A program made the translations under genes and the position numbers. The notes below the pieces were generated by a model. That model was given only the letters and a program-made list of their open reading frames with translations. It was not told the origin of the DNA and did not search any database. A stretch of DNA of 64,000 bases from Sphingobacterium kitahiroshimense (GTDB lineage Bacteria > Bacteroidota > Bacteroidia > Sphingobacteriales > Sphingobacteriaceae), in assembly GCF_025961315.1 (NCBI RefSeq), contig NZ_JAOQNK010000001.1:5518001-5582000 (forward strand), in the 5' to 3' direction. Numbering within the stretch: position 1 is the first letter of the stretch; the number at the start of each line of letters is the position of its first letter. Positions 1 through 64,000 of this stretch are shown here, in pieces.

Positions 1-203
1 ACTTTATGTAAAGTAGGCTGTTTTACTAGGTCATATATTTTTATGAAGTTCCTTTGATAATAATTGGAGTTTTTGTCTAATTAATCTTTTCGATTTAAGA
101 TATTAAGTGATAATATTGGATCAAAGCTTGGTAAAATAGGCTTTGCAATATGAAATTGGTCATAGGTATCTTTACATAACAATTATTTACTTCATTTAAG
201 ATT

Positions 204-1871
204 ATGAAAAAGCCGAGAAAATTTGGACTGTATACGACTGCTTTATTTTGCTTGTGGATGATTGCCCCATCTTATGGTCAAATTACTGAAAGGCCACGTC
301 CTAAAGAATGGGATCTACTTGTTGAAGGTGCTCGCTTTAAAGATCGTTTTCTACCTATGCCTAAAGGAAAAGTTATAACTGGAAGTGATTGGGGAGCGGA
401 GGGAGTGCGGAAACGATATATTGATAATGGAATTGAAGATGGTGAGCGATCGTACTGGGGCGGTAACATCTTAAAAGGCGACGATGGTAAGTTTCATCTT
501 TATGTATGTGGATGGCCTGAAAGTTCAGAGAAAGGACATATGGAATGGCCGAATTCAATTGTATACCATACGGTTAGTGATAATTCAATTGGACCATACA
601 AAATTGTTGATACTATAGGTAAAGGACATAATCCTGAAATTTTCAGAGCGAAAAATGGTAAGTATGTGATTTCTGTGATCAATGGTTACTACATATCTGA
701 TAGCTATAACGGCCCTTGGAAGTATGAGAAATTTGTATTTGATCAACGGGATCGTCCTATCATCGAAGGTTTGTCAAACCTAACCTTTGCAAAACGTGAG
801 GATGGCTCTAATTTGATGGTGTGCCGAGGTGGTGGTATCTGGTTTAGTGAAACAGGTTTAAGTCCTTATAATCAGATAACAGATAAACGTATATATCCAG
901 CTGTTGATGGAGAGTTCGAAGATCCAGTTGTTTGGCGCGATCATATTCAGTATTATCTTATTGTAAATGATTGGTTGGGACGAATTGCTTTTTATCAGCG
1001 TTCTAAAGATGGTGTAAATTGGATAACTGATCCAGGAGAAGCTTATACCACTGGTATATCTTTTCATCAGGATGGTGTAAAGGAAGATTGGTTTAAGTAT
1101 GAGCGCATTAAAGTGTTGCAGGATAAGTACGGTCGAGCTTATCAGGCTAACTTCGCCGTTATTGATGTTTTAAAGTTGGAAGATAAACCGAATGACCAAC
1201 ATAGTTCAAAAAATATTTCGATTCCATTGAACCCTGGAATGCTGATGGAAATGTTGAATACAGAACTACCATCTTTAAATACAAAATTTGTCCGTGTCAA
1301 AGTGTTAAAAGAGCCTAATTTTGATCCTGCTAAGGAATTGGATTTACAAACATTGCGATTTGGAAAATCAGAGCTTGTTAATTATGGAAAAGGGAGCCGT
1401 GCAACTAAAATAGAAAACACAAAAGATGGGGTTATCATTACATTTGAGAATAGTGGGCATGGGTTAACTCAAGATGAATTTGCTCCAAAATTAATTGGTA
1501 AGTCCAGGTCGGGAAAGCTTCTTTTTGGTTATACCAGAGTGCCTTGGGTGGCATATAACGAAGCGATTTTATCAGCTAGAAAGCCGATCGTGGATAAAAC
1601 AAAAGATCAGCAAGTTTTCGAAGTACAGGTGGATAATTTTGGGCTAGTGAAATCTAAGGAAAGTAAGTTAGAATTATATATTCTTGATGGTGAAAAGAAA
1701 ACTTTGATCGCTAGTGGACCGATAGCTCCACTTGATCCTTATGCCATGAGCAAAATTACATTAACAGGAATTATGCCATTAACAAAGGTGGCGAATAATC
1801 CAATGAAACTTGTTATTCACGAAAAAGGTGTTCAAAAGTCAACATTTAATTTTGATTTGAAACTTGATTAA
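204..1871 (+). CDS. Secreted beta-propeller glycoside hydrolase-like protein (GH43/GH117-type fold)
   Basis: A 555-residue protein with an N-terminal signal peptide (about residues 1-25, ending at SYG-Q), so it is exported. Residues about 80-330 show repeated blade-like units with W/Y-rich turns such as GKYVISVINGYY, GPWKYEKF and FEDPVVWRDHIQYYLIVND. This is the look of five-bladed beta-propeller glycosidases of the GH43/GH117 kind, and acidic residues in the propeller (FEDP, HNPE) could be catalytic. The C-terminal 200 residues look like all-beta accessory domains. It lies upstream of a GH2 gene and a SusC/SusD pair, so a role in trimming a surface-bound glycan is inferred. I cannot assign a CAZy family or substrate. 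The start is the ATG just before the hydrophobic segment; a terminator follows. Confidence 0.6.
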   Translation: MKKPRKFGLYTTALFCLWMIAPSYGQITERPRPKEWDLLVEGARFKDRFLPMPKGKVITGSDWGAEGVRKRYIDNGIEDGERSYWGGNILKGDDGKFHLYVCGWPESSEKGHMEWPNSIVYHTVSDNSIGPYKIVDTIGKGHNPEIFRAKNGKYVISVINGYYISDSYNGPWKYEKFVFDQRDRPIIEGLSNLTFAKREDGSNLMVCRGGGIWFSETGLSPYNQITDKRIYPAVDGEFEDPVVWRDHIQYYLIVNDWLGRIAFYQRSKDGVNWITDPGEAYTTGISFHQDGVKEDWFKYERIKVLQDKYGRAYQANFAVIDVLKLEDKPNDQHSSKNISIPLNPGMLMEMLNTELPSLNTKFVRVKVLKEPNFDPAKELDLQTLRFGKSELVNYGKGSRATKIENTKDGVIITFENSGHGLTQDEFAPKLIGKSRSGKLLFGYTRVPWVAYNEAILSARKPIVDKTKDQQVFEVQVDNFGLVKSKESKLELYILDGEKKTLIASGPIAPLDPYAMSKITLTGIMPLTKVANNPMKLVIHEKGVQKSTFNFDLKLD

Positions 1872-1890
1872 TCTTATTTTTTGATGTAGG

Positions 1891-1925
1891 AAATCCAGCA
1901 AGTATACATTTGCTGGATTTTTTAA
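1891..1925 (+). terminator. Rho-independent terminator after the propeller glycosidase
   Basis: Ten-base arms AATCCAGCAA and TTGCTGGATT around a short loop, followed by a T-rich run. It lies about 20 bases after the stop codon of the upstream gene and separates it from the GH2 gene. Confidence 0.8.
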
Positions 1926-2124
1926 TTTTTAGTGTATGTGGGTAAATTTTCAATAATTTATACTGAAAGAGATGTTGTATGTGATATTATGAGGTATTAT
2001 AGTTTAAGAAAGAGTTAGTTTAGTTGCAGAAAAGACGATTTTTATTATTCATTTTTGAAACGTACATGATCTGTAATCCGAGAGGGATTTTTTTATCATG
2101 AGTAAATATCTAAAATCTAAATAA

Positions 2125-5031
2125 ATGAAATCATTATAAGTCCTTTTCTTTGGATTTCTTTCCCCGCTTATATTATGGGCGCAAGATATTGTTGTTCCAA
2201 GATTAACGCCTTTTCCTGATCATATCCAATCTACAAAAATAGATTTGAATGGGAAATGGTTATTTGATGTTGATCCGAGCGAAAGTTTCTGGAAGTCTCC
2301 GCAAGCTGTAGATTGTAAGAATATACAGGTTCCGGGCGAATGGGTGATGCAAGGCTGTGAAGTAGAGAAAGGAGCTAAAGCGGGCTATTTTCGTCAATTT
2401 GAAATTCCTGTAAGTTGGAAAGGACAGCGCGTCAAGCTTAGAAGTAATGGGATCTTTAGTGAAAGTACAGTTTATATTAATGGTAAGAAAGTAGGAAGTC
2501 ATATAGGGGGATTTACTCCTTTTGAGATCGATGTGACAGATTTTGTTCACTATGGTGCTACTAACCAGATTACCATAGCTGTACGTAGCGAAAGTTTAGC
2601 TGATTCCTTAGCGAGCGCATCACGTTATGCTGTACATGCCCTTGGTGGTATAACTCGAGATATATTTTTGTTTGCGATCCCAGAGACAAATATTTCTTCT
2701 TTTCATGTGGTTACTGATTTTGATGCGACCTATACAGATGCGGTATTGTCTGCGGATGTACAGTTGTCCAATGAATCTATTAAAGCCAAAGGTACTCTTA
2801 AACTAGCATTTAGTTTGTTGGACACAGAGGGAAGATCCGTTGATTTAGGAAAGTCGGAATATCTAGTTGATGAGTTGAAAAATGGTATAAATTTAAATCG
2901 TAGTATAAAGTTTCAGATTCGTAAACCTCATCATTGGACATCTGAGTCTCCCTATTTGTACACGTTAATTTGTGAATTAAGTGATGGATCGGGTGTTTTA
3001 CATCGTACAAAGCGAAGAGTTGGTTTTAGAGAGCTTGAAGTAAGAGGAAACCAGTTTTTTGTTAATGGAAAACCGATCAAGTTAAGAGGGGTCAATAGAC
3101 ATGAAGTGATGCCACTGCGAGGAAGATCTTTGGAAGGTGATATTTGGGCTAAAGATGTTAAGTTGTTTAGAGAAGCCAATGTAAATTATATTCGTACATC
3201 GCATTATCCTCCTGATGAGAGATTGCTTGAGGCTTGTGACGAGCTTGGTATGTTTGTAGAGGTTGAGGCTCCATTTTGTTGGGCACATGAGACTGCTATT
3301 AAAAAAGAGGATATGTACCCTCTTCTGGTGAATCAACATATTGAGATGGTTAACCGGGACAGGAGTCATCCTTCTATTATTATGTGGTCTTTAGGAAATG
3401 AGTCTAATCTTTATAAAGAGTATTTTAAGGAAGCTGGTGAAGTTATTAAAAAGATGGATCCATCCCGTCCCCGCATATTCAGTCAATGGGGCCCGGATGC
3501 TGATAATGGCGAGCTTGAGGTGACGAACCATCATTATCCTGGTCCAACTGGTCCAGATATATATCGCAATAGTAAACGTCCGGTTACTTTTGACGAATAT
3601 ATCCATGTAAATTCTTACAATCGTTTTGAACTATCGGCAGATCCCGGTGTAAGAAATATGTGGGGACCGTTATTGGATAAAATGTGGACAGCTATGTACA
3701 ACAGTCAAGGTGTGCTTGGTGGCGCAATCTGGGCTGGAATAGATGATACCTTTTTCTTACCTAACAATAAGGTTGTCGGATATGGAACATGGGGTCCGTT
3801 GGATGGCTGGCGTCGGGCGAAACCCGAGTACTGGAATATGAAAAAGTCATATAGTCCAGTAAGACTTGAACAGCGTGGAAATTTATCAAATGACGGTGTC
3901 GTATCTTTTGATGTCGACAATCGTCATAATTTTACGGATCTGTCTGCTTGTCGATTTGAATGGCGCTCTGGTCAGGATAGTGGAGCTGTGCAAGTGAATT
4001 TACCTGCCAGAAGTAAAGGCCATTTTGATATCGATCTGAAGAATGAAAAACACTTGGATCAGGAAATTTATTTGAAAATAATTTCTCCTTTAGGTTTTGT
4101 AATAGATGAATATTTATATTCTCTGAAACCGGGGATAGCGGCCGCGGAGGTTGAAAAGAAAGGTTCTGTCAGTTTTGAAGAAAAAAATGAGGCTATCCTT
4201 GTTAAGGACAAGAACAAGGTGTTTAAAATCAATAAGTCTGATGGGCTTTTAAAAGTTTATGATGTCCATGGTAACAATTTGATCAATCAGGGTGCTACAT
4301 TAATGTTATTACCGCTCAACTCGGAAGGCAGGGGTATTCAAATGGTTGGTAAAGATCAAAATTTTGAACCATTTAACCCTGTTTGTGAGAACTGGGTATG
4401 TCAATCGGTGGTCTATAACACACAGAAAGATAGTTTAACTATACTTGTTAAGGGTACATACAAAGAAGCTGAAGGAGCATATATTTATGTGTTTAAAGCA
4501 AATGGCGTATTAACGGTTAGCTATGATTTTGAATTGAGAACTGCAGTATCACCAAGGCAGGTTGGATTGGTATTTGAAATACCTAAAGAATTTAATAATT
4601 TAGAATGGAAACGTCGTGGATATTGGAATATGTATCCGGAGGATCATCTCGGGTCATTGACTGGTCATGCTGTCGCTTTTAATCCTGATCTACCTGTTTC
4701 TGCTTCGGCGGGACCATCTGCCTTACCCCACTTAGGTTGGTCTTTTGATCAGACAGATGCAGGTTCGAACCTCTTTAGGGCAACGAAAGAAAATATTTAC
4801 TCAGCTGATTTGTCGAATTTAGATGGGAATAAGGTTAAGGTCTTAGGTAATGGAAAACAACATTTCAGAGCTTGGATAAGCACGGATAAAAATAGTATTA
4901 ATATGTTGGTCGCAGATTACAATAATGCTGAACGTGAAGGTTTTCTATCCTCTCATGCAGATGTTGACTATCGTCCCTTAAAAAGGGGGGACCGTGTAAC
5001 TGGTAAAGTAATGTTACGGTTTGAAAAATAA
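2125..5031 (+). pseudogene. GH2 beta-galactosidase-like gene with an in-frame TAA in the signal peptide
   Basis: The main open frame encodes a GH2 enzyme: sugar-binding jelly-roll (residues about 1-145 from the TTG at 2245), Ig-like domain, TIM barrel with the acid/base motif WSLGNES (Glu386) and a probable nucleophile in TFDEY (Glu451), then C-terminal beta domains of the LacZ type. The annotated-looking start is a TTG inside the jelly-roll. Reading upstream in the same frame gives ATG at 2125, four codons, a TAA at 2137-2139, then VLFFGFLSPLILWAQ and DIVVPRLTPFP, a normal signal peptide and mature N-terminus. The gene therefore seems to have lost one sense codon at position 5 to a nonsense mutation (AAA, CAA or TAT to TAA are one step away). 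If translated from the TTG the enzyme would lack export and about 40 residues. A sequencing error is an alternative. Confidence 0.75.
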
Positions 5032-5057
5032 AAAGAAATAAAATTATAAATAAGAAT

Positions 5058-5095
5058 ATAAAGTCCAGACAGATTAACTTCGACTGGACTTTATA
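5058..5095. terminator. Bidirectional terminator between GH2 and AraC genes
   Basis: Arms TATAAAGTCCAG and CTGGACTTTATA form a 12-bp perfect stem between two convergent genes. AT-rich flanks on both sides let it act on either strand. Confidence 0.7.
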
Positions 5096-5156
5096 TTTAT
5101 TAATGATTTTTCGAGTATCAATTTATCGATATTTACTAGCAATGAAGCATTATTTT

Positions 5157-6020
5157 TTATTTCAGCAACTCATTTTTGTACTCGCTTGGAGTAATTCCTT
5201 TTGTAGTTTTAAAAATCTTGTTAAAATTTGATAAACTGTTAAAACCACAATCATAAGCGATATTTCCAATCTGGTTTTTATCTTCATTAATGAGTTTACA
5301 TGCTTGACTAATACGGACTTCATTGACAAACTGAATAAATGTTTTTTGCGTGCGGGTTTTAAAATATCTACAAAAAGCATGTTTGGTCATATTCGCTATT
5401 TTGGAAACTTCCTTTAAATTTATTTCTTTAGAAAAATTGTCGAATACATGTCGGAAAATTTTATCAATCTTTTCATTGTCTTTAGCAATGTAAGTATTTG
5501 TATATCCTGGGCTTGAAAGAAAACTATATTCCTGAGAATTTAACATTTTTTGGAAAAGCTCAAGTAAGAGAATCGTTTTTGGGATACCCTCACTGCTTAT
5601 CATTTTTTGTAAAATACTTTTCAGGTCATTTTTTAATTTACCATGAAATATTAGCCCTCTCTGAGATAGGGCAAAGAACTGCTCGAGTTTGGATGTGTTA
5701 AAAAAAAGGGAAAGTGTACTAATTAACTTATCCGGCTCAAAGTATAATGCCATCGAAGATGCCGCATGGTTAATATTTAAATCTTGACTGTCATTGTGCC
5801 AAACATGTGGTAAATCTGATCCGATGAAAGTCAGTTCATCACTGGTAAAAGTATCTAAACTATCTCCAATCATGCGACGACCTTCGCTTTTGACAATGTA
5901 TGTGAATTGACATTCTTTATGAAAATGAAATTCCGTTGAAAAAAAAGGTCGGTTTATTTCACGTGTTACAAATATATTGGTTTCAAATCCTTCTAAAACT
6001 TTTGCAAATACGGGCTTCAT
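5157..6020 (-). CDS. AraC-family transcriptional regulator (cupin sensor)
   Basis: A 287-residue one-component regulator. Residues about 15-90 form a cupin-like ligand-binding half (TEFHFHKECQFTYIVKSEGRR, typical His-rich beta-barrel start), and residues about 185-285 carry two helix-turn-helix motifs of the AraC type, ending with the signature IAYDCGFNSLSNFNKIFKT and GITPSEYK. It sits between the GH2 gene and the SusC/SusD pair, both on the opposite strand, and probably controls this locus in response to a released sugar. The start at the ATG near 6020 gives a full-length AraC protein; an alternative internal frame is only a shadow. The inducer is unknown. Confidence 0.9.
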   Translation of the reverse strand: MKPVFAKVLEGFETNIFVTREINRPFFSTEFHFHKECQFTYIVKSEGRRMIGDSLDTFTSDELTFIGSDLPHVWHNDSQDLNINHAASSMALYFEPDKLISTLSLFFNTSKLEQFFALSQRGLIFHGKLKNDLKSILQKMISSEGIPKTILLLELFQKMLNSQEYSFLSSPGYTNTYIAKDNEKIDKIFRHVFDNFSKEINLKEVSKIANMTKHAFCRYFKTRTQKTFIQFVNEVRISQACKLINEDKNQIGNIAYDCGFNSLSNFNKIFKTTKGITPSEYKNELLK

Positions 6021-6929
6021 GTATATTGATGGTTTTTTAGGTTCTATAAATGTACATAGCTAATATAAGATTAGTTTTAAGTAGTCACAAGTATTTCCTG
6101 TCTCGTATATTGTAATTCACAGGGTTGTTACATTCTAGTTGTTTAGAAGATATAGTTAGATATTTATTTACTGAAAAATTGGGCTACGAATTTTTCAATT
6201 TAATCTTGGTCAATTACGAGTTTATCCAATATTTTAAGATTAAAAGTTCTTATAAGTCATTGTTATTTTTTAATTACTCTTTTTTTTGTTAATTAATGCT
6301 AAACTTTTAGTTGTTTTCATTTTTCTTTTGTTTTCTTCTTTTATGTTGCTTTAAACGTTTTAATTTGTTTGTTTTGTCATTTTTATATGAATTGTCTTTG
6401 ATATTTGAATTATAATATCTATTATTGATGTTAAGATATATTAAATAATTGTTGGTAATAATTTTACAAAATGTTCTTTCTGAGACAAGTTTCAAATTGA
6501 TCATTTACATCTTACCCTGTTATTTATACCGAGCGTGATTTACTATATAAAACCTGATAAAAACCATTTTTTGCTAATTACTTAAAGATTGTAGAATATG
6601 AAATGTTCTTCACAAGTCTACTTAATATGAATAAAAAAATTTTTAATTTAATATTGAGTTTAAGTAATGCTAAACTTAAGGCCTTATATTTGGGGAGTTA
6701 ATGTTGTTTTTAATTTATTGTTTTACTATTTGTAAACAGATAAATCATAATATAATAGCTGAAAATTGACATTTTTAATAAACACTATTTAAATCATCTA
6801 AAATAAAAATGCCTATGGATAACTAGTTACAACATCCTTAAAAAGAAAGGAGATGCGCTAACATCTCCTTCAAGTGTAAGGAAACCAAAAAGTCTAGAAA
6901 AAATTTTAATTAACCTTAATTGTTCAAAT
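6021..6929. other. 909-bp AT-rich intergenic region upstream of susC
   Basis: It separates the divergent AraC regulator and susC. The only open frame is a Lys/Asn-rich low-complexity frame on the minus strand that I do not believe is a gene. Near the susC end there is a short hairpin, described separately. No other clear structure was seen; susC promoter and regulator sites are expected here. Confidence 0.6.
6847..6870 (+). promoter_or_regulatory. Hairpin in the presumed susC leader
   Basis: Nine-base arms AAGGAGATG and CATCTCCTT around the six-base loop CGCTAA, ending 59 bases before the susC ATG. There is no following T-run, so it is not an ordinary terminator. It could stabilise the leader or serve as an antisense target. 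Confidence 0.5.
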
Positions 6930-9900
6930 ATGAATAAGTTTTCCCTCGTTTCAAAATGGAAAGGTAAATTTTATTGCCCATTGTATCGAGTTTCAACTAC
7001 CCAAAAAGCATTATCCCTTGGTTTAGTGCTATCCCTAATGCATGTGAAGCAGAATGAAATATTTGCTTCACCACTTCACAATATTGTACAGTCAGAAATC
7101 CTTGTCAGGGGTAAAGTAATCAATCAAGGGCGAGGTTTACAAGATGTATCTGTCTTTGTTAAAGGAAAGAAGTCAATAGGTACTAAAACGAATAGTGCTG
7201 GAGAGTTTGTTTTGGAAGTTCCAAAAGGATCAACGCTGGTATTTACTTCGGTAGGTTATAAGCAACAAGAAATCTTAGCTACTTCTTTATTAAGTGTTGA
7301 ATTACAAGAGGATGCTTCAGTTCTTGATGAAGCTGTTGTGGTAGGTTTTGGAACACAAAAAAAGATTAATTTAACTGGTGCTGTAGATCAGATTTCTGCC
7401 AAGCAATTGGAAAATCGCCCTGTCACCAATATTGGAGCTGCGTTGCAAGGATTAATCCCTAATTTAAATATTACAAATCCTAGTGGAAACCCTACTGCAG
7501 CTGCGACCTTTAATATTAGGGGCACAACATCTATAAATGGAGGTGGTCCATTAATTTTAGTAGATAATGTTCCACATTCGGAAGATGAATTGGCCCGATT
7601 GAATCCTAATGATTTCGAAACTTATACCGTCTTAAAAGATGCAGCCGCAGCTGCTATTTATGGTGCAAGAGCCGCATTCGGTGTTGTGTTAATCACTACT
7701 AAAACTGCTAAAAGTGATGATGTTCAAGTAAATTTAGGCATCAACACTTCGGTCCGTACTGTAGGTAAAATGCCAGATATTGTAACAGACCCTCTTACTG
7801 TTATGGAATATAAGCGTATGGCCGCAGCTCCACTTTATGATTTGTTTCCTGATGCAATTCGAGACTATGCAAAGAAAATGCAGGAAGATCCGTCATTGCC
7901 CAATGTTATTCTGGATCCTACCAATAAATTGAATTATATGTATTATGGTTCGACGGATTGGATGGATGAAGCATACAAAAAAACTGCCCCTACTACGACT
8001 GTTAATATGAGTGTTGGCAAAAGAGCAGAAAAGCTACAATACTTATTTTCAGGCGAATATTATAAACAGGATGGGATGTTAAAATATGGTGAAGATGTTC
8101 TAAAAAGATATAACGTACGCGGTAAAGCTGATTTTCAAGTAAATGATTGGCTTTCTTTTGGTAATAATACTTTATTGACTATTCGAGATTTTAATTCTCC
8201 AGTTTTTATGGATGGTGACTTCTTTTGGAATGTCAATCGTACAAGCTCCTTGGATGTGCCTAAAAATCCTGATGGAAGTTGGACGTCGGCAGGAGCAGGT
8301 TTGCTGGGACGTATGCAAGAAGGAGGACGAACGACACGTAATATAAATGAGTTTCAAACAACCTTTAATGCGAAAGCTGCAATAATAAAAAATATTTGGG
8401 ATATCAATGCTGATGTTACATTGCGGCGTACAAGTGGAAATACTGATTCATATGATGTGCCAATTCCTTATAAAATTGGACCTGAGACAGAGATTAAGTA
8501 TGCCGGTTCGACGACCTCATATGCAAGTAAAAGCAATGATAATAACAGATATGATGTTATCAATATTTATTCAAATTTTAATAAAACATTTGGAGATCAT
8601 AATTTAAGTGCTCTACTTGGTTACAATCAAGAATATAGAAAAAATGAATGGGCATCGTTGCGTAGAAATGATCTATTATCAAAAGATTTACCAACTGTCG
8701 AACTGGCTACAGGCACCATGACGACGCGTCATACTATAGATGATTGGGCTGTTCAGGGGATTTTTTATAGGCTAGGTTATAATTACAAAGGAAGATACCT
8801 TGCTGAGTTCAATGGACGTTATGATGGATCGTCAAGATTTCCAAAAGGTGATCGTTGGGGCTTTTTTCCTTCTGCATCAGCGGGATGGGTAATTTCGGAA
8901 GAGCAGTTTTTTGAACCGATTAAACCTGTACTTAATATGTTTAAGCTTAGGGGATCATATGGTCAATTGGGGAACCAAAGTGTTGCAAATTATTCGTTTG
9001 TACCCACAATGTCGGCGTCCAAAATCGGACAGATATTAGGAAACGAGAGACCTATGTCAATTGGAGCTCCAGGTGAAGTTTCAAATAGTTTAACTTGGGA
9101 AAAGGTTTCTACGACGAATTTCGGTGTAGATCTAGCTGCGATCAATAATCGATTGAATTTAAATTTTGATACATATGTGAGAAAAACTGAAGGTATGCTT
9201 TCTGCAGGAAGGACCCTACCTGGCGTTTTTGGAACAGCATCACCAAAGATAAATGCTGCAGATCTTAAAACCAAAGGTTGGGAGTTACGTTTGGGTTGGA
9301 ATGATCAATTTGAGTTATCTAATTCACCATTTAAATATAATGTCACTTTTGTTATCGCAAATAGTAAAGCTGAGATAACAAAGTTTAGTAATCCTGCCGG
9401 GAATTTGGGCGACTACTATACAGGAATGAAGCTTGGTGAAATTTGGGGTTTGGAATATGATGGTGTTTTTGAAAACCAAGCACAATTGGACGCTTTAAAT
9501 CAAGTTGATATCGGAAATGGTAATCAAGGTAATAACTCTTATATCGGAGATATTAAGTTTAAAGATTTAAATGGTGACAAAAGAATAAATTTCGGTAAAA
9601 ATACCTTAGAAGATCATGGCGACCGTGTAATTGTCGGGAACTCGAGTACTCAGTATCCGTATAGTTTAGATTTGGGGGGTGATTGGAAGGGATTTAATTT
9701 ACGCGTTTTCCTTCAGGGAGTGGGTAAAAAGGATTGGTATCCGGGTGGTGCTCATGTTTACTTTTGGGGTATTTATGCCCAGCCATGGACTAATGTAACT
9801 GTACAAAATCTGGATCACTGGACTCCGGAAAATCCAGATGGTTATTTCCCTGCGGTTCGAGCTTATGCCGCAGAAGTTTCTAATCGTTCATTAGCTGTTC

Positions 9901-10139
9901 CAAATAAAAAGTATATGCAAGATGCGAGTTATTTGCGAGTTAAGAATATAACTTTTGGTTACTCACTTCCTAAGCAATGGGTTGAGAAAGCTGGACTTGG
10001 AAGAGTGTATTTTTATTTTAGTGGAGAGAATCTATTTGAAAAATCTAATCTTAAAGTTTCGTTAGATCCAGAAGGATTAGGAGGACAGATTTATCCATTT
10101 CAACGTACCTATTCTTTTGGTATGAATTTAAACTTTTAA
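6930..10139 (+). CDS. SusC/RagA-family TonB-dependent outer-membrane transporter (PUL1)
   Basis: A 1069-residue outer-membrane glycan transporter. The N-terminus has a long basic leader before a hydrophobic segment (about residues 25-48), then a CarboxypepD_reg-like domain (about 57-135; VRGKVINQGRGLQDVSVFVKG), the SusC motif LDEAVVVGFGTQ, the plug (about 140-255, with TYTVLKDAAAAAIYGARAA) and a 22-strand barrel ending in the aromatic terminal strand YSFGMNLNF. It works with the SusD lipoprotein encoded immediately downstream to import oligosaccharides using TonB energy. The stop codon overlaps the first possible ATG of the SusD gene (TAATG), so the two are translationally coupled. Regulation probably comes from the nearby AraC protein. 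The substrate is unknown. Confidence 0.95.
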   Translation: MNKFSLVSKWKGKFYCPLYRVSTTQKALSLGLVLSLMHVKQNEIFASPLHNIVQSEILVRGKVINQGRGLQDVSVFVKGKKSIGTKTNSAGEFVLEVPKGSTLVFTSVGYKQQEILATSLLSVELQEDASVLDEAVVVGFGTQKKINLTGAVDQISAKQLENRPVTNIGAALQGLIPNLNITNPSGNPTAAATFNIRGTTSINGGGPLILVDNVPHSEDELARLNPNDFETYTVLKDAAAAAIYGARAAFGVVLITTKTAKSDDVQVNLGINTSVRTVGKMPDIVTDPLTVMEYKRMAAAPLYDLFPDAIRDYAKKMQEDPSLPNVILDPTNKLNYMYYGSTDWMDEAYKKTAPTTTVNMSVGKRAEKLQYLFSGEYYKQDGMLKYGEDVLKRYNVRGKADFQVNDWLSFGNNTLLTIRDFNSPVFMDGDFFWNVNRTSSLDVPKNPDGSWTSAGAGLLGRMQEGGRTTRNINEFQTTFNAKAAIIKNIWDINADVTLRRTSGNTDSYDVPIPYKIGPETEIKYAGSTTSYASKSNDNNRYDVINIYSNFNKTFGDHNLSALLGYNQEYRKNEWASLRRNDLLSKDLPTVELATGTMTTRHTIDDWAVQGIFYRLGYNYKGRYLAEFNGRYDGSSRFPKGDRWGFFPSASAGWVISEEQFFEPIKPVLNMFKLRGSYGQLGNQSVANYSFVPTMSASKIGQILGNERPMSIGAPGEVSNSLTWEKVSTTNFGVDLAAINNRLNLNFDTYVRKTEGMLSAGRTLPGVFGTASPKINAADLKTKGWELRLGWNDQFELSNSPFKYNVTFVIANSKAEITKFSNPAGNLGDYYTGMKLGEIWGLEYDGVFENQAQLDALNQVDIGNGNQGNNSYIGDIKFKDLNGDKRINFGKNTLEDHGDRVIVGNSSTQYPYSLDLGGDWKGFNLRVFLQGVGKKDWYPGGAHVYFWGIYAQPWTNVTVQNLDHWTPENPDGYFPAVRAYAAEVSNRSLAVPNKKYMQDASYLRVKNITFGYSLPKQWVEKAGLGRVYFYFSGENLFEKSNLKVSLDPEGLGGQIYPFQRTYSFGMNLNF

Positions 10140-11926
10140 TGATTATGAAAAACATAGTAATTATTTCTCTGGCATTTGTAGCCGTATTGGCACTCACTTC
10201 TTGTCAAAAAGATTTTTTGGATAGATTTCCTCAAACGAGTGTGACTGAGAATAGCACATTTAAGACTCCTGCTGATTTAGAAACATATACGAATGGATTT
10301 TACGGCATGATTGGTCCTACTTATAGCGATGGATTTACGGATAATATTGCGGGTATGAGTGGATCGTCAACAACAGATGCAATGGTTAGAGGTAATCTAA
10401 CAATTGCTAATGCTGGTGGATGGGGAGGATGGGATAACGTGCGTAGAATCAATTTTATGCTACAAAGAGTTGCAAACACGACGGGAGATCAAGCTTCGAT
10501 TAATCATTATGTAGGTATTGCTCGTTTTTTTAGAGCAAACCTATATTATAATATGGTGATGACTTATGGTGATGTGCCTTGGTACAACCAGGTGATCAAA
10601 GATACGGATGAAGACTTGCTGATGAAAAAGCAAGATAGCCGGACTTTAGTTGTCGATTCTATTATGGCCGATTTAGAATATGCGGTGGCGCATATTAAAC
10701 CTGGAGGAACAAATACCAGAGTGACGAAATGGGTCGCATTGACCTTGCTGTCTCGTATTGCTCTTTATGAAGGGACGTATCGTAAGTATCACACATATCT
10801 TAATTTAGAAGAGACTGCCCATAAATTTTTGGAAAGATCGGCAAGTGCTTCTAAGCAGATAATGGATCAGGGAGGATTTAGTATCACTAATACAGGTAAG
10901 CTTCAAGAAGATTACAGGAACTTATTTGCTAGCAAAGATTTGTCAGCCAATAAAGAAATTATTTATTTATGGAAGAATGGCGAAGCGGATGGGGTAGCTA
11001 ATAATACGCATACTGTATTTGATTACCAATGGGCATTGAGTAAAGACTTGATGGAGGAATTTCTGATGAAGGATGGTTCCCGTTTTACTTCATTACCTGA
11101 TTATGATAAAAAACAGGTGACTGAAATATTTAAAAATCGCGATCCTCGTTTAGCAGAGAATATTATGGAACCTGGTTTTAAAACGAATCCTGATGTTAAT
11201 ATTCCTTATGTATTGAAACCAAGTTATGGTGGATATCTTCAGATTAAATTTTATCCTAGAGATCCAAATCAGCGTAAGGGATGGAACTTAAACTACACGG
11301 ATCTTCCAATGATGCGTTATGCTGAGGTACTTTTAAACTATGCAGAAGCGCAAGCAGAACTTGGCAAAATAACGCAAGGTGAACTGGATTTAACTATTGG
11401 ATTATTAAGAAGACGGGTAGGAATGCCTACTTTAAAACTTGCAGATGCACAGAGTAATATTGATCCTATTATGGCTTCAAAATATAGTAATGTAAAACAT
11501 GCTAATAAAGGGATTGTTTTAGAAATTCGTAGAGAACGAAGAATAGAATTAGCCTCTGAGGGTTTTAGGTTTAATGATCTAAATAGATGGTATGTTGGGG
11601 AGTTATTTGCAGTCAACCCTAAAGGTATTTATGTGCCTGGCTTTGGAGCACTTGATGTAACAGGAGATGGCGAACCCGATCTTGTTATCTTAGAGAAAGA
11701 ATCTGATAAAGCTTCATTACCTGAAAAATACAAAGCGTTACCTGGATATTATGTAAGTGAAAATAATATTTATTTGAGTAACGGTAGTTCAGGACATATT
11801 GTCTTTTTTAAAGATAAGAATCAACCGCGTCAGTGGATTGATGGCCCTAAATATTATTACCGTCCGATTCCAATTGGACAGACTGTCTTGAATCCAAATT
11901 TGATACAGCCGTTAGGTTGGAGATAA
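10139..11926 (+). CDS. RagB/SusD-family surface glycan-binding lipoprotein (PUL1)
   Basis: A SusD-like lipoprotein of about 595 residues. The signal peptide ends in the lipobox LTSC, with the acylated Cys at about residue 22, followed by QKDFLDRFP, the usual SusD start (KDFLD). Tetratricopeptide-like helices follow (for example RANLYYNMVMTYGDVPWY), and the C-terminal motif RRERRIELASEGFRFNDLNRW is a hallmark of the family. It caps the SusC barrel on the cell surface and binds glycan. Two starts are possible, ATG 10139 (overlapping the susC stop) and ATG 10145; the second gives the tidier signal peptide. A terminator follows at 11952. Confidence 0.95.
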   Translation: MIMKNIVIISLAFVAVLALTSCQKDFLDRFPQTSVTENSTFKTPADLETYTNGFYGMIGPTYSDGFTDNIAGMSGSSTTDAMVRGNLTIANAGGWGGWDNVRRINFMLQRVANTTGDQASINHYVGIARFFRANLYYNMVMTYGDVPWYNQVIKDTDEDLLMKKQDSRTLVVDSIMADLEYAVAHIKPGGTNTRVTKWVALTLLSRIALYEGTYRKYHTYLNLEETAHKFLERSASASKQIMDQGGFSITNTGKLQEDYRNLFASKDLSANKEIIYLWKNGEADGVANNTHTVFDYQWALSKDLMEEFLMKDGSRFTSLPDYDKKQVTEIFKNRDPRLAENIMEPGFKTNPDVNIPYVLKPSYGGYLQIKFYPRDPNQRKGWNLNYTDLPMMRYAEVLLNYAEAQAELGKITQGELDLTIGLLRRRVGMPTLKLADAQSNIDPIMASKYSNVKHANKGIVLEIRRERRIELASEGFRFNDLNRWYVGELFAVNPKGIYVPGFGALDVTGDGEPDLVILEKESDKASLPEKYKALPGYYVSENNIYLSNGSSGHIVFFKDKNQPRQWIDGPKYYYRPIPIGQTVLNPNLIQPLGWR

Positions 11927-12272
11927 TAGCTGTTAATTTTTTTTGAATATGGTTAGCCCTTGATTTTCGAGGGCTAACTTTTGTTATAGTATAATGAAGC
12001 AAATAATTCTTTTGAGATTTTTTGCTACCAATAGCTCGCTTTAAAACTTATGCCTGTGGTGTATATTTATATGTTAATGGAGGTAATGAATTGGATCGCA
12101 ATGGAATATTATTAGCATCGATGGCTTCCGGAGCAGTTATCTTTTTAAGTAAAGAATATCTAAGTTAATTATAATTATGTGGCTGATTTTTCTGGTAATG
12201 TTAATTGTTTCCAGATAAGATAATGATATTGATTTCATAATAAAGGCCTCTTTAGAGGCCTTTATTATGAAA
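11927..12272. other. Intergenic region between susD and the phosphoesterase operon
   Basis: It contains the susD terminator, an open frame of 50 codons without a good start (12016-12168), and a 24-bp palindrome at the end of the convergent operon. The short frame reads protein-like (GGNELDRNGILLASMASGAV), and a one-base deletion in a run of six T at 12018-12023 would join it to an ATG at 11994. I treat it as a possible gene remnant rather than a gene. Confidence 0.4.
11952..11985 (+). terminator. Terminator after susD (PUL1)
   Basis: Arms GTTAGCCCT and AGGGCTAAC around a nine-base loop, followed by TTTTG. It lies 25 bases after the SusD stop codon. Confidence 0.8.
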
Positions 12273-12278
12273 TCAATA
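12227..12278. terminator. Long palindromic bidirectional terminator
   Basis: A perfect 24-bp stem (12227-12250 pairing with 12255-12278) with a four-base loop TTTA. The central GC-rich part is AAAGGCCTC/GAGGCCTTT. The right arm contains the stop codon of the metallophosphoesterase gene on the minus strand. It is twice as long as other terminators in this window. Confidence 0.75.
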
Positions 12279-13271
12279 CTTCAATTTTCGCGAGTCAATT
12301 TCGGAAGTAATCGGATATACATCTTTGTAAACATCAATTCCTGCATCGCTTAATGGTACTCCAGCCATTTTGGTTTTCGTACCTTGAATACGAATATTCT
12401 TTTTATTGTCTAGGTCAATTACTGCCCAAATTGGATCTTCATATACGAGTGTGTAGCGAAGGATGCCGTGTTTTTTGTAAAAATCATCTGAGAACGCCGT
12501 ACTTTTAAAGTCTTCTCCCGCCCAATAGTATGATGAACTGTTAATCTGAACGTAATGGATCCCATTGATCTCATTGTGATAATTCATATGATGGTGACCT
12601 GTTAACACGAGTACTACTTTGTTAAAGCCTGCCTCTTGGTTGATCTGTTCGAATAGATAACGGACCTCCATGCCATTATCTAACCCGCCTAATGTATTTT
12701 CAAGCCCTTGATGACAGAAAATAACGGTACGTAAGGATGTGTTTTGAAGGTCTTTTTTTAGCCAGTTAAGTTGCTTTTTTGTAATAGAACGGGGATAGCC
12801 ATCTATTTTCTTCGTTTCACTTTTTTCATTGCCATCTAATACGACAAAATGAAAACCATTCTTGTCAAATGAATAATAAGGATTTGTCGCACCCCAAAAT
12901 GCCAGCGCCTGTTCTTTGGAGAAACCACCATCAGTATCGTGATTACCTAAAACGTAATGCTTTTCACCACTGAATTTTTTCCAAATATCTAATAAGGGTT
13001 TATTCTGAGGTTTCGGAACACAAAAATCACCTAATTGAATGATGAAATCGGGCTGTTGTTTGACCATAGCATCAATAAATAATTGTGCTCTTCGGTCACT
13101 ATCATGCATGAGATCATAATGAAGATCTGATATGACTCCAAATTTTACTCCACGATTTTTAATGCTATTTGTTTCAATACTTTCAACTATTGGAGCTGCT
13201 ATAGATTTATTTACAAGGAGTCCTGATAGACTTAGCCCCCCAATTTTTAAGAATGATTTTCTGTTTATCAT
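12273..13271 (-). CDS. Exported calcineurin-like metallophosphoesterase
   Basis: A 332-residue two-metal phosphoesterase. All signature motifs are present: D49-x-H51 (ISDLHYD), GD82 (QLGDF), G-N110-H111-D112 (LGNHD), H187 (FCHQG) and G-H226-x-H228 (LTGHHH). The N-terminus NRKSFLK followed by a Gly/Leu-rich stretch resembles a Tat signal, but with Arg-Lys instead of Arg-Arg, so the export route is uncertain. It is the last gene of a three-gene minus-strand operon with an organophosphate-type transporter (40 bases upstream) and a dehydrogenase. It probably hydrolyses a phosphomonoester or diester in the periplasm. The exact substrate cannot be read from the sequence. Confidence 0.85.
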   Translation of the reverse strand: MINRKSFLKIGGLSLSGLLVNKSIAAPIVESIETNSIKNRGVKFGVISDLHYDLMHDSDRRAQLFIDAMVKQQPDFIIQLGDFCVPKPQNKPLLDIWKKFSGEKHYVLGNHDTDGGFSKEQALAFWGATNPYYSFDKNGFHFVVLDGNEKSETKKIDGYPRSITKKQLNWLKKDLQNTSLRTVIFCHQGLENTLGGLDNGMEVRYLFEQINQEAGFNKVVLVLTGHHHMNYHNEINGIHYVQINSSSYYWAGEDFKSTAFSDDFYKKHGILRYTLVYEDPIWAVIDLDNKKNIRIQGTKTKMAGVPLSDAGIDVYKDVYPITSEIDSRKLKY

Positions 13272-13311
13272 AATTTATAATCCGGTTTATTTTTTTCATT
13301 TAATAGTGCTT

Positions 13312-14565
13312 TTACATCTGAACTTCATTTGCTGTTGCTGGCTTTACAAATGATATAATGATAGCACAAATTGCACAAATTACAGCAACTACAAGGAAGA
13401 TGTTTGATGTATTGCCAGTGTAATCAATAATTTTTCCAAATATGGGTTCTCCGATTGCAGCAAACACATAAGCGAACATATTCATAACACCTATACCGGT
13501 ACCTACTAATTTGGTTCCTAAGATATCTGGGCTTAAGGTCCAAAAGTTAGCTTGGGGTCCGTACACAAAAAAACCAGCAGTAAACATCAAGACAGCAGCG
13601 AATGCATGATGTGGGGTTGGTATAATATAAATCAACAAAGCAATTGCGCAGCTACAGAGCATTCCGGCTCTAATCGATTTACTTCTGTTTTTGTTGAATA
13701 GTACATCTGAAATATAACCAAATGAAACCGCTCCCACAGCCATACCGATAGGAATGAATAAAGTTAGCCATAAATTACCATTTGATTCCTTGTAATTATT
13801 CCCTAAGAAATGGATCGGCACCCAGAAAATAAGTCCATATCTTGCCATACTTTGAAATCCGATTGCAAAGGATGCAATCAGAAATTTTTTGTTTCCGAAT
13901 ACGAGCTTATAAGACTCTTTCCAACCTAATTTTGAGGTTGAATCGTTTTGTGCACTATCTGATTGTAGTGTAAATCCTTTTAAAGCAGGATGACTTCTTG
14001 CAATAATTAAAAATAGGAGTAAGGCAAAAAGAAGAAAGAGTATGGGATACCTAAAGAGTGTACGCCAGCTTTGTTCTTGTTGTACTAAAAGTAGGGCCAT
14101 GAAAAATGTGAGTACAGATGAGCTCCCTGCTGCCATGGTATAAAAACCAAAAGCTTTACCTCGTTCATTGCTATCCCACCAATTGGAGATTAATTTACTT
14201 CCCGATCCCCAGGCCATAGATTGAAAATAACCATTCAGCGTCCAAAGAATAAGGATTACAGCGTAAGTATTGGCATAACTAATAGACAGGTTGCAGACAA
14301 TAGATAAAAAACCGCCTGTTAAGATCATGATTTTAGGACTTAAACGATCTGCAAGATTACCGTTAATCAATTGTCCTATGGCATACCCCATCAGCATGGA
14401 AAAGCTAATCCATCCGATTTGCTGGTAACTTATACCTAATTCAGCTGACATTCCTTTTGCCGCCCAGCCAAAATTATGTCTACCTGTATAGAAAAATAAA
14501 TAACAGAACATGGTGATAAATAGCATCTTCCACTGCTCTTTTCTGAAGTTTTTTTGAATCTGCAT
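13312..14565 (-). CDS. MFS transporter of the organophosphate:phosphate antiporter type
   Basis: A 417-residue inner-membrane protein with about 12 hydrophobic segments. The N-terminal pattern FFYTGRHNFGWAAKG and the loop GYFQSMAWGSGSKLISNWW followed by NERGKAFGFY are typical of the OPA family (GlpT, UhpT, PgtP relatives), whose members import sugar phosphates, glycerol 3-phosphate or related phosphorylated or phosphonate compounds in exchange for phosphate. The gene starts only six bases after the upstream dehydrogenase stop and is followed 40 bases later by the metallophosphoesterase, so the three are one operon. An organophosphonate or phosphate ester is the most likely cargo; a sugar acid carrier is an alternative. 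Confidence 0.8.
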   Translation of the reverse strand: MQIQKNFRKEQWKMLFITMFCYLFFYTGRHNFGWAAKGMSAELGISYQQIGWISFSMLMGYAIGQLINGNLADRLSPKIMILTGGFLSIVCNLSISYANTYAVILILWTLNGYFQSMAWGSGSKLISNWWDSNERGKAFGFYTMAAGSSSVLTFFMALLLVQQEQSWRTLFRYPILFLLFALLLFLIIARSHPALKGFTLQSDSAQNDSTSKLGWKESYKLVFGNKKFLIASFAIGFQSMARYGLIFWVPIHFLGNNYKESNGNLWLTLFIPIGMAVGAVSFGYISDVLFNKNRSKSIRAGMLCSCAIALLIYIIPTPHHAFAAVLMFTAGFFVYGPQANFWTLSPDILGTKLVGTGIGVMNMFAYVFAAIGEPIFGKIIDYTGNTSNIFLVVAVICAICAIIISFVKPATANEVQM

Positions 14566-14571
14566 CTTCTG

Positions 14572-15663
14572 TTATTTGATGTCCATATTGATGCCGACAC
14601 GTATTGGTTTGTTTATTACAGCGTAGTCGAAAGCTTCATTCACTTCATCTAAAGAAAATTCTTTTTCAACAAGATCAAGAAATGGGTATTTCTCGAAATT
14701 CTGTACAATAAAATCTACTGCTGTAGAAAAATCTTCATAATTATAATTATGTAAACCTTTAATTGTTAATATGCGTCGGATCATTTGCTCTGCATCGATC
14801 TCAAGTTTACGCTGTTTAAACACTGCTCCAATAAATACGGCAACTCCATTTATACCCAATTGTGCTATTCCTGCTTCCATAGCATCTGGTGAGCCACTCA
14901 TGTCAATAAAGCGATCAATCCCATTTCCTACTTTAACAATTGCTAATTCATCAAGCGTAGTTTCCTTAGAATTTAGAGTTTCGGTAGCGCCGAATTTTTT
15001 AGCAAGCGCTAAGCGTTTGTCATCAATATCTGTTACTATAATTTCGGATGCGCCTGCTTCTTTACACATCGCTACACATACGAGACCCAATAAACCCATT
15101 CCGGAAATAAGTGTTTTTTTACCTTTGATGGTTCCAGCTAACCGAATAGCTCCAGCTGATGTAGCAATGGCACAATTGATCGTTGCTGCAATAGGTGCAG
15201 GTAATTCTTTTGGAAGAATACGAATGGAAGTATGTGGTCTTAATATAATGTGTGATGCTAATCCTCCATGAAAACTGTCACGATCAGTAATCTGTCTGTG
15301 TCCATATTTGTATAGATTCTCATTTTTTTGAGGCGTTACTGCATTATAACTAGCTGTTTCGGGATCACTAGCAAATACGGTCCAGGTGATAACATCTCCT
15401 TCTTTGAGTTCCTGTCCGGAAGCATCTGTTAAAACTGAATTTGAATTTGTCTCCATTATTGTCCCCACTATTTCATGCCCAAGTATAGTTGGGCAAGGTT
15501 CTTGACGTAGACCGCAATAAGTATGAAGATCACTGCCACAAAGTGTAGCGTAATTTATTTTGACGAGTATTTCTCCTTCTTCCAGATTTGGTATCGTAGT
15601 CGATACTGATTGAAGAGGAGATTTAGGTTTTTCAAAAACCAAGAATTTTCCTTGCTTAGCCAT
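14572..15663 (-). CDS. Zinc-type alcohol dehydrogenase (phosphonate-catabolism-like), structural Zn site lost
   Basis: A 363-residue medium-chain dehydrogenase. The catalytic zinc ligands are present: C42 (LCGSDLHTYCG) and H63-E64 (ILGHEIVG). A Rossmann fold follows (GMGLLGLVCVAMCKEAGA, then VTDIDDKRL, which favours NAD). The layout PQK-x4-L-x-KYGH at residues 111-121 matches the group seen in phosphonate-degradation clusters (TIGR03366 type). In this protein the stretch 98-118, where that group has four zinc-binding Cys, contains none. It is the first gene of the operon with the OPA transporter and the phosphoesterase. A palindrome lies just upstream of the start. The substrate alcohol is unknown. 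Confidence 0.8.
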   Translation of the reverse strand: MAKQGKFLVFEKPKSPLQSVSTTIPNLEEGEILVKINYATLCGSDLHTYCGLRQEPCPTILGHEIVGTIMETNSNSVLTDASGQELKEGDVITWTVFASDPETASYNAVTPQKNENLYKYGHRQITDRDSFHGGLASHIILRPHTSIRILPKELPAPIAATINCAIATSAGAIRLAGTIKGKKTLISGMGLLGLVCVAMCKEAGASEIIVTDIDDKRLALAKKFGATETLNSKETTLDELAIVKVGNGIDRFIDMSGSPDAMEAGIAQLGINGVAVFIGAVFKQRKLEIDAEQMIRRILTIKGLHNYNYEDFSTAVDFIVQNFEKYPFLDLVEKEFSLDEVNEAFDYAVINKPIRVGINMDIK

Positions 15664-15669
15664 AATTGT

Positions 15670-15712
15670 ATTGTAAATATAACATAAAATGTTTTACAAT
15701 GCTAAACATTGT
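15670..15712. promoter_or_regulatory. Nested inverted repeats upstream of the dehydrogenase operon
   Basis: ACAATG-CTAAA-CATTGT (15696-15712) is a perfect six-base interrupted palindrome 33 bases before the operon start. It overlaps an eight-base pair ATTGTAAA/TTTACAAT (15670-15677 and 15693-15700). The ACAAT half-site is used three times. This looks like a binding region for a dimeric repressor or activator; no regulator gene is adjacent. Confidence 0.5.
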
Positions 15713-15923
15713 TTATAAATACTATATCTTTTAAATGTTAAATTTATATTAATTTATGGAAATTAAGGTACATGATTTGGTTTCTTATAAAATTTGTTTG
15801 GTCACATAGGTTATTATCAGTTACGTTCTTTTCAAATTATTAGCCACGGCTTGATAATCCATGTCACCGTTATTTATTATCGTTTTTTTTGATATTATAG
15901 GGCTGATTTCGTTGTGATCGATA

Positions 15924-17114
15924 TCATCGTGCTAGTCGAATACCCGTAAATTGCCATTGGTGCTGTGTATGAAAGAAATTTCGATATGTCTTTCTACTAT
16001 GTCCTTTTGACGTAGCTTCCGAAGCACCTCGTAAAACCATTTGATTGACCATGAACTTTCCATTATATTCGCCTACCGCACCTGCTTCTTTTTTAAAACC
16101 TGGATAAGGCAGATAGGCGCTTCCGGTCCATTCCCATCGGTCGCCCCAATGCATGTTATCAGCCGCGATTTCCCATTCTGCCTCTGTTGGTAAACGCATT
16201 CCTTTCCAATTTGCATAAGCAGTCGCTTCAAAATAGTTGATATGATTGAGTGCTTCATTGAGATCCAATATTTTTAGACCTGATAATGTATAGTGCATCC
16301 ATTGATTGTCAATTTTATGCCAATATAGTGGTGCATGAGTATCATTTTCTTTTACCCAGTCCCAACCTTCAGCATGCCAATGGCGAAAGTCTTGATACCC
16401 TCCGTTTTCTATAAATTCTAAGTATTCCCCGTTGCTGACAACTTGTGTAGCAATTTCGAATTCTTGTAAATAGACTTGATGTCTCCCAAGTTCATTATCG
16501 AAACAGAATCCCTTTCCTTCGAATCCGATTTCGTATATTCCGGCTGGAAAGGTAATCATTTCGTTATTTACGAATTCGGATTTTGAAGGTTCTGGATCGC
16601 TTTTGTAGGATGGGAAAAGTGGATTGTGTCCCAAAATATATTTAATATCTGAAATCAGTAATTCCTGATGTTGCTGTTCATGGTTAAGTCCCAGTTCGAG
16701 CAAAGTTAATACGTCTTGTAAGTGATGTCGTTTCTGCTTAAAAAATAACTGCATTTGATCATCTACGTAAGCTCTATACTTGTAAATATCAGATACGGAT
16801 GGACGGCTTAAATTTCCACGATCGGTTCGGATGACCCGCGCGCCTACAGTTTCATAATAACTGTTAAAGACATAATTATACTGTGAGTCGAAAACTTGAT
16901 ATTCAGGAAAGTAAGGGATCAATAAAAATGTTTCAAAAAACCAAGTTGTATGCCCTAAGTGCCACTTTGGAGGACTGACATCTACTATTGGCTGCACAAC
17001 ATAATCTTCAATGGCTAAAGGTGCGCATATATGTACAGAGTGATTTCGAATAGTCCAATATTGTTCTTCTAAATCTGTAATGTGATCGGTTATTGTATGT
17101 TTTGTATTCATCAT
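15924..17114 (-). CDS. egtB: Ergothioneine biosynthesis sulfoxide synthase EgtB
   Basis: A 396-residue non-haem iron enzyme that joins trimethylhistidine (hercynine) to a thiol donor with oxygen. A DinB-like helical domain carries the iron site: WHLGH at residues 51-55 supplies the first His and H145-x3-H149-x-E151 (HEQQHQE) the next. The C-terminal formylglycine-enzyme-like domain follows, with GMRLPTEAEWE, WEWTGSAYLPYPGF and the terminal YRNFF...WQFTGIRLA. I chose ATG 17114 rather than the longer frame reaching 17264, because the extra 50 codons overlap egtD and the family starts here. The gene begins seven bases after egtD. The usual Cys in the C-terminal GGSCAT segment is Glu here (GASEAT). 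Confidence 0.9.
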   Translation of the reverse strand: MMNTKHTITDHITDLEEQYWTIRNHSVHICAPLAIEDYVVQPIVDVSPPKWHLGHTTWFFETFLLIPYFPEYQVFDSQYNYVFNSYYETVGARVIRTDRGNLSRPSVSDIYKYRAYVDDQMQLFFKQKRHHLQDVLTLLELGLNHEQQHQELLISDIKYILGHNPLFPSYKSDPEPSKSEFVNNEMITFPAGIYEIGFEGKGFCFDNELGRHQVYLQEFEIATQVVSNGEYLEFIENGGYQDFRHWHAEGWDWVKENDTHAPLYWHKIDNQWMHYTLSGLKILDLNEALNHINYFEATAYANWKGMRLPTEAEWEIAADNMHWGDRWEWTGSAYLPYPGFKKEAGAVGEYNGKFMVNQMVLRGASEATSKGHSRKTYRNFFHTQHQWQFTGIRLAR

Positions 17115-17121
17115 CGTTTTT

Positions 17122-18105
17122 TTACTTGATTTCCCATATTGCATCCATAAACCATTTTTTCGAATCGTATAGTTCGCTGACAAAGTTAAAACCTGAGCTA
17201 TTGGCGAGATCTCGGATGTCAGAAGGTGAGAATTTTTGTGATATCTCCATGTAAATGGGTTCATTTTTTTTAAATGAGATCTGCTCCTCGCCGAGTGTCA
17301 CTTGCTGTTCTGTTAGGCTAATGAGATAACTTTTACATGCGCCATTTAAGGGATCGTAGGTTTGATAATGTTCAAATTGATTTATGTTGAAATTAGCCCC
17401 GAGTTCATGATTAATGCGAAGGAGAAGATTAAGATTGAATTTTGCAGTTATACCTGTTGGATCATCATAAGCACGAAGTATCGTTTTAGGATGCTTTTTT
17501 AAATCAAAACCTATTAAAACATTGTCTCCAGGATTTAGTTTACTCTTCAATTTGGAGCAGAACTGTTCAGCATCCGCAATTTCCATATTACCAATATTGC
17601 TCCCTAAAAATAATATTACTTTGCGATTTGACGATATTGTCATTGCTTTTTCGATCATCTCAAAATATTCACCTTTGAGGCAGATGATATTTAAAGCTGG
17701 AATTGCATCGTTAAGATTTGTTTTTAGAACTGAAAGGATATTACCAGATATGTCGATCGGCATGTAAGTAAAGTTTGCTTCTCTACGAACAAGGTGTTGC
17801 AATAGAAATGTGGATTTCATAGCATCGCCTGCTCCCAATTCTATCAGATCAAATGGTTTGTCATCTGCACATATTAAATTAGCAATTTCAGCTGTCTGAT
17901 TTTTGAAGATGTCAAGTTCACATTTTGTAAGATAATAATCTTCCAGTGCCATGATTTTTTGGAAGAGATGATCTCCTTTACTGTCATAAAAATATTTAGA
18001 GGATAATCTCTTCGGATTATTTTTTAAATCATCTAATACCTCTATTTGGAATTTATGCTTAGTTATTGTTGCTTTTTGGTTTTCGCTGTGGAGACTGCTA
18101 TTCAT
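17122..18105 (-). CDS. egtD: L-histidine N-alpha-methyltransferase EgtD
   Basis: A 327-residue SAM-dependent enzyme that trimethylates histidine to hercynine, the first step to ergothioneine. Family marks are RLSSKYFYDSKGDHLFQKI near the start, the SAM-binding LIELGAGDAMKSTFLL, LFLGSNIGNM, and GFDLKKHPKTI. It is the first gene of a two-gene operon with egtB on the minus strand, seven bases apart. No EgtA, EgtC or EgtE gene is adjacent, so the remaining steps must be done by enzymes encoded elsewhere or by unspecific lyase and peptidase activity. The start is the ATG that gives the usual family length. Confidence 0.93.
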   Translation of the reverse strand: MNSSLHSENQKATITKHKFQIEVLDDLKNNPKRLSSKYFYDSKGDHLFQKIMALEDYYLTKCELDIFKNQTAEIANLICADDKPFDLIELGAGDAMKSTFLLQHLVRREANFTYMPIDISGNILSVLKTNLNDAIPALNIICLKGEYFEMIEKAMTISSNRKVILFLGSNIGNMEIADAEQFCSKLKSKLNPGDNVLIGFDLKKHPKTILRAYDDPTGITAKFNLNLLLRINHELGANFNINQFEHYQTYDPLNGACKSYLISLTEQQVTLGEEQISFKKNEPIYMEISQKFSPSDIRDLANSSGFNFVSELYDSKKWFMDAIWEIK

Positions 18106-18255
18106 CTTTCTTATTTTACTGTTCTTGAAAGATAACAGTTGAATACGACTACTTGTTTGCTTAATGAGAAATGCTTAGGGTAAGATGTCGGATTGTAGTG
18201 CGGAAAGAGTATTAGCGATAGGTGAGGACTGTATCGTGATCTTAAATTATTTTTT

Positions 18256-18591
18256 CTACCCAAATATAGGATATCCCTCTCCGAATGCTCTTGATAGTAC
18301 AGCTGATAAACCAGCAAATCCAATTAATAAAACGAAAAAAGACTCTATGATGTTTAGTATTGAAAAGTTTTTCCAGGATTGATCGTTTGATTTAGCAGGA
18401 TATTCCCATAGTCTTAAGATATTCTGTCTTTTTTTATAGGTGAAAATTGGAATGATCAGGACCATTATTCCTACTAAGCTATTGAGAGTAAGGTACCGCA
18501 TATCATGATATGCGCTTCCAATAATAACGAGAGACATTAGCGTCCATGCTATTATATTCAAGAGAGAGAATATTTTGTAAACAGTTTTCAT
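18256..18591 (-). CDS. Small integral membrane protein of unknown function
   Basis: A 111-residue protein with three predicted membrane helices (about residues 7-26, 34-51 and 77-100) and a basic loop KKRQNILRLWEY between helices two and three. I do not recognise a family. It lies between egtD and an AraC regulator on the same strand, with no overlap. The distance to egtD (150 bases) makes cotranscription possible but unproven. Other frames crossing it are shadows. Confidence 0.6.
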   Translation of the reverse strand: MKTVYKIFSLLNIIAWTLMSLVIIGSAYHDMRYLTLNSLVGIMVLIIPIFTYKKRQNILRLWEYPAKSNDQSWKNFSILNIIESFFVLLIGFAGLSAVLSRAFGEGYPIFG

Positions 18592-18639
18592 TGATGAATT
18601 ATATAATGCAATATCTTATACCGTTTAAAGCAATTGTCT

Positions 18640-19476
18640 TTACTTTTGTTTAGGGCTTGCTCCTGTATATTTCTTGTAAATTTTATTGAAGTGACTTGCA
18701 TCGGAGAATCCAAGTTTTAGCGCAATTTCATTAATGTTGTACCGACCATTTTTCAATAGTTGACTAGCTGTTTTTATTTTGGTCTGGATGATATGTTGCT
18801 GAATGGATTGGCCACTATGCTTTTTGACATAGATACTGATGTAGTTTGGAGACATATTAAATTGGGATGCTATATTGTCAATTTTCATCTTTTCAGGATT
18901 CAAGGCATGCATCCGGGTAAAACTCAGTATTTGGCTTAATTTATCTATTTCAGTATTAGAGGGGCATTCTAGTCCAAATTGGACTGTAGACTGCGCTCTG
19001 GCCAACAGCATCATGACACCACCAAACAGTTCCAGAAGCAACTCTCTACTATAGGCACAATTGTTTGAAAACTCACGCAATAGAATTTGAAACAGATAGT
19101 GGAGATGAATTTTGTCAACCTCATCTTTTACTATGTTTCCATTTATTGTTGAGGCTGTCTGAAGTAAAGTTTGGGTCGTTTCTAACCATTTGGCTGTTTT
19201 GCTTCCTGCCAACTTTTCTGTAAATAATTGCTCATTAAATTTTAGAAAGATGAATTTTGTAAATTCTTTTATTTCAAAATAATGTCCATCTTCAGGCCTT
19301 AAGATAAAAACATCTCCGGCCTCATATGGCATACGGGCATCATTTAGGATATGATCACCGGTTCCCTTTTCAACGAAAATAATTTCATAAAAATTGTGCT
19401 TATGTTCTGGGAAATCCCATTTATCCAGCTCCAGAGCAAATACATTTAATGAGTAATAGCTATTAAACCTTTGCAT
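18640..19476 (-). CDS. AraC-family transcriptional regulator (cupin sensor)
   Basis: A 278-residue regulator. Residues about 10-85 are a cupin domain (WDFPEHKHNFYEIIFVEKGTG and the following EAGDVFILRPEDGHYF), and residues about 175-275 the AraC DNA-binding domain, ending in INEIALKLGFSDASHFNKI and YTGASPKQK. It is transcribed divergently from the lipoprotein deacetylase, with only 90 bases between the starts. That gap holds a long inverted repeat placed symmetrically at both start codons, so the regulator probably controls both itself and the deacetylase. The inducer is unknown. Confidence 0.9.
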   Translation of the reverse strand: MQRFNSYYSLNVFALELDKWDFPEHKHNFYEIIFVEKGTGDHILNDARMPYEAGDVFILRPEDGHYFEIKEFTKFIFLKFNEQLFTEKLAGSKTAKWLETTQTLLQTASTINGNIVKDEVDKIHLHYLFQILLREFSNNCAYSRELLLELFGGVMMLLARAQSTVQFGLECPSNTEIDKLSQILSFTRMHALNPEKMKIDNIASQFNMSPNYISIYVKKHSGQSIQQHIIQTKIKTASQLLKNGRYNINEIALKLGFSDASHFNKIYKKYTGASPKQK

Positions 19477-19571
19477 ACATAGTAATTGATTTGTACAAAC
19501 ATACGATGAAAAATTACAGATTTAAGCGCTTGCTTCATAATATTTTTGTAAAAACAAATAATTACTATGTA
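19476..19571. promoter_or_regulatory. Long inverted repeat between divergent AraC and deacetylase genes
   Basis: Left arm TACATAGTAATTGATTTGT (19476-19494), right arm ACAAATAATTACTATGTA (19554-19571). They are inverse complements apart from one inserted G, so both genes begin with nearly the same leader and start context. The arms could be operators for the AraC protein, or matching translation-initiation regions. Confidence 0.6.
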
Positions 19572-20562
19572 TAAATCATCAATTTCTATTGTTGCTATTT
19601 TAGCAATTATACTCGTCTTTGCTTCTTGCAAAAATAATGGGCAAAGTTCTGATGTGCAATCTTCAGTTTCTGATTCTATTTCTAGTACCAAGCAATGGCC
19701 AAATGGCGCTCAGCTGGTGATATCTGTTTCCATGCAATTTGAAACAGGGGGACAGCCGGCTGGAGCTGAAAGTCCATTTTCAGGCAATCCCTTACCGGTG
19801 GGAAATCCAGATTTACCTGCTGAAAGTTGGTATAGGTACGGGGCTGTAGAAGGCGTTTATCGCATGCTAAATCTTTGGAAAAAGTACGATATCAAAGTGA
19901 CTTCTCATGTCGTTGGGACAGCCGCGGCGAAATATCCCGAAGTCGCCCAGGCAATTGCTGCAGATGGACATGAGATAGCTGCCCATGGAATTTCATGGGA
20001 TGACCAATGGAATAAAGATTATAATGAAGAACTAGATTTTGTAAAAAGAGGTGTAGATACTGTGGAGCATATTACGGGACAAAGAGCCGTTGGATATAAT
20101 GCAAACTGGTTACGTAGAAGTCCTAATACTTTAAAGATTTTACAAGAACTGGGGTTTCTATATCATATCGATGACTTGAGCCATGATGAACCTTTTTTAA
20201 CAACCGTGAATGGAAAGGACTTTGTGGTCATGCCTTACACGCTTCGTAACAATGATATTGTCAATATAGCAGGCAATCATTGGACTCCAGAAATGTTTCT
20301 TTCGCAGTTAAAGATGGAGTTCGATCAACTGTATGAGGAGGGTAAATCAAAAAGAAGAATGATGAGTATAAGTTTTCATGATCGTATTGGGGGAACTCCA
20401 TCTGTTGTAAAAGCAATGGATGATTTTATTACATATGTCAAAGATAAAAATGGGGTTGTCTTTATGCGTAAGGATGACATTGCGAAGATGGTGCTTCATG
20501 ATCCTAAAACACCAAGAGATGAGTCCGAACGAAAATATAATAATCAAAGCTATCAAAACTAA
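19567..20562 (+). CDS. Polysaccharide deacetylase-like lipoprotein
   Basis: A 331-residue lipoprotein: hydrophobic signal, lipobox FASC with the Cys at residue 21. The rest is a NodB-homology barrel of the PuuE/allantoinase-like branch of carbohydrate esterase 4: WPNGAQLVISVSMQFETGG near the start, the metal-binding GHEIAAHG (H-x4-H), a Trp-rich QRAVGYNANW segment, and SFHDRIGG near the end. These enzymes remove N- or O-acetyl or amide groups from glycans or small molecules using a metal. The first acidic motif differs from the usual TFDDG, so substrate and activity are open. It is divergent from an AraC regulator. Confidence 0.75.
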   Translation: MYKSSISIVAILAIILVFASCKNNGQSSDVQSSVSDSISSTKQWPNGAQLVISVSMQFETGGQPAGAESPFSGNPLPVGNPDLPAESWYRYGAVEGVYRMLNLWKKYDIKVTSHVVGTAAAKYPEVAQAIAADGHEIAAHGISWDDQWNKDYNEELDFVKRGVDTVEHITGQRAVGYNANWLRRSPNTLKILQELGFLYHIDDLSHDEPFLTTVNGKDFVVMPYTLRNNDIVNIAGNHWTPEMFLSQLKMEFDQLYEEGKSKRRMMSISFHDRIGGTPSVVKAMDDFITYVKDKNGVVFMRKDDIAKMVLHDPKTPRDESERKYNNQSYQN

Positions 20563-20770
20563 TTTTCTACTAATCCATAACTTACTTGATATAAGGTGAA
20601 GATATTGGAGTCACTCCTTATTTCATTTATAGATTTAAAAAATAGTAGTTAGTAGTAATAATTAGTAAAATAGGAGAGCGCATAGGCTTCTAGAAAGTGT
20701 TACTGCAATTGGTAAAATTGTTATTAAATATTGAAAATAGAAAAGACAAAAAATAAATTCTTATTAAAAA

Positions 20771-20804
20771 AGGAAAGCCATCTATAAGGATGGCTTTCCT
20801 TTTT
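20771..20804. terminator. Bidirectional terminator of the PepSY/siderophore receptor operon
   Basis: Arms AGGAAAGCCATC and GATGGCTTTCCT form a 12-bp perfect stem with a six-base loop, followed by T on the plus side and preceded by A (T on the minus strand). It ends the convergent deacetylase and PepSY transcripts. Confidence 0.85.
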
Positions 20805-20824
20805 ATGTTATTATATAATTGAAA

Positions 20825-21985
20825 TTATTTAATTCTTTTTTTGGTTTTCTTTTTCTTCTTGTTTAACCAAATGATTGTTCCTGTAATAGGAAGTGATGCG
20901 CATATTAAAGCGATGAAAAAATGTAAAACTTTAGTGGCTATACCTCCATAATTACCCACATGAAGGTCATAGTTCATCGCGCCAATTTTATCACCTATGG
21001 GAGCATTTTCCGATTGTTTTATTTTTTCAATCTGACCATTTCCTCTGTTAAAATAATACCAAATAAATTCGCCGGTACGATCTTTAATGAACCGCACCTG
21101 AATATCTTGTGGATCTGTTGGAGATTTACGTAAACGAATCGACATCATATCTGCATTTGGGTGTTTTGATATGGTGAAATTGAGCGCATTATCTAATATT
21201 TTAGACTGATTCTGTGGTACATATTCGAACTTTTCCTGTTGTTCAATTTCTTTTGTGCTATCGAAACCATTGAGCGATTTTACATAAAAAGTTTTAAATG
21301 CGGGAAATGTAAATGCAATACCTGTACATGCAATTAATAGGGCGAAAATGACACTATAAAGTCCTAAGATTTGATGCAGGTCATAGTTTAATCGTTTCCA
21401 TTTAACTTTAAAATCAAACCAAAGCTGTCTTTTTAATTTTTTGATAGTCCATTTTTTAGGCCACCATAAGACGATACCTGTTATTAAAATTATTATGAAT
21501 ATGATGACCGAAATTCCTACTAACCAATGGCCTACCATGGCGCCCAATAGTAAGTTCATATGAAGTTGTAAGACGATCTGAAAAAATTCTGTTTTGGAGT
21601 TTTCTACCGCTTGTACTTTACCCGAATAAGGATTAATAAATACGCGTTTATGGTAAATATAATATTGATTATTACCAAAAGCATGTTCATCCGTTTTTAG
21701 CGCACGAAATATCCAAGTTCTATCTGGAGAGAGGTACAGATCTGTTCTACTTATTTTTTCACCTTTAGGTAAAGCGTTTTGAGCAATATCAATCAGCTGT
21801 GTTAGTGGGAGTAACTTACTATTTTCTCCAACTGAATCTTGAGTATAGTATTTTTGAGGATAGACTATTAGTTTAAGCTCATCATAGAAAACATAAAAGC
21901 AACCCGATAAACTAACAATAAAAACAACTAGGCCTGTAAAGAGACCTAGCCATTTATGTAGCCATAATAAACCTGCCTTAATCAT
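20825..21985 (-). CDS. PepSY-associated TM protein (siderophore/iron-reduction type)
   Basis: A 386-residue inner-membrane protein with membrane helices near residues 12-35, 140-170, 205-230 and 345-372 and a large periplasmic loop. LHKWLGLFTGLVVFIVSLSGCFYVF at the start and the paired His motifs (LHMNLL, DLHQILGLYS, DLHVGNYG) are those of PepSY_TM proteins, which are commonly paired with TonB-dependent siderophore receptors and thought to reduce ferric-siderophore in the periplasm. It starts two bases after the receptor stop, so both are one operon. A terminator follows. Confidence 0.88.
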   Translation of the reverse strand: MIKAGLLWLHKWLGLFTGLVVFIVSLSGCFYVFYDELKLIVYPQKYYTQDSVGENSKLLPLTQLIDIAQNALPKGEKISRTDLYLSPDRTWIFRALKTDEHAFGNNQYYIYHKRVFINPYSGKVQAVENSKTEFFQIVLQLHMNLLLGAMVGHWLVGISVIIFIIILITGIVLWWPKKWTIKKLKRQLWFDFKVKWKRLNYDLHQILGLYSVIFALLIACTGIAFTFPAFKTFYVKSLNGFDSTKEIEQQEKFEYVPQNQSKILDNALNFTISKHPNADMMSIRLRKSPTDPQDIQVRFIKDRTGEFIWYYFNRGNGQIEKIKQSENAPIGDKIGAMNYDLHVGNYGGIATKVLHFFIALICASLPITGTIIWLNKKKKKTKKRIK

Positions 21986-21987
21986 TC

Positions 21988-24333
21988 TTAAAATTGATAA
22001 TGAAGGTTTAATGAAGTGACTGTACCACTACCTTTGACGTATTCGGCATCCAATGCACGGTATTGACTAACTGTAGGGTAGTAGGATGTGTTGAATATAT
22101 TTTCTATTCCGAAGCCTATTTTCCAATTTTTATTCAGATTGTAGTTACCTGATAAATTGAAGAGGTCGACATTACTGATTGGGCCTTCACTATTGTTATA
22201 TTTTCCTTTGTCATTGAGCGCAAATCGATCTCTAGCTCCAGTGTGTATCCAAAACAATTGCAGATTTAACTGTTGGTTTGGTTTATAACTTAAAAAACCT
22301 GTTGCTTTAGGTGGTGCAATCCGAGATCCATTAAGATAAATTTTGCTACCATCATCCATTTTTGCTTTTCCTTCTACATATGCATAGCTTCCACCGACGC
22401 TCAATTTTTGACTCAGTTGCGCATCAAGAGTAACTTCATATCCTTTTACTTCTTCAGGTTCACGCTGAGGCATTAAAAAACCACCAACATCTACTAAATT
22501 AACACCTAGATCCGAAGTACTGATGTAGTAAGAGGCTGAAATATTGAAGATACTGAAACGGCTTGAAAAACCAGCTTCATAGTTATTGGTAATGATCGGG
22601 TCTGTTTCTAAATTACCGATTGTATTTTCTTTAGCACGGCGTAAAATACGACCTAATTCATTGATCGCAAATGCTTGCGAAAAACTAACGAAAGGGTTGA
22701 AATAATCGTATTTAGTATAGCGTAATCCTGCATTGAACATTGTCGCTTTATATGGAATATTTCCTCCGCTTACCACTATACTTCCTTCTCCATTCGGACC
22801 AGTAGCTATGGTATTGTAATCGTTGACTTTAACGGTTGCATTTTCATAACGAAGCCCAGCTTTAAAGATCAAATTTTCAATGAGGTCGGCTTTTACTTGC
22901 GCATAGGGGGCAAAATTAACCATATTCATTTTTGGTATGTATACACGTCCATCTGTTAAATCTTGATAGGTTACATCTTTTAATAAATCTAAACCGTAAG
23001 TTACTTCAGTTGGAATAGAAAAAAGCTGAAATGGAGTATTCAGATTTAAGCGCAATCCTTTTTTCTCAGAGTTGATCATGGTTTGTCCAGGACCATACCA
23101 AGCCGTTCCACTAGCAACGTATCTGTTCATTGAACTGAAGGAATTTAAATAAGCTGTTACATCCAATTGGGTTGAATGAAAAAGATTACTTTTTGAATAG
23201 GTTAACATCGCATTGTGATTGTAAGGTGTACCTGCGGGTTTGCCTGGTTCTTCTCCTCTAACTCCAATTGTAGGCGACTGACCATAGATGCCGTTTTTAC
23301 TGATATATTTGGCACGTTGTGTACTTCCATAATAGTTATAAAATCCAGTCAATGTACTGCTTGAATCAATTTGATAACCTATTTTAATAAAGCCATTGTA
23401 CTGATAGGAATTGGAAAAACCATCAGTTTGTCCAAGAGGTAAACCATCGGAATCTCTTTGTAAACCGGTGTAGTCTGCCGAACCCGAAACGGTGTAACTC
23501 CATTTATTTACCTGTCCTGAAAGCTGTTGTGAAAGTTTGTAACCTAAGGTTTCCTTAGGGTCAAATGGATTTATTGATGTTCCCAAAATGGTCTGACCAC
23601 TAATCTTTTTTCCGTCTTTGTTTTTCTTGGTAATGTAATTGATAATACCTCCACCTGAACCATTTCCGTAGATTGAAGTAGCACCTTTTATTACTTCAAT
23701 ACGTTCAATCACACTAGGGTCGATGGTGCGTAGGTCACGTGCTCCATTCATAAGCGGTGTTGATTGCGGGATTCCATCTATCAAAACAAGTACGGCACGT
23801 CCACGAAGGGTCTGTCCAGAATTTGTAGCTTTATTGGTCGAGGTACCCAAACCCGGAATTGCATTACCAAGTACCGTAGCTAAATTGTTCGTAATGTTGG
23901 TTTGTGCTTGTATATCTTGTTGATTCAAGATTGTGATAGAGGATGGTATCGTTGAAATACTTTCTGGCTTTCTTCCGGCCGTAACAACGATTTCATCCAA
24001 TACATTTGTACTTTCCAATAAAGTGATGCTGATTAAATTATTGCTGGGTTTATTTGATAAGCTGAGGGTTTTTTCTTTAAATCCTATCGCGGAGACTGAT
24101 ATTTTTTGATTTGCTATTTTTTCATTTGTTGTGATCAACACACCAGCTGTATCTGTACTTCCTAATAGTTGTTGATTTAAACGTACCGTCGCTCCAGCAA
24201 TTGGAAGATCTTTTTCTGTTTTGACTTTTATAGTCATTTGTTGTGCTTGACAAATGAAAACGAATACCTGTAATGGTATTATTAGAATTAGAAATTTCCA
24301 TCTATTAGAGATGGATGGGAATGAAATAGGCAT
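21988..24333 (-). CDS. TonB-dependent siderophore receptor
   Basis: A 781-residue outer-membrane receptor. Signal peptide (about 1-30), CarboxypepD_reg-like domain (about 32-110), TonB-box/plug region (DEIVVTAGRKPESISTIPSS, then IERIEVIKGATSIYGNGSGGGIINYITK), and a 22-strand barrel with the closing strand SLNLHYQF. The plug wording (GQTLRGRAVLVLIDGIPQSTPL) is that of catecholate or hydroxamate siderophore receptors rather than SusC. The downstream PepSY protein supports a siderophore-iron role. A palindrome TTTAGA-TTTGT-TCTAAA lies 20 bases upstream of the start, a fair position for an iron-responsive operator. Confidence 0.9.
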   Translation of the reverse strand: MPISFPSISNRWKFLILIIPLQVFVFICQAQQMTIKVKTEKDLPIAGATVRLNQQLLGSTDTAGVLITTNEKIANQKISVSAIGFKEKTLSLSNKPSNNLISITLLESTNVLDEIVVTAGRKPESISTIPSSITILNQQDIQAQTNITNNLATVLGNAIPGLGTSTNKATNSGQTLRGRAVLVLIDGIPQSTPLMNGARDLRTIDPSVIERIEVIKGATSIYGNGSGGGIINYITKKNKDGKKISGQTILGTSINPFDPKETLGYKLSQQLSGQVNKWSYTVSGSADYTGLQRDSDGLPLGQTDGFSNSYQYNGFIKIGYQIDSSSTLTGFYNYYGSTQRAKYISKNGIYGQSPTIGVRGEEPGKPAGTPYNHNAMLTYSKSNLFHSTQLDVTAYLNSFSSMNRYVASGTAWYGPGQTMINSEKKGLRLNLNTPFQLFSIPTEVTYGLDLLKDVTYQDLTDGRVYIPKMNMVNFAPYAQVKADLIENLIFKAGLRYENATVKVNDYNTIATGPNGEGSIVVSGGNIPYKATMFNAGLRYTKYDYFNPFVSFSQAFAINELGRILRRAKENTIGNLETDPIITNNYEAGFSSRFSIFNISASYYISTSDLGVNLVDVGGFLMPQREPEEVKGYEVTLDAQLSQKLSVGGSYAYVEGKAKMDDGSKIYLNGSRIAPPKATGFLSYKPNQQLNLQLFWIHTGARDRFALNDKGKYNNSEGPISNVDLFNLSGNYNLNKNWKIGFGIENIFNTSYYPTVSQYRALDAEYVKGSGTVTSLNLHYQF

Positions 24334-24353
24334 CTGTAATATTCTTATGTTGA

Positions 24354-24370
24354 TTTAGATTTGTTCTAAA
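24354..24370. promoter_or_regulatory. Palindrome upstream of the siderophore receptor (possible Fur-type site)
   Basis: TTTAGA-TTTGT-TCTAAA is a perfect six-base interrupted palindrome starting 20 bases before the receptor ATG. Position and operon content suggest an iron-responsive repressor site; the match to a Fur box is not proven. Confidence 0.5.
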
Positions 24371-24548
24371 CAATAGGCAAATATACAATCTATTTAATTC
24401 GAGTGAAATTATTATTTGATTTTTTTTAGCAGTAATTAGTTACTAGACATAAACTCTACAGGTCTTATTGTGAGTTTACTACTCTAAAATGTTTATGAAT
24501 TAGATTACAATTGCTTTTTGTAAAATATACCCGCTTTTGGGAAATTTA

Positions 24549-24968
24549 TTAATCTTTTTCGTTAACAAACTTTTTGAGATTGCTGAGAATCTGATCCCAT
24601 CCGGTTTGATAGTTTTCTGAAGCAAATTCGGGGCCTGCATCATGAAGGTTTTCGATACCTTCATGATGTAAAGTAACAGTTGTTAATCCTTCATTTTCCT
24701 GGAGTAACCAACTGACTGTTGTTACACCCTGACTAAAGGTGGGGTGAGTCCAGGTATGAACTAATTTTTTATTAGGAATAATTTCAAGTATTGTACACTC
24801 ATGTAAAAATTTATTTTTACCACCAGGCTCATAAAAATGAAATGTTAAGCCCTTCTCTAGAGCAAAATCAGGAATGTCAAAATACCATTGCTTGAATTGA
24901 TTCTTATCGGTCAGTACCGCCCAGATAATTGATGCTTTTTTTTGTATTACTATTGAAGATGTAATCAT
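24549..24968 (-). CDS. SRPBCC (AHSA1-type) domain protein
   Basis: A 139-residue single-domain START/Bet v1-like protein. VIQKKASIIWAVLTDKNQFKQWY at the N-terminus, VHTWTHPTF in the middle and GWDQILSNLKKFV at the end fit the activator-of-Hsp90-homology-1 type family, whose hydrophobic cavity binds small molecules. The function in most bacteria is unknown. It stands alone between the siderophore receptor and an MFS exporter, on the same strand as both but with more than 100 bases on either side. Confidence 0.85.
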   Translation of the reverse strand: MITSSIVIQKKASIIWAVLTDKNQFKQWYFDIPDFALEKGLTFHFYEPGGKNKFLHECTILEIIPNKKLVHTWTHPTFSQGVTTVSWLLQENEGLTTVTLHHEGIENLHDAGPEFASENYQTGWDQILSNLKKFVNEKD

Positions 24969-25088
24969 GATACCTTGGTGAAATATTTAAAAAAGTTGAA
25001 ACAAAAGCTTATTTTAAGTTGTCTAAAATGTTAAGGTAAAAACGTATAATTTCGCCAATTTGTTTTTAGAAAAATCTAAAATTAGTGA

Positions 25089-26294
25089 TTACGTCCATTG
25101 TTTGTACGCTTTTTTCGCCTTAATTATCATTAGGGTAACGAAACCCAAAACAGCAAATACTGCATAACCAATACCTATCTCAGTCTGTGTTTCTGGATTC
25201 ACGAGACTCACGACAATATAACTTAATGCAGAAGTGACGAGGTAAGTTATACCACCTGCTAAGCCACCTGCAATTCCTGCAGATAAAGGAAAACGACCTA
25301 AGCAGTAACCGAAATAATTATTAAATATAAATCCTGCGGTAACGTGGATCAAGAAGGCGAATAGTGATAATGTAAAGAGATTTGTGATATACGGAGATAT
25401 TATAATCATTAAAATAATGAAAGCAATTTGTAAATAATTAGCATATCTTAATTTTGGTAGTAGTGCTTTCTTGATTAGTGCACGACCGATAAACCCACCG
25501 GACATCCATGCAAGTCCCATTAATAATGAAGTGTATCCGGTCGTAATGGAGCTATAACCTAAATTGTGTTCAATGAAAAATGGTCCACTTAGATTGTAGA
25601 ACATAACTAAACCATAGCTTATTCCACACATGAGCACTCCAAACGTAAAGTCTTTCGTTTGAAGCATGGTCTTAAATTCAGTGACTAAATATTCAAATTG
25701 AAGTGGATTTTTCTGACGGATTGTTTCACCGGAAAAAATGAGTTCTAATATGAAGAGCACAATGCTGTAAGCTGCTAATAACATAAAATTAGAGCGCCAT
25801 CCAAATTGTGCCTGTAAATATCCGCCAATGAAAGGAGCAATAATTGGCGCTAATGACCAAACGATAGTGATGGCACTCAGGTATCGTTTTCGCTCTTCAC
25901 CTTCGTACACATCAACGAAATAGGCGCGTTTTGATACTACAACAAAAGCGGATAGTATTCCTTGCAGTATGCGCATCATATAAATGACAATAATATTATC
26001 AGTTGTGGCTGTAATAAAAAAGCTGATTGTAAATAGAAAAAGAGAAATTAAGGTAATCCGATATCTTCCCCATGCATCAACAAGGGCACCGGCAAAGAAT
26101 TGTGAAATACCATAACTAATTAAAAACAGGGATAAGGTGAGTTGAATCTTACTTTCTGCCAGTCCTAGCTCTGTTGCCATCTGTGGCATGGATGGTAGGT
26201 AAATGTCTGTTGCTAAGCCCGAAATTGGAACCAATGCGAATGCAATTAGTGTCGGAGCAAATGATTTTCGTGAATTTAAAGTATTTTCTTGCAT
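25089..26294 (-). CDS. Bcr/CflA-type drug:proton antiporter (MFS)
   Basis: A 401-residue protein with 12 hydrophobic segments. Motif PISGLATDIYLPSMPQMATELG at the start of helix 1 and GALVDAWGRYRITL after helix 2 are characteristic of the Bcr/CflA subfamily of multidrug exporters (DHA1 group). A perfect 10-base palindrome lies about 90-112 bases upstream of the start, so a dimeric repressor may control it. No regulator gene is adjacent. The substrate is not predictable. Confidence 0.88.
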   Translation of the reverse strand: MQENTLNSRKSFAPTLIAFALVPISGLATDIYLPSMPQMATELGLAESKIQLTLSLFLISYGISQFFAGALVDAWGRYRITLISLFLFTISFFITATTDNIIVIYMMRILQGILSAFVVVSKRAYFVDVYEGEERKRYLSAITIVWSLAPIIAPFIGGYLQAQFGWRSNFMLLAAYSIVLFILELIFSGETIRQKNPLQFEYLVTEFKTMLQTKDFTFGVLMCGISYGLVMFYNLSGPFFIEHNLGYSSITTGYTSLLMGLAWMSGGFIGRALIKKALLPKLRYANYLQIAFIILMIIISPYITNLFTLSLFAFLIHVTAGFIFNNYFGYCLGRFPLSAGIAGGLAGGITYLVTSALSYIVVSLVNPETQTEIGIGYAVFAVLGFVTLMIIKAKKAYKQWT

Positions 26295-26937
26295 GTGTAT
26301 TGTTTATTGAAAACAAATGAGATAAACGTAAATAGGATTTCTTTAGCTAGCGAATGTTCTTGAGGATATCTGAAATGTCGCAAAAGTTACATATGACATA
26401 TGTAACCTATTTTTTGAATGTACTCATGTGGCAAAGGTATAAAATTCAATAAAGATGAATACTTGTTTTTTAATATTTACAGAACGTGGATGGTATATAA
26501 TTTTACATTTTACATAATTCTTTGATTATATAATTTCCGAAAATAAATTTTGTTTTTTTTATTATAGTATTTGTAATGAGTTGGTTATGTTTTATTCTTC
26601 ATTTACTGTCTTGCTGATGTTAGATGATTTTTTTCTATAATCTCATAACGGTTTAATGTTATTTTTACGGCTATGTTTTACATTTAAATGATGTTATTGA
26701 AATTGATGGAATGAAATCGTTTTCGTATTTTACTAGATTTTTTATTGTAGGTCGCACAATTTATTAATTATATTGGTCAGCAATTATAAATCAATCTTGC
26801 AGTTCTGAAATTGATTATGCCATTTATTTAATATTGGAAGATCGATAATGTAGTCCCTGCAAAGGTTTTAATAAACATGCAGCAGTTTTTAATTTTTATA
26901 AATCCTATTGATTAATTTAAAAAAAGAAATTACTATT
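26295..26937. other. Divergent intergenic region between the exporter and the sulfatase
   Basis: About 640 AT-rich bases with no convincing gene. It holds the palindrome described separately and probably both promoters. A TTG at 26908 could extend the sulfatase by ten codons, but the ATG at 26938 is better. Confidence 0.6.
26386..26406. promoter_or_regulatory. Perfect palindrome upstream of the Bcr/CflA exporter
   Basis: Half-sites GTTACATATG and CATATGTAAC are separated by one A, giving a fully symmetric 21-bp site about 92 bases upstream of the exporter ATG. It is a strong candidate operator for a homodimeric repressor of the TetR or MarR kind. Confidence 0.6.
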
Positions 26938-28305
26938 ATGAGTATCGTGTCGTGTAAAAAAAGAATATTGTTATTGTTAACGGGTATAAGTTTTTGTTCC
27001 TTATTATATGCTCAAAAACAACCTCCTAATATTATTTTTATATTGACGGATGATATGGGGTATTCGGATTTGGGATCTTATGGTAGTCCGAATATTCAAA
27101 CACCTTTTTTAGATTCGATAGCTAGTAAAGGTGTACGGGCTACAAATTATGTCGTTTCCACTCCTTCATGTACGCCATCCCGTGCGTCGTTATTGACCGG
27201 ACGTTATGCTTCTCGTTATAACTTGCCTCAACCGATCGGTCCTGGTTCGGAATTAGGTCTACCTGATGCTGAGGTAACGATCGCTGAAATGTTAAAGCAG
27301 AAGGGCTATCAAACAGCTTTGGTAGGAAAATGGCATCTTGGTGATAAAGCAGAATCGCTACCCAATGCACAAGGATTTGATTTCTTTTATGGTATGCTCT
27401 ATAGTCATGATTACCGTGCACCTTATGTGAAAACAGATACTGTTATTAAACTTTTTAGAAATCGCAGTCCTGAAGTATTTGCTCCTGATGATTCGGATCT
27501 AAGTCAGCATTATCACCGTGAAGCACTTCATTTTATCAATAAGCAAAAAAAAGACAAACCTTTCTTTTTGTATTATGCACATAATTTCCCTCATCTTCCA
27601 TTGGCATTTTCAAACAAGAAAAATCCTTATGCCAGTGCACAAAATGCAGGTCCTCTTGGGGCGGTCTTGTATGAGTTGGATCAGTATATTGCCCAATTAT
27701 GGCACGCATTAGAGGCTAAAGGTCTGGATAAAAATACCATCTTGATGTTTTCTAGTGATAATGGACCTTGGATTGAGTATCCTGCTCGTATGTCAGATGA
27801 CGGCGAGACGAAAAATTGGCATGTTGGAACTGCTGGTGTATTTAAAGGATCGAAAGCGCTTACTTATGAAGGCGGTGCCCGAGTTCCTTTTATTGTTTTC
27901 GGAAAGGGAATTATCCCGGAAGGAAAAGTTATTCGCTCTTCTATCAGTAATTTAGATATTTTACCAACTATTGCTTCTTGGACGGGATCTTCTTTACCAG
28001 ACAGAAAACTGGATGGACAATCAATACGTAATTTACTGGAAGGTAAAGAGACTGATTTAAACTATGTCCATAGACCAATTTTTTTGGTTAATTATGGTAA
28101 ACCAGAAGCTGTGAAAGTTGGTGATTGGAAATATCGTATTATTAAACAACGAACAAATTTAATTTCAGGGAAAACGGAGGAAACGGTAGAGGAATTGTTT
28201 AATATTGCCTGGGATCCGAGTGAAAGAACAAATTTGATTCATGAATATCCTGAAAAACTGACGGAACTAAAAAGGGTATTTAATTCTTTCGATGAAAAGG
28301 AATAG
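26938..28305 (+). CDS. Exported sulfatase (formylglycine-dependent)
   Basis: A 455-residue secreted enzyme that hydrolyses sulfate esters. After a signal peptide (cut near LLYAQ-K) come the metal-binding [11 protein letters not shown] (D38, D39) and the maturation motif C78[11 protein letters not shown], where Cys is converted to formylglycine. Further marks are KWHLG (Lys, His) and FSSDNGPW. It is close to arylsulfatase/N-acetylgalactosamine-6-sulfatase types, but specificity cannot be read. The ATG 26938 was chosen because the upstream TTG adds only charged residues before the signal. It lies upstream of the PUL2 region, is transcribed toward a convergent regulator and may act on sulfated glycans. 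The maturase is not in the window. Confidence 0.9.
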
Positions 28306-28324
28306 TTTTTCAGCAACTCAAGAG

Positions 28325-28364
28325 AACCTCCAATCAAATGATAAGGTCTATTTGATTGGAGGTT
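28325..28364. terminator. Bidirectional terminator between sulfatase and kelch regulator
   Basis: Fifteen-base arms AACCTCCAATCAAAT and ATTTGATTGGAGGTT around a ten-base loop, between two convergent genes. Confidence 0.85.
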
Positions 28365-28383
28365 TAAATCCTTAAGATGTAAA

Positions 28384-30990
28384 TTAGGCTATATCTTCAA
28401 AGTTGAAAGGGAGATCTTCCCCCATGATGTTCCTGTATTCGCTAGCAAAGTTTTGAAAACGTATGCGAGCTTCTTGGAGCATTTTTAAAGCAATCATTGC
28501 TTTAATTTCCATAGATAAGGCATTTTCATTGAGAGGGTCAAATAGAAAAATAACTTCAGCTAATGCTATGCTATCGTTATAGGCATGTTTCTCCATACTT
28601 TGATAGATTTCAGTGATTAAAAGAGGTGTTATATTTTTCTCTAGATCAGCCTTAGTTGAGTCGAAAATAGGTTGATTGGTACCCTGTAAGAACTTTCCCC
28701 TTCGTAATAGATGAATTAACTCATCTCTGTTTTCAGTGTTGTTAATAGACGAAGTGAGTTTCATACATCTCGTATAGTCGCAATAGAAATCGGCATGTTG
28801 TTCAATTTTAAAACGCCCTTTCTCATAGCGTATTTCTATCCCATCCAATTCACTTAATGCTTTTCTTAAATGGTTGATTGTAACGCCTCTTGAATTTTTG
28901 ACTTTATCTTCAGATTTGTCTGGCCATACCAGATGACTTAATAATGCTGATGAAATCCCGGCTTCACCTGCGTGGGTTAAAATCAAACAAAAAACTTGTT
29001 TCAGTCTTGTACTAAATAAATGGGATATATCTTTTTGATTGCGATCTAATACCGTAAATTCTCCAAATAAATAGATTGCATTGGCTCGTAAGTTATTTTT
29101 CCAGACAGCGGGTTCGTTATTACTTGGTTTTAATTTATCGATGGGTGCTAATTTTTTAGTCTTGACCAACAAATGTTCTTTATTGCTATCAGCTACATCT
29201 GCAGGCACTGGTAAGATCATGTGTCGCTCTAATTTTTTATTGATCCTTTTGAACATGATGTAAGCTCCTATTGCAACAGTTCCTCCGAATAATACAAAAA
29301 TCAGATATTTAATTTTATTATTTTTTTTGGGATAATTGCTTAATTCTGTTTCTGAAATAGGAGGGGAGTTTAGGGAATAGATTTTTAATGTTGACTTAAC
29401 ATCATCATTTGACTCTTGTACTAAAGCGAGTAGACGTCCAAGTTGATGGTCATAATAAAGCTGTGCCCGTGTTGAAATCTTGTCCGAATAGATGGATACA
29501 GAATCACCTAATATTTCATAGCTTCCATCTTGGATTGAAAACCGATAAAGCTTGATTGCTGATCGGGTGAGATGCTCGGGATAACATAAGGCATAAAAGT
29601 GTGACTGATCTGGGAATACAATACCACGTGCAGGTACCACGTGCTTATCTTTCCATTGAATATCCCACATTTTTGTCACCTTTTTAGTATCTAAGTTAAT
29701 TTTGTGTAGATCATAATAGTATTTTCTTCCAACAATGTGCTCTCCCGACTCATTTCCCATTCCTCCAAAAATATAAGCTGTACGGTTTTTTTCCATATAG
29801 CCGGCTGAAAGAAAATATCGAGGGAAGAGCTTATCTCCGGTAAAATCTTCAAGTTTTTGCCATTTGGTAGAATCAGCGGCATATTGATAAAATTTGTCAC
29901 TATAGGACATGTTTCCATATCCTCCGAAGATGTAATATTGCTTTGCTTGTTGATCAAAAAAGAATCCGTGATGATGCAGTTCCTTTTGGACACGATCATA
30001 GCTTTCAATAGTCCATGTTAAGTTATCTAGATTAAGACTGGCGACGGTGGGGCCCTCATAGGGATAATTATGATACAATTCATAAACATAAAGCTTATTT
30101 GCTTTTACATCGAGAAAATTGGTTGCTTGGATCAGATCGACAGGGCATTTTTTTTGAAAAGCAACTTTCCGAGTGTCATTCGTTTTGATATTATGAATGA
30201 ATATAGAATCGCGATTGAAATAATAGACTTCTTTTCTGCTTTCATTGTAATTAGAGCCTGCTTGAATCGACGAATTGAAGGTTTGTACTAATTGCCATTT
30301 GTAAGAATCATTGATCAACCATTCGGGATTGCTTACTAAACCATAGTTATTTCCTTCAAAATCATGAACGATATTACCTTCATTTTCCCTCAAGGGGAAC
30401 ACATATTTGTTATTTTTATTTCCAATGGATAGGTTTTTAATTCCCATATTTGGGACATCGATTAGGTAATCACTTTTTCCGAAAGTAATGATTGGAAAAT
30501 AGGGGTTAGGGAGTTTAATTTTTTCGGATGCGAAAACTTTGTTTTTTATTTGAAGTTTAAAAATTCCTTGTGTCAAATTAAAGGTTAATTTAACCGGAAA
30601 CCAGCTGTTGTTGTCTAATAACCGACGATCTATCTTAGCTATGATCAAACTACTTTTTCCTTCTTCATTTAGTCTGAAAATGCACTGATCTTTTTCTTCG
30701 TCATAAAACAGGTTATAGATGGTATTATTTTCCTTGTTTTGAACTCTAAGGATATTCCCCAGTGAGTTGGTGCCATAGATTGCAAGTTGAAAGTCAATAA
30801 CAAATAGTCCTTCAAATGAAATTGTGTTTTCTCCAAAAACTTTATAAGAAGTACGTTTATCGATTGCGTGATGACCTCCGTTAAATTTAAGTCCTTGTGA
30901 AAAGGATAGCGTTGGCAGGAATAAGTAAATAGCAAAATATATATAAAAGAATTTCATACAACGCAATAAAAAACTTAAATCAAGAAGCAT
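28384..30990 (-). CDS. Transmembrane one-component regulator: LamG-like/kelch sensor + SARP-type DNA-binding domain
   Basis: An 868-residue protein with an unusual order of parts: a signal/anchor segment (about residues 12-31), a LamG-like jelly-roll region (about 40-225), kelch-like repeats (about 230-545; YYIFGGYGNMSYSDKFYQY and AYIFGGMGNESGEH are two units), a single membrane helix (about 561-580), and a cytoplasmic part with a winged-helix OmpR/SARP-type domain (about 638-735; AIYLFGEFTVLDRNQKDIS) and a bacterial-transcriptional-activator (BTAD) helical domain (about 736-868). A periplasmic sensor joined directly to a DNA-binding domain would let it read an external glycan without a kinase. 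It is divergent from the GH76 gene, its likely target. ATG 30957 is an alternative start that gives a tidier signal. Confidence 0.85.
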   Translation of the reverse strand: MLLDLSFLLRCMKFFYIYFAIYLFLPTLSFSQGLKFNGGHHAIDKRTSYKVFGENTISFEGLFVIDFQLAIYGTNSLGNILRVQNKENNTIYNLFYDEEKDQCIFRLNEEGKSSLIIAKIDRRLLDNNSWFPVKLTFNLTQGIFKLQIKNKVFASEKIKLPNPYFPIITFGKSDYLIDVPNMGIKNLSIGNKNNKYVFPLRENEGNIVHDFEGNNYGLVSNPEWLINDSYKWQLVQTFNSSIQAGSNYNESRKEVYYFNRDSIFIHNIKTNDTRKVAFQKKCPVDLIQATNFLDVKANKLYVYELYHNYPYEGPTVASLNLDNLTWTIESYDRVQKELHHHGFFFDQQAKQYYIFGGYGNMSYSDKFYQYAADSTKWQKLEDFTGDKLFPRYFLSAGYMEKNRTAYIFGGMGNESGEHIVGRKYYYDLHKINLDTKKVTKMWDIQWKDKHVVPARGIVFPDQSHFYALCYPEHLTRSAIKLYRFSIQDGSYEILGDSVSIYSDKISTRAQLYYDHQLGRLLALVQESNDDVKSTLKIYSLNSPPISETELSNYPKKNNKIKYLIFVLFGGTVAIGAYIMFKRINKKLERHMILPVPADVADSNKEHLLVKTKKLAPIDKLKPSNNEPAVWKNNLRANAIYLFGEFTVLDRNQKDISHLFSTRLKQVFCLILTHAGEAGISSALLSHLVWPDKSEDKVKNSRGVTINHLRKALSELDGIEIRYEKGRFKIEQHADFYCDYTRCMKLTSSINNTENRDELIHLLRRGKFLQGTNQPIFDSTKADLEKNITPLLITEIYQSMEKHAYNDSIALAEVIFLFDPLNENALSMEIKAMIALKMLQEARIRFQNFASEYRNIMGEDLPFNFEDIA

Positions 30991-31299
30991 GGACGCATCA
31001 TTCCCTTTAAAAGGCGACCGAATAAACCTTCGTAGATGATTTAATGGTTAGTAACTAATTTTTGAACATCTTAATGCCTTAAAAGTATACAAAAAAATAA
31101 TCAAATGAAATAAATACGTTGTTACATGTTTTCTGATTTTAACACGCTGTAGCATTAAAGTAAAACCGGGTTATTGTTTTATTTTTGCCTATTAACCCCT
31201 TTTTAACCCTAAAATTAATCGACTCCACTTATCTTGTTCCAGAATTTAATGCCCTAATCATGGGCAAAATTCTGACTAATTATAAACCAGATTCTTCTT
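30991..31299. other. Divergent promoter region between kelch regulator and GH76
   Basis: 309 AT-rich bases. A short palindrome TTAGT-A-ACTAA lies at 31048-31058. An open frame crossing from 31185 into the GH76 gene is a shadow. Promoters for both genes are expected here. Confidence 0.5.
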
Positions 31300-32772
31300 A
31301 TGAAATTTTTAAGAAAGCTACAAAGCATTTTTATTCATGCTATTCCACTATTACTGTTTGTACAGTTTTGTTTTTTAACGCCTACCCATGCCACGATTCG
31401 AAATGGCAGGGATGGCAAGAATGTTTTAGACCTACAAAATCAGAATTTACTGCGTTCCATTCAGCTTGTTGATAAATCCATTGCCACCTATTTTTCAGGT
31501 GATGAGATGACCATGGCTAGATTTTACAACCCGGATACCAAAGAACTATCTTCTGAAAGGGGGAGTGTTTGGATGTATACAGCTTCGATAGAAGCTGTTA
31601 ATGCAATTTTAACAAGTCTTAAACTTCAAAAGGAAAATGGCAATGTATTATTGTTTAATCAACATTACAAACGTTATGTCGATTTGTTGAAAAAACTATT
31701 TGATAATGCTGATTATTATCTAGGTACTTTTAAGTTGACGTCATTTACACAAGAAAAAGTGTGGGCAGTCTATGCTGTAGACCGTGTTCGAGAAAAAGGG
31801 AAAGCGAATGTTACTGGGATACTGAATGTTTACGATGACCAAATGTGGCTTGTCCGTGAATTATTAGACGCCTATCACCTAACGAATGATCGAGTCTTTT
31901 TAGAAAAGGCTGAGTATTTGACGGCCTATGTTCTTGACGGTTGGGATAGTACACTAGATGACAGAAATAAAGAGCATGGCGGTATTCCCTGGGGCCCAGG
32001 TTATGTGACCAAGCATGCTTGTAGCAACGGTCCAATGGTTAGCCCCTTGGTATGGCTACACGAAATCTATAAGCATAAATCTGATCAGATCGAGCATCGC
32101 TATGTCGATCCAAAAGACAAAAAAACACGTCGTTCTAAAATGTTAAATAAAGGTGATTATTATCTAAGTTTTGCAAAAAAAGTCTACGATTGGCAAAAAC
32201 GTTACCTTTTAAACAACCAAGGTGTGTATTCAGATATGATGGGAGATTGCTTTCCGGATTGTACTATCGCATATGAGAATGTAAATGGAACGAGATACCG
32301 TGCAAATACACGCTTGAAAACTGCCGTAGGTCCTTCATTTTCCTATAATAGCGGAACGATGATTTCTGGAGCTGCAGATCTGTATCGTGTAACAAAATCA
32401 AAAAAATATAGGGAAGATGCACAGTCATTATCTCATGCTAGTTTCGAGTATTTTGCAAAATTGGGAAAGCAGATTCCGGCATATTACACTTACGAATCCT
32501 CCGGATTCAACAATTGGTTTAACGGTATCCTACTCCGTGGATTCTTTAATATTTATCCTAATTATAGAAAAGTAGGAAGTTACATGGAGTCTTTTCAAAA
32601 GAATCTTGATTATGGATATGACCATTTCTTGAAGGATGGGTTTTTACCAACAGATTTATTAAAGGGATGGGACACCGATCAAAATAAAAATAATCTGGAA
32701 GGTATGTTTATGTTTACATATGCTGCGCAATATGCTATTTTATCGCAATACGAATTAGACAAATCGAAATAA
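31300..32772 (+). CDS. Secreted GH76-family glycosidase (alpha-1,6-mannanase type)
   Basis: A 490-residue protein with a signal peptide (about 1-31) and an (alpha/alpha)6 barrel. The GH76 catalytic pair lies in NVYDDQMW (D179-D180), and HGGIPWGPGY with ACSNGPMVSPLVWLHE matches substrate-binding loops of this family. Known members cut alpha-1,6-mannan backbones of yeast mannan; other alpha-mannosides are possible. The gene is divergent from the kelch-type regulator and convergent with the response-regulator gene, so it may form its own regulon next to PUL2. Confidence 0.85.
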   Translation: MKFLRKLQSIFIHAIPLLLFVQFCFLTPTHATIRNGRDGKNVLDLQNQNLLRSIQLVDKSIATYFSGDEMTMARFYNPDTKELSSERGSVWMYTASIEAVNAILTSLKLQKENGNVLLFNQHYKRYVDLLKKLFDNADYYLGTFKLTSFTQEKVWAVYAVDRVREKGKANVTGILNVYDDQMWLVRELLDAYHLTNDRVFLEKAEYLTAYVLDGWDSTLDDRNKEHGGIPWGPGYVTKHACSNGPMVSPLVWLHEIYKHKSDQIEHRYVDPKDKKTRRSKMLNKGDYYLSFAKKVYDWQKRYLLNNQGVYSDMMGDCFPDCTIAYENVNGTRYRANTRLKTAVGPSFSYNSGTMISGAADLYRVTKSKKYREDAQSLSHASFEYFAKLGKQIPAYYTYESSGFNNWFNGILLRGFFNIYPNYRKVGSYMESFQKNLDYGYDHFLKDGFLPTDLLKGWDTDQNKNNLEGMFMFTYAAQYAILSQYELDKSK

Positions 32773-32820
32773 AGCTAAATAGCAGGTTGTGATTTTAGTC
32801 AAAAATTAAAGATTGATTTT

Positions 32821-32855
32821 AAAGACCTCATGTATTTAGCATGGGGTCTTTTAGT
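32821..32855. terminator. Bidirectional terminator between GH76 and the response regulator
   Basis: Arms AAAGACCTCATG and CATGGGGTCTTT pair over 12 bases with one G-T pair and a seven-base loop; T-rich on the plus side. It separates convergent genes. Confidence 0.75.
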
Positions 32856-32859
32856 TATT

Positions 32860-33636
32860 TTAGGAGTGTAGTTTTTGTTGTTCTAAAAATTCAGAAGGGC
32901 TTACTCCAAATTGTTTTTGAAAGTTCCGTGAAAAATGCGTAGCCGAGCTATAGCCTAGTAAGTTGGATATTTCATAGATTTTGAATTTTCGTTGTGCTAG
33001 TAATTCTGCGGCTTTTCGCAGCCGGGTCAGGTTAATCAATTCATTAGGAGATAGGCTTGAAACAACATTAATTTTTCGATAGAGTGTTGGTCGGCTCATA
33101 CACAAAATATCAGCCATACGGTCAACATTGAATTTCGGATCATCTAAATGATTCTGAATAATTTCATCCACTTTTTGAAGAAATTCTTGATCGCTTTGAT
33201 TTTGCCCAATGCTCTGTATCTGTGATAAAGGGTTACTAACAAAAAAAGCTTTTACTTTTAATCTGTTTTTTAGAAGACTGGCAATTTGTGCTCTTAAAAA
33301 TGCCGGTGAAAATGGTTTTTCAATATAAGCATCAGCGCCAAATTCTAAGCCTTGGATTTTAGATTCAATACTATTTTTCGCCGTAAGTAAAATTACCGGA
33401 ATATGGGAGGATGCCATATTTTCTTTAATATGTTGGCATAATTCGTAGCCATCCATTTCCGGCATCATGACATCGCTAATAATTAAATCAAAATTATCCG
33501 ATTCTATCAATTTCAATGCTTCTATACCATTGTTGCAGGTTTGAACATGATATTCTTCACAGAGATCATCTGCAATAAATTCAAGTAATTCTTGATGATC
33601 GTCGATTAAGAGGATATTGGCTTTTGCATTTTTCAT
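32860..33636 (-). CDS. Response regulator with AraC-type DNA-binding domain (PUL2)
   Basis: A 258-residue protein: receiver domain about residues 5-122 with the acidic pair at D12-D13, the phospho-acceptor D55 (IISDVMMPEMDG) and the conserved Lys in LLTAKN, and an AraC helix-turn-helix domain at about 155-255 ending IYEISNLLGYSSATHFSRNFQKQFGVSPSEF. Its start codon overlaps the stop of the sensor kinase gene by four bases (ATGA), so the two are co-translated. In most Bacteroidota PULs these parts are fused into one hybrid protein; here they are split. It probably activates the divergent PUL2 genes. Confidence 0.93.
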   Translation of the reverse strand: MKNAKANILLIDDHQELLEFIADDLCEEYHVQTCNNGIEALKLIESDNFDLIISDVMMPEMDGYELCQHIKENMASSHIPVILLTAKNSIESKIQGLEFGADAYIEKPFSPAFLRAQIASLLKNRLKVKAFFVSNPLSQIQSIGQNQSDQEFLQKVDEIIQNHLDDPKFNVDRMADILCMSRPTLYRKINVVSSLSPNELINLTRLRKAAELLAQRKFKIYEISNLLGYSSATHFSRNFQKQFGVSPSEFLEQQKLHS

Positions 33637-36600
33637 GATGATAGTGAGCTTTGATTTAGAGGAAGTATGAGTTTAAATACGTTGAAGGAAGATTCGTCTA
33701 CTTCATATATTAATGTCCCTTGATGTTTTGAGGTCAATGATCTAGTAAGGGCTAAACCTAATCCACTACCTGAAATACTTTTGCTTCTTTTTAAGCGATT
33801 AAAAGGTTCAAAAATATTTTGCTGTTCTGTTGGCGGAATTATTGCCCCGTCGTTCTTTATGATCAATACACATGTTTTTGTGTTTTCATCAGTTTTTAAT
33901 GTTATTTCTATTCGATGATCAGCATATTTTAATGCATTATTAAGCAGATTATAACAAATTTTTTCGAAAGCGTCCAGATCTATTAAAGCGATAATACCCT
34001 GACTGATATCTAGTGTTAAAACACGATTTTGAGCAATTAAGGTTATGGCAAAATTATTGATAATTTCTTGTAAAATATGGCTTATGTTATGCGGAGCAAA
34101 GTTTAATTTAAACCCTTCGGCCTCTACCTTTCTGAAATCCAGTAATTGATTGCTTAATTCAATAAGTTTATTGGTATTGTTTTCCATCGTTAGCAGTAAT
34201 TTATCTACTGCCGGACTGCGTTCGACTCTATCCATCAATTTTTCCAAAGGGGCCTTTATTAATGTTAACGGAGTTCGGATTTCATGAGCAACATCAGTAT
34301 AAAAATTGATTTTTGAACGGTATAAATCTTGATCTCTTAAGTTTTGGATTGTTAAGATATGTTGACGATTCCGCTGTTTTATTGCTTCATTAAAATGATG
34401 AATTATAAATGCGATAAGCCCGATAATAATAAATCCATAGATAAGATATGCAGGAAGACTTGCCCATATTGGCGGTAATACTTCTATTTTCAAGGTCTTG
34501 ATTTGTGGAATCGCAGTGCCATTTGGATCTTCAGCTTTAATTATGAATGTGTAATTTCCTGGCGCCAGTTTGGTAAAGTATGCGCGGGGGATACCATTGA
34601 TAGGGTTCCATTTTTCATCTATTCCTAACATTTTATAACTATAGCGTACAGAATGAGGAGCTTGGTAATGTAATGCAGCAAAATCTAAGCTAAATGAGGA
34701 TTCATCGTGTTTAAGTTTAATACTTTCGGTAAAGAGAATTGATTTTTTGAGAATGGTTGATTCATCGGTTTGACTTACTTCTCGATTATTGACAGTTAAA
34801 TCTGTAATAAAAATAGGTGTTTTTGCATTGTATTTGATTTGATTTAATTGTTCGGGCTTAAATCGGATCAAACCATTGATAGTCCCAAAGTAGAAATTAT
34901 TGTTGTTATCATCAAAGGAAGAGTTGTAATTGAACTGTAATGTTGGTAAACCCGATTCCATATTGAATGTCCGTATTTTGTGGTTGACGGGGTTATACCT
35001 AACAAGACCTTTGGAAGTAGCCACCCAAATATTATTTTCTTTGTCTTCTAAAAAAGAGAGAATAACGTTGCTGGGCATTCCGTCTTTTATACTTATAGAG
35101 CTAAAGCTGTTATTTTCAAATTCTTTTTTTACCATTCCTCCCTCAGTTGCAATCCACAATCTTTTTTTTGAATCTTCAAATAAACTGTTAATTCGATTAT
35201 TGGGTAGCGCATGTTGATCATGTGTCTGCTGCTTATAATGTTTAAAATAATTGGTCTCTGGATTGTAACAAATTAAACCATCACGCCAAGTACCTATCCA
35301 CAAATTACCCCGGAAGTCCTCTAATATACAGGTGTAAAAAATATAAGCCGGTACATTTTTTATTAAGAAAAATTGTTTGGTATCCAAATTAAAGCGGTAC
35401 AATCCTCGTGTAGAAGCGGCTAAAATATCACCATTTTTTGTTTGATAGAGGTGGAATACGAAATTACTTTCAAGTTCTGAATTATGATAACTATTTCTAT
35501 CCAAATGTTGTGTCACCTGTAAGCGTTTTAAATCGAATATATCGAGTCCATTTACAAAAGCACCGACTAGTAATTTGTCTTTAATGGCTAGTAATCCATG
35601 AATATTATTATTAGCTAATGAGCTATTTTGACTCGTAAAACTTTGGATCTTATTGGTTGAGAGGTTCCATTTTGATATTCCGCCGTTCTCGGTACCCATC
35701 CAAATATTACCTTCTTTGTCTTTTTTAATGGCCCTTACAACCGATCCTTGTAGGTTTGTTGGTTGGTCGCCCGGTAAAATTTTTTCGATGATGCTGTTAT
35801 GTGCATGATAGTAATTTAGTCCACCAAAATAAGTACCTAACCAGATGCCCTGATCTTTGTCTTGTAATATGTTGTAAATTGCATCGTCGGAAATACCCCA
35901 TTTATTATGATTCTCCTTACGTAAATGGAGAAAACTTTTAGTGGCGATTTGATAAACAAACAAGCCAGATTCTGTTGCAAACCAATATTCATGGTCATTC
36001 GGTTGAAGAATATCCCTTACATATAAAAATTGTTTCAACTGTTTTTGACCAAGAATGGAAGTAAGTGTTCCAGTGCTCTTTTCGTAAGAGAATACACCCG
36101 CTTTGGAAGTCCCAATTAGGAGTTGTCCCTGCTTTGTTTCTACTATTTTTTCAATGCTATACCAATCTTTTTTTTCAAATGATTTTGTGAAATCAAGAAA
36201 TGGAGTAATCTGATACTTTTCGTTAACGAGGTAAATAATACCCTCTGGAGTTCCAAAATAGAGTTTTCCGGATTTTGTGCTGCATAGTGATGTGATGTAC
36301 AGATTTGATTGTGTAAGTTGTCTTGTTACTTTATTTGTAAGGTTGTGCAGGTAAAGCATTCCATTGGATATAAACCATAGGTTGTGCTTTCCATCTGTCG
36401 TAATAACAGGGACTTCTGTGCTTCTAAATTTCTCATCTAATATTTCAAAATTTTCATGAATGGGATCATAAGAGTAGATCCCTTGATCTGTACCGATCCA
36501 CATTTTTTTTTGATAGTCTTCTTTTAAAGATATAATAGAATTACTTCCTAAACTTCGATGATCTTCTTTACTTGTAAAGTGTTTGAAAGAATTTCCATCA

Positions 36601-36788
36601 AAGCGATTCAATCCATCTTTGGTACCAAACCATAGAAATCCGTAGCTATCTTGCATACTGCAGATAACTGCGTTGTTAGAAAGTCCTTCATTTATTTGAT
36701 AATGGTTAAAATAATAAGGTTGTGCATGGATATGAGCAGGAAATAAAAGATAAGCAAAATAAAGAAGCAACAATTTAATTTTTATCAT
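33633..36788 (-). CDS. Two-component sensor kinase with Reg_prop propellers and Y_Y_Y domain (PUL2)
   Basis: A 1051-residue membrane kinase. Signal peptide about 1-22; about 14 Reg_prop-type propeller units from 25 to 645 (repeated W-x-G-T and DNIWVAT-like strands such as GNIWMGTENGGISKWN); Y_Y_Y domain about 690-770; membrane helix about 777-797; HisKA domain with H835 in DVAHEIRTPL; HATPase with NALKYADH and the G box SGSGLGLAL. Periplasmic propellers of this type bind oligosaccharides and switch on PUL transcription. The receiver and AraC domains that usually follow in the same chain are encoded by the overlapping downstream gene. Divergent from the epimerase/GH genes. Confidence 0.95.
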   Translation of the reverse strand: MIKIKLLLLYFAYLLFPAHIHAQPYYFNHYQINEGLSNNAVICSMQDSYGFLWFGTKDGLNRFDGNSFKHFTSKEDHRSLGSNSIISLKEDYQKKMWIGTDQGIYSYDPIHENFEILDEKFRSTEVPVITTDGKHNLWFISNGMLYLHNLTNKVTRQLTQSNLYITSLCSTKSGKLYFGTPEGIIYLVNEKYQITPFLDFTKSFEKKDWYSIEKIVETKQGQLLIGTSKAGVFSYEKSTGTLTSILGQKQLKQFLYVRDILQPNDHEYWFATESGLFVYQIATKSFLHLRKENHNKWGISDDAIYNILQDKDQGIWLGTYFGGLNYYHAHNSIIEKILPGDQPTNLQGSVVRAIKKDKEGNIWMGTENGGISKWNLSTNKIQSFTSQNSSLANNNIHGLLAIKDKLLVGAFVNGLDIFDLKRLQVTQHLDRNSYHNSELESNFVFHLYQTKNGDILAASTRGLYRFNLDTKQFFLIKNVPAYIFYTCILEDFRGNLWIGTWRDGLICYNPETNYFKHYKQQTHDQHALPNNRINSLFEDSKKRLWIATEGGMVKKEFENNSFSSISIKDGMPSNVILSFLEDKENNIWVATSKGLVRYNPVNHKIRTFNMESGLPTLQFNYNSSFDDNNNNFYFGTINGLIRFKPEQLNQIKYNAKTPIFITDLTVNNREVSQTDESTILKKSILFTESIKLKHDESSFSLDFAALHYQAPHSVRYSYKMLGIDEKWNPINGIPRAYFTKLAPGNYTFIIKAEDPNGTAIPQIKTLKIEVLPPIWASLPAYLIYGFIIIGLIAFIIHHFNEAIKQRNRQHILTIQNLRDQDLYRSKINFYTDVAHEIRTPLTLIKAPLEKLMDRVERSPAVDKLLLTMENNTNKLIELSNQLLDFRKVEAEGFKLNFAPHNISHILQEIINNFAITLIAQNRVLTLDISQGIIALIDLDAFEKICYNLLNNALKYADHRIEITLKTDENTKTCVLIIKNDGAIIPPTEQQNIFEPFNRLKRSKSISGSGLGLALTRSLTSKHQGTLIYEVDESSFNVFKLILPLNQSSLSS

Positions 36789-36958
36789 GTCTAATTGGTA
36801 ATTGATACAAAAGAGCAGTATTATGAAACAATTCTGCTAATCAATATTTTCTAAATTTAGGATTTTAGTACTTGTAAGGTTGAAGATAAAAAATTAAAAA
36901 GTAAATCGTAACTTTTAAGTTCAATTATTTCATTTATCTGTCAACTAAATCGCTTAAG

Positions 36959-36975
36959 TTGATCAATATGATCAA
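36959..36975. promoter_or_regulatory. Palindrome upstream of the PUL2 enzyme operon
   Basis: TTGATC-AATAT-GATCAA, a perfect six-base interrupted palindrome 40 bases before the epimerase start, in the divergent region with the sensor kinase. A candidate site for the PUL2 response regulator. Confidence 0.4.
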
Positions 36976-37014
36976 AATTATGAACCTTTATAAGGGACCT
37001 AAAATAAATTAAAA

Positions 37015-38175
37015 ATGAAAAGAAAAATGGAGTGTATGGGTATTGTTAGTATCCTTGTCGTTGGATTAGGATGTCAGCAAAAGAATGTCACAGAAAATAA
37101 GGATCAATCTGGAATGATTTCCTATATGGATAGCGCTGCATTTGCTGCTAAAATAAATGATCATGATGTCCAGTTATTTGAATTGAAAAATAAACGGGGT
37201 GTGCATGCATACTTTACAAATTTTGGTGCACGCATAGTTGGTTTGTGGGTTCCGGATAAACAAGGTAATTTAAGGGATGTGGTTTTGGGATTTACAAAAG
37301 CTACCGATTACAACAACCCGGCAGAGCCCTATTTTGGAACGATTGTCGGTCCTTTTGGAAACCGTATAGCAAAGGGAATGTTTCAACTTGATGGACAAAC
37401 TTACCAACTACCTATTAATAATGGTGTCAATACACTACACGGTGGGTTTAATGGCGTTCATTTTGCCAATTGGACCTTGAAAATGAAGAGCGATTCATCG
37501 ATTACATTTGCATATACCTTGCCAGATAGAGCTGAAGGTTTTCCAGGAAATATTGCGATGGAAGTTACATATGGTTTAAATGACCAAAATGAACTAACAA
37601 TTGGATATGAGGCGCAATCGAATAAAAAAACGGTTATAAATCTAACAAATCATGCTTATTTTAATTTAAACGGAGAAGGTAGTGGTTCAATATTGAATCA
37701 CCAGCTTCAGTTATTTGCCGATGAATTCACGCCTGTTGATAGTACATTGATTCCAACTGGAAAACTTGAGAAAGTAGGCGGATCAGCTTTTGATTTCACG
37801 ACCGCTAAGGCAATTGGTAAAGATATTGATGCTAATGATCGTCAACTGTCTTATGGTAAGGGATATGATCATAATTTTGTCTTAAATAAACAAAGAGAAG
37901 GTGATTGGTATAAAGCTGCTCATATTGTGGGTGATCAATCCGGAATTGTCCTGGATATCTTGACGCAGGAACCGGGGATTCAATTTTACAGTGGTAATTT
38001 TATGAGTGAAAAGGTCCAATTGAAAAATGGTAAAAAAGACTCTTTTAGAACTGCATTTTGTTTAGAACCACAACATTATCCAGATTCCCCTAATCAACCG
38101 AATTTTCCAACAACCGTATTAGTTCCTGGTCAGATCTATAAAACTAAATCACTATATCGATTCTCAGTTCTGTAA
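37015..38175 (+). CDS. Aldose 1-epimerase (galactose mutarotase) lipoprotein
   Basis: A 386-residue protein with a lipobox (VVGLGC, Cys about residue 19), so it is anchored in the periplasm. The mutarotase fold is clear: TNFGARIVGLWVPD at the start, FGTIVGPFGNRIAKG, NTLHGGFNG, TNHAYFNL with the catalytic His, and EPGIQFYSGNF, where the Glu acts as base near the end. It converts the alpha and beta forms of an aldose, usually galactose or glucose. As the first gene after the divergent sensor kinase, it opens the PUL2 enzyme cluster. A terminator follows at 38206. Confidence 0.93.
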   Translation: MKRKMECMGIVSILVVGLGCQQKNVTENKDQSGMISYMDSAAFAAKINDHDVQLFELKNKRGVHAYFTNFGARIVGLWVPDKQGNLRDVVLGFTKATDYNNPAEPYFGTIVGPFGNRIAKGMFQLDGQTYQLPINNGVNTLHGGFNGVHFANWTLKMKSDSSITFAYTLPDRAEGFPGNIAMEVTYGLNDQNELTIGYEAQSNKKTVINLTNHAYFNLNGEGSGSILNHQLQLFADEFTPVDSTLIPTGKLEKVGGSAFDFTTAKAIGKDIDANDRQLSYGKGYDHNFVLNKQREGDWYKAAHIVGDQSGIVLDILTQEPGIQFYSGNFMSEKVQLKNGKKDSFRTAFCLEPQHYPDSPNQPNFPTTVLVPGQIYKTKSLYRFSVL

Positions 38176-38205
38176 TTGTTATTTTCATATTATCCAAACA
38201 TAATC

Positions 38206-38240
38206 AAGCCCATTTCTTATTTAGGTAATGGGCTTTTCTT
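38206..38240 (+). terminator. Terminator after the aldose epimerase gene
   Basis: Arms AAGCCCATT and AATGGGCTT around a 12-base loop, followed by TTCTTT. Confidence 0.75.
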
Positions 38241-38605
38241 TAATAATAATTTAGAATCCTTTGCTAAGCTTAATTAAATGATACAAATGCGCACATTTTT
38301 GAGAAAATTAGCAAGTTAAAGTAGCTTGTTAAATCATAAATTTGAGTAACCAGTAATTAAGCACAAGGACCTAATAATCATTCAATAATTATTTCGAGGA
38401 ATTATGTTTTAATCTTAGAAAATATGATCGTTTTGGGGTTAAAAGAGAATGATACTGATCACAGCATTTTAGGTTCGTGTGGAAAATATTGAGATTACAA
38501 AATAAGAATTGAATTGATTTTGATGGGAGCCTAAGTTCATGGTTTGTAGTCGTCCCATCTTTAAATATAGTGATATAGATATTAATGATTATACGTTTTT
38601 TTATT

Positions 38606-40450
38606 ATGAAGAGAACTTTATTGTTTGCAGGTTTATTAATGACCATACAGATGAACTTTGCTCAAGATTGGAAGCCCGCAGGTTCGCATATTTTAACTTC
38701 TTGGGGGGAACAAGTAAATGTTGAAAAGCCACATCCAGAATATCCGAGACCACAGCTCGTCCGATCGAACAATTGGCAAAATTTGAATGGACTTTGGAAA
38801 TATGCCATTACACCTGTCGATGCTCAGGCTATTCCAACCCAATGGGAAGGTAATATTTTGGTACCATTTGCTGTTGAATCATCTTTGTCTGGCGTAGGGA
38901 AAGAAGTGGGAAAAGATAAAGCGTTGTGGTATAGTAATAGCATTACTTTAGATAAAGCAGTTCAAAAAAATAAGATTTTACTTCATTTCGGTGCCGTAGA
39001 TTGGCAATGTGATGTATTTATCAATAACCAACTGGTCGGTAGGCACGAAGGGGGATTCGATCCCTTTACGATGGATATCTCAAAATTTCTTAAAAAGGGA
39101 TCGAAGCAGGATATTGCTATTCGGGTATGGGATCCTACCGATGATGGGCCACAGCCACGCGGTAAACAAGTAAAGCATCCTAATGGAATCTGGTATACAC
39201 CTGTGACAGGTATATGGCAAACAGTTTGGCTAGAGAGCGTTTCTCAAAGTCATATTGTAAGTACTAAGCAAACTCCGCAATTGGATGAGGGAAGCTTAAC
39301 CTTTGAAGCTTTGGTATCCGGAGGTCAGCCTGGCGATCAGATCAAGGTGAAAGCTGTGGATGGCAGTCGTATTCTGCAGGAGCAATTAGGTGAGCCAAAT
39401 GTGGCTTTTAAGATTGCTGTTCCAAATGCAGAGGAGTGGTCTCCTTCTAATCCTAAATTGTACGATCTGGAAATTCAATTGTTACGTAAGGGTAAAGTAA
39501 TTGATCAGGCTAAAAGTTATTTTGCGATGCGTAAGATATCGATGCAGCAAGATAAAGATGGTATTCAACGATTAATGCTTAATAATAAGTTTACATTTCA
39601 GTATGGTCCATTGGATCAAGGCTGGTGGCCCGATGGTCTGCATACAGCTCCTTCAGATGAAGCGTTGAAATTTGATGTGATCAAAACTAAGGAAATGGGT
39701 TTCAACATGATCAGGAAACATATTAAGGTTGAACCTGCACGTTGGTACCGTCATTGCGATAGTATCGGTATGTTAGTTTGGCAAGATATGCCAAGCGGTG
39801 ATCTTGGTGGAAATAATTGGGATATGCAACCCGGAAAAATTTCAGGAGGTGATCGTGACAAGACGCGTTCGGCAATATCAGAACAGTATTATCGTAAAGA
39901 ATGGAAGGCGATAATGGAAGTTTTGCATAATTTCCCAAGCATCGTCATCTGGGTGCCTTTCAATGAGGCTTGGGGACAGTTTAAAACTAAGGAAATTACA
40001 GAATGGACAATTGCAAATGATCCATCTCGTTTAGTGAACAGTGCCAGTGGAGGGAATTTCATGGAAACTGGACATATTCTTGACATTCATAATTATCCAG
40101 ATGCTGCTATGCCTGATCCTTCTTTATTTGGTGCAAATCAGGTTTTAGCATTAGGTGAATTTGGAGGTTTAGGCTTACCGGTTGAGGGGCATTCTTGGCA
40201 ACAAAAAGACAACTGGGGTTATCAAAGTTTTAAAAATAAAACGGAGTTATTGGATCGTTATAAAAGACTTATTCATGATCTAAACCGTTTGATTCCAATG
40301 GGATTATCAGCGGCAGTTTATACGCAAACCACAGATGTGGAAGTTGAAACAAATGGACTAATGACCTACGATCGAAAAGTAATAAAAATGCCTGAAAGTG
40401 AACTGAAGGCAATTCACAAACCTTTATTTGAGTTTTTAATTAAACGTTAG
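38606..40450 (+). CDS. Secreted GH2-family glycosidase (PUL2)
   Basis: A 614-residue enzyme from ATG 38606; the frame is open a little further upstream, but this start gives a normal signal peptide cut at NFAQ-D. A jelly-roll sugar-binding domain (about 45-215), an Ig-like domain (about 216-310) and a TIM barrel follow. The acid/base Glu is E454 in WVPFNEAWGQF and the nucleophile E518 in LALGEFGGLG. GH2 covers beta-galactosidase, beta-mannosidase and beta-glucuronidase; the protein is shorter than LacZ and lacks its C-terminal domains. The NEAWG motif is typical of uncharacterised Bacteroidota GH2 members. Confidence 0.9.
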   Translation: MKRTLLFAGLLMTIQMNFAQDWKPAGSHILTSWGEQVNVEKPHPEYPRPQLVRSNNWQNLNGLWKYAITPVDAQAIPTQWEGNILVPFAVESSLSGVGKEVGKDKALWYSNSITLDKAVQKNKILLHFGAVDWQCDVFINNQLVGRHEGGFDPFTMDISKFLKKGSKQDIAIRVWDPTDDGPQPRGKQVKHPNGIWYTPVTGIWQTVWLESVSQSHIVSTKQTPQLDEGSLTFEALVSGGQPGDQIKVKAVDGSRILQEQLGEPNVAFKIAVPNAEEWSPSNPKLYDLEIQLLRKGKVIDQAKSYFAMRKISMQQDKDGIQRLMLNNKFTFQYGPLDQGWWPDGLHTAPSDEALKFDVIKTKEMGFNMIRKHIKVEPARWYRHCDSIGMLVWQDMPSGDLGGNNWDMQPGKISGGDRDKTRSAISEQYYRKEWKAIMEVLHNFPSIVIWVPFNEAWGQFKTKEITEWTIANDPSRLVNSASGGNFMETGHILDIHNYPDAAMPDPSLFGANQVLALGEFGGLGLPVEGHSWQQKDNWGYQSFKNKTELLDRYKRLIHDLNRLIPMGLSAAVYTQTTDVEVETNGLMTYDRKVIKMPESELKAIHKPLFEFLIKR

Positions 40451-40458
40451 TGTGTATT

Positions 40459-40492
40459 AGGTTGCTCTACTTTTGTGCAAGTGGAGTAACCT
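40459..40492 (+). terminator. Imperfect hairpin after the GH2 gene
   Basis: Arms AGGTTGCTCTACTT and AAGTGGAGTAACCT with two mismatches. There is no good T-run after it, so termination is uncertain. Confidence 0.4.
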
Positions 40493-40549
40493 GATTCATG
40501 AAGATAATAAATTGAAAATTTATTTAAGTAATCCATCAATATATTCATA

Positions 40550-43027
40550 ATGAAATTAAAATATGTCGCTATAGCTGTTCTGTTGTGTCAATCGCTTTTT
40601 TCGTCGGCGCAACATAATCCAGTCAAAAATAATTTGCGCGCACCTGCTTTTCCTCTAGTCACCATTGACCCCAATACCAGTGCGTGGTCGTATAGTGATG
40701 AACTTTATGGTGATGTTGTGCGGCATTGGACCGGAAAAACTTTTCCGTTGCTTGGCGTCATAAAAGTAGATGGTAAAGCCTATCGTTTTTTAGGTAAAGA
40801 GGAAATAGAATTAGAACCTATCGCACGAATGGGAGAAGATGATCACTGGAAAGCGCCATACACAGAGAAGGAACCTTCTGCCGGATGGAATACCTTGGCA
40901 TTTGATGATGCGAACTGGAAAACAGGGATTGCGCCATTTGGTACAAAAGATAAAGAATCTCATGCGAAAACAGATTGGCAAGAGCCTAAGATATGGGTTA
41001 GAAGGATTATCAACTTAGAAAAAGATTTAGCGGGACAGTCTGTTTATATTGAATTTACCCATGATGATGATGCAATTTTATATGTTAATGGAATAGAAGT
41101 CGTTAATACCGGAAATAGAACCGGTAAAAATAATCGCGTCAAACTCTCAGATGAAGTTGTTAAAACCCTTCGGAAAGGGAAAAATATCATTGGAGGTTAC
41201 TGCCACAACAGAGTTGCAAATGGCTTTTTTGATTTTGGCTTATTTTTAGAAAGAGAGGGGAGTAATCATTTTGATCAGGAAGCAAAGCAAGAAAGCGTTG
41301 ATGTGCAAGCAACACAAACTCATTATGTTTTTGACTGTGGGCCGGTAAAAGTGAAAGTAAGTTTTACTGCTCCTATGTTTTTGGATAATTTGGATTTACT
41401 GACACGACCTGTCAATTATTTATCTTATCAAGTTGAATCAAAAGATGGTAAAAAACATCAAATCGAATTCTATCTTGAAGCATCTCCAAACTGGGCATTA
41501 AATTCGCCATTACAAGAATCTGAAAGTAGTGAATTTAAAAATGGATCCTTACAATACGTAAAAACAGGAAGTAAGAATCAACAGATACTGGGTAATAAAG
41601 GTGATGACTTGCGTATTGATTGGGGATATTTTTACATGGCTGGAGATCAAAAAAATACCAAAGCCATGATTGGTGATAGCCATGATTTAAGGAAACAATT
41701 CTTAAAATCAAATCACGTTATTCAAAGCTCTGTTTCAGGGAAGCAACTGGCCCTGCGTCAGTCATTCTCCGTAACGTCCAAATATAGTGATAAGATACTT
41801 TTAGGTTACGACGATTTATATGCGATTCAGTATTTTAACGAAAACTTACGTCCTTATTGGAATAGAGATGGCCAAAGTACCATTGAAAAACAATTTGATT
41901 TAGCAAATAAAGAATATAGCAAATTAATAAAAGCCTCAGATCAATTTGATGCCCAATTGATGCAAAGCGCGATCAAGGCTGGTGGTAAAGAATATGCAGC
42001 ATTATGCGCACTTGCGTATCGTCAAGCGATAGCTGCACATAAATTGGTAAAAGCACCAAATGGTGATTTACTTTTGTTATCGAAGGAAAATGATAGCAAT
42101 GGATCTATTGGCACCGTCGATATTACTTATCCCTCAGCACCATTATTTCTATACTATAATCCTGAACTGGCAAAAGGTCTTATGAATTTTATTTTCTATT
42201 ACAGTGAAAGCAATAAGTGGACAAAACCTTTTGCGGCACATGACGTGGGTACCTATCCGATAGCAAATGGGCAAACCTATGGCGGAGATATGCCAGTAGA
42301 AGAGTCTGGCAATATGTTAATATTAACTTATGCTATTGCTAAAGCAGAAGGCAATGCTGCTTATGCAAAGAAACATTGGAAAGTCTTATCTACCTGGGTA
42401 GATTATTTGGTAGAGAAAGGACTTGATCCAGAAAATCAGTTATGTACAGATGACTTTGCAGGGCATTTTGCTCATAATGCCAACTTATCGATTAAAGCGA
42501 TTTTAGGAATTGCTTCTTATGGTTATTTAGCGGAGATGATGGGTGATCAGCAAACCGCTGATAAGTATCTCAATCAAGCAAAATCAATGGCTAAGAAATG
42601 GAAGACAATGGCACAAGACGGTGATCATTATAAACTTACCTTTGATCAATCTGGTACGTGGAGTCAAAAATACAACATGGTCTGGGACAAAATATTAAAA
42701 ATGAAAATTTTTGATGAAGATATTCGTACAACTGAGATCAAATACTATCTCACAAAGCAGAACATTTATGGTCTTCCATTGGATAACCGTCAACAGTATA
42801 CAAAAACTGATTGGATTTCTTGGACTGCAACAATGGCCGATGACAAAGAAACCTTTGAAAAATTCATTAGCCCAGTATATCGTTTTATGAATGAGACAGT
42901 AGATCGTGTACCCATGTCAGATTGGATCTATACAGATAAACCTAAACGCTCAGGTTTTAAAGCTAGATCTGTAGTAGGTGGTTATTTTATCAAAATACTG
43001 GCAGAAAAAATGGAAAAAGTAAAGTAG
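40550..43027 (+). CDS. Glutaminase-like/DUF4965 secreted protein with inserted jelly-roll
   Basis: An 825-residue exported protein (signal about 1-21, SSAQ-H). RAPAFPLVTIDPNTSAWSYSDELYGD is the start typical of the DUF4964/DUF5127/DUF4965/DUF1793 family named after fungal glutaminase A. Residues about 100-235 form an inserted galactose-binding-like jelly-roll (GWNTLAFDDANWK, DDDAILYVNG) otherwise seen in glycosidases. The C-terminal half has the (alpha/alpha)6 helical pattern, with DMPVEESGNMLILTYA and CTDDFAGHFAHNANLSIKAI, reminiscent of glycosidases. In PULs this family is likely a glycan-active enzyme rather than a glutaminase, but that is inference. Confidence 0.8.
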   Translation: MKLKYVAIAVLLCQSLFSSAQHNPVKNNLRAPAFPLVTIDPNTSAWSYSDELYGDVVRHWTGKTFPLLGVIKVDGKAYRFLGKEEIELEPIARMGEDDHWKAPYTEKEPSAGWNTLAFDDANWKTGIAPFGTKDKESHAKTDWQEPKIWVRRIINLEKDLAGQSVYIEFTHDDDAILYVNGIEVVNTGNRTGKNNRVKLSDEVVKTLRKGKNIIGGYCHNRVANGFFDFGLFLEREGSNHFDQEAKQESVDVQATQTHYVFDCGPVKVKVSFTAPMFLDNLDLLTRPVNYLSYQVESKDGKKHQIEFYLEASPNWALNSPLQESESSEFKNGSLQYVKTGSKNQQILGNKGDDLRIDWGYFYMAGDQKNTKAMIGDSHDLRKQFLKSNHVIQSSVSGKQLALRQSFSVTSKYSDKILLGYDDLYAIQYFNENLRPYWNRDGQSTIEKQFDLANKEYSKLIKASDQFDAQLMQSAIKAGGKEYAALCALAYRQAIAAHKLVKAPNGDLLLLSKENDSNGSIGTVDITYPSAPLFLYYNPELAKGLMNFIFYYSESNKWTKPFAAHDVGTYPIANGQTYGGDMPVEESGNMLILTYAIAKAEGNAAYAKKHWKVLSTWVDYLVEKGLDPENQLCTDDFAGHFAHNANLSIKAILGIASYGYLAEMMGDQQTADKYLNQAKSMAKKWKTMAQDGDHYKLTFDQSGTWSQKYNMVWDKILKMKIFDEDIRTTEIKYYLTKQNIYGLPLDNRQQYTKTDWISWTATMADDKETFEKFISPVYRFMNETVDRVPMSDWIYTDKPKRSGFKARSVVGGYFIKILAEKMEKVK

Positions 43028-43048
43028 ATTTAGATAGGTTGGTTTGTA

Positions 43049-43088
43049 GGGCCTTGTGTATACCTGTATGCAACAAGGCCCTTTTTTT
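43049..43088 (+). terminator. Terminator after the DUF4965 gene
   Basis: Arms GGGCCTTGT and ACAAGGCCC around a 15-base loop, followed by seven T. Confidence 0.88.
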
Positions 43089-43126
43089 AATGCAGGCTCA
43101 ACCTACGGACATATTATTCATTTATC

Positions 43127-44230
43127 ATGTATCAATTAAATGTAACCGGTCGTTTTTTAGTACTTATATGTACTGTTTATTTTTCGATTTCGTGTAGTAG
43201 TTTAGGATTGCGGAAGAGCAATCTGACCGGTGGCAGTGATGCTACTACTGGATCTAACACGTATTTGAATCCAGTATTTGAGCCCATACTTGCGGATCCA
43301 ACAGTACTTAAAGATCCGAAGTCAGCCTATTTCTATGCGTATGGTACTGCTGATAATTGGGGAGATGAACACGGAGAACGTCTCGTATCTATATTACAAT
43401 CTAAAGACCTTGTTCATTGGAAATGGATAGGGACAGCCTTTCAACAGAAGCCATCATGGAAAATGGCTGGAGGAATCTGGGCACCTGATGTTATCAAGCT
43501 AAAGAACAAATATTTGCTGTACTATGCATTTTCCACTTGGGGAGATTCCAATCCAGGAATAGGTGTTGCGGTTGCAGATCAACCTATTGGTCCATTTTTA
43601 TATCAAGGTAAATTATTCGATAGTCAAGAAATTCAAGTTCCCAATTCTATAGATCCCCATTTCTTCTCCGATAAAGGCATTAATTATCTGTTCTGGGGAA
43701 GTTTTAGTGATGCTGATACGCAAGGTACATATGGAATACCGTTGACAGATAATGGATTAGCTATTTCCAGTTTACAGAAAAAGTTTAAAGTGACCGCAGG
43801 AGATTTTGAAGCTGTTATGATTCATAAACGTAGAGGGTATTATTATTTATTTGGTTCAAAGGGTTCTTGCTGTGAAGGAGCCAAGAGTACTTATCATATT
43901 ATGGTGGGGCGTGCAAAAGTATTGCAAGGCCCATATCTTGATAGAGAGGGGCGAGATTTGAAAATGAGGGGTGCTGGCACGCTGTTGCTAGAGGGTAATG
44001 ACAACTTTGTAGGTACAGGGCATAATTCTCGTATCATGACCGATGAGAATGGCATTGATTGGATGCTGTATCATGGAATAAACCCTAAGCAAAGCCGTGT
44101 ATCTTCAGGAGGTAACAGACGCGTTCTGCTCTTAGATCAAATTAAATGGGTCGCCGACTGGCCTATAGTGGAAAATAATACCAGTAGCCATTTAGCTAAG
44201 GAAGCACCATTTTTTAGAGCAGTACAATAG
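43127..44230 (+). CDS. GH43-family glycosidase lipoprotein
   Basis: A 367-residue five-bladed propeller lipoprotein (lipobox SISC, Cys about residue 23). The three catalytic acids are visible: D57 (LADPTV) as base, D176 (NSIDPHFF) as pKa modulator and E228 (GDFEAVM) as acid. MAGGIWAPDVIKLKNKYLLYY is a common GH43 strand. The family includes arabinanases, arabinofuranosidases, xylosidases and exo-galactanases. It ends the first enzyme block of PUL2; a 950-base gap separates it from the IPT/SusC/SusD block. Confidence 0.92.
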   Translation: MYQLNVTGRFLVLICTVYFSISCSSLGLRKSNLTGGSDATTGSNTYLNPVFEPILADPTVLKDPKSAYFYAYGTADNWGDEHGERLVSILQSKDLVHWKWIGTAFQQKPSWKMAGGIWAPDVIKLKNKYLLYYAFSTWGDSNPGIGVAVADQPIGPFLYQGKLFDSQEIQVPNSIDPHFFSDKGINYLFWGSFSDADTQGTYGIPLTDNGLAISSLQKKFKVTAGDFEAVMIHKRRGYYYLFGSKGSCCEGAKSTYHIMVGRAKVLQGPYLDREGRDLKMRGAGTLLLEGNDNFVGTGHNSRIMTDENGIDWMLYHGINPKQSRVSSGGNRRVLLLDQIKWVADWPIVENNTSSHLAKEAPFFRAVQ

Positions 44231-44794
44231 TCGACAGCACTATCCAAATTTTTAATCTATAGAGTTCGTAATACTAGCACTTAACAATCACTAGCTGTTA
44301 AGCTCCTTTCATATCTAGTTTTTTGTCTCGTTATATTCACTTGAAGATCAGTTGAGTTAATTTTAAAATTAATAATTACACTTTTTGGTAAAATTTGATA
44401 AATTCAATTTTACTGAAGTAATGAGTTGTTTTGACCAGGTGAAGGATGCAGATTAAGACGAACTCGCAATTGATAAATCTACCCATTTTGTTTCGTACAT
44501 ACTCACAATTTCAACTGCTCTTTTGAGACCGTTAAAGAGCGGTTTTGTGTTTATCTGATGTATATATTCTCATGTACGAGAAGCTATTCTTTACTGTCTT
44601 TTATAGAATTCTTTTTTGTGTAAAAATCGATAAACTTACTTCCTTTGGATGGTCTCTATTCATTTATTCTTTTTTTTAACCAAGTTTTTATCCTCGGAAA
44701 TCTTGTTTGAAAATATATTCAACATGTCTTTTTGTTTATTTATGATACTAATTAGCAGACTGTTGAGATGAATTGGTAGTGTCATGTTTTTTGT

Positions 44795-44818
44795 ATTGAT
44801 TAATTTTGATTAATCAAT
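44795..44818. promoter_or_regulatory. Inverted repeat upstream of the PUL2 SusC/SusD block
   Basis: ATTGATTAA (44795-44803) and TTAATCAAT (44810-44818), separated by six bases. Possible operator for the PUL2 regulator, about 370 bases before the IPT/NHL gene. Confidence 0.35.
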
Positions 44819-45047
44819 TATAGCATTAAACCTTCTAATATAATTAGAGACTTTATTTGAAACCAGATGTATTCTGAGGTTAGGGAAATAGCGATTTTTA
44901 TAAAATTATAGCTACTATTTTTTTTGACCATTATCATATAGTTCTATACTGGTATAGCAGTTATAAATGTCTTCACCTGGTTTTTTAAAAGATCTAAATT
45001 ACAAGAAGTAAATTAAAAATGTAGCAGTTTATATATCGTTAAAAAGT

Positions 45048-45073
45048 GGAGACCGTATTGAGGTCCTTTTTTT
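45048..45073 (+). promoter_or_regulatory. Terminator-like hairpin in the presumed leader of the IPT/SusC/SusD operon
   Basis: A short stem pairing GGAGACC with GGTCC (one bulged A) is followed by seven T, about 110 bases before the first gene. A terminator here may act as an attenuator, or may simply end an upstream transcript. Confidence 0.4.
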
Positions 45074-45183
45074 AATTTAAAAAGCTAATACCATTTAGCT
45101 GTGGTGATATTATTCACTTATGTTATTTGTATCGATGATAATACTTTAAATACTGAGAATAAATTTTAACCAAATTATATTTT

Positions 45184-46647
45184 ATGATAACTAAACAGTT
45201 TATTAACAGCAATAGGTGTCTCCTAAGCAATATGCTATGGACATTTCTTGTACTTATTTTTGGATTGGGGGGCTGTAAGGATGATATTAAAAATGTCACT
45301 GAGGCGTTGCCTTTTGATCCAGCTAAACCTGTGGTTGTATCTGATTTTAGTCCAAAAGCGGGAGGTATGGGGCAGCGCCTTGTTATCTATGGACAAAATT
45401 TTGGAAATGATCCCACAAAGATAAATGTGCTTATTGGAGGAAAGCAAGCAAAAGTCATTAGTGCCGTCGGAGAATCACTATACTGCTTGGTCCCAAGGCA
45501 ATCGTTTAATGGGGACATTGAAGTGCGGGTCGGAGATCCAAATAAACAAACTATTGGTAAATCTGCAAAACCTTTTGACTACCAGCGCAAAATGGTTGTA
45601 TCTACCATTATAGGATACCGAAACTCACGGGGGGATGAACCGTGGAGGGACGGAAAATTTAAGGATGCAGACCAAAGTAAAATGGCAAGTGGATTCTGGG
45701 AGCCTTCTTTTATGAAATTTGATCCTGTGAATCCGAAGCATCTCTGGATGACATTCGATAATAACAATGGACTTTACTTGATCAATTTTGCAGATAGTAC
45801 CGTAACAAAAAAACGTTCTGATTTTGACCGTCCCCGTAGTATTGATTTCACGGTTGATCATAAATATATGATTATCGCAGAAGACCGCGGCGGAGAAAAT
45901 GATCGAGCAACTTATCGATTATCGCGTGATAGACAGTGGCAGGATAGGGAGGTGCTGACCACCTATAGGCAGTGTAATGGTGCCTCTGTTCATCCTATTA
46001 ATGGGGAGATGTATTTTAATAGTTATGAGAAAGGACAATTTTTTCGTTTCGATCTGAATAAATATTTTAATGAAGGTCTTGATGTTAAAGGCTACGAACA
46101 ATTATTTGTCGTGCATGATCCGCAATGGGAATATAAGATTTTGATTCATCCTACGGGAAACTACGCATACATTGTTGTCATTAACCAGCACTATATCCTT
46201 CGTGTCGATTATAATTGGGAAAAGAAACAGTTTAATCAACCGTATTTGGTTTGTGGTCAACTTAGAGGAGCTGGTTATGAGGATGCGGTAGGTTCTTCTG
46301 CAAGACTGCGAAATCCTTATCAGGGAGTCTTTGTTAAAAATCCGAAATACGTCGCTGATGGTAAGACAGATGAATACGATTTTTATTTCACAGATCAGCA
46401 GAATCATGCTATCCGTATCTTGAAACCCGATGGGAGTGTGACGACTTTTGCAGGAAGAGGCAGTTCCAGTATCAATGCTAATCCATATGGCTATGTAGAT
46501 GGAGACCTGAGACAGGAAGCACGTTTTGACAGACCTTCTGGTATCGCTTACAGTGAAACAGAAGGTGCATTTTATATAGGAGATCAATCAAATCGCCGTA
46601 TCCGTAAAATCGCACTTGAAGAAATGGATCAAAGTATTAACGAATAA
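45184..46647 (+). CDS. IPT/TIG and NHL-propeller surface lipoprotein (PUL2)
   Basis: A 487-residue lipoprotein: after a hydrophobic segment comes the lipobox GLGGC (Cys about residue 31), then an IPT/TIG immunoglobulin-like domain (about 48-135; VVSDFSPKAGGMGQRLVIYGQNFG), then an NHL-type beta-propeller (about 140-480) with DEYDFYFTDQQNHAIRILKPDGSV and GAFYIGDQSNRRIRKI as clear repeats. Such proteins are encoded next to SusC/SusD pairs and are thought to be surface glycan-binding proteins. It ends three bases before the open frame of SusC, so it is the first gene of the operon. Confidence 0.85.
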   Translation: MITKQFINSNRCLLSNMLWTFLVLIFGLGGCKDDIKNVTEALPFDPAKPVVVSDFSPKAGGMGQRLVIYGQNFGNDPTKINVLIGGKQAKVISAVGESLYCLVPRQSFNGDIEVRVGDPNKQTIGKSAKPFDYQRKMVVSTIIGYRNSRGDEPWRDGKFKDADQSKMASGFWEPSFMKFDPVNPKHLWMTFDNNNGLYLINFADSTVTKKRSDFDRPRSIDFTVDHKYMIIAEDRGGENDRATYRLSRDRQWQDREVLTTYRQCNGASVHPINGEMYFNSYEKGQFFRFDLNKYFNEGLDVKGYEQLFVVHDPQWEYKILIHPTGNYAYIVVINQHYILRVDYNWEKKQFNQPYLVCGQLRGAGYEDAVGSSARLRNPYQGVFVKNPKYVADGKTDEYDFYFTDQQNHAIRILKPDGSVTTFAGRGSSSINANPYGYVDGDLRQEARFDRPSGIAYSETEGAFYIGDQSNRRIRKIALEEMDQSINE

Positions 46648-46659
46648 CCAGTGGTTTTA

Positions 46660-49600
46660 ATGATGAAAAAATTCTTAATAATATGCATGTTGCTGTTCGG
46701 CTTCACCTGTAGTCTTTTGGCTCAAGAGATCGTCGAAGTAACTGGTGTCGTCACGGACGCCCAAAAACAACCTTTAGTAGGGGTTAGTATTTTTGTAACC
46801 GATTCACCTGGATTAGGTACGGTTACCGATAATAATGGTCGGTATAAAATCAAAGTAGAACGCTATAAAAGATTAACATTTTCTTATATCGGATATATTA
46901 AACAAGACCTGCTGATTAAAGATGTCTTTGTTATAAATATGGCATTGGAAAAATCAGAAACAAGTGTTCTGGACGAAGTTGTAATCACAGGAACTGGTGC
47001 CCAAAAGCAATTGACTTCTACAGGAGCTGTAAGCAGTGTAAATGTCAATGACTTGAAATCCAATCCAACTTCGAGCTTATCCAATGCATTAGCAGGAAAT
47101 GTACCGGGTGTGATGGCCATGATGCAATCTGGACAACCGGGTAAAAATATTTCTGAATTCTGGATTCGCGGTATTTCAACTTTTGGTGGTGGCACAGGTG
47201 CACTGGTTTTGGTTGATAATATTGAACGTAATATCAACGATATCAATATTGAAGACATTGAATCCTTCTCCGTGCTCAAAGATGCTGCAGTTACTGCAAT
47301 ATATGGTTCTAGAGGTGCAAATGGAGTTATTCTCATTACGACTAAACGAGGTAAGGAGGGTAAAATTAATATCAATTTTAAAGATGAAACAATTTATAAT
47401 ACCCGAACGATTACTCCTCAATTTGAAGATGGAGTCACTTACGCTAATCTCTTAAACGAATCGCGGATCACGCGTAATCAGGCACCCATTTATCAACCTG
47501 AAGAATTAGAAATTTTGAGATTAGGACTGGATCCAGATTTATATCCAAATGTAGATTGGCAAGATCTGTTACTCAAAGATGGTGCGATGACCTATAGAGC
47601 CAATCTGAATATGAGTGGCGGTGGCCCCACAGCGCGCTATTTTGCTTCAGGGAGTTATGTTGAAGAAGGTGGGATGTATAAGATCGATGAAACATTGCGT
47701 AATGATTATAATACCAATGCAAATTACAAACGTTGGAATTATCGTTTGAATACTGATTTTAATATCACAAAAACTACGGTAGCTAAAATTGGTGTTGCAG
47801 GATCGTTAGATAAACGAAACAGCCCAGGAATGGGGGATGATGATTTCTGGGGGGTACTCTTTGGGTATTCGCCCATCCGTACACCTGTTATGTATTCGAA
47901 TGGTTACGTACCAGCGATCGGTACAGGGAATCAGACTAATCCCTGGGTAGTTGCTACGCAGACGGGCTTTAATGAGAATTGGACCAATAGTATCCAGACA
48001 AATGTATCTATAGAACAAAATTTCGATTTCATTACTAAAGGACTTCGGGCTAGGGGAATCGTCGGTTTTGATACCAACAATAAAAGTAATATATCCCGTC
48101 GTAAATGGCCTGAGCAATGGCGTGCTGAACGTGCGCGCGATGAAAATGGAAATCTGATTTTTACGCATGTATCCAATCCCAGTGAAATGTTTCAAATGAG
48201 TGGAGCTGAGGGAGAAAGACGTGAATTTCTGGATTTAATGTTCAATTATGATCGAAGCTTTGGCGATCATAATATAGGTGGGGTAATCCGTTTTACGCGT
48301 GACGCCTTAGTAAAAACCGTAAACATTGGTGATGATATTAAGAATGGTATATCGAGAAGAAATCAAGCACTCGCAGGACGGGTAACCTATAATTGGAAAA
48401 ATAGATACATTACCGATTTTAATTTTGGTTACACCGGTTCCGAAAATTTCGCTATTGGACAGCAGTATGGTTTTTTTCCAGCAGTTTCTGCAGCCTGGAA
48501 CGTATCAGAGGAATCCTTTATCAAGGAAAACTTCGATTGGGTCAATATGTTTAAGATCCGGTATTCATGGGGTCGCGTCGGTAATGATCAATTAAAAGTA
48601 GGTAATAATCAGGAAAGGTTTCCTTATTTATATACGATCGAAGAAATCTGGCGAAGGAATAGTGACGGAAGTTTTGCTTTAGATGGTGCAGGTAACAGGA
48701 TACCAGATGGGGGTTACCAATGGGCCGATTATGGTTTCAATAGGTACTATCAAGGAATGAAATATGCGCAAGTAGCGTCTCCATATGTGACCTGGGAGAT
48801 GGCAACGAAACAAAATCTAGGATTCGATATTTCACTTTTTAAAGATAAGATTGTTGCTAATCTTGATTTCTTCAATGAGGAGCGAACAGGTATATATATG
48901 GAACGCAGATTTTTACCTGCGATCGTTGGACTTGAAAGTACGCCTCGTGCCAATGTAGGCGCGGTGCAGTCACGGGGTTTCGATGGTCGATTTGAATATA
49001 AGCAAACGTTAGGGGCTTTCAATATCACTGCAAGAAGTAATATTACCTATAGTAAGAATATCATTTTAGAAAAAGATGAAGAGAATAATGTGTACGGTTA
49101 TCAGAATGAACGCGGTTTCCGTGTTGATCAGGCTAAAGGATTAGTTGCTTTAGGTCTCTTCAAAGATTATGATGACATCCGCAACAGTCCGAATCAAACT
49201 TTCGGAAATTATCAACCTGGAGACTTGAAATATAAAGATATTAATGGTGATGGAGTGATTGATGATGGTGACCGTGTACCTATTGGTGCTACCAGAAGAC
49301 CAAATTTGATTTATGGTATCGGTGCTTCGATCAGTTGGAAAGCGATTGATCTCAATGTCCATTTTCAAGGAGCGGGAAAATCTACTTTCTCCACCTATGG
49401 AAAAACTGTGCACGCATTCAGTGAGGGCGAGTGGGGGCAAGTTATGAAAGGCGTAATGGGCGATAACCGTTGGGTTTCTGCGGATATTTCAGGAGATCCA
49501 GCGACTGAAAACCCAAATGCTTCCTATCCACGTTTAAGTTATGGCTATAACGCTAACAATTTTAGAGAATCTACCTACTGGCTTAGAAATGGTCAATATC

Positions 49601-49809
49601 TTCGTCTTAAAACGCTGGATATCGGTTACTCTATTCCTAAGTCATTAGCTAATCGAATCAAGACTAATAACATTCGAATTTTTCTTGTTGGAAGTAACTT
49701 GTTGACCTGGTCAAAATTTAAGCTTTGGGATCCTGAACTCGCGAGCCCTAGGGGTGAAGACTATCCGCTTCCGAAATCATTTACGTTAGGCATTAATGTT
49801 AATCTATAA
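46660..49809 (+). CDS. SusC/RagA-family TonB-dependent transporter (PUL2)
   Basis: A SusC-type outer-membrane transporter of about 1049 residues. Signal peptide (cut after SLLAQ), CarboxypepD_reg-like domain (VTGVVTDAQKQPLVGVSIFV), SusC box LDEVVITGTGAQ, plug (about 110-240; FSVLKDAAVTAIYGSRGANGVI) and barrel ending SFTLGINVNL. It works with the SusD protein encoded 11 bases downstream. I prefer the ATG at 46660 or 46663; a GTG three codons earlier is also in frame. It belongs to the operon IPT/NHL - SusC - SusD - DUF1735-like. Confidence 0.95.
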   Translation: MMKKFLIICMLLFGFTCSLLAQEIVEVTGVVTDAQKQPLVGVSIFVTDSPGLGTVTDNNGRYKIKVERYKRLTFSYIGYIKQDLLIKDVFVINMALEKSETSVLDEVVITGTGAQKQLTSTGAVSSVNVNDLKSNPTSSLSNALAGNVPGVMAMMQSGQPGKNISEFWIRGISTFGGGTGALVLVDNIERNINDINIEDIESFSVLKDAAVTAIYGSRGANGVILITTKRGKEGKININFKDETIYNTRTITPQFEDGVTYANLLNESRITRNQAPIYQPEELEILRLGLDPDLYPNVDWQDLLLKDGAMTYRANLNMSGGGPTARYFASGSYVEEGGMYKIDETLRNDYNTNANYKRWNYRLNTDFNITKTTVAKIGVAGSLDKRNSPGMGDDDFWGVLFGYSPIRTPVMYSNGYVPAIGTGNQTNPWVVATQTGFNENWTNSIQTNVSIEQNFDFITKGLRARGIVGFDTNNKSNISRRKWPEQWRAERARDENGNLIFTHVSNPSEMFQMSGAEGERREFLDLMFNYDRSFGDHNIGGVIRFTRDALVKTVNIGDDIKNGISRRNQALAGRVTYNWKNRYITDFNFGYTGSENFAIGQQYGFFPAVSAAWNVSEESFIKENFDWVNMFKIRYSWGRVGNDQLKVGNNQERFPYLYTIEEIWRRNSDGSFALDGAGNRIPDGGYQWADYGFNRYYQGMKYAQVASPYVTWEMATKQNLGFDISLFKDKIVANLDFFNEERTGIYMERRFLPAIVGLESTPRANVGAVQSRGFDGRFEYKQTLGAFNITARSNITYSKNIILEKDEENNVYGYQNERGFRVDQAKGLVALGLFKDYDDIRNSPNQTFGNYQPGDLKYKDINGDGVIDDGDRVPIGATRRPNLIYGIGASISWKAIDLNVHFQGAGKSTFSTYGKTVHAFSEGEWGQVMKGVMGDNRWVSADISGDPATENPNASYPRLSYGYNANNFRESTYWLRNGQYLRLKTLDIGYSIPKSLANRIKTNNIRIFLVGSNLLTWSKFKLWDPELASPRGEDYPLPKSFTLGINVNL

Positions 49810-49820
49810 ATTGAATAAAA

Positions 49821-51875
49821 ATGCAAAAGAAGATATATTTCATGCTATTATTTGTGCTGTGCACAACTTTTATTTCCTCCTGTAAAAAGAATTATCTGGA
49901 ATCTGATCAATATTTTAAGGATCGGATCACGATTGAAAAAGTCTTTAAGAGTAAAGTATATACAGAGGAGTGGTTAGCACATGTTTTCCAAGAGTTTAAA
50001 GGAGAGAATGTTGACGTTGCCAGCAAGGGGCTCACGCCCCATAATTTTGCAGATGATATGTATTATGGTGATCGGGATCGTGATTTTGATCCTTCAAAGA
50101 CCGAACTATCCTATAATATGTTCAAAATGGGGATTTATACTGAAAATGATAAGCAAGGTAGCTGGACGCAGTGTTATCGGGGCATTCGCAATGCCACTAC
50201 TTTTATTCATCATGTGTATATGAATACAGAAATGACTGCTGCTGAGATCGAAGATTATCGCGGGCAAGCTCGTTTTGGTAGAGCTTACCTCTATTGGTTA
50301 CTCTTGCGGAAATACGGTCCGATTCCATTGTTACCTGATGAAGGAATTGATTATACACAAAGTTATGATGACATTGCTACAGCACGCAGCACCTATGAGG
50401 AGTGTGCTAAATTTATTGCTGATGAGCTATTATTGGCGGCTAAAGAAATGGAAAAGCTAGGTATGAATCGTGGTCAGGATGGTTCTGCTCGCCCTAGTTG
50501 CGGTGCCGCATTGGCCACACGTGCTAAAGTATTGCTGTATGCGGCAAGTCCATTAGCCAACGGAAATACGTCAACCTTTTCAGCGAGATTGGTCGATGAT
50601 GTCGGTAAGCGGTTGCTTTCAGTAGATTATCAAGATGAGAAATGGGCTCTGGCTGCAGCCGCTGCGCGAGATGTGATTGAATTAGGCGTATATCGGCTGT
50701 ATTGGGTTCCAATCCAAGAAACTGGTGATGATGCAACTGTAGTTCCGCCAAATGATAATAATTTTTCAGGAAAGAACTGGCCGGAAGGTTGGGCAAATAT
50801 TGATCCTTCCAAATCCTATGCGCAAGTGTTTGACGGTACTTTGCAAGCCTCAGGAAATCCGGAACTTATTTTCACTAGAGGTAATAATCAAGATGGTGAA
50901 AGCGTAGCAGATATGGTTATCCATCAGTTGCCTCGTTCTGCAACCGGATGGAATACGCATGGTCTTACACAGAAGCTCGTCGATGCATATTATATGAATG
51001 ACGGAAAAGATATTCCAGGTAAAGATAGTGAGATCGGACGTGGAAATGGAACAAACCGGTTAAGTGGTTATGTATCAGCTGATGATTATAGCAAAGGTAA
51101 ATATAGGCCATTGAGAGAAGGTGTTTCTTTGCAATATGCCAATCGAGAGCCTCGGTTTTATGCTTCTGTTGCTTATAATGGTAGCTTCTGGACTTTACTG
51201 AATGAGACCTTGGAACGCAATCGCAATCAGCAAGTGTTTTATTACCGCGATGATACAAAGGGTAATGGCTTCAACTCATCCAATGCATACTGGCTTCGTA
51301 CGGGTTTTGGAGTGAAAAAATTTGTTCATCCAAGTGACACTTACGAGGGGGGGAGTGCGTCACGCGTTATTTCAAAAGCTGAACCTGCCATTCGTTATGC
51401 TGATATTTTATTGGTCTATGCCGAGGCATTAAATGAATTAAGTGGTTCCTATAATATTCCTTCGTGGCGCGGTACAACTTATGCGATCAGTCGCGATATT
51501 AAAGAGATACAGCGTGGTACTCATCCGGTTCGTATTCGTGCTGGTGTACCAGACTATCCTGCTCAGGTGTATACTAGCAAAGTGGAATTAAGAAAAACTT
51601 TGAAACGAGAACGTTTTATAGAATTGATGGGAGAGGGACAGCGTTACTATGATTTACGTCGTTGGATGGATGCGCCTGTTGAGGAGGCTTTACCAGTTTA
51701 TGGGTGTAATATTTTGATGAATGTTAAGGAGCGAGATCTCTTTCATAGACCAGTAGCCATATGGACACTTAAAACGACCTTTGCGGATAAAATGTGGTTT
51801 TGGCCGATCAGTCATAGTGAGCTTAAACGTAATAAGAGATTGACTCAAAATCCAGGATGGACTTACAATGATTAA
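49821..51875 (+). CDS. RagB/SusD-family surface glycan-binding lipoprotein (PUL2)
   Basis: A 684-residue lipoprotein, longer than the usual 500-600 residues. The lipobox is FISSC (Cys about residue 21) followed by KKNYLESDQY. TPR-like helices (YRGQARFGRAYLYWLLLRKYGPIPLLPDEG) and the family's C-terminal motif LKRERFIELMGEGQRYYDLRRWMD are present. It caps the SusC pore and binds glycan at the cell surface. It starts 11 bases after the susC stop. The extra length lies mainly between residues 240 and 500. Confidence 0.95.
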   Translation: MQKKIYFMLLFVLCTTFISSCKKNYLESDQYFKDRITIEKVFKSKVYTEEWLAHVFQEFKGENVDVASKGLTPHNFADDMYYGDRDRDFDPSKTELSYNMFKMGIYTENDKQGSWTQCYRGIRNATTFIHHVYMNTEMTAAEIEDYRGQARFGRAYLYWLLLRKYGPIPLLPDEGIDYTQSYDDIATARSTYEECAKFIADELLLAAKEMEKLGMNRGQDGSARPSCGAALATRAKVLLYAASPLANGNTSTFSARLVDDVGKRLLSVDYQDEKWALAAAAARDVIELGVYRLYWVPIQETGDDATVVPPNDNNFSGKNWPEGWANIDPSKSYAQVFDGTLQASGNPELIFTRGNNQDGESVADMVIHQLPRSATGWNTHGLTQKLVDAYYMNDGKDIPGKDSEIGRGNGTNRLSGYVSADDYSKGKYRPLREGVSLQYANREPRFYASVAYNGSFWTLLNETLERNRNQQVFYYRDDTKGNGFNSSNAYWLRTGFGVKKFVHPSDTYEGGSASRVISKAEPAIRYADILLVYAEALNELSGSYNIPSWRGTTYAISRDIKEIQRGTHPVRIRAGVPDYPAQVYTSKVELRKTLKRERFIELMGEGQRYYDLRRWMDAPVEEALPVYGCNILMNVKERDLFHRPVAIWTLKTTFADKMWFWPISHSELKRNKRLTQNPGWTYND

Positions 51876-52063
51876 AGATATGTGATGCTTATGCATATGA
51901 GCTAAGCGGTATAACACAGTGATGGAATATTGTAAAATTAGTTGATGCATGCTTTTAGATCGTAAATAATATAGTACTTAAAATAAATGCCTTTAAAAAA
52001 AAAGAGTGTTACTAAACTCTTGTATGCCCTTTATAATTTACACTTATAAAAATAAATTGTCCA

Positions 52064-53047
52064 ATGAAAAAAAGATATATACAACTCTTGTTACTCTCTT
52101 TGCTGTTCTTATTTAGCGGCTGCAATGATGAATGGAAAGATGAACAATTTGAAAATTTTGTGTCATTTAAAGCACCTTTGACAATTGAGGGTGTTTCTAA
52201 TATCTATGTGCGGTATAAAGGAGATCAGAAAACGACTTTCATGCTACCTATGATCGTTAGCGGATCGACTATCAATGATAAAAATATGACTGTTCAAGTT
52301 CGTGTGGATCCCGATACATTGAAGGTGTTGAATTATGAACGTTTTCAAAACAGGGAAGATTTTTATTACCGGGAGCTTATGAGTCAATACTTTTCAATGA
52401 TTCCAGCAGTTCATATAAAAGCTGGTGAAAGCACTGCTTTAATGCCAATAGATTTCACGCTTAAAAATATTGACATGGTCGATAAGTGGGTTCTCCCATT
52501 AACGATCTTGGACGATGCGTCCAATGGATACAAAGCTAATCCTCGAAAACATTATCGTAAAGCTTTATTGCGTATCTATCCTTTTAACAATTACTCGGGA
52601 ACCTATAGCGGTACAGCTTTGAAAACAAATATGGAGGGATATGAAAACGAAACTCCTATTGTTAAAAGTGAAATTCGGAGTTATGTCGTTGATGAAAATA
52701 CGATTTTCTTTTATGCAGGAAACATAGATGAAGAACGACAAGATCGTGGTAAATATAAAATTTATGCAACTTTTAATGAAACTGGTGGGGTCAGCTTTCG
52801 TGCTGATAATGCCAACATGAATTTCAAAGTGAATAAAGATGCCAGTTATACTATTTCAGAGCAGATGGATGCGGTAAGGCCTTATCTACTGCACCGCTAC
52901 ATTGCTATCAATAATATTGACTATCAATTTACCGACTATACGATGGTTCCAAATGTTGCTATTAAATATAAGGTTACGGGGTCATTGATTTTACAACGGC
53001 GATTGAACACCGAGATTCCTGACGAAGATCAGTCAATCGAATGGTAA
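52064..53047 (+). CDS. DUF1735/DUF4361-type surface lipoprotein (PUL2)
   Basis: A 327-residue lipoprotein (lipobox LFSGC, Cys about residue 20). The N-terminal half (FVSFKAPLTIEGVSNIYVRY and the later DKWVLPLTILD) resembles the BT_3987-like DUF1735 domain; the C-terminal half (YSGTYSGTALKTNMEG) resembles DUF4361/DUF4973-type domains. These are surface glycan-binding accessories found after SusC/SusD. It is 189 bases from the SusD gene and probably the last gene of the operon. A hairpin AAGAGT/ACTCTT lies in the gap. Confidence 0.75.
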   Translation: MKKRYIQLLLLSLLFLFSGCNDEWKDEQFENFVSFKAPLTIEGVSNIYVRYKGDQKTTFMLPMIVSGSTINDKNMTVQVRVDPDTLKVLNYERFQNREDFYYRELMSQYFSMIPAVHIKAGESTALMPIDFTLKNIDMVDKWVLPLTILDDASNGYKANPRKHYRKALLRIYPFNNYSGTYSGTALKTNMEGYENETPIVKSEIRSYVVDENTIFFYAGNIDEERQDRGKYKIYATFNETGGVSFRADNANMNFKVNKDASYTISEQMDAVRPYLLHRYIAINNIDYQFTDYTMVPNVAIKYKVTGSLILQRRLNTEIPDEDQSIEW

Positions 53048-53104
53048 AGAAGGAACGATCGGATGTGTCGCAGAAAAACTAGTTTGGTGATTTAGTTTGT
53101 AGGA

Positions 53105-53138
53105 AAATGCGGAGCGTAAAAACTTCGCATTTTTTTTA
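53105..53138 (+). terminator. Terminator at the end of the PUL2 operon
   Basis: Arms AAATGCGGAG and CTTCGCATTT (one G-T pair), followed by eight T. The reverse direction is served by the hairpin at 53143. Confidence 0.8.
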
Positions 53139-53142
53139 TTTT

Positions 53143-53176
53143 AACGGGCTAACATCATGGAAGATATTAGCCCGTT
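53143..53176. terminator. Second hairpin between convergent genes
   Basis: Arms AACGGGCTAA and TTAGCCCGTT, perfect ten-base stem. It lies between the PUL2 operon and the convergent secreted-protein gene and can serve the minus strand. Confidence 0.65.
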
Positions 53177-53250
53177 AATTTTAAAGGTTGCGTTTTTATC
53201 ATATTGTGAGAAACAGTAACCATGTCTGGCTTTTTTATTTGGTTGTTCAA

Positions 53251-54231
53251 TTATTCATGATTTTGAATCGGTTCGTTTGTTTGCGCTAAACGTTGGGAAC
53301 CATTATTTGCAGGACATGAGATATCGTCTGTCGCATCATAGATTAATTTTTTACCTGGTTTTATTAATTCTTCAGGTACATAAATTTGAATACGGGTTAT
53401 GCTATATCCACTAGGGAAATAACGAATATAGTAACCATCAGGATGTAATGTCCAAATTCCACTTGGTGTATCTGTTCTTGGCATAGCCATACCCGCCAAA
53501 ATTGCATATTGTTCAAATTCTTCATAGGAGTAATTACCTGAAGAAACTAGGCTTCTAATATTATTTTCAGCTTCAAAGACTGCGCGCAGCGATGCAGGCA
53601 ATTGTTCTTTGGCAGCAGCCATTGCATCAAAAGGTAAAATTCCAAGTGCGCCCCCTTCTAGTTGCAAAAGTTGTTTAGGTGTTAGCAATGTCAATGCTGT
53701 TTCTTTTACGGAGCCAGCGTAATCGATAAATTTTGTTTTAGCTATTATTGTCCATAAGAGCATCTGAATATCGCTTTGTTTTACTTCGGGATGTTGTTCA
53801 GCACTTTTAAGTATGGCTGTAACAACTTCTTTTTTCTTACCTAAGGTGGGTGCATACATATAACCATCTCCCGATGATGGCGCATGAGTGCCCGCTTTTA
53901 AGCAGTAGCTTTTGTTTGTCATCTCGAAATGACCAGCCTGTAAAATATAACCATCTTTGGCGTTTCTGGGAAGTTCCTGTAATGGCTTATAATTTGCATC
54001 TTGTTGAAAACTTGGCATCTGCTCACCTTTTCTATCTACATCTTCAAAATTCGTGGATATCGCTTCGGGTTCTTTGAGTAGTTTGTCCAAACCTAGCGCT
54101 TGTGTGCCCTTACTTGTTGCTACTTTTCCTACTTTATTGAGAAAGCCTCCAAGTTGTGCGGTTGCAAGCTCAGTTGTGAGTATAAAACTTAACAAAAGTG
54201 ATAGTTTTAATACCATTTTTTGAATTTTCAT
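53251..54231 (-). CDS. Secreted protein of unknown function with a possible Cys-Gln thioester signature
   Basis: A 326-residue exported protein (signal about 1-25, ELATAQ). I do not recognise a family by name. The middle part has an YCLKAG motif (Cys110), a short GDGYMYAP segment and IQMLLW (Gln156, Trp160) near a Pro-rich loop. This order resembles bacterial thioester domains, in which a Cys and a Gln in a Q-x-x-[IVL]-W motif form an internal thioester, although here they are only 46 residues apart, closer than in the well-known Gram-positive examples. The C-terminal region (about 230-300) looks beta-rich. A cell-surface or matrix-binding role is a guess. Confidence 0.7.
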   Translation of the reverse strand: MKIQKMVLKLSLLLSFILTTELATAQLGGFLNKVGKVATSKGTQALGLDKLLKEPEAISTNFEDVDRKGEQMPSFQQDANYKPLQELPRNAKDGYILQAGHFEMTNKSYCLKAGTHAPSSGDGYMYAPTLGKKKEVVTAILKSAEQHPEVKQSDIQMLLWTIIAKTKFIDYAGSVKETALTLLTPKQLLQLEGGALGILPFDAMAAAKEQLPASLRAVFEAENNIRSLVSSGNYSYEEFEQYAILAGMAMPRTDTPSGIWTLHPDGYYIRYFPSGYSITRIQIYVPEELIKPGKKLIYDATDDISCPANNGSQRLAQTNEPIQNHE

Positions 54232-55243
54232 AGTTTTTCTATTTATGGTTAGTTTTTGTCTATTTCAAAAGCTTTGTTCATCATCTAGTTTTATCGTGCT
54301 CGTTGACTTGTTTCTAGATAAGTAAAGATAGGTATCCTTTATTATTATGGAAATATAAGAATTGAATTTTAAGGTTGTATGAATTTTAAAATAATAATTT
54401 GTCATGGATGCTAATTATTCTGATTCCTTGATCTCTCCGCCTACCAAAATATTAATAAGTCCATAGAAGTCCTATGCTTATTTGATATAGATCCAGTATA
54501 ACCAGTCTTTTTCCAGTTCCTCTATTGTATTTTTAATCAAGTTGAACTTAAGTTTAGGATATTTATTGTGTATGTATTACTTCAATTGATAAGTCTGGCT
54601 AAATACTTTTGAAGAGAAATAATACGGAAATCTAGAAGTAGGAAAATTAGCTCCGAAAGGCTCCTGTTTTTTCAGTATTTTCTTTTGAATGGAGAACAGT
54701 ATGATGGTAGGGGTAATAGAATATTGACTTGTCTTCTTAGTCTAAGTATGAATTGGTAAGTTGTTTTTTTGTTAAAAAACAAAAGGTTTTCAAACGGGGA
54801 GAATGAAAACCTTTATAACCAATTATAAACCTAAATTATGATGACACAAATATAGTGTTATTTGTACACTAAGACAAATTTTTTTTAATATTTTTTTCGA
54901 ATTGTATCCTATTTTGATTTAACCTTAATTTTTACGGGTTATTCGTTTCTTTTTTATTTCTTTGCAGTAGCGTTTTCTTTGTTTGATTTTGGGATAAGGT
55001 ATTGCTTGCTATTTTGAAAACAGATTGAATATTATGCTTAGCATAAAGCATCTTATACGTTATTGATGGAGAAAAATGCGCACTATTACTTTTTACCCTG
55101 TTTTATTATAGTACCATTTGAATTATATTCAATGAAGGTAAAGTGGGGTTATCATATCAGTAATAGTTGAAAATATAATAAGTGAAAAATATTGGAGGTT
55201 ATAATGTATTTATCATCACCGTATGTTTTTTTTAAAAGATTAG
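54232..55243. other. 1-kb intergenic region with repeat copy A
   Basis: AT-rich and without a convincing gene. Its main content is the first 84-base repeat copy (54771-54854) and similar bases just after it. The promoter of the minus-strand secreted-protein gene must lie near 54250. Confidence 0.6.
54771..54854 (+). repeat. 84-bp direct repeat, copy A
   Basis: Identical over 84 bases to copy B at 56097-56180, in the same orientation, with partial similarity for about 30 more bases. It contains a hairpin (AAAGGTTTTC/GAAAACCTTT, loop with GGGGAG), a leader-like AACCTAAATT and a five-codon frame ATG-ATG-ACA-CAA-ATA-stop. The two copies flank the DUF2625 gene. Confidence 0.95.
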
Positions 55244-55903
55244 ATGATGAAAACATTAAAAGATTTAATAAATAAGGATCGATTTGGTTGGGCACTTGTA
55301 CAAAAGTGGATGGAAAATTCAAAGAATACCTTTGAAACTTTGCCAAGAGTTTCTAAGCGAGCTGATGAGGAGTTGTTACGCTTGCAGATTTCAACTAAAT
55401 CGCCGATGGGGGCTATTGTTTTTGAAACAGGGGGTATTCTAATTGAAAATGGATGGTTACGTATCTTAGGTTCGGGTTCCACAAAGCTGAATAGAGGTAT
55501 GATGGAGTGGAATAAAGGTAAGACCTATGTCAATGAAGGAGAGAAAGGGGGCTTCTTACTGATTGCTGATGATGTTTTGGGTGGATATTTTGCAATTAAT
55601 GCTGGGGAGCTGGGGGAAGAGATAGGTAAAATATATTACTTTGCTCCAAATACTTTGCGTTGGGAAAGTTTGGAATGCGGTTACGCAGACTTCATTAATT
55701 GGTCATTAAATGGAGACCTTGGTTTATTTTATCAAGACTATCAATGGGATGGTTGGAAAGCAGATGTTGCAACGGTTGAAGGAAATCAAGTGTATTCTTT
55801 TGATCCCAATCTGAGTGTACCTGAAAAGAATAATAATATACGAAGGAGCAAAAGACTAATTTTGATTGATGAACATGTCAAATTAGCATTGCAGTCTATA
55901 TAA
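55244..55903 (+). CDS. DUF2625-family protein
   Basis: A 219-residue cytoplasmic protein. SPMGAIVFETGGILIENGWLRILGSG in residues 53-80 is the hallmark of DUF2625, a family of unknown function with scattered distribution in bacteria. No signal or membrane segment is seen. It stands alone on the plus strand between two copies of an 84-bp direct repeat, which hints at acquisition or duplication as a small cassette. Two ATG codons in a row are possible starts. A long-loop hairpin at 55973-56024 follows. Confidence 0.85.
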   Translation: MMKTLKDLINKDRFGWALVQKWMENSKNTFETLPRVSKRADEELLRLQISTKSPMGAIVFETGGILIENGWLRILGSGSTKLNRGMMEWNKGKTYVNEGEKGGFLLIADDVLGGYFAINAGELGEEIGKIYYFAPNTLRWESLECGYADFINWSLNGDLGLFYQDYQWDGWKADVATVEGNQVYSFDPNLSVPEKNNNIRRSKRLILIDEHVKLALQSI

Positions 55904-55972
55904 TCGTAACGTATTGTGATTAGTCTTTTTCGGCATAATTGCTCTTGTGAAGATTCGATCTTTCATAGTTAG

Positions 55973-56028
55973 TCGCTGGATATTTTGTTATTACACAGTA
56001 GGTAGTGAAAAAATTATCCAGCGATTTT
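55973..56028 (+). terminator. Hairpin after the DUF2625 gene
   Basis: Arms TCGCTGGATA and TATCCAGCGA with a 32-base loop, followed by TTTTAG. Long loop for a terminator, but the stem is perfect. Confidence 0.5.
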
Positions 56029-56096
56029 AGTATAGAATGAAATGTTTGTTTAAAGGAATTGAAACGTGAATTTTAACGTTATAAGTTTGGTTTTCT

Positions 56097-56180
56097 GTTA
56101 AAAAACAAAAGGTTTTCAAACGGGGAGAATGAAAACCTTTATAACCAATTATAAACCTAAATTATGATGACACAAATATA
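56097..56180 (+). repeat. 84-bp direct repeat, copy B
   Basis: Identical over 84 bases to copy A (54771-54854), same orientation. It carries the same hairpin, leader-like stretch and five-codon frame ending in a stop. It precedes the TPMT-type methyltransferase gene by about 130 bases. Confidence 0.95.
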
Positions 56181-56309
56181 AGTGTTATTTTTACACTAAG
56201 CAAAATTATTTTAAATTTATTTATTCAAATTGCACAAATATGACTTTTGATTAGGTAAGCGTAGATGTTCAACAGTTGTATTAAGTGATCATTATTTATT
56301 ATTAGGTGT

Positions 56310-56936
56310 ATGAATAATAAGATTAAAAAACAATTTCCAGTTAAAACAGTACAGCCTGTCCTGGATCAAAACTATTGGAATACGAAGTGGCAGAACAATC
56401 AAACCGGTTGGGATATCGGTTATGCTTCTCCGGCTATTACCGCGTATATGGCGCAATACCCTAATAAAAATGCGGCAATTTTAATAGCGGGCTGCGGAAA
56501 TGCCTACGAAGCGGTCTACTTATTAGAGAATAATTTCACTGACATTACTTTAATTGATTTTGCTGAAGAAGCAGTTAAAGGATTGATTGAAAAATTTGCG
56601 GGATATCCTGCTATAAAGATTCTTTGTACAGATTTTTTTGAACACGAGAGACAATATGATCTGTTGTTGGAACAAACTTTTTTTTGTGCGATTGCACCGG
56701 AAAGACGTGCCGATTACGTGCAAAAAGTATTATCCTTGCTGAAACCACAGGGTCGGATTGTTGGTTTACTTTTTGATAAAGCATTTGAAGCACCTGGGCC
56801 TCCTTTTGGAGGTGATGTTGTTACTTATGAAAAGCTTTTCAGACCTTTTTTTTCCATCGACAAAATGGAAAAGTGTTACAATAGTATTTCACCAAGAGCA
56901 GGAAAAGAGATTTTTATTAATTTTTCAAAACCTTAA
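56310..56936 (+). CDS. TPMT-family SAM-dependent methyltransferase
   Basis: A 208-residue single-domain methyltransferase. YWNTKWQNNQTGWDIGYASPA is the family start, followed by the SAM-binding ILIAGCGNAYEAVYLLENN and LTLIDFAEEAV-like strand. Members methylate thiols, selenium or halide compounds and are often involved in detoxification. It is a free-standing plus-strand gene, convergent with a second methyltransferase. The start is the ATG directly before the basic N-terminus. Confidence 0.88.
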   Translation: MNNKIKKQFPVKTVQPVLDQNYWNTKWQNNQTGWDIGYASPAITAYMAQYPNKNAAILIAGCGNAYEAVYLLENNFTDITLIDFAEEAVKGLIEKFAGYPAIKILCTDFFEHERQYDLLLEQTFFCAIAPERRADYVQKVLSLLKPQGRIVGLLFDKAFEAPGPPFGGDVVTYEKLFRPFFSIDKMEKCYNSISPRAGKEIFINFSKP

Positions 56937-56975
56937 TCCAATTATGGAATTCTATGAGAGCAGGCGCATAAGAGC

Positions 56976-57746
56976 TTACACGGGTTTTCTTCCATATAGT
57001 AACAGTCGTTTAAAGGCATATATGGCTGGAAATTTGGGAAATTTTTGTTCGATACGACTTTTATAAACCGTAATAAACTCTTCTTTTTGATCCTCCTGTA
57101 GTTTGTCCAGATAAGGAATTAAAGCAGAGCCAGAAATAAAGTTTAGTAATTCTTGTGAACTTTGTGCAATTATGGGATATACTTTTTGAATAATTTGCAA
57201 ATTTATCAATCCTGCGTCATACATAATTGCCGCATATTGATCTATTGATAACATTGGTGATTCTCTTTTCCATCCACTGAGATAGTCATTAAATGGCTGT
57301 TCTTGCACTAATGTTAATAAAATTTGATTTAAGATATTATCCGATTGCATCGGCATTTGAATTGCAATTTGGCCATTGGGATTTAATAGCGACAAAAGAT
57401 CGGGAAATAAGGTTTGATGGTTATCAGACCACTGTAATGCTGCATTGCTAAATATCAGGTCCCATTTTTGTTTTGTATCGAGGACATCCTTAGTAGTAGC
57501 TATTTTAAATGCTAATCTGTCATTTTTAAATTGTGAAGACTCCGATAACATCGCTTCTGAAGAATCAACACCTAGAAATTGCGCGTTTTTTAACTTGTTG
57601 GACAGGATAAAAGTTTGTTCACCTGTACCACAGCCAATATCGATACAATTTTGTTGTGGTTCTTCAGTAATAAAATTGATTAAATCGTAAAATGGTTGAT
57701 TGCGTATATCTTTAAATTGATTGTAAATTTGGGGATTCCACTTCAT
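56976..57746 (-). CDS. Trans-aconitate methyltransferase-like SAM-dependent enzyme
   Basis: A 256-residue methyltransferase with MKWNPQIYNQFKDIRNQPFYDLI at the start, CIDIGCGTGEQTFILSNKL as the SAM motif, and DLIFSNAALQWSDNHQTLFP, which matches the Tam (trans-aconitate 2-methyltransferase) family. These enzymes esterify trans-aconitate, a harmful TCA by-product. Substrate assignment rests on resemblance only. It is convergent with the TPMT-type gene, with 39 bases between the ends. Confidence 0.8.
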   Translation of the reverse strand: MKWNPQIYNQFKDIRNQPFYDLINFITEEPQQNCIDIGCGTGEQTFILSNKLKNAQFLGVDSSEAMLSESSQFKNDRLAFKIATTKDVLDTKQKWDLIFSNAALQWSDNHQTLFPDLLSLLNPNGQIAIQMPMQSDNILNQILLTLVQEQPFNDYLSGWKRESPMLSIDQYAAIMYDAGLINLQIIQKVYPIIAQSSQELLNFISGSALIPYLDKLQEDQKEEFITVYKSRIEQKFPKFPAIYAFKRLLLYGRKPV

Positions 57747-57977
57747 ATTTTTCTATGTTATGATTGTCAATACATCTTTGTAATCTAATTTAACTAAATT
57801 TTGATTGATAAACACTAATTATATGTTCAGCTTTTGTTTTTCTTTTTTTTTCGCTATCAATTACAATTTTTCTATGCTGAAAACTAAGTGTAAACAATTT
57901 ATATTTTTTTGATAATAAAGTTTTATTTTCAAATTGCTTGATTTTAAGTTTGTTATTTTCTTTCTTTATATCGAAAG

Positions 57978-58021
57978 TGACATATTGTCAACTTTAAATA
58001 AGTTATTCAGACATTTTGTCT
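57978..58021. promoter_or_regulatory. Tandem palindromic operators upstream of hsp20
   Basis: TGACA-TAT-TGTCA (57978-57990) and AGACA-TTT-TGTCT (58009-58021), with centres 31 bases apart, about three DNA turns. They fit a common pattern [TA]GACA-N3-TGTC[AT] and probably bind a dimeric stress regulator or form paired sites. Confidence 0.6.
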
Positions 58022-58105
58022 ATGTATTTTTTGTTTTAATGTTTTGGTATGGGAATTGAAATACTGATGTAAATTGATTAATAAAAAATAAAGTATAAAC
58101 ATAAA

Positions 58106-58111
58106 AGGAGG
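58106..58111 (+). promoter_or_regulatory. Strong Shine-Dalgarno site of hsp20
   Basis: AGGAGG seven bases before the ATG at 58119. Most genes in this window lack such a site, as is usual in Bacteroidota. Its presence suggests a need for strong translation after stress. Confidence 0.7.
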
Positions 58112-58118
58112 ACAAAAA

Positions 58119-58562
58119 ATGGCATTAATTAAATTTCCAACAAAAAGCTTGAATACTGATTCTGTAAATCCATTTGTAAGTACAGTGTTTGATAATTTGT
58201 TTAACGATTCTTTTATTTCGGATCGTCTGATTTCCCGCGTTCCGGCGGTGAACATTTCGGAGACAGAAAAGGCTTTTCGTATTGAGCTGGCTGCTCCAGG
58301 TTTAACGAAGTCTGATTTTAAGATCAATGTAGATAAAAAAATAATAACTATATCTGCTGAGAAAAAAGAAGAGTCAGTAAGTGAAGAGAAATTATTTAGT
58401 AAAAGAGAGTTTAATTACACTTCTTTTTCAAGATCTTTTGCATTGCCTGAAACGGTAGATCACAGCAATATTGACGCGGTCTACGAAGATGGTGTTTTAG
58501 TAGTGACAGTGGGCAAGAGAGAAGATGCTATTGTAGCAAAAAGATTAATAGAAGTTAAGTAA
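58119..58562 (+). CDS. Small heat-shock protein (Hsp20/alpha-crystallin family)
   Basis: A 147-residue chaperone that holds unfolded proteins. The alpha-crystallin core spans about residues 40-145: PAVNISETEKAFRIELAAPG, then the dimer loop, and the terminal consensus DGVLVVTVGKRE. It has a strong ribosome-binding site and tandem palindromes upstream, both fitting stress control. It ends in a strong terminator. The family role as an ATP-independent holdase is well established. Confidence 0.95.
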   Translation: MALIKFPTKSLNTDSVNPFVSTVFDNLFNDSFISDRLISRVPAVNISETEKAFRIELAAPGLTKSDFKINVDKKIITISAEKKEESVSEEKLFSKREFNYTSFSRSFALPETVDHSNIDAVYEDGVLVVTVGKREDAIVAKRLIEVK

Positions 58563-58575
58563 TATGTGTTTATTG

Positions 58576-58613
58576 AAAAAAGCTTCAAGGAGTAAATTCC
58601 TTGAAGCTTTTTT
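58576..58613. terminator. Bidirectional terminator between hsp20 and the thioesterase
   Basis: Sixteen-base arms AAAAAAGCTTCAAGGA and TCCTTGAAGCTTTTTT with a six-base loop; poly-A and poly-T on the two sides serve both convergent genes. Confidence 0.92.
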
Positions 58614-59053
58614 TATTCTAAAATTTCTGTGTAATCGTCCGCTTTAGGAATTTTATCCATAAAATGATTCCATTCTTGAGGAATGAATGTTAATTTTCTT
58701 TTTTCTAAATCTAGCCAAGCACCATCGACATTAATGGTAGCACTTTTTGTTCCATCTGCTTTAAAAACGATATGCCTAAAAGAAAATCGGCTATTGGAAA
58801 TATTGAATTTGGTTAATTCTACTTCAACATAAATTTCTTCATCGAGATGAATTTCTCTATGATATAGTAGCTCTTCTCTAAATAGGATGGGGCCTATGTG
58901 ATGTTTAGCAAATTGCTCTAGAGATAATCCAATTTTATTTAACATATTGCTTCTTGCTTGTGCACAGAAGTCTGCATATGCGGAGTGACGTAAATGCCGA
59001 TTTGGATCAATCTGCGCCCATAATACCTGACCTTTAAAAAATATTTTATCCAT
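58613..59053 (-). CDS. Acyl-CoA thioesterase (4HBT hotdog-fold)
   Basis: A 146-residue hotdog protein. GQVLWAQIDPNRHLRHSAYADFCAQAR at the start corresponds to the D-x-N/R-x-H-x-x-x-Y-x-x-x-x-x-x-x-R pattern of the 4-hydroxybenzoyl-CoA thioesterase/YbgC group, with Asp as catalytic acid. It would hydrolyse an acyl-CoA. It stands alone on the minus strand, convergent with hsp20 and divergent from the ECF sigma gene. Confidence 0.85.
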   Translation of the reverse strand: MDKIFFKGQVLWAQIDPNRHLRHSAYADFCAQARSNMLNKIGLSLEQFAKHHIGPILFREELLYHREIHLDEEIYVEVELTKFNISNSRFSFRHIVFKADGTKSATINVDGAWLDLEKRKLTFIPQEWNHFMDKIPKADDYTEILE

Positions 59054-59196
59054 ACGATGATATTTTTTGTTTTCAACCTAAAATAGTGAATAAAATGCAA
59101 AAGATTCTTTTTTTTAAATATTGACTGTAACATTTTCAAAAATGAGGTACTAATCCTGTATATTAAACTTAATTACATTAAGAGGCTACACGATTA

Positions 59197-59703
59197 ATGA
59201 TAAAGCCAGACGAACAGCAATTTTTAAAACAGATAGAGCAGAATAAAGGTGCTATCATTAAGGTGTCTCGAATGTATATGGACAACTTAGAGGATCAGCA
59301 GGATTTATTTCAGGAAATTGTTATGCAGTTATGGCGGTCTTATGGCTCCTTTAGGAAGGAGAGTTTATTTTCTACCTGGCTGTATCGTGTGGCAATTAAC
59401 ACTGCCCTCATGTATTTCAAAAAGGAGAAACGCCGGCCTGATCAGCATGAGCTTACTGTTGATATTGATGTCGTAGATGAATTTGATTCGGAAAGAAAAG
59501 AGGAGCAGTTACGTTATTTCTATCAAGCAGTTCAACATCTGAATCCTGTAGAGAAAGCATTAATCTTTCTGTTTTTGGAAGGACAAAGTCATCGCGATAT
59601 TTCTATTAATCTCGGTATCTCTGAAGTAAATGCACGTGTTAAATTGAACAGAACCAAAGAAAAATTGCAACAGATTATTAAAACACAAGGTTATGAATTT
59701 TGA
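59197..59703 (+). CDS. ECF-type RNA polymerase sigma factor
   Basis: A 168-residue sigma-70 family protein with region 2 (DQQDLFQEIVMQLWRSYGSFRKESLFSTWLYRVAINTAL) and region 4 (LEGQSHRDISINLGISEVNARVKLNRTKEKL). Its last codons overlap the following membrane-protein gene by 11 bases, so the two are translated together. The overlapping partner may control its activity. The target promoters are unknown. Confidence 0.95.
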   Translation: MIKPDEQQFLKQIEQNKGAIIKVSRMYMDNLEDQQDLFQEIVMQLWRSYGSFRKESLFSTWLYRVAINTALMYFKKEKRRPDQHELTVDIDVVDEFDSERKEEQLRYFYQAVQHLNPVEKALIFLFLEGQSHRDISINLGISEVNARVKLNRTKEKLQQIIKTQGYEF

Positions 59704-60334
59704 TGAATTAAAAGAACAATGGAATAATCAAGCGGAAAATAATTTTGAGATTGATCCAAATCTTAATCATTATAAATCCGTTGGTAGCATTCTTGTGAAA
59801 CTGAGGAGAAATATTAAAATGGAATTTTTCTCATGGTTGTGTGCAATTACATTTTTGATGTTATTGCCCAACATTGATACCTATATGATCACAGGATATA
59901 CAAAAGTTGCCTATTACTTTTTATTACTTCAAATGTGCATATCCAGTCTATTTTACTATAAAAAGTTTTTTTATTTTTATAAAACCACAAAGCAATTTGA
60001 ACTATTAAGTTCCCGTGAAAATCTGTTAAAGTTGTATTACGATTTAAAATTTTCGATTGAAACTTATAAAATGTCTTCTTATTTATTAGTTCCTCAGGGA
60101 ATTCTTATTTGTTTCATATTTTTCTCTTTAGGTCATTCTGCGGAGTGGGCAGATAAGATTTATCATTTTGGTGCTACTTGGGAAAATGATTCCTCGTTTA
60201 TCATATTTTTTATTCTTGGGGTTTTTGCAGGTTTGATTTGTTTGGTTGTTTGTATTGAGTCTATGAGTTATTACTACTATGGCAAATATTTGAAAATGAT
60301 CAAAAAAAATATCGATGCCCTAGAGGAAGAGTAA
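59693..60334 (+). CDS. Membrane protein overlapping the ECF sigma gene (possible anti-sigma)
   Basis: A 213-residue protein with a soluble N-terminus (about 1-40) and four membrane helices (about residues 41-63, 68-88, 122-142 and 157-188), ending with acidic residues EEE. No standard anti-sigma domain such as zinc-binding ASD or FecR is visible. The gene starts within the sigma factor gene, which is typical for sigma/anti-sigma pairs. I infer, but cannot show, that it modulates the sigma factor. Confidence 0.7.
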   Translation: MNFDELKEQWNNQAENNFEIDPNLNHYKSVGSILVKLRRNIKMEFFSWLCAITFLMLLPNIDTYMITGYTKVAYYFLLLQMCISSLFYYKKFFYFYKTTKQFELLSSRENLLKLYYDLKFSIETYKMSSYLLVPQGILICFIFFSLGHSAEWADKIYHFGATWENDSSFIIFFILGVFAGLICLVVCIESMSYYYYGKYLKMIKKNIDALEEE

Positions 60335-60441
60335 TTGTAATAAAACTGTTTTATTTTGAGTTATCAATCTTTAAAAGAGTTTCTCAATTCGATTTGTGGG
60401 CAAGGTTTTTGTATCTTGATGATCTAATCGAATAAAAGGTT

Positions 60442-62097
60442 ATGATGCAGCATTCAGCTAAAAAAATACAGCGTAGTTCTCATATCATTAGCGTACTTGC
60501 TAAATATGGATTTCGCGATATCTTAAACAGACTCCCCTGGAATACCGGTAAAACTTCTTTAGAAATAGGTGTTGATGTCGAGAATATTTCCGTTTACAGA
60601 CGTATTCGAATGGCCTTGGAAGAGTTGGGGCCAGCATTTGTTAAGCTTGGGCAGTCTGCCTCTACACGCGAGGGTTTATTGCCACAAGAGCTTATTGAAG
60701 AATTGAAGTTTTTGGAAGATCGTGTTGATCCATTTAGCATTGATATCAAAAGTTATATTGAAGAGGAACTGGATATTATTTTTGATGATCATTTCGCTTC
60801 TATTGATCCAGAACCTTTTGCCGCCGCTTCTATTTCCCAGGTTTATAAGGCGAAACTCATGGATGGAAAAGATGTTGTTGTTAAAGTTCGTAGGCCTCAA
60901 GTCGATGAGATTCTGAAAACGGATTTATCTTTAATGCGAGATATTGCCCGGATTTTGGTAGGCTATAGTGAACCTTTGCACAACCTTAATTTACCATTAA
61001 TTGTTGACTCTTTTGCAACCACCTTGGTTCAGGAAATTTCGCTGTTAAATGAACGTCATAACATAGAGCGTTTCGCCAAAAACTTTAAGGGCAACAGCAA
61101 AATCAGTGTTCCTAAAGTTTATCCGAAAATAAGTTCTGATCGTATCCTGACAATGGAATTTATGGACGGTGTTAAAGTGACGGATAAGGAGAAGTTGCAG
61201 TCTATGGGGCTTGATTTAGAGGAGATTGTAGATAATGGCATCAATCTTTATTTAGAACAGGTGATCGTACATGGTTTCTTTCATGGCGATCCTCATCCTG
61301 GTAATTTACTTGTGCTTCCAAATGGTAAACTAGCTTTTATTGATTTTGGAAATATGGGTAAATTGTTAGGTATAGACCGACAAAATTTAGAAGAGTTTAT
61401 CCAGGCGGCAGTTTCTTCCAATGCGATGCATCTAGCTGATACGATAGAAGATGTGGCGGTTGTGAGTAATATTCCTGATCGTGCTAGATTTGAACGTTCT
61501 TTGTATGAGATTTTTGATCTGATTGATAACGTCTCATTGGGAGATATAAGTTTGGAGTCATTATTTGATAAATTATGGACGATCATTGGGGATAACCGTC
61601 TTTATTTTCCTGAATATATCTATCAGCTTATTCGAGGCATATCATTAATGGAGGGAATTGGCAGACAACTCAATCCAAACTTGAATATTATGAAGAGTAT
61701 AAGACCGTTTGCAAACCGTATTATGCGGGAGCGAATGGATCCAAAATATTTATTTGAAAAAGGGAAGAATAAGGCTTTTTCTTTTGTTCGTGATATTGAA
61801 AAACTTCCTGATGATCTTAGAGGCTTATTTAGGCAAATAAAGCTTGGAAATTTCACGCTTAATCACCACTTGATCAGTGCTAAGTCATTTACCCAGATCT
61901 TAAGAAAAGGCGTTAACCGTATTGTAATCGGAATTATGGTTTTGTCCTTGAATATGCTTGCAGGTATGGTTATTATCGCGCATGTTGAGCCTAAATTTTT
62001 AGGAATTCCAGTTTGGGCATGGGTGTTTTTAGGAACTTCTTTTTCTTTATCGATTTATCTATTTATAGCTATGATACGTGCTAAAAATCGAGATTAG
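60442..62097 (+). CDS. ABC1/AarF/UbiB-family atypical kinase
   Basis: A 551-residue protein. Signature motifs: KLGQSASTREGLLPQELIEEL (the KxGQ motif), AAASISQVYKAKLMDGKDVVVKVRRP (Ala-rich nucleotide-binding loop with Lys), FFHGDPHPGNLL (catalytic Asp) and AFIDFGNMG. Two membrane helices lie near the C-terminus (about 495-520 and 525-545). Members support ubiquinone or menaquinone synthesis through ATPase activity. It is on the plus strand, followed 31 bases later by an SDR gene. Confidence 0.93.
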   Translation: MMQHSAKKIQRSSHIISVLAKYGFRDILNRLPWNTGKTSLEIGVDVENISVYRRIRMALEELGPAFVKLGQSASTREGLLPQELIEELKFLEDRVDPFSIDIKSYIEEELDIIFDDHFASIDPEPFAAASISQVYKAKLMDGKDVVVKVRRPQVDEILKTDLSLMRDIARILVGYSEPLHNLNLPLIVDSFATTLVQEISLLNERHNIERFAKNFKGNSKISVPKVYPKISSDRILTMEFMDGVKVTDKEKLQSMGLDLEEIVDNGINLYLEQVIVHGFFHGDPHPGNLLVLPNGKLAFIDFGNMGKLLGIDRQNLEEFIQAAVSSNAMHLADTIEDVAVVSNIPDRARFERSLYEIFDLIDNVSLGDISLESLFDKLWTIIGDNRLYFPEYIYQLIRGISLMEGIGRQLNPNLNIMKSIRPFANRIMRERMDPKYLFEKGKNKAFSFVRDIEKLPDDLRGLFRQIKLGNFTLNHHLISAKSFTQILRKGVNRIVIGIMVLSLNMLAGMVIIAHVEPKFLGIPVWAWVFLGTSFSLSIYLFIAMIRAKNRD

Positions 62098-62128
62098 TCA
62101 ATAGAGGTTAGACATGATATAAAATAAT

Positions 62129-62917
62129 ATGATACAAATAAATTTAGAAAATAAGGAAGCATTGGTTGGTGCCAGTTCTGGTGGTATAGGTTGCGCAATA
62201 GCACAACAATTAGCCTTACATGGTGCATCTGTCACTTTAATGGCTAGAAATGAAGAGAAGCTGAAAATTGCACTTGCTACATTAGATAGGAGTAGAGGAC
62301 AGCAGCACCGTTATCTTGTCGTAGATTTTAATGATTTTGAAGAATACCAACGTGTAATATCCCAGTATTTTACTCATCATGTTGTTGATATATTGATTAA
62401 TAATACCAATGGTCCGAAGGCCGGCACTATTGCAGATCAATCATTAGCAGACTATCAACGGGCATTTGACTTATTATTTAAGACTCACTGTTATACGACA
62501 GATCTGGCATTACCTCATATGAAAAGTGCGGGTTATGGGCGTATCATTAATGTTTCTTCGTTAACTGTAAAAGAGCCAATGTCAAATTTGGTATTATCGA
62601 ACACAGTGCGTACGGCATTAATGAGCTGGAGCAAATCATTAGCGAAAGATGTTGCCGTTCATAATATAACAGTTAACAGTGTATTGACAGGTCTATTTGA
62701 TACTGCGCGCATTCAATCATTGACACAGATGGATGCGGAGCGTCTAGATATACCGTATGAAGAGGCTTTGTCTTTGCGATTGAAGCAAGTTCCCATGAAT
62801 AGATTGGGCAGACCCGAGGAGTACGGTTATCTTGTCGCCTTCATCTGTTCTGAGTATGCGAGCTACCTCACGGGATCCAATATTCCACTTGACGGTGGCA
62901 TGATGAATGGATTTTAA
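62129..62917 (+). CDS. SDR-family protein lacking the usual catalytic Tyr and Lys
   Basis: A 262-residue Rossmann-fold protein of the short-chain dehydrogenase family. The nucleotide loop reads GASSGGIGCA (usual TGxxxGIG is altered), and the active site keeps Ser144 (NVSSLTV) but has Ser157 in place of Tyr and Arg161 in place of Lys (LSNTVRTAL). A divergent SDR subgroup of this kind is known, though its activity is not clear to me. The last line GSNIPLDGGMMNGF is the normal SDR C-terminus. It follows the AarF gene by 31 bases, so cotranscription is likely. Confidence 0.85.
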   Translation: MIQINLENKEALVGASSGGIGCAIAQQLALHGASVTLMARNEEKLKIALATLDRSRGQQHRYLVVDFNDFEEYQRVISQYFTHHVVDILINNTNGPKAGTIADQSLADYQRAFDLLFKTHCYTTDLALPHMKSAGYGRIINVSSLTVKEPMSNLVLSNTVRTALMSWSKSLAKDVAVHNITVNSVLTGLFDTARIQSLTQMDAERLDIPYEEALSLRLKQVPMNRLGRPEEYGYLVAFICSEYASYLTGSNIPLDGGMMNGF

Positions 62918-62918
62918 A

Positions 62919-62954
62919 ATAAAAGCCCTTAAGTATTTACTTAAGGGCTTTTAT
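62919..62954. terminator. Bidirectional terminator between SDR and YceI
   Basis: Sixteen-base arms from AAAAGCCCTTAAGT to ACTTAAGGGCTTTT with a four-base loop, flanked by T-rich sequence on both sides. Confidence 0.9.
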
Positions 62955-62966
62955 CTGTTTATTTTC

Positions 62967-63557
62967 TTAATTCAGTACGATTTCTGTATTTACTGTGATA
63001 GCCACATCTGCTGCGACAGCTTCAACCCCTGATGGTAATTTATCATTATATTTCATTCCGAAATCAAAGCGATTAATAGTAGTTTTCGCAGTGAAACCAG
63101 CCCGTGTCTTTCCCCAAGGATCAGTAATGATTCCTCCGTTCTGAGTAACGTCAAAAGTAACTTTCTTTGTCACATCTCTGATTGTTAGATCGGCGATTAA
63201 TACATATTTTCCTTTTTTACCTTGTTTAAAAGAAACAGATTTTAATTTCATTGTTGGATATTTCTCTGCATTGAAAAAGTCATCTGATTTTAAATGGCCG
63301 TCACGAGCATCTATTCGTGTGTCAATACTGTTGACATCAATCGTGAAATCTAATTTTGCATTATCAAAACTTTCTTTGTTCGGAGCATCAATGGATCCGG
63401 ATACTTTCGTGAATTCACCATCGACAAAGCTTATCCCTAAGTGATTTACATCAAATCTTGCGTTTGTATGTGCAGGATCTGCACTCCATTTTACTTGTGC
63501 TAAGGCGCCATTGATCATTAAGACTGTGGCTGCTACAATTTTCAATAAATTATTCAT
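62967..63557 (-). CDS. YceI-family periplasmic lipid-binding protein
   Basis: A 196-residue exported protein with a signal peptide (about 1-20, NGALAQ) and the YceI lipocalin-like fold: WSADPAHTNARFDVNHLGISFVDGEF at the start, LDFTIDVNSIDTRIDARDGHLKSDDFFNAEKYPTM in the middle, GFTAKTTINRFDFGMKYN near the end. These bind isoprenoid or other lipids. The promoter region contains an FNR-type box, and the upstream gene encodes a Crp/Fnr regulator, so this gene may be its target. Confidence 0.93.
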   Translation of the reverse strand: MNNLLKIVAATVLMINGALAQVKWSADPAHTNARFDVNHLGISFVDGEFTKVSGSIDAPNKESFDNAKLDFTIDVNSIDTRIDARDGHLKSDDFFNAEKYPTMKLKSVSFKQGKKGKYVLIADLTIRDVTKKVTFDVTQNGGIITDPWGKTRAGFTAKTTINRFDFGMKYNDKLPSGVEAVAADVAITVNTEIVLN

Positions 63558-63669
63558 AATCTTTCTTTTTATCTTTTTTAACAGTAATCTTGTTCAAAAT
63601 GTTTGTCGATAAACAAATAAATTGTTGTATTAACTTGTACAAAGATGACGAATAATGCTGTTTTAAAAA

Positions 63670-63683
63670 TTGACCTACATCAA
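63670..63683. promoter_or_regulatory. FNR/CRP-type box upstream of yceI
   Basis: TTGAC-CTAC-ATCAA, one base from the consensus TTGAT-N4-ATCAA, about 113 bases upstream of the YceI start and 10 bases from the end of the Crp/Fnr gene on the same strand. Confidence 0.6.
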
Positions 63684-63692
63684 TAAAATGTA

Positions 63693-64000
63693 CTATTTTT
63701 TTGGTTTTAGGATCTGCCTTTTTAATCGGCTTAAAAACTCTTGTGTAACTCCGATATAAGATGCGAGCTGCAAATTAGATATTCTGGGGTATATTTTTGG
63801 ATAACGTTTAATAAAATCCAGATAGCGCTCCTGTGCCGTAAATCCCAGAGCCGCAATGATGCGATGTTGTGATGCTACTTGAGCTCTTTGGGACATAATT
63901 CTGAATAGCCGTTCTACTTGAGTACAATTAGTGAAGAGTTTTTCTTTCTGTTCTCTCGAGATTATTAGTATTTCAGAATCTTCTAAAGCTTGAATATATA
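63693..64000 (-). CDS. Crp/Fnr-family transcriptional regulator (partial, runs off the window)
   Basis: The C-terminal part of a Crp/Fnr protein; the frame stays open to the window end, beyond the internal Met at 63896. Visible: a cyclic-nucleotide-fold tail (ALEDSEILIISREQKEKLF), a connecting helix and the helix-turn-helix in RISNLQLASYIGVTQEFLSRLKRQ. The YceI gene downstream with an FNR-type box is a probable target. N-terminal residues are outside the window, so ligand and oxygen-sensing features cannot be judged. Confidence 0.85.
   Translation of the reverse strand, partial: YIQALEDSEILIISREQKEKLFTNCTQVERLFRIMSQRAQVASQHRIIAALGFTAQERYLDFIKRYPKIYPRISNLQLASYIGVTQEFLSRLKRQILKPKK

Follow-up and report, generated by a model that had tools for sequence, protein, structure and literature searches.

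The window, a 64,000-nucleotide stretch of the Sphingobacterium kitahiroshimense genome (contig NZ_JAOQNK010000001.1, positions 5,518,001 to 5,582,000), contains near its left end a gene of glycoside hydrolase family 2 (GH2) with a stop codon in the stretch that encodes its signal peptide (Table 1). We found that the frame reads ATG (2125-2127), AAA TCA TTA, TAA and then GTC CTT TTC TTT GGA TTT CTT TCC CCG CTT ATA TTA TGG GCG CAA; the segment after the stop closes with L-W-A-Q and is followed by the mature protein, and the frame is uninterrupted until TAA at 5029-5031. On re-reading the window, the sequence-only reading of this region (ATG at 2125, three sense codons, TAA and a segment ending in WAQ) was correct, as were its coordinates. 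Its range had begun at the in-frame ATG at 2098, the start of an upstream mini-ORF that may encode a coupled leader peptide or have arisen by chance. The TAA of this mini-ORF was rejected as the lesion because the stretch is identical in Sphingobacterium sp. B16.

Table 1. Features at the GH2 locus (window positions).
Feature	Position	Strand	Remarks
Intrinsic-terminator-like hairpin and T-run	1887..1930	+	Separates the GH2 gene from the upstream 555-aa gene; strong, -19.9 kcal/mol when 1884-1930 is folded
Tentative, weak match to a Bacteroidota-type promoter, TTG-N23-CATTTTTG	2024..2057	+	Pattern match; identical in B16
Upstream mini-ORF MSKYLKSK	2098..2124	+	8 codons; TAA 2122-2124 abuts ATG 2125; identical in B16
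GH2 glycoside hydrolase gene, interrupted at codon 5	2125..5031	+	968 codons counting the stop as sense; intact 968-aa orthologue in B16
Signal-peptide coding stretch MKSL*VLFFGFLSPLILWAQ	2125..2184	+	Uninterrupted MKSLLVLFFGFLSPLIIWPQ in B16
In-frame TAA, codon 5	2137..2139	+	Sphingobacterium sp. B16 has TTA (Leu); one base differs, T/A at 2138
Longest ORF left with an ATG/GTG/TTG start	2245..5031	+	TTG start, 928 aa, without signal peptide; first residue at the border of the sugar-binding domain
Presumed acid/base glutamate GAG, GNES motif, codon 426	3400..3402	+	Alignment with GNEA/CEY of 6s6z and 3dec
Presumed nucleophile glutamate GAA, FDEY, codon 491	3595..3597	+	Alignment with GNEA/CEY of 6s6z and 3dec

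The protein matches three Pfam profiles above their gathering cut-offs, the GH2 N-terminal sugar-binding domain (PF02837, 65.0 bits), the Ig-like middle domain (PF00703, 59.2 bits) and the TIM-barrel (PF02836, 133.5 bits). It also carries the two glutamates whose catalytic roles we assume from what is known of GH2 and LacZ, so that domains and catalytic residues both place it in GH2. The gene had been called a GH2 beta-galactosidase, a label that holds at family level: every NCBIfam beta-galactosidase equivalog cut-off was missed by far (best NF052611, 302.8 bits versus 999). The gene resembles the LacZ-type GH2 beta-galactosidases (PDB 3dec, 3bga, 6s6z; NF052611) in domain order and in the alignment of its Glu motifs (GNES, DEY) but differs from them in score. 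We found no literature on this GH2 gene.

The 3' neighbour of the GH2 gene is an AraC-type regulator on the opposite strand, followed by a gene that is SusC-like by eye. Since the next gene lies on the opposite strand, the stop should have no polar effect, and the best reading is that the GH2 gene ends its transcription unit within a polysaccharide-utilisation region. The immediate upstream neighbour encodes a secreted-looking 555-aa protein (window 204-1871) for which no Pfam or NCBIfam profile matched at E 0.001; it may represent a glycosidase-type family not yet described. Upstream of the GH2 gene there are three more GH2 genes, a GH95-like gene, a galactonate dehydratase (above its NCBIfam cut-off), an HpaI-type aldolase, an SDR dehydrogenase and an SMP-30 lactonase; from this content, we infer that the region may serve the use of a galactose-containing glycan. 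An aldonate-catabolism cluster lies between GH2 genes (G000:C1:5499978-5509357, G000 being the source genome) and comprises the galactonate dehydratase, SDR, SMP-30 lactonase, HpaI aldolase and a sugar transporter, which suggests that galactose or a related sugar is used oxidatively.

Of 93 genomes in the genus, one besides the source, Sphingobacterium sp. B16, belongs to the same species, and its GH2 orthologue is 97% identical in protein. The B16 allele (NZ_JAAUVN010000002.1) reads ATG AAA TCA TTA TTA GTC, with Leu at the position of the TAA; position 2138 is A in the window and T in B16, the sole base that differs in codon 5. The DNA of the two strains is near-identical from the terminator through the GH2 start, mini-ORF included. 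The B16 orthologue sits at the same locus, has the same start codon and upstream mini-ORF and is equally long, but differs from the window gene by Leu5 TTA in place of TAA and by 32 further amino acids. Since the nearest genome carries an intact allele with TTA at the same codon, the TAA signal is more than chance; an in-frame stop opposite a sense codon in a close orthologue, here TAA versus TTA, is what marks a nonsense pseudogene.

The more distant homologues (32-48% identity, from genus and family searches) gave the same picture. All 24 of the 24 homologues compared, orthologues and paralogues together, have an uninterrupted signal peptide ahead of the first domain, and at 45-48% the orthologues have diverged too far to show the ancestral state of single codons beyond this frame argument. 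A true start after the stop in relatives, which the sequence-only reading had named as contrary evidence, was found in none of the compared homologues.

Aligned with its B16 allele, the window gene is gapless over 968 codons, of which 87 differ (54 synonymously), and has no further stop or frameshift, which bears out the earlier description of the rest of the frame as intact. The pairwise NG86 estimates are dN 0.0155 and dS 0.097 (ratio 0.16), with similar dN/dS in the first third and the remainder of the gene. Among pairs of neighbouring genes that carry ten or more differences, this ratio ranks 54 of 67 (median 0.094; 90th percentile 0.20), within the range of intact neighbours, which would fit either a recent lesion or a function that has been kept; pairwise dN/dS mostly reflects the time before the lesion and does not separate recent loss from retained function. 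With no second lesion and a dN/dS like that of intact genes, the earlier view that the lesion is recent is the best supported.

No in-frame start after the stop keeps the signal peptide, among the ATA, ATT, ATC, TTG, GTG and ATG codons checked, and starts in other frames were rejected, every one being short. The TTG at 2245 (codon 41) is indeed the first in-frame ATG, GTG or TTG that remains; it is not the only one, as had been claimed, with GTG 2344 and ATG 2347 coming later, and it sits at the edge of the first domain rather than inside it (Glyco_hydro_2_N aligned from residue 1 of the protein begun at this TTG, at profile position 4). Initiation in Bacteroidota relies on upstream adenines and low structure, not on Shine-Dalgarno pairing (PMC6847099), so a missing Shine-Dalgarno sequence at any start proves nothing. 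We surveyed tRNAs at 89 places found by RF00005, using ARAGORN on members that represent the score classes, and found no suppressor tRNA (anticodon TTA, CTA or TCA) among the 33 anticodons read in the source genome.

We consider it probable that a strain-specific substitution has turned Leu codon 5, in the signal-peptide part of a secreted GH2 glycosidase gene, from TTA into the ochre stop TAA, with the exported enzyme lost or reduced to traces. Ribosomes initiating at ATG 2125 would release a four-residue peptide, as expected from UAA at codon 5 and the lack of any tRNA found to read UAA. The downstream starts would all give a product without a signal peptide, so that the exported enzyme, and presumably its activity, would be lacking or at trace level, and the frame after the stop would be intact because the substitution is recent. 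Of the three options offered before (a disabled exported enzyme, readthrough or a sequencing error), the first is the best supported, given the B16 sense codon behind the same ATG and the same 27 upstream bases and the lack of a later start in relatives; the point against it is a pairwise dN/dS that is that of a functional gene. In-frame stops in bacteria are described as persisting for the most part only briefly, on a time scale like that of polymorphism within populations (Belinky et al. 2021, PMC7918605), a description that the GH2 stop would fit. The case is like other bacterial nonsense pseudogenes and in-frame stop polymorphisms (PMC7918605): one base has changed, pairwise dN/dS is low, a close relative keeps a sense codon and the gene belongs to carbohydrate metabolism. 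Nothing special sets it apart, the stop being at codon 5, within the signal peptide.

We compared ORFs in both directions between one 1.1-Mb contig of B16 (about one sixth of the genome) and G000:C1:4540001-5740000. Among 628 shared ORFs, clear internal single-base nonsense was found in about 5 genes of the source genome versus 0 in B16 (two-sided binomial p of about 0.06), at codons 5 of 968 (GH2), 82 of 180, 376 of 447, 65 of 379 and 1531 of 1965. Further stops in the source genome were at 542 of 547, close to the C-terminus, and at 5 of 354, maybe a start-site effect, along with a few split frames; B16 had two or three frameshifts among the shared ORFs. By these counts, the GH2 stop is part of a background in which roughly one gene in a hundred is disrupted. 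The asymmetry in nonsense hints either that the source genome carries more young, unpurged substitutions (mutation load) or that it contains some consensus errors. Across the 292 shared genes that have diverged least (107,540 codons), 184 codons differ with N/S 0.69, which would cap sequence errors at the order of 2 per 10 kb at most and still allow one at 2138. A generally faulty assembly was not seen in the 628 ORFs compared in both directions.

The main rival, a base-calling or consensus error at 2138 in a strain that truly has an intact codon, we judge unlikely. It draws on clear nonsense being confined to the source genome, as expected of a sequence with a slight excess of errors or a mutation load. 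Set against this, the source genome is a 6.29-Mb single contig of completeness 99.99, its N/S is far under the 2.5-3 or so that we estimate for random errors, and the difference at 2138 is a substitution outside any homopolymer.

Could the gene still function, with some full-length exported enzyme made by UAA readthrough at codon 5? The dN/dS of 0.16 agrees with this, as does the argument of Belinky et al. 2021 (PMC7918605) that dN/dS stays below 1 in many bacterial genes with an in-frame stop, but the same work finds such stops mostly short-lived, no suppressor tRNA was found, and with a sense codon in B16 the stop does not qualify as a conserved signal for recoding. Neither mark of programmed readthrough or recoding, a conserved stop or a suppressor tRNA, is present, and the signal peptides of the homologues are intact. 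Since readthrough in reporters of other bacteria was 0.08% (UGA) and 0.01% (UAG), values that cover these two stop codons and not UAA (PMC9481147), substantial readthrough is unlikely, and we hold this account to be very improbable. A restart at TTG 2245 after the four-codon peptide would give a cytoplasmic GH2 protein that lacks its signal peptide together with some 20 residues of the mature part; its ORF keeps every catalytic residue and almost the whole of Glyco_hydro_2_N, but TTG is a weak start codon 35 codons beyond the stop, no homologue starts there, and the product would be in the wrong compartment, leaving the exported function unrestored, which makes this very unlikely. Similarly improbable is that the codon-5 stop is a tolerated polymorphism that lowers expression, with readthrough or the (cytoplasmic) restart keeping the gene under selection.

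The GH2 stop is most likely ordinary strain-level gene decay and not exceptional, and the gene should not be annotated as a cytoplasmic 928-aa enzyme from the TTG. Two near-identical Sphingobacterium strains thus differ in the usable enzymes of one polysaccharide-utilisation region, B16 having one of its frameshifts in another GH2-like gene of this area. That B16 gene (G004:C22, about 832941-835740) has a one-base deletion in an A-run that breaks the frame near codon 680, and its 932-aa orthologue in the source genome (G000:C1:5474823-5477621) is intact. About 4.5 kb beyond the right end of the window, a segment of about 61 kb (G000:C1:5586548-5647536) has no alignment longer than 1.5 kb in the collinear B16 contig and is likely a strain-specific insertion.
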